From Bacteroidetes bacterium HGW-Bacteroidetes-1 (lineage in GTDB: Bacteria; Bacteroidota; Bacteroidia; Bacteroidales; F082): a DNA stretch of 34,716 nucleotides. Position numbers and translations under genes: made by a program. How positions within the stretch are numbered: position 1 is the first letter of the stretch; each line of letters begins with the position of its first letter. Under the pieces are notes generated by a model. That model was not told where the DNA came from. It searched no databases and saw only the letters and a program-made list of their open reading frames with translations. The stretch lies in contig PHDU01000034.1 in NCBI GenBank assembly GCA_002842755.1, positions 1 to 34,716 on the forward strand, written 5' to 3'. This document shows, one piece after another, positions 1 to 34,716 of the stretch.

Positions 1-72
1 AAACAAAACCTAAATATTGAACGAAATGATTTCCATGGCGAATGGAACTACAAAATATCACCTAAATTGTAA
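1..72 (+). mobile_element. 3' end of a probable ISAzo13-type transposase (partial)
   Basis: The first 23 codons are open and end at a TAA at 70-72. The peptide contains NIERNDFHGEWNYKISP, which resembles the conserved C-terminal FHGEWNYTI-P ending of ISAzo13-family (Rhodopirellula-type DDE) transposases as I remember it. Only the tail is inside the window, so no catalytic residue or terminal inverted repeat can be seen. The stop codon directly abuts the first codon of the truncated RHS gene, which suggests that the element's right end lies at or just past this point. The family call rests on a short motif and could be wrong; the open frame and its stop are directly visible. Confidence 0.45.
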
Positions 73-936
73 ATGTTATTTATTGACAACTCCTTAGGCA
101 ACGTGCGGACGGTGATGCAGACCATGGTGGGCCCGGGCAGCAGCACACTTACCCAGTCCAACGACTACTATCCCTTTGGCATGGCTTTTACAAAAAATGC
201 CGCCGACAGCGAAGAAGAAAGCTTTGCGCGTGAAAACAAATACAAATACAACGGCAAAGAAGAACAACCCATGCCTGGGAAATGGTTGGATTACGGGGCA
301 CGGTTTTATGATGCGCAGCTGGGGAGGTGGCATTCGGTGGATCCGCATGCTGAGAATTATTACACCACCAGTTCTTATGCTTATGTGACAAATAGTCCTT
401 TGATTTATCTAGATCCAGATGGTCGAGATAAATATAAGTTTTTTGCAAAATTCACTCTTACGCAGGGGAAAGTTGGAATTAAAGGCCGTGCTGCAGATAT
501 TGGTATTGGCGGAACTTTTGCTCCATTTGGAGCAAGAGAACTATCTGGTGAAGTTTCAACGACTTTAAATAATAGTAATGGGAATGTAATTTTTGGTATA
601 TCAGGAGAATATGCTGATGTATCAAAAGGATCAGCCAGTGGTACAATAGCTTTATATTCTGGCTCAGATACTGAGAAAGACATCACAACTCACTCTTGGG
701 ATAGTTCTGAAGGTGGTCAAACTAAGAAGCAAACAGAAAAGGAAACCACTGTAAGTGCAGTTATGTTTGGAAAAAAGACAAAAGACATTAAAGTAAAAGA
801 CTCAAATGGTCAAAAAACTGAAACTAAAAGAGAAGAAGTTAACACATTGAAAGCAGATGTTTCCTTAGAAATTAATTTATTATTTATTGGATTTGAACTA
901 AATTTTGGTGCTCATGCAGAAACAGAAACTAAGTAA
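73..936 (+). pseudogene. 5'-truncated RHS-repeat protein with variable C-terminal tip
   Basis: RHS/YD-repeat proteins are large secreted or surface proteins that carry a toxin or effector at the C-terminus. Residues 8-119 match the RHS core: LGNVRTV, DYYPFGMAF, NKYKYNGKE, WLDYGARFYDAQLGRW and a closing DPDGRD at 114-119. Only 287 residues remain where such proteins usually have well over 1000, and an in-frame stop (70-72) sits immediately before the ATG, so the gene is cut off by the upstream transposase fragment. Residues 120-287 form a variable tip that I do not recognise, rich in Gly, Thr, Lys and alternating beta-type segments. The core is GC-rich, whereas the tip becomes clearly AT-rich near position 370, typical of exchangeable RHS tips. 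The ORF is intact from here but lacks a signal peptide, so it is probably a silent cassette or remnant. Confidence 0.75.
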
Positions 937-1213
937 GCTTGGAGAAAGAATAATTAAAGTAGGTGTTTTTTTTAATCTACTTCTATTTATAGCTGCTGCT
1001 ATACTATTAATAACAGGTGAATTCTTTGGTCATTCACCTTGGATGATTGGCTATATGTTTTTAGCAATACCAGTTTTTATTTATTGGGTCTATTTGTTAT
1101 TTTGGTGGTATAAGAATGATGGAAATATCAATCACTTTTTGGGATTGTTTTTTCTAATGAGTTTTTATTCTTTATACTACGGAATTAAGGTCTTGAAAAA
1201 GAAAAATGAATAG
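914..1213 (+). CDS. Small three-helix membrane protein, candidate immunity partner of the RHS tip
   Basis: This is a 99-residue protein if it starts at the ATG at 914; a longer reading from a TTG at 905 is less likely. It has a basic N-terminus (MQKQKLSK) and about three hydrophobic helices (roughly residues 14-32, 43-63 and 73-90), ending in KKKNE. Its first 23 bases overlap the end of the RHS tip, implying translational coupling. In RHS and other polymorphic toxin systems, the gene directly after the toxin tip usually encodes the immunity protein. A membrane immunity protein would fit a toxin acting at the membrane, but that is inference. I recognise no family. Confidence 0.6.
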   Translation: MQKQKLSKLGERIIKVGVFFNLLLFIAAAILLITGEFFGHSPWMIGYMFLAIPVFIYWVYLLFWWYKNDGNINHFLGLFFLMSFYSLYYGIKVLKKKNE

Positions 1214-1235
1214 TAATTACTATTAATTTTATATC

Positions 1236-1565
1236 ATGCAAACACTTAGAAACTCCGTTCAACTCACCGGACATGCAGGCATCGACCCTGAAGTAAAAAC
1301 CATTGGAAAAGATCGCAAAATGGCGCGTTTTACCCTTGCAACAAATGATTATTATACCAATGAAAAAGGCGAACGCAAGGAAGATACGCAATGGCACAGG
1401 CTTGTTGCCTGGGGCAAGACCGCTGAAATTGTTGAAAAACTTGTAAAAAAAGGCCAGCAAGTTGCTATTAGCGGCAAACTCACCCATAACAACTGGGAAG
1501 ACAAAGACGGCAAAAAGCGGCATACAATGGAGATTGTTATCAATGAGCTTCTGGCAGTTAAATAA
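1236..1565 (+). CDS. ssb: Short single-stranded DNA-binding protein
   Basis: This OB-fold protein binds single-stranded DNA during replication, recombination and repair. The 109 residues show the SSB pattern: N-terminal MQTLRNSVQLTGHAG, KMARFTLATND, the WHRLVAWGKTAEIVEKLVKKG block and VAISGKLTHNNW. It is shorter than housekeeping SSBs (about 150-180 residues) and stops at the end of the OB fold with NELLAVK. It therefore lacks both the flexible linker and the acidic tip (DDDIPF-type) that recruits partner proteins. Such short SSBs occur widely in Bacteroidota, often as second copies. It lies 22 bases after the small membrane gene and is followed by a strong terminator. Confidence 0.92.
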   Translation: MQTLRNSVQLTGHAGIDPEVKTIGKDRKMARFTLATNDYYTNEKGERKEDTQWHRLVAWGKTAEIVEKLVKKGQQVAISGKLTHNNWEDKDGKKRHTMEIVINELLAVK

Positions 1566-1573
1566 GTAGCCTT

Positions 1574-1610
1574 AAAAAAAAGCCCACACTTTTCAGCGTG
1601 GGCTTTTTTA
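1574..1610. terminator. Bidirectional intrinsic terminator between ssb and the lipoprotein gene
   Basis: A perfect 7-bp stem, AGCCCAC (1581-1587) with GTGGGCT (1598-1604), is preceded by an A-run and followed by a T-run. It can therefore terminate transcription in both directions for the convergent genes on either side. Confidence 0.85.
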
Positions 1611-1620
1611 TACCGTTGCA

Positions 1621-2169
1621 TTAAAGCGGATTAGCAGTAACTTTTGTTTTGTATTTTACTCTAACAGTAAAGCTGGCTTCGTCCACATCTGTTTGACCCT
1701 GAAGTGTAACAGTAAATATTTCTTTGCTATCAAGAATTGATTGCAAATTTGAAAATTGACTGTTTTCATTGTCCAAGGTGATTATTTTTCCAACAGTAAG
1801 ACTTTCATTATTGAAACTCCAGGTTGCAGGAGAAAATACTCCAGAAGTAGCAGATAAAGTTGTGGAAAGCAATAAAACCGGAGAAGGATCAATCGAAAGG
1901 ACCTCTGCAGATGCTTCAATTACTTCAATTTTTTTGATTTTATCGGCATAAGTGGCCAAATCGGAATTTGACAAAGGGTCGATGGTAGCTGTTTCAAAAA
2001 AAGTACCATTCACACCTGCTTTTAAGGAAGTGGGAACTACATCAACAGGCAGATCTGCTGTAAATTCAGCATCGAAAGTAACATCAGCAATACTTTTTAT
2101 TTTCTCACAACCCGCAAATAAAAGGCATAAGAAAACAATTAAAAAACTAAATTTGATTGCATTTTTCAT
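1621..2169 (-). CDS. Putative lipoprotein of unknown function
   Basis: The 182-residue product begins with a lipoprotein signal peptide (MKNAIKFSF...) and a lipobox LFAGC with the lipidated Cys at residue 21. The mature part is rich in Ser, Thr, Asp and Val and looks beta-stranded, with no catalytic motif that I can see. It is probably anchored to the periplasmic or outer face of a membrane. It is transcribed toward ssb, with a shared terminator in between, and is separated by 80 bases from the next minus-strand gene upstream. I do not recognise the family. Confidence 0.8.
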   Translation of the reverse strand: MKNAIKFSFLIVFLCLLFAGCEKIKSIADVTFDAEFTADLPVDVVPTSLKAGVNGTFFETATIDPLSNSDLATYADKIKKIEVIEASAEVLSIDPSPVLLLSTTLSATSGVFSPATWSFNNESLTVGKIITLDNENSQFSNLQSILDSKEIFTVTLQGQTDVDEASFTVRVKYKTKVTANPL

Positions 2170-2249
2170 GGTTGTTTAGAATTGATTGAAGATCAAAGGT
2201 AATATAATTCAAGCTGCTCAATACCGAATAAGTGGTTTTTTTATAAAAA

Positions 2250-3974
2250 TCAACCATGATTCAACCATCTTTTTTTTGCAATAATACTTAATGCAAATTT
2301 CTTAGGTTCGGTTTCACTTATTTTAATCAATTGATAATCTGTAATATTCCATTTTTTAACTACCGCTTCAACCCTATTTTCTCTAATGACCCAAAACTGA
2401 AAACAATCTTTTTTGTCTTTAAGTAAATCAAGCGATTGAGCCCATCCTTCATCAGCAAGTTCCATCGGGCCGATTTCATCAATTACAATACAATCACACT
2501 CCTGTTCGCAAGCATCCTTAAGCCAGAGGTTGCCTGTAATGAAGGCTTCGGGATTAAACCAAAATCTCCGAAACTGCTTCCAACCTTCTATATTTACTGC
2601 ACTAGCCAAGGGTATTTCTTCAAGTGTTCCAAGATGGTGCAGAACATAAGACTGACGCTCACCATTCAGCATTACTCCTCGCGATAAAAACCCGGAAACA
2701 TTGCTCCCATCCTCAATAAGAAGTTCAGCAACCTTCTCCATAAAGGTAGTTTTGCCTTCATGAACCTTACCAGAAATGATAAAAACTGGAGTTTGCAAAG
2801 ACTGAGAAGCAAATTTCTCTAACAATATTTCTGATTGTGCTAAAAGCTGAAAGACAAGCCCTTGCCTTTGAATTAAAATATTCTTTGGTTTTGGAAGTTG
2901 CTCGATTAGTGAGGGCAGGGCAGAAAAAGCAAGGTTCATTGCAGAATAGAGGTTCGAAAAGCCATTTCTGAAAAGCAAGGTTTTAATCAGGGGATTGCGA
3001 AGCTCTACCCCGATGGCCATAAAACCAAAGATGATGATCAAAGCTCTGAAATTCATCTCCAAACCAATCAGCAAGCCTTTTGTGGAAAAATAACTTCCTT
3101 CACTTATCCATTCCCAAAGAAAAGCTGCTATCAGTGTAATTAGCCCAAACTGTATCCATATACCCGGTTTTTGAAGCGGTCGCATGGCATTTTTATAACG
3201 TAAAAAACAAAATACCAAAAACCCGATTCCTGAAAACAACGCAAGCAGATGTAGTTTTTTGTTGATAAGAAAAAGATTCAAAACAATCGCTGCCACAATC
3301 AGAAATAAATTCCGAAAGGAATAGGTTTGATTTTCATCCAGACCAAATAATTGATTTTTTGGCTTTAGCTCAAGATAAGGCAACATTTTAGCTTCTTGTT
3401 TTATATACTTTCTTCCGGTTAGGATACCGCCTAAAGCTACCAATGCCCCTATAAAACTATAAAATAAAGCTATCCAAATAAAAAGGGAAGAAAAAGATAG
3501 TGTTGTAAACCCTGTAAGTTTCACAAGATACTGATAAAGTGTCTCTGCAATTTTTACCAGATCAAGACCATACAACACCAATAGATTTAAAATCTTTTGT
3601 ATCAAAGTCCATAGTACAGCCAAAGCCCCTGCCAGTATAAATCCAATTGCATTGCGGCCTATCAACCTTGTTGTTCCTTCAAGAATAAGAGCCTCCATAA
3701 AAATACCAACCATCGGTCCCAGAATAATAGCACTGGGCGAGATAGATTTCATGAGTGCACAAACAATTCCAGCACGAAGTATGATACCTTTTTCTTTCCA
3801 AAGGTGGAGAAAAGATATTAGTAAAAAAACACTTGCCGCTGACATCAACATTCCTGTAAAAGGAATACGCAGATTGTGCAGAAAACTTCCGACAATGATT
3901 TCAAAAGCAGCCCAAACGCTTCCAATAACGGCTGCTTTCAACCATTTCTGATCAATCCTCTCTACTTCATTCAT
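2250..3974 (-). CDS. Membrane protein: ECF-transporter-like segments fused to a THEP1-type NTPase
   Basis: The 574 residues have two parts. Residues 1-395 are strongly hydrophobic, with about nine to ten membrane helices. Residues 10-190 resemble an ECF S-component. Residues 220-395 resemble an EcfT/CbiQ subunit (GLEMNFRALIIIFGF, then RNPLIKTLLFRNGF, ALPSLIEQL and an IQRQG that could match the coupling-helix Ala-Arg-Gly region). Residues 396-574 are a soluble NTPase of the THEP1/NTPase_1 type: Walker A GKVHEGKT at 402-409, and Walker B CIVIDEIGPMEL at 495-506 with the DE-x-GPME signature. The gene overlaps the end of mobA by 8 bases, so the two are translated from one mRNA. Partnership with MobA suggests a role in molybdenum or tungsten cofactor supply, but the substrate is unknown. 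The NTPase call is firm; the S and T assignments are by hydrophobic pattern only. Confidence 0.75.
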   Translation of the reverse strand: MNEVERIDQKWLKAAVIGSVWAAFEIIVGSFLHNLRIPFTGMLMSAASVFLLISFLHLWKEKGIILRAGIVCALMKSISPSAIILGPMVGIFMEALILEGTTRLIGRNAIGFILAGALAVLWTLIQKILNLLVLYGLDLVKIAETLYQYLVKLTGFTTLSFSSLFIWIALFYSFIGALVALGGILTGRKYIKQEAKMLPYLELKPKNQLFGLDENQTYSFRNLFLIVAAIVLNLFLINKKLHLLALFSGIGFLVFCFLRYKNAMRPLQKPGIWIQFGLITLIAAFLWEWISEGSYFSTKGLLIGLEMNFRALIIIFGFMAIGVELRNPLIKTLLFRNGFSNLYSAMNLAFSALPSLIEQLPKPKNILIQRQGLVFQLLAQSEILLEKFASQSLQTPVFIISGKVHEGKTTFMEKVAELLIEDGSNVSGFLSRGVMLNGERQSYVLHHLGTLEEIPLASAVNIEGWKQFRRFWFNPEAFITGNLWLKDACEQECDCIVIDEIGPMELADEGWAQSLDLLKDKKDCFQFWVIRENRVEAVVKKWNITDYQLIKISETEPKKFALSIIAKKRWLNHG

Positions 3975-4572
3975 CGGTTTTAATCTCTAGCATATGTAAT
4001 AATTTCAATGCCTGTTCATATTCTTCAGGTGTATTGATATTGCTTAACCTCAAAATTAATTCGGGATTGTTGAAATGGACAAAAGCATGATCGGTTTTGT
4101 CGATGAATCGTTTCATCTTCAACAATCCTGCCTCCAATTCCTGCTCAAGCAATGGCAAAACAGAACGATGGTAATATGCACAAACAGGAATAGTTTCTTC
4201 TTTATAACTTGCAATTACAGCTTGATTTAAAGGATACAAAGAAAGTAATTGTTTAATGATTGTTTCGTTTACAAAAGGCATGTCGCATGAAATTACAAGA
4301 AAATCATCTGCTGAAGAGGCCAACATACAAGCATGTAAACCGGCCATTGGACCACAGTTTGGATAAACATCCGGAACGACCTCTAGTTGAAGATGGTCAA
4401 AATTACTGCTGTTGGCACTAATTAGAATTTGACTGCAAAACTTTTTTAGTAGTGCCAGGGGCCATGCAATCATTTCCCTGTTGTCCAATTTCATCAGTGC
4501 TTTTTCAGCACCCATGCGGCTCGATTTTCCACCTGCTAAAATAATACCGGTAATAGCTGAAACGGGTGTCAT
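3967..4572 (-). CDS. mobA: Molybdenum cofactor guanylyltransferase
   Basis: MobA transfers GMP from GTP to molybdopterin to make the guanine dinucleotide form of the molybdenum cofactor, in the cytoplasm. The 201 residues carry the nucleotidyltransferase signature IILAGGKSSRMGAEKA (residues 10-25), the PDVYPNCGPMAGLHA block near 88 and the metal-binding SCDMPF motif near 114. Length is normal for the family. It overlaps the downstream NTPase gene by 8 bases. No other molybdenum cofactor gene or molybdoenzyme is in the window. A related transferase (MocA-like) cannot be fully excluded. Confidence 0.88.
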   Translation of the reverse strand: MTPVSAITGIILAGGKSSRMGAEKALMKLDNREMIAWPLALLKKFCSQILISANSSNFDHLQLEVVPDVYPNCGPMAGLHACMLASSADDFLVISCDMPFVNETIIKQLLSLYPLNQAVIASYKEETIPVCAYYHRSVLPLLEQELEAGLLKMKRFIDKTDHAFVHFNNPELILRLSNINTPEEYEQALKLLHMLEIKTDE

Positions 4573-4608
4573 TTTTGCTCTTAATTCGTTTATGATAAAA
4601 TTCTGATA

Positions 4609-7197
4609 TCACCTCGTTGCTACAACAACAGCCCTTTTATATCCTTTTACAGTTCCTTCCAGATTAAAAATTTCAACCTGCAAAACATAGATACCTGTTG
4701 GTACTTTTCGACCCTGTTCATCCAGACCGTCCCAGCCAACGACACCACTTTGGCCAATAAGTGAGCTCCGGATGAGATGTCTGATTTGTTGTCCCAAGGC
4801 ATTAAAAAGATACATGTTCAAGGTGTAACCAGCCTGATCAAAATTGTACCGAATTGAGGTGACATCGTCGCGGCCATCTCCATCAGGAGAAAAAATTTCG
4901 GGGTCAACAACAACATCCCCTTCTGAAGAAATATCTTTTACAAAAACTGAATTCTGATAACCGGGTGTAGCAAAGCCGTATGTTTCGGAAGCGGAATGCC
5001 AGTTTGTTACATCAGATGAGGGTCTGTCGTAAGAAATGCGTTCTAACGAAACACCTTTTACATAATTGAGTAAAGAAAAGTGCATGCCCTCATTATAGTT
5101 AAAAACATCAACCAAAATACCCTGTTTCGATTTCAGCAATACGATGCCTGATTCGTTGGAATAGGTTGGGAAAGATGCCATTTCAATGAAATTTTCCGTT
5201 GAAGGGCTGAAATAGAAATTGGTTACTTTATCTGTAGAAATACTAAAAACTCCATAAGTGCCTGGCATCATGAGTCTTGTACTTGTAAATATTTCCTTTA
5301 AAGTTGTATCAGGTGGGTTGGGAATGGTCTGTCTGACAGACCCAAGCCATAATTCCTGCAGATTGAGTATTTTCTCTGATCGGTTAAAAACTTCTACAAA
5401 ATCAACTCCTTCATTGTAAGGATTAAACAAAATCTCATTAATAACGAGATCATTTTTCTCAATTGGATGTGGAATTCCAAATTCTATGAATGTATTTTCT
5501 GCCACATTTCGACCTGCACAATTTAATATTTCTTGGCTTAAGTTTAGCCGGTAAATGGTTCCAACCACAAAAGGCATTTCAAAATTAAGTTCAATAAAAA
5601 AAGGGTCGGCAGGGTTGGTAGTGGCAGACTGCGGCCCAATAAAACCAGGTTCGATAGTGTAATTATCAATATTACCAAGGCTTACGAGATTCATTTGTTG
5701 ATCAAACCAAATCTGTACTATTGATGTTGATACAAGTTGTATTCTTTCAGGATTTGGCGTGGCATCAAGCAAAGCAAAAACACTGTTTTGCATTCCAGGG
5801 GTACCTCCTGATGGATTGTTGGAGGCAATCCAATTGTTTTTTCCTCCACATGGATTGACTGGATCAATTTGTTCCAATGTCCAGCCTCCCTCTTTCTTTT
5901 GAGTATCCTTATACCAGGTATCAGCATATGATACTTTTGAAATGACAATCCCCTGTTCACTTTTAAGGGTAATTGAAGCACCCGCATTGGCCAGCTGAAA
6001 ACTACTGAAACCAAAAAACGAACCATAATCAGAGAGGGTCTGCCTTGCATCCTCATGAGCCAGCAAAACATAATCCTGTGGCTCAACCTGAAGCTGTCCG
6101 ATCATCTTTTCACTGCTTCCAATCACCAGAATCCAGTTTTTGAGATTAATAGGTACATCACTTGTATTGAAAAGCTCAATGAACTCCCACTCAGGTAATC
6201 CAACAACAGGGCTTGGGTCTGCCATTATTTCATTGATGACTACATCGTTGGGCTGGGCTTCATAATAACTAAGAGGTATCGCTGTTTGAGGCATCAGATT
6301 ACCTGATAAATCTTCTATACCAGAAATGGTTAATGTGTAAAGTTTTCCATTATCAAGCGGAGAAGAAAGTTGTAAAATGGCCTGTGCAGCTGAAGCTCCC
6401 TGAATAACTGCAGAAGGATTTCCTATTCCATCATTGACAAAATAGTTGTTTGTGTTAAGTAAAGTTTGTGATTTAATCGCTTCATCAAAAGTAAGTTGAA
6501 TAGTAAAAGGGTCTGAGGTCTCTGCGCTTATCAGTTGTGGGGGAGAGCTGTCAATAATTTCCTCGCTGATCATAATATCATCGTAATACATTTTCTTACT
6601 GTTGCTAACGGTAAATTGGCCATAAAAACCAAAATATCCACCAGGAGTAAAAGAATTATCAGTGCCACTTGCCTCAAAATTATAGATTCCAGAACCGCTT
6701 GTATCAACAAAAAGAGACCATTCGCCTGAGATTGTTCTGATCACACGCACAAAATATGCAAATGAGGATGCAATCAATGCATCAGTTCCGCGGCAGATAC
6801 TGTTTACCTGTGTGCCTTGTTTGATAAATAATTCAATGGCGTCATTACTTCCACCTTCACCAAAACGAAGAAAATACCCATTCAATGGGCCACTAAGATT
6901 CTCCTGATCACTCGACAAATAAACGTCACTAAAATTTCCTCCGGAAGGAGAAAAATTCAACCTGATCCAAAAACGCCATTCCACATTTCCACCCGGGTTG
7001 GTATAAGGGGTACTCATCCAGGTAACTCCAGCCTCTTCTGCATTCAATTGCAACTGAAAAACTTCGTTTACTTTATACTTATCCGTAGTACCTGTCCAGA
7101 CAGGATTTTGAGTAAAATCACCATCATTAAAATTTTCAATGAGCTGTGCGTTGAGCCACAACGGAATAAATAGAAAAAGAAAAACCAAGCTCCTCAT
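4609..7197 (-). CDS. Large secreted lamin-tail-domain protein with FlgD-like C-terminus
   Basis: The start is placed at the second Met (7197), which begins a clear signal peptide (MRSLVFLFLFIPLWLNAQ); an upstream ATG at 7221 would add eight residues before it. The mature protein of about 840 residues shows, in order: a concanavalin/laminin-like region in the first 200 residues; an Ig-like (Big_5/SbsA type) segment; a lamin-tail domain starting VVINEIMADPSP; a second Ig-like segment; and a second lamin-tail domain starting LVINEILFNPYN. It ends with an FSPDGDGRDD linker and a FlgD-like Ig fold (VVGWDGLDEQGRKVPTGIYVLQVE). Such proteins are exported in Bacteroidota and some end in sorting domains for type IX secretion; whether this one does is open. 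It precedes mobA by 36 bases on the same strand. Function is unknown, probably cell-surface or extracellular adhesion or scaffolding. Confidence 0.85.
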   Translation of the reverse strand: MRSLVFLFLFIPLWLNAQLIENFNDGDFTQNPVWTGTTDKYKVNEVFQLQLNAEEAGVTWMSTPYTNPGGNVEWRFWIRLNFSPSGGNFSDVYLSSDQENLSGPLNGYFLRFGEGGSNDAIELFIKQGTQVNSICRGTDALIASSFAYFVRVIRTISGEWSLFVDTSGSGIYNFEASGTDNSFTPGGYFGFYGQFTVSNSKKMYYDDIMISEEIIDSSPPQLISAETSDPFTIQLTFDEAIKSQTLLNTNNYFVNDGIGNPSAVIQGASAAQAILQLSSPLDNGKLYTLTISGIEDLSGNLMPQTAIPLSYYEAQPNDVVINEIMADPSPVVGLPEWEFIELFNTSDVPINLKNWILVIGSSEKMIGQLQVEPQDYVLLAHEDARQTLSDYGSFFGFSSFQLANAGASITLKSEQGIVISKVSYADTWYKDTQKKEGGWTLEQIDPVNPCGGKNNWIASNNPSGGTPGMQNSVFALLDATPNPERIQLVSTSIVQIWFDQQMNLVSLGNIDNYTIEPGFIGPQSATTNPADPFFIELNFEMPFVVGTIYRLNLSQEILNCAGRNVAENTFIEFGIPHPIEKNDLVINEILFNPYNEGVDFVEVFNRSEKILNLQELWLGSVRQTIPNPPDTTLKEIFTSTRLMMPGTYGVFSISTDKVTNFYFSPSTENFIEMASFPTYSNESGIVLLKSKQGILVDVFNYNEGMHFSLLNYVKGVSLERISYDRPSSDVTNWHSASETYGFATPGYQNSVFVKDISSEGDVVVDPEIFSPDGDGRDDVTSIRYNFDQAGYTLNMYLFNALGQQIRHLIRSSLIGQSGVVGWDGLDEQGRKVPTGIYVLQVEIFNLEGTVKGYKRAVVVATR

Positions 7198-7264
7198 TAT
7201 TTTATATTTTTGCAGCCGCATTAAAAATGTAAATATAGAAAAAAATCAAGAATCTCTTTGTTGA

Positions 7265-8260
7265 ATGAAAATAGCAGTAATAGGAGCTACCGGATTGGTA
7301 GGACAGATGATGCTTCAAGTGCTGGAAGAACAGCAAATTGATGTTGACCAGCTTATTCCAGTGGCATCTGCAAAGTCATTAGGAAAAACGATTTTATTTA
7401 AAGGAAAAGAAATTAATGTAGTTAGTGCTGAAGATGCTATTGCACAAAAGCCATCATTGGCATTATTTTCTGCTGGTGGCGCAGCCTCACTTACACTTGC
7501 ACCACGTTTTGCTGAGGCGGGAATTACTGTGATTGATAATAGTTCAGCCTGGCGTAAAGATGTATCAGTACCTCTCGTAGTTCCTGAAGTCAATGCAAAA
7601 GCAATAAAGAAAACAAACCGAATTATAGCCAACCCCAACTGTTCAACCATTCAATTGGTTGCTGCCATTGCACCACTTCATCATAAGTTTGTCATCCGTC
7701 GTCTTGTGATATCGACGTATCAATCAGTAACCGGAAGTGGAATCAAAGGTCAACACCAACTTGAGAATGAACAGAAAGGATTGTCGGTCGTCAATTCTGC
7801 CTATCCTCATCCAATCCATATGAACGTTATTCCTCATGGAGGAGATTTTGACGAAAGCGGTTCAACTTCCGAGGAGCAAAAATTAGTGTTTGAAACCAGA
7901 AAAATCATGGATGCCCCCGATATTGCCATCTCAGCAACTGTCGTTAGGGTTCCTGTTACCGGAGGTCATTCAATGTCAGTCAATATCGAATTTGAAAAAA
8001 AGTTTGATTTACAGGAAGTACGCCAGCTGCTTGAATCCAGTCCGGGGCTTAAAGTACAGGATAATCCTGCTGAGAATTATTATCCAATGCCACTTTATGC
8101 CCAAAACAAAGATGAAGTATTTGTTGGGCGCATCCGTCGTGATGAAAGTATAAGCAACGGGTTGAATATGTGGATAGTAGCTGACAATTTGCGCAAAGGC
8201 GCTGCAACGAATGCTGTGCAAATTGCTGCATGGCTCATACAAAACAATTATATCCACTGA
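7265..8260 (+). CDS. asd: Aspartate-semialdehyde dehydrogenase
   Basis: This enzyme reduces aspartyl phosphate to aspartate semialdehyde with NADPH, the branch step for lysine, methionine, threonine and diaminopimelate synthesis. The 331 residues show the N-terminal Rossmann motif IGATGLVGQMM (residues 6-16), the catalytic-Cys motif NPNCSTIQ, SVTGSGIKGQHQLENE and a late RVPVTGGHSMSVN block, all typical of the bacterial enzyme at normal length. It is divergent from the lamin-tail gene, with a 67-base spacer. ribF follows after four bases. It feeds homoserine dehydrogenase (ThrA), which is also encoded in this window. Confidence 0.95.
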   Translation: MKIAVIGATGLVGQMMLQVLEEQQIDVDQLIPVASAKSLGKTILFKGKEINVVSAEDAIAQKPSLALFSAGGAASLTLAPRFAEAGITVIDNSSAWRKDVSVPLVVPEVNAKAIKKTNRIIANPNCSTIQLVAAIAPLHHKFVIRRLVISTYQSVTGSGIKGQHQLENEQKGLSVVNSAYPHPIHMNVIPHGGDFDESGSTSEEQKLVFETRKIMDAPDIAISATVVRVPVTGGHSMSVNIEFEKKFDLQEVRQLLESSPGLKVQDNPAENYYPMPLYAQNKDEVFVGRIRRDESISNGLNMWIVADNLRKGAATNAVQIAAWLIQNNYIH

Positions 8261-8264
8261 TACT

Positions 8265-9197
8265 GTGAAAATATTCCAAGATATAAATAGTTTTGTTCGG
8301 GTTAAAAATGCCATTGTTACCATCGGAACTTTCGATGGGGTGCATTTGGGACATCAGGCGATTTTTCGCAAAATGGCTGAAGATGCCCGTGAAATTGGAG
8401 GTGAAACCATTGTTGTTACTTTTCATCCTCATCCCCGTTTGGTACTCAATATTGACAGCAGCAATCTCCGGTTTATTACATCGCAGGAGAAGAAAATGCA
8501 GATTCTTGAAAAAATCGGTATCGACAATGTCATTATCATCAACTTTACAAGAGAGTTTTCACGCACCAATTCGAAAACGTTTATCAAAGATTATATTGTT
8601 GAAAAACTAAGACCGGTAAGGCTTGTAATTGGTTATGACCATCATTTCGGAAAAAACAGGATGGGTGATTTTAAGTTGCTTTATGATCTGAGTCGAAAAT
8701 ATAATTTTAAAGTTGAGAGAATTGCGGCACAGGATGTCGAAAATATTGCGGTGAGTTCTACAAAAATAAGAAAAGCGCTCGATTCCGGTGATGTAAAGAA
8801 AGCCAACAAACTGCTTGGTTATGAATATACCATTTGCGGCATTGTAGTACATGGTAATGAGCTGGGACGTAAAATAGGCTTCCCAACTGCCAATATCTCT
8901 ACTTCCGATCAGTACAAACTCATTACCGTTTGTGGAGTTTACGCCTGTCATATCGAATATAAAGACAGAAAATTAGAGGGTATGGGTAATATCGGATACC
9001 GACCGACAGTCTCGGGTAACGACAGTCTCACCATTGAGGTAAATATCTTTGATTTTGATGAAATGATTTATGGCGAAGAAATTTGCATCAGTTTTGTTGA
9101 TCGTATTCGCAATGAAGAAAAATTCGAAAACCTTGAAGCACTTCGTAAGCAACTACTGATCGACCGTGAACAGGTTAAGAAAATTCTTACGAACTGA
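8265..9197 (+). CDS. ribF: Bifunctional riboflavin kinase / FAD synthetase
   Basis: RibF phosphorylates riboflavin to FMN and adenylates FMN to FAD. The nucleotidyltransferase motif IGTFDGVHLGHQAIF lies near residues 22-36, SSTKIRKALDSGDV near 165, and the riboflavin kinase motif GRKIGFPTANIS follows in the C-terminal half. I chose the GTG at 8265, which gives VKIFQDINSF and a 310-residue protein of normal family length. It sits four bases after the asd stop. The open frame extends upstream to 8211, but that part overlaps asd in another frame and has no family character. Co-transcription with asd is likely. Confidence 0.93.
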   Translation: MKIFQDINSFVRVKNAIVTIGTFDGVHLGHQAIFRKMAEDAREIGGETIVVTFHPHPRLVLNIDSSNLRFITSQEKKMQILEKIGIDNVIIINFTREFSRTNSKTFIKDYIVEKLRPVRLVIGYDHHFGKNRMGDFKLLYDLSRKYNFKVERIAAQDVENIAVSSTKIRKALDSGDVKKANKLLGYEYTICGIVVHGNELGRKIGFPTANISTSDQYKLITVCGVYACHIEYKDRKLEGMGNIGYRPTVSGNDSLTIEVNIFDFDEMIYGEEICISFVDRIRNEEKFENLEALRKQLLIDREQVKKILTN

Positions 9198-9235
9198 TAT
9201 CTGTTCATTTTAGGGTCGTTTTCGAAAAATTCCGT

Positions 9236-9243
9236 TATTTTTG
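9236..9243 (+). promoter_or_regulatory. Bacteroidota -7 promoter box for the C69 peptidase gene
   Basis: TATTTTTG fits the TAnnTTTG -7 consensus of Bacteroidota sigma-ABfr promoters, 38 bases before the ATG at 9282. No good -33 TTG element is visible at the expected distance, so the site is plausible but not certain. Confidence 0.5.
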
Positions 9244-9281
9244 TGACGGAAACAAATCATTATTAACAAACATTTTTGTTT

Positions 9282-11054
9282 ATGAAGAAGACATTATTTG
9301 CACTTCTTACGTTGGGATTCATAGCCTTAACGCCCATGAGAAGTAACGCCTGCACCAATTATCTGGTTACCAAAGGTGCTTCGGTTGACGGTTCAACCAT
9401 GATAACATATGCTGCTGACTCCCATGTTTTGTATGGCGAGCTCTATCACTGGTCTGCTGGAGAACATGCAGCTGGAACAATGATTGACATTTATGAGTGG
9501 GACACAGGGAAATTTCTTGGAAAAATAAAACAGGCACCACGTAGCTACAATGTTGTAGGAAATATGAACGAGTTTCAGGTTGCCATCGGTGAAACTACTT
9601 ATGGTGGGCGTCCTGAATTGGTTGATACAACAGGAATTGTCGATTATGGAAGCCTTATCTATCTCACCCTTCAGCGTGCAACTTCAGCACGTGAAGCCAT
9701 TAAAATAATGGCTGAACTTGTGGAGGAAAACGGCTATTATAGTTCAGGTGAATCGTTCAGTATTTCTGATAAAGATGAAGTTTGGATCATGGAAATGATA
9801 GGAAAAGGAACAACCATGAAAACCGACAAGAAAACGAAAAAAACATTTAATGCCAACAAAGGAGCTGTATGGGTTGCATTACGCATCCCTGATGGATATG
9901 TAAGTGGTCATGCCAATCAGGCACGTATTATGACTTTCCCGATTGCTGACGGTAAAAATTCAATCACTTCAAAAAACTTTGATAAAATATTTGAGCCTGA
10001 TGTGGAAGTTGTGTATGCCGATGATGTGATCAGCTTTGCACGCAGTAAAGGTTGGTTTGTTGGAGATGACAGTGAATTTAGCTTCTCTGATACGTATGCT
10101 CCGGTTGATTTTGGGGGTGCCCGGTTCTGTGATATTCGTGTATGGACAATGTTCAATAAAGTGACGGATGGCATGGATAAATACTGGGATTATGTAAAGG
10201 GAAATATCAAACATGAAGAAATATTTGAAGATGGACGCCCAAATCCTAACAAATTCGCAACCAACCGTATGCCATTGTGGGTTAAGCCAGAAAAGAAAAT
10301 TTCGGTTCATGATATGATGATGTTTATGCGCGATTACCTTCAGGGTACAGAGCTTGATATGAGTCAGGATTTTGGAGCTGGCCCGCATCAATCACCCTAC
10401 AGATGGAGACCTCTAACCTGGAAAGTAGACGGAATAACTTATGTTAACGAACGTGCAACAGCTACTCAGCAAACAGGGTTTTCTTTTATAACACAATCTC
10501 GCTCATGGTTACCCAATGCTATTGGAGGCATTATCTGGTGGGGTGTTGACGATGCCAATACAAGTGTATATATGCCTATGTATTCAAGTATCACAAAAGT
10601 TCCTTACAATTTTGAACGCGGAAACGGCGCAATGATGGAATGGTCGGAAACCTCAGGTTTCTGGATCACCAATATGATCTCCAATCTTTCGTATACCCGT
10701 TACAATATGATCCATCCTGATGTGGCTGCTGTGCGTGATGGCCTTGAAAAGATGTTCATTGAGCGTACTTCGGCCATTGACCTTGCAGCGCTTAATATTT
10801 ATAAAAATGATAACGCAGCTGCCATTGCTTTTCTTACCGATTATAGTAGTGAACAGGGAGCCAGAACTTTTCAGACTTATAAAACCCTCTATCAGGAGAT
10901 GTTTATGAAATACATGGATGGAAATGTGAAAACCCGTAATCCAGGTCAGCAGAATCCTAATGTGAAATTCCCTGGCTATAGTGAACAGTTTCTTCGGAAA
11001 GTTGCTGAAGATACGGGCGATAAACTAAAACAAATTGGTGGCGACAGTCATTAA
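9282..11054 (+). CDS. Secreted family C69 dipeptidase (Ntn-hydrolase)
   Basis: This is a cysteine Ntn-hydrolase of the PepD/C69 group, which cleaves dipeptides or other small amide bonds. Starting at the ATG at 9282 gives 590 residues with a signal peptide (MKKTLFALLTLGFIALTPMRSNA). The presumed nucleophile Cys24 begins the mature chain (CTNYLVTKGASVDGSTM, the typical C69 opening), so signal peptidase cleavage would expose the N-terminal Cys that Ntn-hydrolases require. Later family features include GNMNEFQVAIGETTYGGR and VWIMEMIG. It faces the susCD operon across a terminator and probably acts in the periplasm. An ORF from a TTG at 9276 would add two residues without benefit. Substrate is not deducible. 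Confidence 0.9.
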   Translation: MKKTLFALLTLGFIALTPMRSNACTNYLVTKGASVDGSTMITYAADSHVLYGELYHWSAGEHAAGTMIDIYEWDTGKFLGKIKQAPRSYNVVGNMNEFQVAIGETTYGGRPELVDTTGIVDYGSLIYLTLQRATSAREAIKIMAELVEENGYYSSGESFSISDKDEVWIMEMIGKGTTMKTDKKTKKTFNANKGAVWVALRIPDGYVSGHANQARIMTFPIADGKNSITSKNFDKIFEPDVEVVYADDVISFARSKGWFVGDDSEFSFSDTYAPVDFGGARFCDIRVWTMFNKVTDGMDKYWDYVKGNIKHEEIFEDGRPNPNKFATNRMPLWVKPEKKISVHDMMMFMRDYLQGTELDMSQDFGAGPHQSPYRWRPLTWKVDGITYVNERATATQQTGFSFITQSRSWLPNAIGGIIWWGVDDANTSVYMPMYSSITKVPYNFERGNGAMMEWSETSGFWITNMISNLSYTRYNMIHPDVAAVRDGLEKMFIERTSAIDLAALNIYKNDNAAAIAFLTDYSSEQGARTFQTYKTLYQEMFMKYMDGNVKTRNPGQQNPNVKFPGYSEQFLRKVAEDTGDKLKQIGGDSH

Positions 11055-11056
11055 AA

Positions 11057-11176
11057 ATGGTTCTTTCTGGTATCTCTGGAATTGGATTTAAGGTATGGCT
11101 GAGTAGAAAGCAAAAAGAGAAGAAAATTGGTGATAGATATTACGGGAATTATTTCGTAGGTCGTCTCAGACAGTAA
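11057..11176 (+). CDS. Possible 39-residue basic small ORF
   Basis: An ATG two bases after the C69 peptidase stop opens a 39-codon frame ending with TAA at 11174-11176. The product is basic and has aromatic residues near its end (IGDRYYGNYFVGRLRQ). There is no signal peptide or known family. The tight spacing suggests possible translational coupling, but a frame of this length can arise by chance, so I list it with low confidence. Confidence 0.2.
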   Translation: MVLSGISGIGFKVWLSRKQKEKKIGDRYYGNYFVGRLRQ

Positions 11177-11214
11177 AACCTAGGTTGATTCTTTGTGCTT
11201 TGATATAAACGAAT

Positions 11215-11253
11215 AAAAGCCTCGTTAGTCGGTATTGACATAACGAGGCTTTT
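11215..11253. terminator. Bidirectional intrinsic terminator
   Basis: A perfect 13-bp stem, AAAAGCCTCGTTA (11215-11227) with TAACGAGGCTTTT (11241-11253) and a 13-base loop, lies between the convergent C69 peptidase gene and the PKD lipoprotein gene. The A and T ends of the arms supply a U-tract in both directions. Confidence 0.88.
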
Positions 11254-11272
11254 AAAATTTGCAAATGAAAAG

Positions 11273-12463
11273 TTATCTTCTTTGCCTAATACCAAAAGAT
11301 TCTGAAGGTTCATCAAAGGTTTGTTTTAGAACAGACTGACCTAACTCATTTGTAATGATGATGTCATCAATGAACATAGAGAAGGCGTCAGACGACAGAC
11401 AACCAATTTTCAGAGCCATGGCTTTTCCTTCGAATTCTGATAAGTCAAAGGTATAGTTATTCCAAACAGTAGGAGGAACAACATAATTATCAACCGGTGT
11501 CAGCCAATGAATTGTCTCTCCTTCAATCAGTTGAATAGCAAACCGATCGTCGCCATATTCATCTGAAAGCGATTTTATCCATAAGGAAAGTGTATAGTTT
11601 TCTCCAAGAACGAATTCCGGACTAACCATCCAATCATCGTTATGCGTCACGCCTCCAACAAATTTTGCCGAGAAACAAGCAGCATATTTGTTTCCACTGA
11701 CTGGCAGAAAGCGTTCCTCTTCGTTTACAGGAGGAACAGTGTTCGATGGATTGAATACAATGAAGGAGCCGGTATAACCATAATTAGGAAAGTCGATGCC
11801 ACTTATACCCCATGAAGGAGCGCCATCATAATCCAATAAAGTCCAATTACCAAAATCGGTAATTGAAAAGTCCGGATAATCTTCAAAACCATCTGAAAGT
11901 AGTACTCCGGCAGTTTCTACTGATATCAAAGTAGTTGCTTGATCACTTCCTGTTGTATTTGAGGCTGTTAGTTTCACTGTAAAAACTCCTGATTCAGTAA
12001 AAATATGTGTGAGATTTTCCAATTCTGAGGTAATGCCATCCCCGAAATCCCAAATATAATTATCAGCTTTTTGGGAGCAATTATTGAATGCTATTTCTTC
12101 TCCAACCTTTATGGTTGTGCTACTTGCCGTAAAACAAGCTACAGGCAAAGGGTCTTCTTTTATAATGATTGACTGAGTGATAACTGAGGTTGTTTCTCCC
12201 TTCCAGACAGTGAGTTTTACATCGTAGTTGCCCGGAAGTGTATAAGCATGATTAACAACTGCTTCTGATGACATTTGTCCATCACCAAATTCCCAGTAAT
12301 AAGCCATCGAATTTTTTGAACAGTTTGCAAATTCAATAAGCTCCTTTTCGATAGCAACTGATTTACTGACTGTAAAACATGCAACAGGAGTTTCTTCTTC
12401 TTTTTTACATCCTGTATATATTGCCAGAATGCCAATAAATATAACCAATATTAATCTTTTCAT
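11273..12463 (-). CDS. PKD-domain lipoprotein with C-terminal cleaved-adhesin-like domain
   Basis: The 396-residue product has a lipoprotein signal (MKRLILVIFI...) with lipobox IYTGC and Cys19. Two PKD domains follow: residues about 27-100 with YYWEFGDGQMSS, and about 109-183 with YIWDFGDGITSE. A jelly-roll domain of the cleaved-adhesin/choice-of-anchor type runs from about 187 to 385 (DGFEDYPDFSI, NDDWMVSPEFVLGENYTLSLW, SMFIDDIIIT). Such domains bind proteins or sugars at the cell surface. It is the last gene of the minus-strand susCD operon, 28 bases after the Ntn-hydrolase gene. In SusCD loci this position often holds a surface-exposed binding lipoprotein, which is the likely role here. 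Confidence 0.85.
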   Translation of the reverse strand: MKRLILVIFIGILAIYTGCKKEEETPVACFTVSKSVAIEKELIEFANCSKNSMAYYWEFGDGQMSSEAVVNHAYTLPGNYDVKLTVWKGETTSVITQSIIIKEDPLPVACFTASSTTIKVGEEIAFNNCSQKADNYIWDFGDGITSELENLTHIFTESGVFTVKLTASNTTGSDQATTLISVETAGVLLSDGFEDYPDFSITDFGNWTLLDYDGAPSWGISGIDFPNYGYTGSFIVFNPSNTVPPVNEEERFLPVSGNKYAACFSAKFVGGVTHNDDWMVSPEFVLGENYTLSLWIKSLSDEYGDDRFAIQLIEGETIHWLTPVDNYVVPPTVWNNYTFDLSEFEGKAMALKIGCLSSDAFSMFIDDIIITNELGQSVLKQTFDEPSESFGIRQRR

Positions 12464-12491
12464 TGTTTTAGTTTTAATTTAACTCAAAGGC

Positions 12492-13709
12492 TTAAATACC
12501 AAATAGTTCAAGATAAGATTGTGTCACTTTCTGATCAATCCAGTCATTGAATAAACCCAGATTTCTTTGGCTGGCATCATGCGATTGCCATTGCTTCATA
12601 ACCTCTTTTGTCTTTTTGATTATTTCATTATCAACCGGGGCAAGTAGCTGGCGAATACCCGTTTTTTCTGCATTAACAACTTTTGTCAGATCGATGTAAT
12701 ATTTGCCTGAACCTCTTCTGATTGGTACCATCTTTTTTTTCAGCAGCAAAGCCTTGTCACAAATGGCTGCATTTTCATTTGCAGACGCTGTCACCACTTT
12801 GGGCAATGAACCGCTCTTGTCAAGAAATACTGGTATTACTAAAGAAGATAAAGGAAAACCAACCCTCGACCACATAACAGTGTAATCTGGACTTTCTTCT
12901 GAAATTACGCCCTGAATTACAACAGACGAAACGCTGCTGTATCGGTTAATGCAATCCTGAAAATACATAAAATTTGACTGCTGCCCACTTTGGCTCAAAG
13001 CTTCTGTAAAGCTTTCACCGGTGAGTGAATTTTCCAGAGATGTCATCATTTCATTAATAATGAAGTCTACACCAAGATTCTTTTTTGCAGCGGCATTCTG
13101 AAACAATTTTTCTGCAGTATTAAAACGAATATATCCGGCACCTTTGTCTGTTTCACCGGTGAAGCTGAAATTTGTATGTATAAGATAGCCATTCGGTGCA
13201 ATACGAGGGTCATTAACATCCAGCTTGGTGTAGTTATAATTATCTGTTTCAAAATAGGCCGCTCCGCCAAAAGCATCGATTACGCCAAAGTTTGCTTCCA
13301 CTCCCATTGGACGAGAATAGTTTTGAATAAAAAGTTCAAACTCATCCACTGTGCCGCAAGCCAAAAGTGCTTTCACCATAAAAACACCTTCCTGATCAGA
13401 AAACTGTGTAGTATCTTCACCTTTAAGGTTATAGGAAGCCGAATTCATGATGGCAAAACCAGCATTGTTGAAGCCAATCCAGATGTTTTCGGGTTCGGCA
13501 TCATCCGAATCTATCAGAGCGACAGCATGATATTTGTCACCTTTAAGATGAACAATTTTGTTGTTGAAGGCATCACTGTCGCGTTGTTTCCAAAGCAATG
13601 GTTTTCCATCGTTGGTATGTTTTCCGGAAATAATTGCAATAGTGCAGGAAAATGCAGCACCAAAAGCAAAGAAAGTGATGAAAACGAGTAGGATTATATT
13701 TTTTATCAT
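12492..13709 (-). CDS. Secreted C45-like Ntn-hydrolase (linear amide C-N hydrolase)
   Basis: The 405 residues begin with a signal peptide (MIKNIILLVFITFFAFGAAFS), after which the mature chain starts with Cys22: CTIAIISGKHTNDGKPLLWKQRDSD. This matches the opening of the C45/acyl-CoA:6-APA acyltransferase and choloylglycine-hydrolase-like Ntn-hydrolases: Cys nucleophile, GK-LLW/GRN-D strand. WIGFNNAGFAIMNSAS (near 77-92) resembles the conserved glycine-asparagine segment. It would hydrolyse an amide or peptide bond in the periplasm; the substrate is unknown. It lies 18 bases downstream of susD and is therefore tied to the substrate that SusCD imports. The superfamily call is good, the exact family less so. 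Confidence 0.75.
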   Translation of the reverse strand: MIKNIILLVFITFFAFGAAFSCTIAIISGKHTNDGKPLLWKQRDSDAFNNKIVHLKGDKYHAVALIDSDDAEPENIWIGFNNAGFAIMNSASYNLKGEDTTQFSDQEGVFMVKALLACGTVDEFELFIQNYSRPMGVEANFGVIDAFGGAAYFETDNYNYTKLDVNDPRIAPNGYLIHTNFSFTGETDKGAGYIRFNTAEKLFQNAAAKKNLGVDFIINEMMTSLENSLTGESFTEALSQSGQQSNFMYFQDCINRYSSVSSVVIQGVISEESPDYTVMWSRVGFPLSSLVIPVFLDKSGSLPKVVTASANENAAICDKALLLKKKMVPIRRGSGKYYIDLTKVVNAEKTGIRQLLAPVDNEIIKKTKEVMKQWQSHDASQRNLGLFNDWIDQKVTQSYLELFGI

Positions 13710-13727
13710 GTTAAAATGTGTTACAAA

Positions 13728-15158
13728 TTATTGATAGAATGAATTCTGTTCAAGTAGTGAATTGATTTCCATCTCCTGTCGGGGAATTGGCAGGATAAGA
13801 TTTCCTGCATTGAAAGACAGCGTTCCTATATCCATCTGCCAGCGCTTGAGGTCGTGCAGACGATGTCCTTCCCAGCAAAGCTCCCTGTAGCGTTCATCCA
13901 TTATTTGTTCAAGTGTTAGTTGGCTGGCAAGAGCCGGAGCCTGCGCCCGTGTTCTGATCAGATTGATGTCTTCTAATGGCGTATTGGGACCGGTAATATT
14001 TCCTCCCGAAGCAACCAATCTGAAATTTGCTTCTGCTCTGATAAGATATATCTCAGCCAGACGTATCATGGGAATCGCTGCATAATAGTTGGCATATTTT
14101 GCTGTGTTTACACCTCCGTTTCTGATTGTTCCAACCCCGGTGTAATACATGCTTTCAATATTCTCCCATGTAAAAGATGGTTGTGTATTCAATTGAATCT
14201 GACCACGGAGATCTGCAGATTCGAAAATACTGAAAAACGAAGAACCCATCTGATAGTCCCCTCTGCCCATTCCATTGAGACTGGCATACCGTTCAGTGAG
14301 CCAAATCGAATTGCTTGTCAGGTTGTTCTGTAAAGCAAAAATATCTTCGGTTGAACTGGAAGGGTTATTGAATGATTTTTTTGGTGTTGACATCAACTGG
14401 TATTTACCGGACTCTATCACACGGTTTGCCTCAGCGGCTGCTTCAGAAAACTTTCCCTGTTGAAGATAAACTCTTGCCAGCATGCTGCTTGCAGCATATG
14501 TATCTGCCCAAAAACCATTATTTTCAGGCAAAAGATTCTTTGCAAAAGTGAGATCTTCAATAATTTGAGAATAACACTCAGCTACAGAATTTCGGGCAAC
14601 AAGCAATGCCTCACTGGCCTGAGTAGTAGGTTTTATCATTAGCGGTACCCCAGCCTGATTGTTTTCCTGTCCACTAATGTATGGCAAACCCCAAAGCCTT
14701 GTAAGTTCAAAATAAATCCATCCGCGAAGGAACAATGCCTCTCCTTGCACTTTGTTGCGATCTTGTTCATTCATAACAGAAAGTACTCCAAGAACATTGT
14801 TTACGGTGTTTATCAGGTGGTAGGAATCGATCCAAGAACTGGTAATGTATGAGTTGTCAACTGTAATCGTTTTATTGATTATCTCCAATGGTTCTCTGTT
14901 TGAACCAACATGCTGCAGATCGCCGGTTGAAGCCAGTAATTCAGAATATTCGATAAATTGACTTCCCATGGTCCAACGGGAACGGGCATCCACATAAGCC
15001 CCAACCAAGGTGGCTTTAATATTTTCAGGAGTTGAGAGTGCGATTTTAGCATCCATTGACTGCTGAGGGTCAATGTCCAGTTTTTTATCACAGGAGTAAA
15101 AGAAGGATAGTGCACAAATCGAGATAATTATGACGCTTGAATATTTCATATATTTCAT
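13728..15158 (-). CDS. SusD/RagB-family outer-membrane lipoprotein
   Basis: SusD-like proteins are surface lipoproteins that cap a SusC channel and capture its ligand. The 476 residues have a lipoprotein signal with Cys23 (SFFYSCDKKLDIDP) and the SusD features: a TPR-like N-terminal half (RGWIYFELTRLWGLPY), LLPENNGFWADTYAASSMLARVYLQQGKFSEAAAEAN, and the C-terminal IRLAEIYLIRAEANFR then LCWEGHRLHDLKRW. An internal Met at residue 4 is an equally good start. It follows susC by 40 bases in the same operon. Ligand specificity cannot be read from sequence, but the neighbours are amide hydrolases, not glycosidases. Confidence 0.93.
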   Translation of the reverse strand: MKYMKYSSVIIISICALSFFYSCDKKLDIDPQQSMDAKIALSTPENIKATLVGAYVDARSRWTMGSQFIEYSELLASTGDLQHVGSNREPLEIINKTITVDNSYITSSWIDSYHLINTVNNVLGVLSVMNEQDRNKVQGEALFLRGWIYFELTRLWGLPYISGQENNQAGVPLMIKPTTQASEALLVARNSVAECYSQIIEDLTFAKNLLPENNGFWADTYAASSMLARVYLQQGKFSEAAAEANRVIESGKYQLMSTPKKSFNNPSSSTEDIFALQNNLTSNSIWLTERYASLNGMGRGDYQMGSSFFSIFESADLRGQIQLNTQPSFTWENIESMYYTGVGTIRNGGVNTAKYANYYAAIPMIRLAEIYLIRAEANFRLVASGGNITGPNTPLEDINLIRTRAQAPALASQLTLEQIMDERYRELCWEGHRLHDLKRWQMDIGTLSFNAGNLILPIPRQEMEINSLLEQNSFYQ

Positions 15159-15198
15159 AATGCAAAGTTTTTGTTTGATTGTTGATTAAAATGAACAC

Positions 15199-18100
15199 CT
15201 AGAAATTCACATCTATTCCACAAATAATTGAGCGCATCTGGGGGGCAGTAAAGAAATCAACACCCAATGCGACGTTATATGCCTGTGTACTGGCTCCTGC
15301 ACTCATACTGTTAACTTCAGGATCGAATCCTGGATATCCTGTAAAAGTTAGAAGGTTTTGACCTGAAATATACATACGAATCTTATTCAAGTGTATTTTC
15401 TGATTGATTTGTTTGGGTAAACTATATCCCAGAGTAATATTTCTGATACGTAAATAAGACCCATCCATCAGATAGCGGGTTGAATGTTGGGAACCGTTTC
15501 TGTTATCAAATCGTGCTTGTGGGACATCAGTAATATCGCCTGGTTTCTGCCACCGGTTTAACTGATTGCGCGATTGATTGTCCCAGGATTCACCATTGGA
15601 AGAAAGATAGCGGTCTCCACTCATATATATCATGTTTCCATAAACGAAACTCATCAATATATTCAGGTCGAATTGATTATAAACAAAGTTGTTTGAAAGC
15701 CCACCCACAAAGTCAGGATTAGGGGAGCCAACCACAACCGTTTTTGCTTCATTGTAATTTTTTGTTGTCAGTCCGCTTCCGTCATTTCTGTAAAACAAGG
15801 CATCGCCTGTCATAGGATGTACACCAGCATATTCAACCATTTTGAAAACACCAATCTCTTCCCCTTCAATTGCATAATTTACACCGTATGAAATCTCTGG
15901 TCCATCAATATTTAATACTTTGTTTTTGTTAAATGCTATATTAAATTCTGAAGTCCATTTGAGTGCTCTAGTCGTATTATGCGATTTCAGGGAGAACTCA
16001 ATACCTTTGTTTTCAAGGCTTCCAAGATTCATAATGACCTCTGTGTATCCGCTTGTTGCTGGCAAGGATCTGTAAAGCAACATATCTGTTGTCTTTTTGT
16101 AATAAACATCGATTTGTCCACTGATTCGGTCTTTAAACAAGCCGAAATCAATCCCAAAATCTGTCTGGGCAGTTTCCTCCCAGCTTAGTTCTGGATTTTG
16201 TAGTTGTGAAGGAGAGAGGCCTGTTACCCCAACATAATTGACTCCGTTAAATAAACCCAAGGCAGCATAATTGCCGATCTCAGAGTTACCTGTCTTTCCA
16301 ACACTAAATCTGAGTTTTAAAAAGCTGATTATTTTTGAATCTTTTAGAAATTGCTCTTCAGATAAAATCCATCCCACAGAAGCGGCGGGAAAAAACCCAT
16401 AACGATTGTCGTTTCCAAAGCGTGATGCCCCATCTACTCTTCCACTCAACGACAGCAAGTACTTGTCCTTAAATATATAATTGGCTCTTGCAAAGTAACT
16501 AAGGTAACTGTTACCATATCCCCAGCCAGCATAGCTTGTAATCTCAGCTGCGCTTGAGATATTTTTGAAATCATCGGAGATGAAACCACGTCCTTCAAGA
16601 GATGTGCCGGAAGAAGTGGAATTCTGGAACGACATACCTGCAACAGCATTGAGAGAATGTTGGGTTTTCCATTTTTTATCAAAGGAGAAATAATTGTTTG
16701 TATTGTAATTGATTACACTTACTTCACGGTTGATGCTTAAACCGCCGGGTTTTCCCCAGTTGGTGTTTCGGCCAAAATAATTTTTTTCATGCTGTAAAAG
16801 AAAATCTGTTCCAAATTCAGAACGAAATGAAAGTCCTTCAGAAAGATTTAATTGAGCATACAGATTTGTAAAAGTCCTTAAAACCTGTGTTCTGTTTTGA
16901 GCGTCCCTGTAATCAATTAGGCTGTTATAATATACAGTCCGGGTGTTGTATAGTCCAGTTTCGGGATCAATAACGGTTTGTACAGAAGGAATTGCAACCA
17001 TTTGAATTGGATTGGCAAAGGCATTGTCTTCAACAATTCTATTCAGCGTTGTTTGAACAATGTTCATATTCAGACCAAAAGATACAATATCAGAGGCTTC
17101 ATGGTCGAGGTTGAGCCTTCCGCTTACCTTTTTGATATTATTTCCGATCAGGATGCCATCCTGATCATCGTAAGTAATTCCGGTATAAAAACGTGTTTTA
17201 TCAGATCCTCCACTAGCTGACAAATTTACTTTTTGCAGAAAGCCCTGTTGAAAAGCCTCATCCTGCCAATCAGTATCGACACCATCTCTCCAACCCGGAA
17301 TATATACATCTTTAAGCTCATCGGGTGTTTTCCAGCTCCAGATAAGGCCATTGTCATCTACAGCATTACCAAGCGATTCATCTATCAGTTCAAGATATTC
17401 ATCGCGATTAAGCCATTCGCGAAGTCGACTAGGCTGATTCATTCCAATGTTGTAATTGAGCATATAGTTTGTCTTTCCACTCTTTCCTTTTTTTGTTGTG
17501 ATCAGCACTACACCGTTGGATGCCCTTGAACCATATATAGCAGCCGCAGATGCATCTTTCAGCACCTGAATAGATTCAATATCGTTGAAATTAATATCGT
17601 TAAGCGGATTCGTGGGCTGATTGTTCAGGTCTCCCTGATTTTCGGATGTAATAGGAATGCCGTCAACGACATATAAAGGCTGGTTGCTAGCCGAAACAGA
17701 AGATGCGCCCCTGATTCGCATCATAATTGTTTCTCCAAGTTTTCCACTTCCTTGCTGAACCTGAACACCTGCCGTTTGACCCTGCAGTACTGACTCAAAT
17801 GAAGGAGCAGTATAACTGTTAAGTTCGCTGACATCAATTTTTCCGATGCTGCCTGTAAGATTACGCTTGATTTGTGTGCCATAGCCCACAACAACAAGCT
17901 CCTCCAAACTAATTTGTTGTTCAGTAAGTGAAACATTGATTTCGGTGCGTTTCCCGATAATAATTTCTTCCACCCTCATGCCAATTAGTGAAAAAACAAG
18001 AATCTGTGCATCCATGGGGACGGTTAATTCGTACTTTCCATCGATATCAGTAGCTGTACCTATTGTTGTACCTTTCACATATACGTTGACTCCGGGAATG

Positions 18101-18579
18101 GCCTGCCGATCCGAAAAACTGGTTACAATTCCCTTGATGACACGCTGTTCGGATTGATCATTCTTCTGATCTGATATTTTCTTTTTTGATACAGATGGTG
18201 AAATAACAATATAGTTTTCAATGATTTTGTATTCAAGGTTTGTATTGGCCAACGCTTTAATCAGCGCTTCATCCAGAGTAATGTTCTCGAAATGCAGACT
18301 AATGTTGTGATCAATACTGACCTCATCATTGCTGAACATAAACAACAAATCGCTTTGAGACGAAATATCTTTCAAAGCCTGCGACAATGTTGCATTGTGA
18401 AGTTTGAGACTTATCAGCTGGTTTTGGGGATAAACCGCTCCGGTAGCCTTCAGAACACAAAATAAAGTGAGAAAAACAAATATCTTCATAAACATCAGAT
18501 AATACTTAATCTCTTGCCATTTGCCCAATATGGGCCATTTTTGCATTTTATTCATACTTTTGTATTTGAGGTTAAACAA
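15199..18579 (-). CDS. SusC/RagA-family TonB-dependent receptor with STN signalling domain
   Basis: This is the outer-membrane channel of a SusCD pair, energised by TonB. The long form has 1126 residues; a Met at residue 9 or the Mets at 29 and 31 (before the signal peptide MKIFVFLTLFCVLKATGA) may be the real start. Domains in order are: STN domain about 56-128 (LISLKLHNATLSQALKDIS), carboxypeptidase-regulatory-like domain about 147-220, a LEELVVVGYGTQ TonB-box-like segment at 225-236, plug about 237-345 (VLKDASAAAIYGSRASNGVVLI) and a beta-barrel to the C-terminal DVNF. The STN domain marks a transducer type that signals to a FecR anti-sigma factor, and the fecR and ECF sigma genes lie directly upstream, so it probably controls its own operon. 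Confidence 0.95.
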   Translation of the reverse strand: MFNLKYKSMNKMQKWPILGKWQEIKYYLMFMKIFVFLTLFCVLKATGAVYPQNQLISLKLHNATLSQALKDISSQSDLLFMFSNDEVSIDHNISLHFENITLDEALIKALANTNLEYKIIENYIVISPSVSKKKISDQKNDQSEQRVIKGIVTSFSDRQAIPGVNVYVKGTTIGTATDIDGKYELTVPMDAQILVFSLIGMRVEEIIIGKRTEINVSLTEQQISLEELVVVGYGTQIKRNLTGSIGKIDVSELNSYTAPSFESVLQGQTAGVQVQQGSGKLGETIMMRIRGASSVSASNQPLYVVDGIPITSENQGDLNNQPTNPLNDINFNDIESIQVLKDASAAAIYGSRASNGVVLITTKKGKSGKTNYMLNYNIGMNQPSRLREWLNRDEYLELIDESLGNAVDDNGLIWSWKTPDELKDVYIPGWRDGVDTDWQDEAFQQGFLQKVNLSASGGSDKTRFYTGITYDDQDGILIGNNIKKVSGRLNLDHEASDIVSFGLNMNIVQTTLNRIVEDNAFANPIQMVAIPSVQTVIDPETGLYNTRTVYYNSLIDYRDAQNRTQVLRTFTNLYAQLNLSEGLSFRSEFGTDFLLQHEKNYFGRNTNWGKPGGLSINREVSVINYNTNNYFSFDKKWKTQHSLNAVAGMSFQNSTSSGTSLEGRGFISDDFKNISSAAEITSYAGWGYGNSYLSYFARANYIFKDKYLLSLSGRVDGASRFGNDNRYGFFPAASVGWILSEEQFLKDSKIISFLKLRFSVGKTGNSEIGNYAALGLFNGVNYVGVTGLSPSQLQNPELSWEETAQTDFGIDFGLFKDRISGQIDVYYKKTTDMLLYRSLPATSGYTEVIMNLGSLENKGIEFSLKSHNTTRALKWTSEFNIAFNKNKVLNIDGPEISYGVNYAIEGEEIGVFKMVEYAGVHPMTGDALFYRNDGSGLTTKNYNEAKTVVVGSPNPDFVGGLSNNFVYNQFDLNILMSFVYGNMIYMSGDRYLSSNGESWDNQSRNQLNRWQKPGDITDVPQARFDNRNGSQHSTRYLMDGSYLRIRNITLGYSLPKQINQKIHLNKIRMYISGQNLLTFTGYPGFDPEVNSMSAGASTQAYNVALGVDFFTAPQMRSIICGIDVNF

Positions 18580-18625
18580 TTTGTGCTCTTCTATCTCGAA
18601 AACTGAAGACTAATGTTTACTTCCG

Positions 18626-18653
18626 GCCGGAGAATGTTGCAGCATTTTCCGGC
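18626..18653. other. Strong hairpin between fecR and susC
   Basis: GCCGGAGAATG (18626-18636) pairs with CATTTTCCGGC (18643-18653) over 11 bp with one wobble and a 6-base loop, seven bases downstream of the fecR stop. On the minus-strand transcript no U-tract follows the stem, so it is more likely an RNA processing, stability or attenuating hairpin than a full terminator. The opposite strand does have a T-rich run after it. Confidence 0.5.
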
Positions 18654-18659
18654 TTTTAT

Positions 18660-19844
18660 TTATTCAACAAAAATCTTTTTCCCGTTAATTTCAAATTTTA
18701 CATGTGTTGTCTGCGAAATCAGGTTTAATAAAAATTGAATATTCCGATTGTTCTCCATAGCTCCGCTAAAATGCAGTTGCCTGGCCCTTTCGTTCTTAAA
18801 TATTATTTCTACATCATACCAACGCTCAAGACGGGTTGCCAATTCCTGCAGGGGAAGATTATCGAAATAAAGGATATCATCTTTCCATGAAGTATAGTAG
18901 CGGGTATTAACTGTCACAATATTTACTGAATTATTCAGGGTATTGATTGTGGCTAATTGTGATGGAACCAGCTTAAAGCTATTATTTCCAGGAATGTAAA
19001 TCTCTACAGATCCTTCAACAAGTGTAGTTTCCATTCTGTTATCCGATTCATAAGCCGATACATTAAAGGAAGTTCCAAGTACCATTATTTCATTGTTGTT
19101 AGCAACAACGATGAATGGTCTTGTGGTATCATGAGTTACTTCAAAAAAAGCTTCACCTTTGAGCATTACTCTTCGTTCCGATTTTCCAAACACCACAGGA
19201 TATTCAAGTGTGGAAAGAGAATTCATCCATACTTTGGTGCCATCAGACAAAAGGAGCTGATATCTTGTGCCCGATGGAACCAATAATTTATTGATTTTTA
19301 TTTCTATTATTTCCTTAAAGCTGCTTTGATCATAAGTGAGCAATTCTCCTGGTTTATTTCTAATACCTAAACCTCCAGACTCTTCTAACAAAGTGTCTCC
19401 GGGATTATCAAGTATCAATTGATTTCCATTTGAAAGCACAAGTACTGCCTTATTGTTTACCTGTGAATATGAAGATTCAGTATCAACTTTATCCTTTAAT
19501 GGTTTTATTATGTAGCTTTTAAAATACCATGTGAGGCCAATCAATACAAATATAAGTGCAGCTATTTTTGACCATTTCTGGGTAAATATCCGGATAGATT
19601 TTTTTGATTGAATTTTTTGTTGTATCGATTTCCAGCCTTTCTCTTTATTCACTTTTTTCTGCAAATTCAAATAATAATGTTTCTCCAGTAAAACAAGTAA
19701 TTCCTTGCTTGACTGACTATATTGTGGATTCGCAGTAAGCCAATGTTGAAGTCTTTTTTCCTTTTCAGGGGTTGACAAACCGTATGCTTTACCTGCCAGC
19801 AATTCAATTATAAAGTTCGGAATAGTATTATCTTCTCTTTCCAT
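18660..19844 (-). CDS. FecR-family anti-sigma factor
   Basis: FecR proteins sit in the inner membrane, hold an ECF sigma factor and release it when the cognate TonB receptor signals. The start at 19844 (MEREDNTIPNFIIELLAG) gives 394 residues; an ATG at 19886 would add 14 residues of poor family character. The cytoplasmic part (about 1-90) precedes a single membrane helix (about 94-112, IAALIFVLIGLTWYF). The periplasmic FecR domain shows LLVPSGTRYQLLLSDGTKVWMN, ERRVMLKGEAFFEVTHD, FIVVANNNEIMVLGTSFNV and a C-terminal STN-like segment. It lies between the sigma gene and susC, as expected for Bacteroidota surface-signalling operons. Confidence 0.93.
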   Translation of the reverse strand: MEREDNTIPNFIIELLAGKAYGLSTPEKEKRLQHWLTANPQYSQSSKELLVLLEKHYYLNLQKKVNKEKGWKSIQQKIQSKKSIRIFTQKWSKIAALIFVLIGLTWYFKSYIIKPLKDKVDTESSYSQVNNKAVLVLSNGNQLILDNPGDTLLEESGGLGIRNKPGELLTYDQSSFKEIIEIKINKLLVPSGTRYQLLLSDGTKVWMNSLSTLEYPVVFGKSERRVMLKGEAFFEVTHDTTRPFIVVANNNEIMVLGTSFNVSAYESDNRMETTLVEGSVEIYIPGNNSFKLVPSQLATINTLNNSVNIVTVNTRYYTSWKDDILYFDNLPLQELATRLERWYDVEIIFKNERARQLHFSGAMENNRNIQFLLNLISQTTHVKFEINGKKIFVE

Positions 19845-19896
19845 ATTGTCATAAAGACAAATAAAAAAAGAATTAGGGTGAGTCACACGAACACTT

Positions 19897-20448
19897 TTAT
19901 TTTATTTGGTAGTATAATTTCAACCGAGAGTTTGTTTTTAAGATACGCAAGGCGCTTTTAAGGTGCGATTTAACCGTGTTAACGGAAATATGCATGTCTT
20001 CTGCTGCAGCTTTGTACTGTAATTCTTCAAAATAAACCAGTTCAAAAACTCTACGGCATTGTAGTGGCAATTCCTTGATAGCTTTTTCGAGTATCAATTG
20101 TTCCTCCTTAGCCATAAGCAAATCGAGAACTTCATCCGCCCTGGATTCATTGGGTAGATTGGTTTGTTTCTTTTCTATTTCTTTTTCCTTTTGCAGGTAA
20201 TTGATGCAGGCATTCCTGACAGAAGTGCGTAGGTAGGCATGAAGGGAGGAATTAATACGTAGATGACACTTTTTTTCCCAGAATCCAATAAATACCTGCT
20301 GAACGATATCTTCTGCGATTGTCTGATTGTTGGTATAAACCCTCGCAATTACACAAAGTGCTGAATAGTAGTGGTCAAACATTTGACTGAATGCCTTTTC
20401 CTCATCCAATGTAAAAAGAATCAAAATAGCAGCATCTTCTTGTTCCAT
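19897..20448 (-). CDS. ECF-type RNA polymerase sigma factor (Bacteroidetes expansion family)
   Basis: The 183 residues hold sigma region 2 (about 20-85: MFDHYYSALCVIARVYTN, then TIAEDIVQQVFIGFWEKK) and region 4 (about 120-175: ELPLQCRRVFELVYFEELQYKAAAEDM, followed by the helix-turn-helix ISVNTVKSHLKSALRIL). Length and motifs fit the sigma-70 family typical of SusCD loci. The partner anti-sigma gene follows after a short spacer, so the pair forms the control unit of the downstream susCD operon. No convincing TAnnTTTG box is seen upstream of this gene. Confidence 0.94.
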   Translation of the reverse strand: MEQEDAAILILFTLDEEKAFSQMFDHYYSALCVIARVYTNNQTIAEDIVQQVFIGFWEKKCHLRINSSLHAYLRTSVRNACINYLQKEKEIEKKQTNLPNESRADEVLDLLMAKEEQLILEKAIKELPLQCRRVFELVYFEELQYKAAAEDMHISVNTVKSHLKSALRILKTNSRLKLYYQIK

Positions 20449-20648
20449 TTATGAAGGGTTAAAAGACTGTTTAAATTGTACGAAATGTCTAAAATTATTT
20501 ACTTCTCTAATATCTTGTAATGATTCAAGCAAAAATACAAAATTAAAAATACCATCTCCTGTCATGATTGGAATGTCTGAAAAGGAAGAATGATTTTTCA
20601 CGAAGCGATGATATGAACCAAAATCATGTTTTTTTTCTTTCAATATCA

Positions 20649-20676
20649 TTGTTTTTGCAAAAAACAACTACATTTG
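20649..20676 (+). promoter_or_regulatory. Promoter of the thr operon
   Basis: TACATTTG (20669-20676) is a perfect TAnnTTTG -7 box, with TTG at 20649-20651 seventeen bases upstream as a -33 element. It lies just ahead of the leader peptide ATG at 20699, giving a short 5' end before the leader. The rest of the sigma-gene/thr spacer (20449-20640) shows no gene that I can support. Confidence 0.65.
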
Positions 20677-20698
20677 GCGCTTCAAAAAGAATTACAGG

Positions 20699-20788
20699 AT
20701 GCTTACTTCGGGTACAACTTTTACTACAACGACCACTACCACAGGTGATGGTAAAGGAAGGTTTTGTCTGAAGTTGCAAGCAGTTTAA
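20699..20788 (+). CDS. thrL: Threonine-rich leader peptide of the thr operon
   Basis: A 29-residue frame reads MLTSGTTFTTTTTTTG, then DGKGRFCLKLQAV and a TAA. Ten residues are Thr, seven of them consecutive (codons 9-15), using all four Thr codons (ACT, ACA, ACG, ACC, ACT, ACC, ACA). It sits between a promoter and a terminator upstream of thrA, just like the thrL leader of enterobacteria. Its role is to sense charged tRNA-Thr: when threonine is scarce the ribosome stalls on the Thr run, and the downstream RNA folds into the antiterminator. Composition and position make chance very unlikely; activity is inferred. Confidence 0.88.
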   Translation: MLTSGTTFTTTTTTTGDGKGRFCLKLQAV

Positions 20789-20841
20789 ATAACAAAAGCG
20801 AATAAAGTCAAAGCCTTCCGAAATCGGGAGGCTTTTTTTTT
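20756..20841 (+). promoter_or_regulatory. Threonine attenuator: antiterminator and terminator hairpins
   Basis: The terminator is AAAGCCTTCCG (20810-20820) paired with CGGGAGGCTTT (20825-20835), an 11-bp stem with one wobble and an AAAT loop, followed by a T-run to 20841. The competing antiterminator pairs GGAAGGTTTTG (20756-20766), which starts 12 bases after the last Thr codon, with CAAAGCCTTCC (20809-20819): 11 bp with one wobble, consuming almost the entire 5' arm of the terminator. A ribosome stalled in the Thr run would leave the upstream arm free. A weaker pairing TTTTGT (20762-20767) with ACAAAA (20792-20797) could keep that arm busy when translation finishes. thrA starts 15 bases after the T-run. 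Confidence 0.82.
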
Positions 20842-20856
20842 AAAAAAACAAACTCT

Positions 20857-23304
20857 ATGAAAATACTCAAATTTGGTGGCACTTCTGTTGGCAGTGTCGA
20901 AGCAATCGCCTTTTTGGTCGAAATAGTAAAAAAAAGCCATAATAGCGGTCAAAAGCCAATGCTTGTTTGTTCAGCCATGAGTGGTGTAACCAACAACTTG
21001 CTTAGGATGGCTGAAAATGCTTCAAACGGTAATAATTATGCAGAAGATCTTGACAGATTGAAAAACCAGCATCTCGATATTATTAGTAGCTTTATATCTG
21101 ATAAAGAAGTGTCAGTTGAACTCATCGAAGATCTAATTTCGAAACTTGGTGCAATTCTTCATGGTGTAAATGCATTAAATGAAATCTCAGCACGTACCAA
21201 AGACCATGTGATGAGTTTCGGAGAACAGCTTTCATGCAGAATGATCACCGCCATTATGCAGGAGATGGTTGGTCCGACCATCTATACCGACAGTCGTCCA
21301 TTTATCATCACCGACAACAGTTTTGGTAATGCTATGATTGCTCAGGAAGAAACCTTCAGCCAAATCTGTCAGTGGTATGATCAACTTGGTGAGGCAATTC
21401 CAGTTATAACAGGCTTCATTGCCAGCAACACTACTGGAAAAACCACAACGCTTGGTCGCGGTGGTTCCGATTACACTGCTTCTATAGTTGGGGCGGCCCT
21501 CAATGCAAAGGAAATACAAATATGGACCGATGTAAACGGTTTTATGACTGCTGATCCGCGCTTGGTCAGAAATGCTTTTACCCTCTCTGAACTCAGTTAT
21601 AAAGAAGCCATGGAGCTTTCCTATTTTGGCGCAAAAGTCATCTATCCACCTACCCTGATTCCTGCTATTTCAAAAAACATTCCCATTCTGATCAAAAACA
21701 CTTTCAATTCAACACATGCAGGAACTGCTATTTTGCCAAAAAGCACAACCAATGGAAGTATCATCAAGGGGATTTCATCCATTAAAAATGTCAGCCTTAT
21801 TAATGTAGAAGGGAACGGTATGGTTGGGTTGAAAGGTTTTGGCGGACGGCTTTTTGGTGCGCTTGCCAAAGCGGATGTAAACATTATTCTTATCACCCAG
21901 GCCAGTTCAGAACACAGCATAAGTTTTGCTATTGCACCGGACTATACAAAACCAGCTCTTGAAGCGATTCAAAATGAGTTTGAAATGGAAATTTTCAACA
22001 AGAAAATTGAACAACCAACGGCTGAAACCCAACTAAGTATTCTTGCCGTTGTAGGCGAAAATATGCGTCATACAAAAGGTTTATCCGGGAAGCTATTCCA
22101 GTCTCTGGGTCGAAGTGGCGTTAACGTCATAGCCATTGCGCAAGGGTCTTCAGAACTGAATATTTCGGTTGTAATTGCTGAAGAAGACCTTTCAAAAGCA
22201 CTCAATTCGGTGCACGATTCCCTGTTTTTATCACCGGTTAAAACTCTTCATTTGTTTTGCGCTGGAACCGGAAATATTGGTACTGAACTGCTAAGTCAGC
22301 TTATGCAGTCTGAAAACGCACTTCAAATAAATCATCAAATGCACTTGAAAGTAATGGGCATTATCAACAGCAGAAAAATGGTTTTTGCAAAAGATGGAGG
22401 CATAGACCTGAAAGACTGGAAAAATATTCTTTTTGAACAGGGAAAAAAAGCAGATTTGAAAGCATTCATTAAAGAGATTGAAAAAATGAATCTTCCTGGC
22501 AGTATCTTCATCGATAATACCAGCAATCAACAATTGGTTGAGCAATATGATGCACTTTTCAATCAAAATGTGTCAGTGGTTGCATGCAATAAACTGGGAG
22601 CTTCCGGGCCCTTTGCCACTTACAGTAAACTGAAGAGATCGGCACGCAAAAAAGGCGTTGACTTCTTATTTGAAACCAATGTTGGTGCTGGATTGCCTAT
22701 CATCAAAACCATGAATGACTTGCATATTAGTGGCGACCGATTCCTTAAAATTGAAGCCATTCTGTCGGGTACCATTTCTTTCATTTTCAACAATTATAAA
22801 AACGATCGTAGCTTTGCAGATGTTGTTTTGGAAGCGCAACAAAAAGGATTCACCGAACCCGATCCACGCGACGACCTTAGTGGCATGGATTTCTCTCGTA
22901 AAATGCTTATCCTTGCACGTGAAACAGGGTTGCCTCTGGAAATGCAGGATGTCAATATTGAATCTATCCTGCCAGAGGCCAGTTTGAAAGCTCCTTCAAT
23001 TGAGGCTTTTTATGAAGAATTAAAACGATCGGAAAAATATTTTTCGGCACTCAAAAGCAAGGCTGCATCAGAAAATAAAGTGTTAAGATATATTGGCATG
23101 ATCGAAGATGGACAGATACATATCCGATTGAGTTTTGTTGGACTGGAACATCCGTTTTACAGCCTCAGCGGGAGTGACAACATCATTTCTTTCACAACGC
23201 TTCGCTACAAAAATACTCCACTGGTTGTGAAAGGTCCTGGCGCAGGCGCCGAAGTCACCGCTACAGGCGTATTTGCCGATATTTTAAGAGTGGCGTCATT
23301 CTGA
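20857..23304 (+). CDS. thrA: Bifunctional aspartokinase / homoserine dehydrogenase
   Basis: ThrA catalyses the first and third steps from aspartate to threonine: phosphorylation of aspartate and reduction of aspartate semialdehyde to homoserine. The 815 residues match the bifunctional family length. The kinase domain starts with KFGGTSVGS (residues 5-13) and has GRGGSDYTAS near 202. Two ACT-like regulatory segments lie about 310-460 (LINVEGNGMVGLKGFGGRLFGALA; VVGENMRHTKGLSGKLFQSLGRSGVNV). The dehydrogenase begins with the NAD(P) motif GTGNIGTELL near 470 and includes EAILSGTISFIF. The ACT domains suggest feedback inhibition by threonine on top of transcript attenuation. It is the first gene of thrABC. 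Confidence 0.97.
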   Translation: MKILKFGGTSVGSVEAIAFLVEIVKKSHNSGQKPMLVCSAMSGVTNNLLRMAENASNGNNYAEDLDRLKNQHLDIISSFISDKEVSVELIEDLISKLGAILHGVNALNEISARTKDHVMSFGEQLSCRMITAIMQEMVGPTIYTDSRPFIITDNSFGNAMIAQEETFSQICQWYDQLGEAIPVITGFIASNTTGKTTTLGRGGSDYTASIVGAALNAKEIQIWTDVNGFMTADPRLVRNAFTLSELSYKEAMELSYFGAKVIYPPTLIPAISKNIPILIKNTFNSTHAGTAILPKSTTNGSIIKGISSIKNVSLINVEGNGMVGLKGFGGRLFGALAKADVNIILITQASSEHSISFAIAPDYTKPALEAIQNEFEMEIFNKKIEQPTAETQLSILAVVGENMRHTKGLSGKLFQSLGRSGVNVIAIAQGSSELNISVVIAEEDLSKALNSVHDSLFLSPVKTLHLFCAGTGNIGTELLSQLMQSENALQINHQMHLKVMGIINSRKMVFAKDGGIDLKDWKNILFEQGKKADLKAFIKEIEKMNLPGSIFIDNTSNQQLVEQYDALFNQNVSVVACNKLGASGPFATYSKLKRSARKKGVDFLFETNVGAGLPIIKTMNDLHISGDRFLKIEAILSGTISFIFNNYKNDRSFADVVLEAQQKGFTEPDPRDDLSGMDFSRKMLILARETGLPLEMQDVNIESILPEASLKAPSIEAFYEELKRSEKYFSALKSKAASENKVLRYIGMIEDGQIHIRLSFVGLEHPFYSLSGSDNIISFTTLRYKNTPLVVKGPGAGAEVTATGVFADILRVASF

Positions 23305-23377
23305 TAAAAAATCTGTTTTCATTGTGGCAAACAAGAATTAAGTAAAATATGAACACCTTTGCAATAAACAATTAATC

Positions 23378-24325
23378 ATGCCAAACGTAATTTCTAAATC
23401 CGTCAAAGTTTTTGCTCCAGCCTCGGTTTCGAACCTTAATTGTGGTTTTGATATATTGGGCTTCGCGTTGGATGATCCAGGTGATGAAGTAATTTTAACA
23501 CTCAATGAAAGCAAAAAGGTAAGCATAGAAAAAATAACCGGTGACAATGGACTTCTTCCAACCGATCCCGAAAAAAACACAGCCTCCGCTGTCATTCAAT
23601 ATTATCTAAAGCAAATAAATTCCAATCAAGGTGTTAGCATTATTTTACACAAAAAAATGCCGCTTAACAGCGGCCTGGGATCAAGTGCTGCCAGTAGTGT
23701 AGCCGCATTGGTTGGTATCAATGAGCTCATGGGAAAGCCCATGTCGCGTCGCGAGCTTCTTCCATTTGCCATGGAAGGCGAATGCCTTGCCTGTGGAAAT
23801 GCCCATGCCGACAACGTGGCACCTTCATTGTTTGGTGGTCTGGTGCTTATTCGTGGTTACAATCCACCGGATATTGTGAAACTGCCAGTTCCAGATAACC
23901 TTTGGTGCGCTATCGTCCATCCGGAATTAAGTATTCCTACAAGAGAGGCCCGACAGATATTGCCAGCTACGATTCCATTGCGCGATGCTGTTATTCAATG
24001 GGGAAATGTGGCCGGACTCATTGCAGGTTTTTATTCCAACGATATGGAGCTTATCCGACGAAGTATGCAGGATGTAATAATTGAACCTGTCAGAAAAGTT
24101 CGCATTCCTCTTTTTGATTCCATGCGAAAGATTGCAATGGACGCAGGAGCTATTGGATTTGGTATTTCTGGTTCAGGGCCAACTGTTTTTGCTTTTTGTA
24201 ATAGTTTAATCCAATCGGAAAATATTTGTAAATCTATTTCAAGCCTTTTGCTAACCAGCTCCATTGAGAACCAATTTTATGTTTCGAAAATTAACCAGCA
24301 AGGAGCTTTAATAACAACACTTTAG
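23378..24325 (+). CDS. thrB: Homoserine kinase
   Basis: ThrB phosphorylates homoserine to O-phosphohomoserine. The 315 residues show the GHMP-kinase features: N-terminal VFAPASVSNLNCGFDILGFAL, the ATP-binding PLNSGLGSSAASSVAAL near 96-112 and the C-terminal GAIGFGISGSGPTVFAF. Length is normal. It follows thrA after 73 bases and precedes thrC by only two bases, so thrB and thrC are translationally coupled or nearly so. Confidence 0.96.
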   Translation: MPNVISKSVKVFAPASVSNLNCGFDILGFALDDPGDEVILTLNESKKVSIEKITGDNGLLPTDPEKNTASAVIQYYLKQINSNQGVSIILHKKMPLNSGLGSSAASSVAALVGINELMGKPMSRRELLPFAMEGECLACGNAHADNVAPSLFGGLVLIRGYNPPDIVKLPVPDNLWCAIVHPELSIPTREARQILPATIPLRDAVIQWGNVAGLIAGFYSNDMELIRRSMQDVIIEPVRKVRIPLFDSMRKIAMDAGAIGFGISGSGPTVFAFCNSLIQSENICKSISSLLLTSSIENQFYVSKINQQGALITTL

Positions 24326-24327
24326 AT

Positions 24328-25653
24328 ATGTACTTTGTATCGACACGCGACAAAGACCAACTCCATCCGGTAAGCTTAAGTGAAGCAGTCATTAAAGGAC
24401 TTGCAAATGATGGTGGTCTTTTTATGCCACAAAAAATTAACACCCTGATCAAAGAAGAACTGGTGAAAATCCCTTTTATGAATCTTCATGAAATTGCATC
24501 CCTTGTATTGAGTCTTTTCCTTGGCGATGCAGTGAAGAAAGAGAAGCTGGAAAGTATCTGTGCTGAAGTTTTCAACTTTCAGATTCCTTTGGTTGAGATA
24601 GAAAAAAATATTTATAGTTTAGAGCTTTTTCATGGTCCTACCCTTGCGTTTAAAGATGTCGGAGCTCGCTTTATGGCACGAATTCTTGAATACTTTTCCA
24701 GTGATTACAAAAAGGAAATTAAAGTGGTTGTTGCTACCTCAGGAGATACCGGAAGTGCAGTTGCCGCAGGTTTTCATGGTGTGAATGGAATACAGGTATA
24801 TATTCTGTATCCGAAGGGAAAAGTGAGCAGAATGCAGCAAAAACAGCTCACGACCTGGGGTGAAAATATTACTGCTTTGGAGCTTCAGGGTACTTTCGAT
24901 GATTGTCAATATCATGTTAAAAAGTTACTTTCTGACCCTGAACTCAGGCTCACAAGTCTTTTCACTTCTGCAAACAGTATCAATATCGCCCGCTTACTAC
25001 CACAGGTTGTTTATTATGTTTATGCCTGGAGTCGTGTTCAACATCATGGTAAACCAATCATAATGAGTGTTCCAAGTGGTAATTTTGGAAACCTGACAGC
25101 TGGGATTCTGGCGCAAAAGATTGGTGTTCCAATTTTTCATTTCATTGCAGCAACCAATAAAAACGACATAGTTCCGGTTTATTTGCGCGAAGGAAATTTT
25201 TTACCCCGGCCTTCGGTTCAAACCATCAGCAATGCAATGGATGTTGGTAATCCGAGCAATTTTGAACGACTGTTACAACTTTTTGACAACGCTTATCCTG
25301 CCCTGCGAAAAGCCATAAGTGGCTACAGTTATTCCGATGAAGAAACACAAAAAGCAATGATAAACATATTTGAATCTTATGCATATGTTTCTGACCCACA
25401 TGGAGCGATCGGTTTTTTAGGTTTAAAACAATACATTTCGGAGCATCCGGGTGAATTTTCAGGTGTTTTTCTTGAGACGGCTCATCCGGCCAAGTTTCAT
25501 GAGACAGTTGAAAAATGCCTTGATATTACGATTTCAATTCCTGAAAAACTTAAAGCCTTTGAAGAAAAAGAAGGTCATGCTGTTGCTTGTTTGAATGATT
25601 ATGAAACAGTGAAAAAACTGATTCTAAATGGCGTTTCCAATGCCAAACAATAG
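24328..25653 (+). CDS. thrC: Threonine synthase
   Basis: ThrC is a pyridoxal-phosphate enzyme that converts O-phosphohomoserine to threonine. The 441 residues contain the N-terminal MYFVSTRDKDQLHPVSLSEAV-type start, the PLP-lysine motif ELFHGPTLAFKDVGARFM (Lys near 111), VVVATSGDTGSAVAAGFHGV and SVPSGNFGNLTAGILA. It is the last gene of the thr operon; the next gene converges on it from the other strand. A short imperfect inverted repeat around 25674-25700 overlaps that gene's end and lacks a U-tract, so termination here is uncertain. Confidence 0.96.
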   Translation: MYFVSTRDKDQLHPVSLSEAVIKGLANDGGLFMPQKINTLIKEELVKIPFMNLHEIASLVLSLFLGDAVKKEKLESICAEVFNFQIPLVEIEKNIYSLELFHGPTLAFKDVGARFMARILEYFSSDYKKEIKVVVATSGDTGSAVAAGFHGVNGIQVYILYPKGKVSRMQQKQLTTWGENITALELQGTFDDCQYHVKKLLSDPELRLTSLFTSANSINIARLLPQVVYYVYAWSRVQHHGKPIIMSVPSGNFGNLTAGILAQKIGVPIFHFIAATNKNDIVPVYLREGNFLPRPSVQTISNAMDVGNPSNFERLLQLFDNAYPALRKAISGYSYSDEETQKAMINIFESYAYVSDPHGAIGFLGLKQYISEHPGEFSGVFLETAHPAKFHETVEKCLDITISIPEKLKAFEEKEGHAVACLNDYETVKKLILNGVSNAKQ

Positions 25654-25690
25654 ATCATTGATGCAGTTTACCAACCTTCTCTAATAGATT

Positions 25691-26818
25691 TTAGAGTGGT
25701 AATTCTATTTTAAATACCGTACCCGAAACCTCTTCAGAGTTGAACTCAACTTTACCACTAAGATATTGTTCAGCGAGCAATTTAATGCTGTAGGTTCCTA
25801 ATCCTCTTGAAGCATCTTTGGTTGAAAAAGATCGCTGGAAAATCTGAAGCTGAATATTTCTGGGAATAAATGTTTGATTGTGAACGTGAAAAATAATGTG
25901 CGATGGTGTTGTTTCAAAACCCATTTTAATTTCCTGATTTTCCCTGCTTGCTTCCAAAGCATTCTTAAGCATATTGACAAGCACTCTTTTAAGTAAGACC
26001 GGATCGGAATTAAAAGATTGATCAGGTGTGATATTTTGAATAAGAATATTTTTCTTTTGTGCAACAAGATGGTGTTCCATCTGGTTTTTTACTTCCAGTA
26101 AAATACCCAGAGCGCTGATGTTTTTCTTATTCGTCTTTAGCTCTCCCCTTTCTGCAGCCAAAATCTGAATCTGCGCCATTATTTCATCCACAAGATTGTT
26201 ACTAAGTTGTGACGCTATTTGTAAAAACTCTTTAGACTCTTCCGGATCATCTGAGGATTGAAGAAATTCAAGAAATCCTCTCAATCCTCCTGCCGTATTG
26301 ATGATATCATGAAAAAAGATATGCTCAAGGGCAAGACGTCTTTTTTCATCACTAATATCATTGAGTGAAAGGACTACGAAATCCTGATCCTTAAAAGAAA
26401 AGGGAGCAGCAGTAACTGAAAAATCATAAGAGAATTCTTTTTCGTTCGAAATGGCAGTAATGCGACATTCGCTTGTAATTTTCTCCTTTTTTTGCATGCA
26501 TTCAAGAATACTGTTTACAGCTCCGCAATATCGACAGCTTTCGGAAGTTCCACAACCTCCTTCGTTTTCTTTAGAATGAATACATTTGAGAAATTCTCCT
26601 GGTCGCATACCAAGAATACTTTCGAGATCAGAATAACCCATCGCCTCAAGCAAAGCGATATTTCCATATACGATCTGACGCTCTTTGTTGAGAATGGCAG
26701 CAATATAGGGCAAGGCATTCACAAGTTCGCTTATTTTTTCAAAACTCCTGAAAGCATCAAGATCTCTTAATATTGCAGCAGGCTCAGCACGTTCGGCAGT
26801 AGCATAAAAAGTATTCAT
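25691..26818 (-). CDS. Orphan PAS-domain sensor histidine kinase with cysteine cluster
   Basis: The 375-residue protein has no membrane helix, so it should be cytoplasmic. A PAS domain covers about 30-155. Inside it lie Cys79, Cys89, Cys95, Cys98 and Cys107 (GGCGTSESCRYCGAVN at 87-102), a spacing that suggests a metal or iron-sulfur centre or a redox switch. The dimerisation/His-box segment is LALEHIFFHDIINTAGGLRGF with His170 as the likely phosphorylation site. The ATPase domain follows, with N-box LLKRVLVNMLKNALEAS and G-boxes SRGLGTYSIKLLAEQYL. No response regulator is adjacent, so its output partner is elsewhere. It is convergent with thrC. Confidence 0.88.
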   Translation of the reverse strand: MNTFYATAERAEPAAILRDLDAFRSFEKISELVNALPYIAAILNKERQIVYGNIALLEAMGYSDLESILGMRPGEFLKCIHSKENEGGCGTSESCRYCGAVNSILECMQKKEKITSECRITAISNEKEFSYDFSVTAAPFSFKDQDFVVLSLNDISDEKRRLALEHIFFHDIINTAGGLRGFLEFLQSSDDPEESKEFLQIASQLSNNLVDEIMAQIQILAAERGELKTNKKNISALGILLEVKNQMEHHLVAQKKNILIQNITPDQSFNSDPVLLKRVLVNMLKNALEASRENQEIKMGFETTPSHIIFHVHNQTFIPRNIQLQIFQRSFSTKDASRGLGTYSIKLLAEQYLSGKVEFNSEEVSGTVFKIELPL

Positions 26819-26829
26819 TTTTTCTCTTT

Positions 26830-27006
26830 TTAGTCTTTTAATCTTGTTAAAGATACAACAAGAAAGCCAACCAGCGGACTAAAAATGAAAGAAATAAAAA
26901 ACAACCATTGCTTTCCTATTCGACTTTTATCAACAAATTTTTCGGAAATAATGAGTGAGGCAATATACCAAACTACAAAAATAAGGGCTATCCAGACTGC
27001 TGTCAT
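26830..27006 (-). CDS. 58-residue two-helix membrane protein
   Basis: The start is placed at the ATG at 27006, two bases after the stop of the PepSY-type gene. The longer open frame up to 27165 overlaps that gene and has no membrane or family logic. The product begins MTAVWIALIFVVWYIASLII, has a short basic loop (KFVDKSRIGKQ), then a second helix (WLFFISFIFSPLVGFLVVSL). It resembles small phospholipase D-nuclease N-terminal-like membrane proteins only in general layout. The tight spacing suggests that it works with the PepSY-type protein. Confidence 0.65.
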   Translation of the reverse strand: MTAVWIALIFVVWYIASLIISEKFVDKSRIGKQWLFFISFIFSPLVGFLVVSLTRLKD

Positions 27007-27008
27007 AA

Positions 27009-27563
27009 TTAATAAAGATAATAGATAATGAAAAACATAGGTATCGTTATGCCCAGCAATGTAAGCCAGGCGCCTCTTGCGGTAATTCCATCCCCACCAC
27101 GAGGTATGAGTATTCCTGAAAGAGCAAGAAGCATTAATGCTCCGGCGAATATATCCGAAAACCAAGTCCAGTATTTAGATGGGTTATAATGCAGATAATT
27201 CATCTCACGAAATACGGATCTTCGCTTTGTAAGTTCAATATATCCTTTGCCTGTTTCAATATTAATAATTGCTGTACCACCTGTAAGAAATATTTTCAAA
27301 GTTTCAGGAGAAGGAAAATAATGCTTTCTGTAGTCGCCATCCACCCCATATTTTTCGAGCATGTTCAGGACATCCTGTTTTGATGGTTTTTCAAAAAAAG
27401 GTGATTCAGTAATCGTTTTTTCAATAATAATATAATTTGGATTCCAATCATTACGATGATTAATGGCAATGCCTGATAGTGCATAAATGATCGTCATTCC
27501 AAAAAACAAATATCCAAAGTCGCGGTGTATGACTCTGTTCCATTTTCTCCATTTGAAGGCCAT
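27009..27563 (-). CDS. PepSY-associated TM helix family protein
   Basis: The 184 residues match short PepSY-TM proteins of Bacteroidota: a basic N-terminus with WNRVIHRDFGYLFFGMTIIYALSGI (first helix, residues about 12-35), a periplasmic stretch of about 90 residues with FLTGGTAIINIETGKGYIE, and two C-terminal helices (about 133-152 and 165-182) after MNYLHYNPSKYWTWFSDIFA. Family members occur near iron, heme or redox systems, where they may act as ferric reductase-like or assembly proteins; the role here is not shown. It forms a two-gene unit with the 58-residue protein downstream. Confidence 0.82.
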   Translation of the reverse strand: MAFKWRKWNRVIHRDFGYLFFGMTIIYALSGIAINHRNDWNPNYIIIEKTITESPFFEKPSKQDVLNMLEKYGVDGDYRKHYFPSPETLKIFLTGGTAIINIETGKGYIELTKRRSVFREMNYLHYNPSKYWTWFSDIFAGALMLLALSGILIPRGGDGITARGAWLTLLGITIPMFFIIYYLY

Positions 27564-27594
27564 AGGTATTCTTGTTTATTTTTTGTAAAAAGAA

Positions 27595-27621
27595 AAAACC
27601 AGACATTAAAGGCCTGGTTTT
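27595..27621 (-). terminator. Intrinsic terminator after the OB-fold lipoprotein gene
   Basis: AAAACCAG (27595-27602) pairs with CTGGTTTT (27614-27621) around an 11-base loop. It lies 23 bases past the lipoprotein stop on the minus strand, where the A-rich flank (27593-27598) gives a U-run. It separates that gene from the PepSY unit. Confidence 0.7.
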
Positions 27622-27643
27622 ATACTTTTGGATGATAGCTTAA

Positions 27644-28240
27644 CTATTCTTCAACAATTTCATAGGTAACAGCAACAACTTCATAAAAGAATAGTTTGTC
27701 AACACCTTTTTCAGCCATTGTTTTACGATGTTGAATGATCGCATCAAAAGCTGATTCTTCGCTGTGATGATCTGCTCCTTCGGCTTCTGCATTAATTTCA
27801 GCACTTGTTGTTGATTTTTCTCCACCACCAAGATGCTTATCTTCTTCAGCTATACCAGCTTTGATTTCTTCTTCCCATTCCAGAAGATAGGCTTCATCAA
27901 CAACTGTCTCGCTGATAATACCAGTTACAAGGTAATCAAAACCTTCTGTTTCACTATTGAAAGCAGGAAGTTCTTCACCTGTAACAATTTTCACGCGGCC
28001 TTCAGATTCTGTATCAATCAGAAACATTTTTTTTCCATCATGTTTGCAAATATGATCAGCTGTACCTTTTAAGGTAACAAGTTTACCAACAAGTTCGCCA
28101 GCTTTTTCATCGAAATTACCAACAGTAAGCATCACAGCTTTTTCAGCTTCCATTCCTTCCTGTTTGGTTTCAGGTTTTTGTTCACTGCCACAAGCCATCA
28201 TGATGACTGCGATAAAACTAATTGCAAATAATTTTTTCAT
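27644..28240 (-). CDS. Lipoprotein with OB-fold-like domain
   Basis: The 198-residue product has a lipoprotein signal (MKKLFAISFIAVIMMAC, Cys17). The segment at about 48-110 (VGKLVTLKGTADHICKHDGKKMFLIDTESEGRVKIV, then VTGIISETVVDE) looks like an OB-fold of the tRNA-anti/DUF4920-like kind. It carries a conserved-looking HICKHDGKK motif, and its His and Cys could bind a metal or heme. An acidic, His-containing stretch (EGADHHSEES) lies near 157-166. A terminator separates it from the PepSY gene, but the shared orientation and proximity suggest a related envelope function. The precise role is unknown. Confidence 0.72.
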   Translation of the reverse strand: MKKLFAISFIAVIMMACGSEQKPETKQEGMEAEKAVMLTVGNFDEKAGELVGKLVTLKGTADHICKHDGKKMFLIDTESEGRVKIVTGEELPAFNSETEGFDYLVTGIISETVVDEAYLLEWEEEIKAGIAEEDKHLGGGEKSTTSAEINAEAEGADHHSEESAFDAIIQHRKTMAEKGVDKLFFYEVVAVTYEIVEE

Positions 28241-28271
28241 AAAAAATATGGTTTGGTTTATTAATAGTGTA

Positions 28272-28279
28272 CAAAAGTA
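28272..28279 (-). promoter_or_regulatory. -7 promoter box for the OB-fold lipoprotein gene
   Basis: On the minus strand this reads TACTTTTG, a perfect TAnnTTTG box, 31 bases before the gene's ATG. No clear -33 TTG is found at 17-21 bases. The rest of the 28241-28424 spacer is AT-rich, with no feature that I can support. Confidence 0.45.
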
Positions 28280-28424
28280 AGAAAATCAGCAAAATGTTAA
28301 GCTTTTTTGTGATAAAAATAACACTGAACTGTATATAATTCCAATTTTAATTCAATTTATAACTATGATTATATATTAAATAGTGTGTTTTCTTTCTTTG
28401 TAATACCCCAATTAATAATAGGTT

Positions 28425-29945
28425 TTAGTCGGGTATAATTATTTCATCATCCGGAATTTGAATACCATCGTAGCTTCTTTCAATGCCGTTCACGTAAGAA
28501 ATTACAATAAGCAGACTACCATCTTCATTCCACTTTTTCCATTCTCCGTTTTTCCTACCCATGATATAACTGCCCTCTTCCTGTTTTTTTCCATCTGAAT
28601 AATAACTAATATGCTTTCCATTTGGGTTATCCTCAACAAAACTTCCTTCAAAAGCAAGCGTGCCATCTTCATAAAAATGTTTCCATAAGCCATTTCGATA
28701 ACCTTCAATAAACTCTCCTTCTTCACGCTGAAAACCATTTTGTATAGTCCAGAAGCCTTCTTCCTTGTCATCAATAAAATCTCCTTTTGCAAGAATATTT
28801 CTGTTGAAATCATATTCTGTCATCAAGCCATCGCGTAATCCGTTGCGATAATTTTCTTCGCGCAACAATTGGCCATTGCTATAATACCAGAACCATTTTC
28901 CGATTGGCTTACCTTCTTCATTGTATGATCCTTTTTGTTCAGGTTCGCCTTTTGGATAGAAAAATTCCCATTCTCCAACTCTTTTGTCATTGGAGTAGTT
29001 TCCTTGAGATTTAAGCATGCCGTTTGCATAATACTCTTTCCAATACCCTTGTTTCAAACCACCCGCATTGATGATACCCTGGCCAACAATTATTCCATTG
29101 CGAAAGATATAGGATTGAACCACTTCGCCTTTCTCATCAAATTCACGTCGTATTCCTTCGGGCACCCCTTTACGATAAGTGGCTTCAACTTTAACTTTGC
29201 CACCTGGATAATAATCACGTCTGATTTCAAGTCGCGCTACTTCCTCGGCACTTTCCTGCCTTACATCATCAACGTATTTCTCTATTTTCTTAAGATTGCC
29301 CTGAATATCATATTCTCTGAAAATTCCATTTTTTAATCCGTTTTTGAATGATCCTTCTGCCTTTAAAACATCATCCTCATAAAACCACTTCCATAATCCA
29401 TGAGGTCGGTTTTCAGTGTCTCTTCTATTAATACGTTCTCTGTTAACAATATAACCTCTTTTGTAGGTTATTAACTCATTCACGATACCAAGAGTATCAT
29501 AGTTTTTAGCAACTCCTTCTTCAAGTCCTTTTACAAAAGGAATACTTTTTATTAACCGCCCTTTTAAGTCAAAATGATTGGTTAAACCAGTTTTAATATC
29601 TTGTTCAAAATTTTCTCTAATTATTTCATCGGATAAATAAGTTACCCTTTCTCCTTGTTTTTTTCCTTTTTGATAGTTTATTTCAAGGGTAAGATTTCCT
29701 GATTCATCATAAAATTTCCAAAGGCTGTCGAGTTCAAAATTTTTTCTATTTCCTTCCGATTTTAAAGTACCTGTTTCAAAATAAGTCTTCCAGTAGCCAT
29801 CTGGCATTTTATGAACCAAAAACCCTTCGCTTGATTTGTTTCCATCAGGATAGTAAAAAACAACATACGTTGTATCGCTTTCACGATTTTGCGAGGCAAG
29901 TATGAAAGGAATGAAAAGCAGGACAAAAACAAAAGAATATTTCAT
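28425..29945 (-). CDS. Secreted MORN/YwqK-repeat protein
   Basis: The start at 29945 gives a clear signal peptide (MKYSFVFVLLFIPFILASQ) and about 506 residues. An upstream in-frame ATG at 29990 overlaps the preceding gene and would bury the signal. Almost all of the mature protein is tandem repeats of about 22-24 residues of the form G-W-x-YY-x-G-L-x-E-G-Y-x-N-G, for example GYWKEYYANGMLKSQGNYSNDKRVGEW and GKWFWYYSNGQLLREENYRNGLRDG. This is the MORN/YwqK-antitoxin-repeat type, which forms an elongated beta sheet. Family names mention an antitoxin, but Bacteroidota members are secreted repeat proteins of unknown role. It is third in the nadA operon. Confidence 0.85.
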   Translation of the reverse strand: MKYSFVFVLLFIPFILASQNRESDTTYVVFYYPDGNKSSEGFLVHKMPDGYWKTYFETGTLKSEGNRKNFELDSLWKFYDESGNLTLEINYQKGKKQGERVTYLSDEIIRENFEQDIKTGLTNHFDLKGRLIKSIPFVKGLEEGVAKNYDTLGIVNELITYKRGYIVNRERINRRDTENRPHGLWKWFYEDDVLKAEGSFKNGLKNGIFREYDIQGNLKKIEKYVDDVRQESAEEVARLEIRRDYYPGGKVKVEATYRKGVPEGIRREFDEKGEVVQSYIFRNGIIVGQGIINAGGLKQGYWKEYYANGMLKSQGNYSNDKRVGEWEFFYPKGEPEQKGSYNEEGKPIGKWFWYYSNGQLLREENYRNGLRDGLMTEYDFNRNILAKGDFIDDKEEGFWTIQNGFQREEGEFIEGYRNGLWKHFYEDGTLAFEGSFVEDNPNGKHISYYSDGKKQEEGSYIMGRKNGEWKKWNEDGSLLIVISYVNGIERSYDGIQIPDDEIIIPD

Positions 29946-29958
29946 GGATGCATTCGCT

Positions 29959-30501
29959 TCATTTTGTTGAAACAGATTGGCCTGGAGCAACTCTCTCCTG
30001 CTTTTTAAATTTATAGATATCCTCTTTTTTAATTTTCAATTTGGCTTTTTCCCCTCCTGGACTGATATAGTAAGTTGTTGTATCATAATCAATTCTACCA
30101 AATTTCTTTTCCCATTCAATGGCTGAAACCTGATATTGATCTTTTGCATTGTGAACAAATGTAAGATCACGATTTTCCCCCTGCTCAAAAGCTACATCAA
30201 TACTTTCAGTGTTGTATTCCTTGCAAACTCCCTGGGTATTCTTTTTTATTATAATACGTTCAATATACTGCCCATTTTCAAATCGTACTTTCCCTGAAGA
30301 AACATTTGTTTCCTCATAGGTTAAGTTGCGTTCCAGAATAATTTTACGTGACGTATAAAACTGAATATCTTTCAGATCTATATTATATGATTCAACATTT
30401 TCACGGATGCCCTGTGTAAAAAATAAGGTTTTTTTTGATGCACATGCGGTAAAAAATAAAAGTATTACCACAGGAAAAACAATCAGCCAGTATTTTTTCA
30501 T
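29959..30501 (-). CDS. Putative lipoprotein, nadA operon
   Basis: The 180 residues begin with a lipoprotein signal (MKKYWLIVFPVVILLFFTAC, Cys20). The rest is Lys- and Glu-rich with predicted beta segments (KVRFENGQYIERIIIKK, RIDYDTTTYYISPGGEKAKLKIKKEDIYKF), and no family is recognised. It starts 11 bases after the nadA stop and ends 13 bases before the MORN-repeat gene, so the three appear to be one transcript. A shared function with the MORN protein at the envelope is plausible but unproven. Confidence 0.78.
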   Translation of the reverse strand: MKKYWLIVFPVVILLFFTACASKKTLFFTQGIRENVESYNIDLKDIQFYTSRKIILERNLTYEETNVSSGKVRFENGQYIERIIIKKNTQGVCKEYNTESIDVAFEQGENRDLTFVHNAKDQYQVSAIEWEKKFGRIDYDTTTYYISPGGEKAKLKIKKEDIYKFKKQERVAPGQSVSTK

Positions 30502-30512
30502 GGTGTTAATTT

Positions 30513-31451
30513 CTATTTTATTAATCCAAGTTGAACTGACAATTCGAGCATTTTCAGAATAGGCTTTTTGGCTTTTAAAATCACATCCTGAGGTAACTCT
30601 ATTGACGGTTTTTCATTTTTAAGCGCAAGATACAGCTTTTCAAGTGTATTAAGTTTCATATAGGGACAATCATTGCAATTGCATGTTTCATCAGATGGAA
30701 CAATCATAAATATTTTATCCGGAGATGTTCGTTTCATCTGATGAAGGATACCTGTTTCAGTTGCAACAATAAATTTTTTAGCATTGCTCGCTTTTGTAAA
30801 ATTAAGCAGAGCTGTAGTTGAACCTATAAAGTCGGCCAAAGCAAGAACCTGTGCTTTACATTCAGGATGAGCTATCAGAAGTGCATCAGGATTATAACTT
30901 TTTAACTTAATGATGGCTTCGGAAGACAATATATCGTGAACTTCGCAGGTTCCATCCCACAAAACCATGTTACGACCGGTAATGTTATTAATATAAGCCC
31001 CTAAATTCTTATCAGGTGCAAATACAATTTTTTGATCTTTTGGAAATGATTCAACAAGTTGAACTGCATTGCCAGAAGTACAAATAATATCTGACATTGT
31101 TTTTATTGCAGCTGAGCAATTGATATATGAAATGACAGTATGATCAGAGTAAAGTTTTAAAAAATCCCTGAAACGATCAGGAGGACAACTATCAGCCAAT
31201 GAACATCCGGCTTCTAAATCAGGTAAAACAACCAACTTATCAGGATTGAGTATTTTTGCTGTTTCCGCCATAAAATGAACTCCTGCAAAAACAATCATAT
31301 CAGCATTGGCTTTAGAAGCTTGCTGCGCCAATCCCAGGCTATCGCCTACAAAATCAGCTATGTCTTGAATTTCAGGAACTTGATAATAATGTGCAAGAAT
31401 AATGGCATTTTTTTCTGCCCTCAATTTGATTATTTGCTTTTTAAAATCCAT
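30513..31451 (-). CDS. nadA: Quinolinate synthase
   Basis: NadA is a [4Fe-4S] enzyme that condenses iminoaspartate with dihydroxyacetone phosphate to make quinolinate for NAD. I chose the ATG at 31451 (MDFKKQIIKLRAEKNAIILAHYYQ), giving 312 residues; the open frame from 31493 begins upstream of the likely transcription start. Conserved features are AHYYQVPEIQDIADFVGDSLGLAQ, FMAETAKILNP, LPDLEAGCSLADSCP (Cys83), WDGTCEVH (Cys169), HPEC and the CNCNDCPYMKLN group (Cys257/259/262), which together supply the cluster ligands. nadB and nadC are not in the window. Confidence 0.96.
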   Translation of the reverse strand: MDFKKQIIKLRAEKNAIILAHYYQVPEIQDIADFVGDSLGLAQQASKANADMIVFAGVHFMAETAKILNPDKLVVLPDLEAGCSLADSCPPDRFRDFLKLYSDHTVISYINCSAAIKTMSDIICTSGNAVQLVESFPKDQKIVFAPDKNLGAYINNITGRNMVLWDGTCEVHDILSSEAIIKLKSYNPDALLIAHPECKAQVLALADFIGSTTALLNFTKASNAKKFIVATETGILHQMKRTSPDKIFMIVPSDETCNCNDCPYMKLNTLEKLYLALKNEKPSIELPQDVILKAKKPILKMLELSVQLGLIK

Positions 31452-31474
31452 CTTTACTTTTTTTCTTTCGATGA

Positions 31475-31503
31475 CAAAGTTACGACAATTCACAATGAAT
31501 CAA
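31475..31503 (-). promoter_or_regulatory. Promoter of the nadA operon
   Basis: On the minus strand TAACTTTG (31475-31482) is a perfect TAnnTTTG -7 box, with TTG (31501-31503) eighteen bases upstream as -33. Predicted transcription would start near 31468, which supports the nadA start at 31451 rather than 31493. Confidence 0.7.
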
Positions 31504-31630
31504 TGATGAGGAAATTTAACTGAAGGACATTAAATAATAAGTTTTAAAAAGAATATGTTATTAGTTATATAGCCTGTTAATAGCTGAATAACTTTTTGTT
31601 TATAAATTTGGAAAAGTGATTTGTTAGAAT

Positions 31631-31900
31631 TTATCAACAGTTTTTTCACATAAAATGATGGTTTATATAATTCATATACAGTTAAGTAAATAAAAGCAAA
31701 TATGAATTGGTTTTTTGTAATTGTTGAAAAATAAGATAGAAATTAAGTTAATTTTTGTTAACAGTAAGTTTGTAAGAATTTATAAAAAGGACCATTTTGT
31801 TGATAAGGTTTTTAGTGGTGAAGAAATTTTGTTGATAAGCCTAAATCAATCAAAATTTAATAACATTGATTTAACAAAATTTACAAGCGGATGTTGATAA
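31631..31900. other. Cluster of DnaA-box-like repeats in an AT-rich spacer (candidate origin)
   Basis: The 540-base spacer between nadA and rpiB holds no gene that I can support. It carries four exact copies of the 9-mer TTATCAACA: forward at 31631-31639, and reverse (TGTTGATAA) at 31798-31806, 31830-31838 and 31892-31900. A near copy (TGTTGAAAA) lies at 31722-31730. The 9-mer differs by one base from the Escherichia coli DnaA box TTATCCACA. The sequence to the right (31901-31980) is extremely AT-rich and could serve as an unwinding element. The flanking genes point away from it on both sides. This fits a replication origin or a DnaA-titration or regulatory region, but dnaA itself is not present. 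Confidence 0.5.
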
Positions 31901-32010
31901 GTATTTAACTGACTAAAAAATAATTGTTTACATTAATAATTCTTTACATTAATTTTACAATAATATGTTCATAAACAAGTAGAAGCAGTTTATTGCGGTA
32001 AAAAAATAGA

Positions 32011-32018
32011 TACTTTTG
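32011..32018 (+). promoter_or_regulatory. -7 promoter box of rpiB-lutB
   Basis: TACTTTTG is a perfect TAnnTTTG box ending 17 bases before the rpiB ATG. A TTG at 31993-31995 is 15 bases upstream, slightly close for a -33 element. Confidence 0.6.
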
Positions 32019-32035
32019 TATAAATTTTATTAACA

Positions 32036-32485
32036 ATGACACAGTCCATCAAAACGGTAGCAATTGCAAGTGATCATGGTGGTTATGCTATGAAGCAATT
32101 TATCATCAAAAAGCTAAAGGAAGATGGATGGCAAGTTGTAGATTATGGAACTGATTCTGAAAAAAGTGTTGATTATCCTGACTATATCCATCCTCTGGCA
32201 AGCGACGTAAACATTGGAAATTTTCCACTTGGTATTATTTTGTGTGGAAGTGGTAACGGAGCTCAAATGACAGCAAATAAATATGAGAATGTAAGAGCTG
32301 CCCTTTGTTGGAATACCGAACAAGCAATTCTTTCACGACAACATAACAATGCCAACATTATTTCATTGCCAGGAAGGTTTGTCACCATGGAGGATGCCTG
32401 GAAAATGGTTTATCTTTTTTTAAATACTTCCTTTGAAGGAGGGCGTCACCAACAAAGGGTTGATAAAATTTCTAACCTTCGTTAA
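32036..32485 (+). CDS. rpiB: Ribose-5-phosphate isomerase B
   Basis: RpiB interconverts ribose 5-phosphate and ribulose 5-phosphate in the pentose phosphate pathway. The 149 residues match the RpiB/LacAB family throughout: VAIASDHGGYAMKQFI (residues 8-23), the VVDYGTDSEKSVDYPDY block, the catalytic-Cys motif IILCGSGNGAQMTANKY, RAALCWNTEQAILSRQHNNANIISLPGRF and a C-terminal FEGGRHQQRVDKI. Length is normal. lutB follows after 10 bases and is probably co-transcribed. Confidence 0.96.
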   Translation: MTQSIKTVAIASDHGGYAMKQFIIKKLKEDGWQVVDYGTDSEKSVDYPDYIHPLASDVNIGNFPLGIILCGSGNGAQMTANKYENVRAALCWNTEQAILSRQHNNANIISLPGRFVTMEDAWKMVYLFLNTSFEGGRHQQRVDKISNLR

Positions 32486-32495
32486 ATGATATTTT

Positions 32496-33881
32496 ATGAC
32501 AGATAATAACAGCAACTTCCTCAAAATGAGTGAAAAAGTTGCATTTGATAAGGATCATAGGAGAAAGATTAATTTCAATATAAGCCGTTATGATCAAGCG
32601 GTTGACAAAGGGAAAAAAAGATTTGTTAATCTTGAGCTTTCCCGTCAAAGAGCGTATAGTGTCAAGCATAAAGTTTTGTCACACTTAGATAAATATCTCG
32701 TTGAATTTGAAACAAATTTTCAGCGCAATGGTGGAAAAGTAATATGGGCGGTTAATGGGCAAGATGCGGTAAAAGAAATTTTAAAACTTTTAGAAAAAGA
32801 AAAAATTGAAAAAGTAGTCAAATCTAAATCCATGACTACTGAAGAAATTGATTTGAACGAAGCCCTTGAAAAGAAAAAAATTAAGGTTTTCGAAACAGAC
32901 CTTGGTGAGTTTATCGTTCAGACTGCAGGTGAAAAACCTTATCATATAGTAACGCCAGCAATGCACAAATCGAAAGAAGATGTTGCAGCACTTTACCATG
33001 ATAAATTTGGGCTTCCAGATGGAAGTACTCCTGAAGAAATAACGTTGTTTACCCGAAAACTGCTTCGCGAAGAGTATCGTCAGTCAGGAGCAGGCATAAC
33101 AGGTGCTAACTTTCTAATTGCTGATACAGGATCGGTAGCTGTAACCGAAAATGAAGGCAATGCATTACTTTCGATGGCTTTTCCAAAATTACATATTGTG
33201 ATAGCTGGAATTGAAAAAATACTACCCTCGGTTGATGATCTTGATTTATTCTGGCCTCTGCTTGCAACACATGGAACCGGACAAACAATGACAGTTTATA
33301 ATTCACTTCTGAGTGGACCATCATCTGATGAAAGCGGACCTTCGCAAATGGTTGTTGTTTTGCTTGACAACGGAAGAACAAATTTGTTGGCAAAAACACG
33401 ACAACGTTCTGCTTTAGGATGTATTCGCTGCGGTGCTTGCCTCAATGTGTGTCCTGTATATAAAAACATTGGTGGCTACACCTATGATACAACATACAGC
33501 GGTCCTATCGGTGCTGTAATTACACCGCATTTGAAAAATATGGAGGATTATCAGCATTTGAGTTTTGCTTCGACTATTTGTGGTGCATGTACCGAAGTGT
33601 GTCCGGTAAAAATTCCTTTACATGAAATGTTGCTGATCAACAGAAACGAAGCAGTAACTGAGAAACTCGTAAGTTCCTCTGACCGTTCCATTATTAAAAA
33701 ATCAACTTTTGTGCTTAATAGTCGTAAGCTTTTGGATATGACAAGCGGTGGAACAAAAAATATAGTTCTTAAGTATTTTGTTGGTAAAGCCTGGGGGTCA
33801 AGAAGAAAATTGCCCATGTTGGCTGATAAATCGTTTAGTCAGCTATGGTCTGAACTAGAGGAGCAAAAAAAGAAAGAGTAA
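32496..33881 (+). CDS. lutB: LutB-type iron-sulfur protein of L-lactate oxidation
   Basis: LutB is the iron-sulfur/LUD-domain subunit of the LutABC L-lactate oxidation complex. The 461 residues include an N-terminal LUD domain (about 60-290: GGKVIWAVNGQDAVKEI, VVKSKSMTTEEIDLNEAL, SGAGITGANFLIADTGSVAVTENEGN) and two ferredoxin-type 4Fe-4S motifs (CIRCGACLNVCPVY near 309-322 and CGACTEVCPVKIP near 359-371). A conserved TYSGPIGAVITP lies between them. lutA and lutC are not seen next to it, which is unusual, so they must be elsewhere or the protein serves another redox role. Confidence 0.9.
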   Translation: MTDNNSNFLKMSEKVAFDKDHRRKINFNISRYDQAVDKGKKRFVNLELSRQRAYSVKHKVLSHLDKYLVEFETNFQRNGGKVIWAVNGQDAVKEILKLLEKEKIEKVVKSKSMTTEEIDLNEALEKKKIKVFETDLGEFIVQTAGEKPYHIVTPAMHKSKEDVAALYHDKFGLPDGSTPEEITLFTRKLLREEYRQSGAGITGANFLIADTGSVAVTENEGNALLSMAFPKLHIVIAGIEKILPSVDDLDLFWPLLATHGTGQTMTVYNSLLSGPSSDESGPSQMVVVLLDNGRTNLLAKTRQRSALGCIRCGACLNVCPVYKNIGGYTYDTTYSGPIGAVITPHLKNMEDYQHLSFASTICGACTEVCPVKIPLHEMLLINRNEAVTEKLVSSSDRSIIKKSTFVLNSRKLLDMTSGGTKNIVLKYFVGKAWGSRRKLPMLADKSFSQLWSELEEQKKKE

Positions 33882-33894
33882 AAATAATTACGAA

Positions 33895-34449
33895 CTATTT
33901 TAAAACCCTCTCTGGGTTTTGAGACAGGAAAGCTTTCCAACCTGTAACAGATGACTGTGTTGCTGGAAGCTTGCTTTGAAAAAAATGACATACAGCTGCA
34001 GCTAACCCATCCGTTGCGTCAAGATAATCTGGTTTGGTTTCAAAATTCAGCAAAGTGTTTAGCATGGCAGCAACCTGTTCTTTGGATGCACTTCCGTTGC
34101 CTGTGACAGATTGTTTAATTTTTTTTGGAGAATATTCAAAGATTGGAATTTCACAGTTCAGTGCTGCTGCCATAGCTACACCTTGTGCTCTACCCAGTTT
34201 GAGCATCGATTGCACATTCTTTCCATAAAAAGGTGCCTCAATAGCCAATTCATCCGGATTGTATTCTTTAATTAGTTCACTTGTTCGCTCAAAAATTTTT
34301 CTTAGTTTTAATGCCTGATTGGCATATTTATTCAGCTTGAGCACACCCATCACAAGCATATGCATTTGGTTGCCCTTTTGGATAATTACTCCATAGCCCA
34401 TGATTGTTGTACCCGGGTCAATTCCTAAAATGATGCGTTCTGTTTTCAA
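33895..34449 (-). CDS. ruvC: Holliday junction resolvase RuvC
   Basis: RuvC cuts Holliday junctions during recombination, together with RuvAB. The 184 residues carry all four catalytic acidic positions in the family spacing: Asp11 in GIDPGTTIMGYG, Glu71 in AIEAPFYGKNVQSMLKLGRAQG, and Asp144 and Asp147 in DYLDATDGLAAA. KKIKQSVTGNGSASKEQV lies between. Length is slightly above the E. coli protein. It converges on lutB with only 13 bases between stops. Confidence 0.96.
   Translation of the reverse strand: MKTERIILGIDPGTTIMGYGVIIQKGNQMHMLVMGVLKLNKYANQALKLRKIFERTSELIKEYNPDELAIEAPFYGKNVQSMLKLGRAQGVAMAAALNCEIPIFEYSPKKIKQSVTGNGSASKEQVAAMLNTLLNFETKPDYLDATDGLAAAVCHFFQSKLPATQSSVTGWKAFLSQNPERVLK
33902..33920. 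terminator. Hairpin at the ruvC/lutB convergence
   Basis: AAAACCC (33902-33908) pairs perfectly with GGGTTTT (33914-33920) around a 5-base loop. It overlaps the last codons of ruvC and is positioned to end lutB transcription; its U-tract is short in both directions. Confidence 0.5.
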
Positions 34450-34469
34450 ATATTTCCGTACTTAGCTAT

Positions 34470-34625
34470 ATGAAAACAAAAGTAAGCAAAACAACCAATA
34501 TTCTTCTTCGCGTCTTAATCATGCTGTTTACTTTCGGTTTTGTATATAAATATTTACTTGATCGTAACGATTGGCAGCAATGGAACAGTCTTTTAGAAAT
34601 GGTTATGAATCAACAGGATAATTAG
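34470..34625 (+). CDS. 51-residue single-pass membrane protein
   Basis: An ATG at 34470 opens 51 codons: MKTKVSKTTN, a hydrophobic helix (about 11-30, ILLRVLIMLFTFGFVYKYLL), then a polar tail DRNDWQQWNSLLEMVMNQQDN and a TAG. A basic N-terminus, one helix and a Trp-containing amphipathic tail look like a genuine small inner-membrane protein. It is divergent from ruvC with 20 bases between starts, so its promoter must overlap ruvC's start. No family is recognised. Confidence 0.5.
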   Translation: MKTKVSKTTNILLRVLIMLFTFGFVYKYLLDRNDWQQWNSLLEMVMNQQDN

Positions 34626-34716
34626 TGTCTGCAAGAAAACACACAACACATTGACTATTAACAAAGTAGTGTTGATAAATTGTTTGAATCTTTTCAATTT
34701 TTCATTGTGTAATTCA

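Follow-up and report, generated by a model that had tools for sequence, protein, structure and literature searches.

Directly upstream of the thrABC genes in the window (the whole 34,716-nucleotide stretch of DNA analysed here, from Bacteroidetes bacterium HGW-Bacteroidetes-1) lies an element that can be read, with a probability of roughly 85%, as a ribosome-mediated transcription attenuator sensing charged tRNA-Thr. To judge from its sequence and that of its relatives, it is most likely a real, conserved and working threonine attenuator, and mildly surprising by phylum. Anatomy, operon and conservation all support the reading as a threonine leader-peptide attenuator proposed in an initial annotation of this DNA, the response to threonine being its predicted part. 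From 5' to 3', the locus contains a promoter-like element, a leader ORF, an antiterminator arm, its complement, a terminator and thrA-thrB-thrC (20857-25653, plus strand):

19897-20448, minus strand: sigma-factor gene (Pfam), the nearest upstream ORF among those of at least 100 amino acids
20649-20676, plus strand: putative promoter read from the sequence, with TTG (20649-20651), an N17 spacer and TACATTTG (20669-20676)
20699-20788, plus strand: leader ORF of 29 codons, MLTSGTTFTTTTTTTGDGKGRFCLKLQAV followed by a stop, read from the sequence, with counterparts at seven other loci of the genus
20700-20727, plus strand: region 1, a stretch of the leader able in folding to form a protector hairpin (1:2) with region 2 plus its 3' flank
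20723-20743, plus strand: control codons 9-15, ACT ACA ACG ACC ACT ACC ACA
20756-20766, plus strand: region 2, the upstream arm of the antiterminator, GGAAGGTTTTG, which begins 12 nt after the last Thr codon
20809-20819, plus strand: region 3, CAAAGCCTTCC, the antiterminator partner of region 2, from duplex folding and alignment
20810-20841, plus strand: intrinsic terminator from a terminator scan, 20810-20820 with 20825-20835, 11 pairs, loop of 4, T run of nine at 20833-20841
20857-23304, plus strand: thrA, fused aspartate kinase-homoserine dehydrogenase (AK-HSDH; Pfam AA_kinase, ACT, NAD_binding_3 and Homoserine_dh)
23378-24325, plus strand: thrB-like GHMP kinase (Pfam GHMP_kinases N and C), probably homoserine kinase
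24328-25653, plus strand: thrC, threonine synthase (Pfam Thr_synth_N, PALP and THR4_C)

The leader is a short ORF rich in codons for threonine, the end product of the operon, and an intrinsic terminator lies on the same strand between it and thrA. The initial annotation counted its 29 codons and seven consecutive threonine codons with all four synonyms correctly, as read from the sequence; the leader peptide has no Pfam match. Only 15 nt lie between the T run and the start of thrA, which leaves too little room for another promoter, so that transcription of thrA very probably passes the terminator. No upstream gene on the plus strand that needs this terminator is seen, since the nearest upstream ORF of at least 100 amino acids is on the minus strand. 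The promoter-like element is putatively of the TAnnTTTG type, given as a Bacteroidota promoter consensus in PMC9723704. Such a box is found upstream of the leader in all eight leaders of the genus, and no sigma-70-type promoter matches the plus strand of the region; the strict pattern TTTG-N17-22-TAnnTTTG does not match the window's element.

Under the attenuator reading, transcription would start a few nucleotides 3' of the TACATTTG box, as is expected for boxes of this type, and a ribosome would translate the leader behind RNA polymerase. With ample Thr-tRNA, the ribosome would clear the threonine run, the leader would fold on itself (1:2) or be covered, and region 3 would pair with region 4, ending transcription at the T run before thrA. 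With scarce Thr-tRNA, the ribosome would stall on codons 9-15 and leave region 2, 12 nt past the last Thr codon, free to pair with region 3 as it emerges; this 2:3 pairing would block the terminator, and thrABC would be transcribed. Compared with its relatives, the window has the leader stop shifted 12 nt in the 3' direction (TTG in place of their TAG), so that a ribosome at the stop codon would probably leave region 2 uncovered, and shut-off would have to rely on 1:2 pairing after release.

Calculation bears out the terminator with its U-tract and the competing antiterminator; the 11 bp that the initial annotation counted for each, and its 12 bases from the Thr run to the upstream arm, are also right. 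A terminator scan of 20450-20900 found two terminator-like sites, one of them nested (shuffles: mean 0.3, sd 0.5). The antiterminator duplex (20756-20766/20809-20819) has 11 bp and -17.0 kcal/mol, a value matched by 0 of 500 shuffles. For the leader RNA (20680-20845) the folding z-score is -3.27, and none of 200 shuffles is as stable. The 2:3 and 3:4 pairings are mutually exclusive in silico.

Nine genomes of the genus were sampled (G000-G008), eight of which encode the fused ThrA, at nine loci. The leader with its Thr run, both arms and the terminator is kept at eight of these nine loci, from seven genomes; no Thr leader is present upstream of thrA in G005 (L007), although its thrA is of the window's type, and no ThrA of this type was found in G001. 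Across the eight related sequences, pairing holds in 97.7% of terminator cells and 92.0% of antiterminator cells, and compensated pairs number two and one, respectively; slid controls give, in the same order, 34-78% and 36-68% paired cells. Shuffles reach the compensated pairs of the terminator in 5 of 500 cases and its paired cells in 17 of 500, and the values of the antiterminator in 72 of 500, a weak excess. The distance from the last Thr codon to the arm is 12 nt at seven loci and 13 nt at one, and the runs stay threonine in frame with synonymous differences. G002 has two thrA copies (L006 and L021) on two contigs, both with Thr leaders, with arms unlike each other; it is either one genome or a mixed bin.

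The arrangement extends to f121, a family of the same class in another order, represented by near-complete assemblies of 1-100 contigs. At each of its seven loci the leader mixes Thr with Ile codons (e.g. ending in MTINNTIITTIITTGIKDGGR before the stop), and there is an arm, for instance GGAGGAAG, and a terminator, for instance GCCTTCCTCC..GGAGGAAGGC. The spacing from Thr to the arm is 12 nt at four of the seven (G576, G531, G416 and G397), and 15 nt in G319, 10 nt in G455 and 4 nt in G439. The terminator core is GCGTCCC/GGGACGC in G397 and G455 versus GCCTTCC/GGAAGGC in the other five, and the antiterminator arm differs to match.

The Thr run alone is not beyond chance: the 4.23-Mb genome has two stretches of at least six consecutive Thr codons, and the backward control pattern matches 12 times. 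That a Thr-rich stretch and a terminator merely happen to precede thrA is nevertheless extremely improbable. Relatives with thrA that lack the Thr leader or covarying arms, which the initial annotation had named as evidence against it, are not the pattern found, since the leader is kept at 8/9 loci of the genus and 7/7 of f121. Of 131 Bacteroidota thrA upstream regions (500 nt), 71 have a Thr-rich mini-ORF, versus 3 on the reverse strand, a control that is not neutral in composition where Thr codons are concerned. Some of the 71 are probably due to chance (e.g. L015, L071, L085 and L117), and several depend on TTG or GTG as the start codon. Location and conservation of the Thr run are beyond chance, not the run itself.

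Folding was compared in 15 type-A leaders (eight from the genus and seven from f121), with ribosome states imposed by masking. The antiterminator duplex is reached by at most 25 of 500 shuffles in 11 of the 15 leaders and by more than 5% of shuffles in L021, L061, L062 and L063. The 1:2 pairing, between the coding part and region 2 with its flank, is as good in 11 of 500 shuffles of the window; it is likewise reached by at most 25 of 500 in 11 of the 15 and by more than 5% in L008, L021, L061 and L062. When the leader is masked past its last Thr codon and the 3' arm of the terminator is not yet made, the antiterminator folds in 15/15, counting L062 with an earlier mask set by hand where the standard one would have hidden the arm, and L006, L008, L009, L063 and L064 with masks one Thr codon short of that intended, the arms being exposed either way. 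A mask past the leader stop gives the antiterminator in 0/15, by construction. Under the imposed masking, then, a stall at the control codons releases an antiterminator incompatible with the terminator. Once the stalled RNA is complete, only two of the 15 (the window and L059) have the antiterminator as their minimum-energy fold; in the other 13 the terminator is more stable, so that the order of synthesis must decide, as it does in known attenuators.

The strength of the terminator, the rarity of the antiterminator as minimum-energy fold of the complete RNA (2/15) and the lack of any visible strong start-site signal could also be explained by a constitutive partial terminator that merely sets the level of thrABC, the Thr-rich ORF being a relic or untranslated. 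This explanation is improbable: the Thr codons, the spacing and the complementary arms persist amid drift elsewhere, and the arms of f121 differ together. Still less probable is a protein or small molecule that binds the leader RNA in place of a stalled ribosome, with the Thr codons there for RNA reasons. Because the 1:2 pairing uses the coding part, some codon choice may indeed be RNA-driven, but the run stays threonine in frame with synonymous differences, and Ile codons stand among the Thr codons in f121. A stalled ribosome reading threonine codons is the preferred explanation.

Unlike the leaders of E. coli and f121, those of the genus lack Ile in the 14 codons that end with the last Thr. 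IlvD was found in 0/9 genomes of the genus, and ketol-acid reductoisomerase (KARI, IlvC), used after IlvD as a more specific marker, is missing from eight of the nine (controls 14/14), the exception being G002 (contig C456). The 80 genomes examined for KARI yield 67 Thr leaders: where KARI is present, 47 have Ile and 13 do not (two of the 13 from G002); where it is absent, six lack Ile and one has it (G476). Since the six all come from one genus, they represent one consistent event and not a test. The missing IlvD and KARI fit thr leaders whose control codons include no Ile, as seen in the genus.

In a search of the phylum, the nearest ThrA proteins outside the genus are those of f121 and of G324 (family f122), 54-56% identical, in the same class but another order. 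ThrA proteins of the window's own order are 42-48% identical, except those of f33 and f39 (51-52%) and a partial match in G030 (51%). A tree of 74 ThrA proteins, made by a quick method without bootstrap, in which the long E. coli branch is unsurely placed, contains one clade of 18 (SH-aLRT 100) that comprises the genus (eight rows), f121 (seven), G324, f33 and f39. Judged from these proteins, the attenuator goes with one ThrA type common to at least two orders, through transfer or old duplication, and homology of the leaders of the genus and f121 is likely. The initial annotation offered ancient sharing or convergence as the alternatives, a choice that is too narrow for a leader that follows one ThrA clade across at least two orders. 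Other sampled Bacteroidota thrA genes have a differently built Thr leader, or none was found.

Within the clade, thrA of f33 (G056, L146) and f39 (G062, L147) lacks its own leader in the 500 nt upstream; it lies directly 3' of a frame that we take to be LeuB-like, on the same contig as KARI, and L146 and L147 have the threonine genes inside a branched-chain cluster. In G324 (L057), thrA is preceded by a hairpin carrying a short T tract and, 5' of it, by a leader-like ORF, MTTIMSIMGDVQSWR, whose Met, Thr and Ile codons might make it a sensor of these three amino acids; this locus was not counted, as the terminator finder did not accept its hairpin.

The E. coli thrL leader (RF00506) resembles that of the window in being Thr-rich, directly upstream of thrABC, and equipped with a terminator/antiterminator switch; even the leader ends compare (TTGNGAG in E. 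coli versus TTGNGKRRF in G003). It differs in that the control codons of the genus lack Ile, the arm begins 12 nt after the last Thr codon in the window and 6 nt in thrL, the arm sequence is GGAAGGTTTTG versus GGTGCGGGCT, and the putative promoter of the window is of Bacteroidota type, unlike that of the E. coli thr operon. Membership of the window leader in Rfam Thr_leader (RF00506) was ruled out (20.2 bits, E 0.13, gathering score 55); the Phe_leader model scores higher (28.9 bits), also under its own threshold of 55, and there is no Rfam match at the gathering threshold in the window or in 20 related loci.

A covariance model, R1, built from the eight leader sequences of the genus finds, over the full model, the seven f121 leaders at 39-59 bits and those of E. 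coli, Salmonella, Klebsiella and Shimwellia at 31-44 bits (E. coli thrL 44.0); L057 scores 8.5 bits, and L007, L146 and L147 have no match. Among controls, R1 scores Asn leaders at up to 43.4 bits (L028), His leaders at up to 27.5 and Thr leaders of another layout at up to 13.4. Nulls with the Thr/Ile codons recoded, the spacer shuffled and the terminators drawn at random, in which arm complementarity is not forced, reach the sequence-only R1 score of E. coli thrL in 3 of 1500 cases; for four of the seven f121 leaders the figures are 3, 8, 0 and 0 of 800. Across 295 genomes of the order, 167 have a match at E<=0.01, most of those listed covering only the later, terminator part, and of the best two listed apart from the window, one is an Asn leader (L028) and the other lacks a Thr run (L029); with such partial and non-Thr matches, R1 at E<=0.01 does not reliably detect Thr leaders.

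A common origin with enterobacterial thrL is undecided from these comparisons. It is a tentative and rather unlikely idea that Bacteroidota possess a reusable 2:3:4 chassis, which moved with the thr clade between orders, took up other sensor codons, such as Asn before asnA with a common 12-mer in another frame, and may share its origin with thrL. If true, this would contradict a gamma-proteobacterial rise of such attenuators, an origin suggested from Rfam models in PMC3766115. The proteins give no support to a recent acquisition of the thr operon from enterobacteria: E. coli ThrA is 34.9% identical to that of the window and 34.4-39.3% to the other Bacteroidota ThrA proteins (73 compared in all). 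The window's ThrA as a query found no relative in a collection of genome contigs; with E. coli ThrA as the query, the best 80 of 562 confirmed matches are all enterobacterial by title.

Bacteroidota cases may already be listed by Lopatovskaya et al. (2010), a reference in PMC4833913, and no paper on a Bacteroidota thr attenuator was found by title in the open-licence literature, among the matches listed. Leader-peptide attenuation is known as a kind, in outline also for Bacteroidota: strong clues to it upstream of amino-acid operons are described for Flavobacterium psychrophilum (PMC9723704, ISME Commun 2021). That species belongs to the same phylum as the window, and the section of PMC9723704 on 5' cis-regulatory RNAs names conserved 5' elements of pheA and hisG, without Rfam matches, and not thrA. 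Bacteroides sORFs reminiscent of leader peptides are mentioned in PMC7366714. The authors of PMC2965389, writing in 2010, state in the part consulted that they knew of no leader-peptide system shown outside Proteobacteria and Actinobacteria, ermC apart, and a system in Firmicutes is proposed there.

The survey of leaders around the window's attenuator is more interesting than the attenuator itself, which is probably one of several leader switches in Bacteroidota. Two orders have a complete thr attenuator whose arms differ in matching ways, and Thr-rich mini-ORFs precede about half of the thrA genes sampled (71/131). Together these point to a strategy widespread in a phylum whose promoters are of another type and whose Shine-Dalgarno signals, according to the initial annotation, are weak. 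The attenuator offers a compact system for asking whether transcription-translation coupling in Bacteroidota is close enough for attenuation.

The 131 regions were selected from 130 genomes and comprise the window, 17 loci from one ThrA search, and loci from 89 of the 225 genomes matched in the search of the phylum and from 24 of the 46 matched in a further search; the divergent ThrA copies L020, L022 and L023 and the truncated L019 were left out. Coordinates are slightly off in places, 28 of 29 minus-strand pieces of 600 bases being off by one base, and L121 and L134 beginning a few residues inside the match. Threonine shows by far the largest excess of any amino acid over the reverse strand, followed by Leu (56 versus 46) and His (9 versus 0).

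Many of these regions have a second layout, in which Thr/Ile codons run directly into an ACCCC-loop-GGGGT hairpin, typically ACCCCTTAGGGGT. Like the window, they have a Thr/Ile-rich mini-ORF upstream of thrA; unlike it, the hairpin adjoins the Thr run, and a clear U-tract terminator is absent by eye. At least three Thr/Ile codons running into a CCC-loop-GGG palindrome are present in 33/131 regions and 1/131 on the reverse strand, while such palindromes in themselves occur in 58 of the 131 on either strand. Examples are L115, L108, L097, L116, L010, L016 and L162, with peptides that end in TTTTTP, TPLG or TPWG; a ACATATAATCC-like block follows 3' of the element in many f124 loci. The second-layout loci tested have no Rfam match.

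Asparagine leaders were seen upstream of asnA in the window's order. Asn-rich leader ORFs followed by terminator-like hairpins are in tandem at L028, L273, L274 and L276, each ORF with its own hairpin and T run by eye, and single at L272 and L275. The layout is as in the window, except for the Asn codons and the two leaders in tandem at four loci. Asn-rich mini-ORFs occur at 5 of 29 asnA loci in a sample of the order (reverse strand 2/29), with L028 as an additional case, its AsnA confirmed by Pfam. The 12-mer GGGAAGGTTTTG is common to the Asn leader L276 and two Thr leaders (L004 and L008, from the genomes G006 and G008) in different frames, which points to a constraint at the RNA level rather than the peptide level.

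Histidine leaders were found in the genus, the scope within which HisG was checked. Five of the six genomes with hisG found have a His-rich leader and a strong terminator directly upstream of it (L285 in the window's own genome, L280, L282, L283 and L284), with a peptide ending such as FHHTHHRSRYLLGACALYCI before the stop; L281 has the terminator and few His codons.
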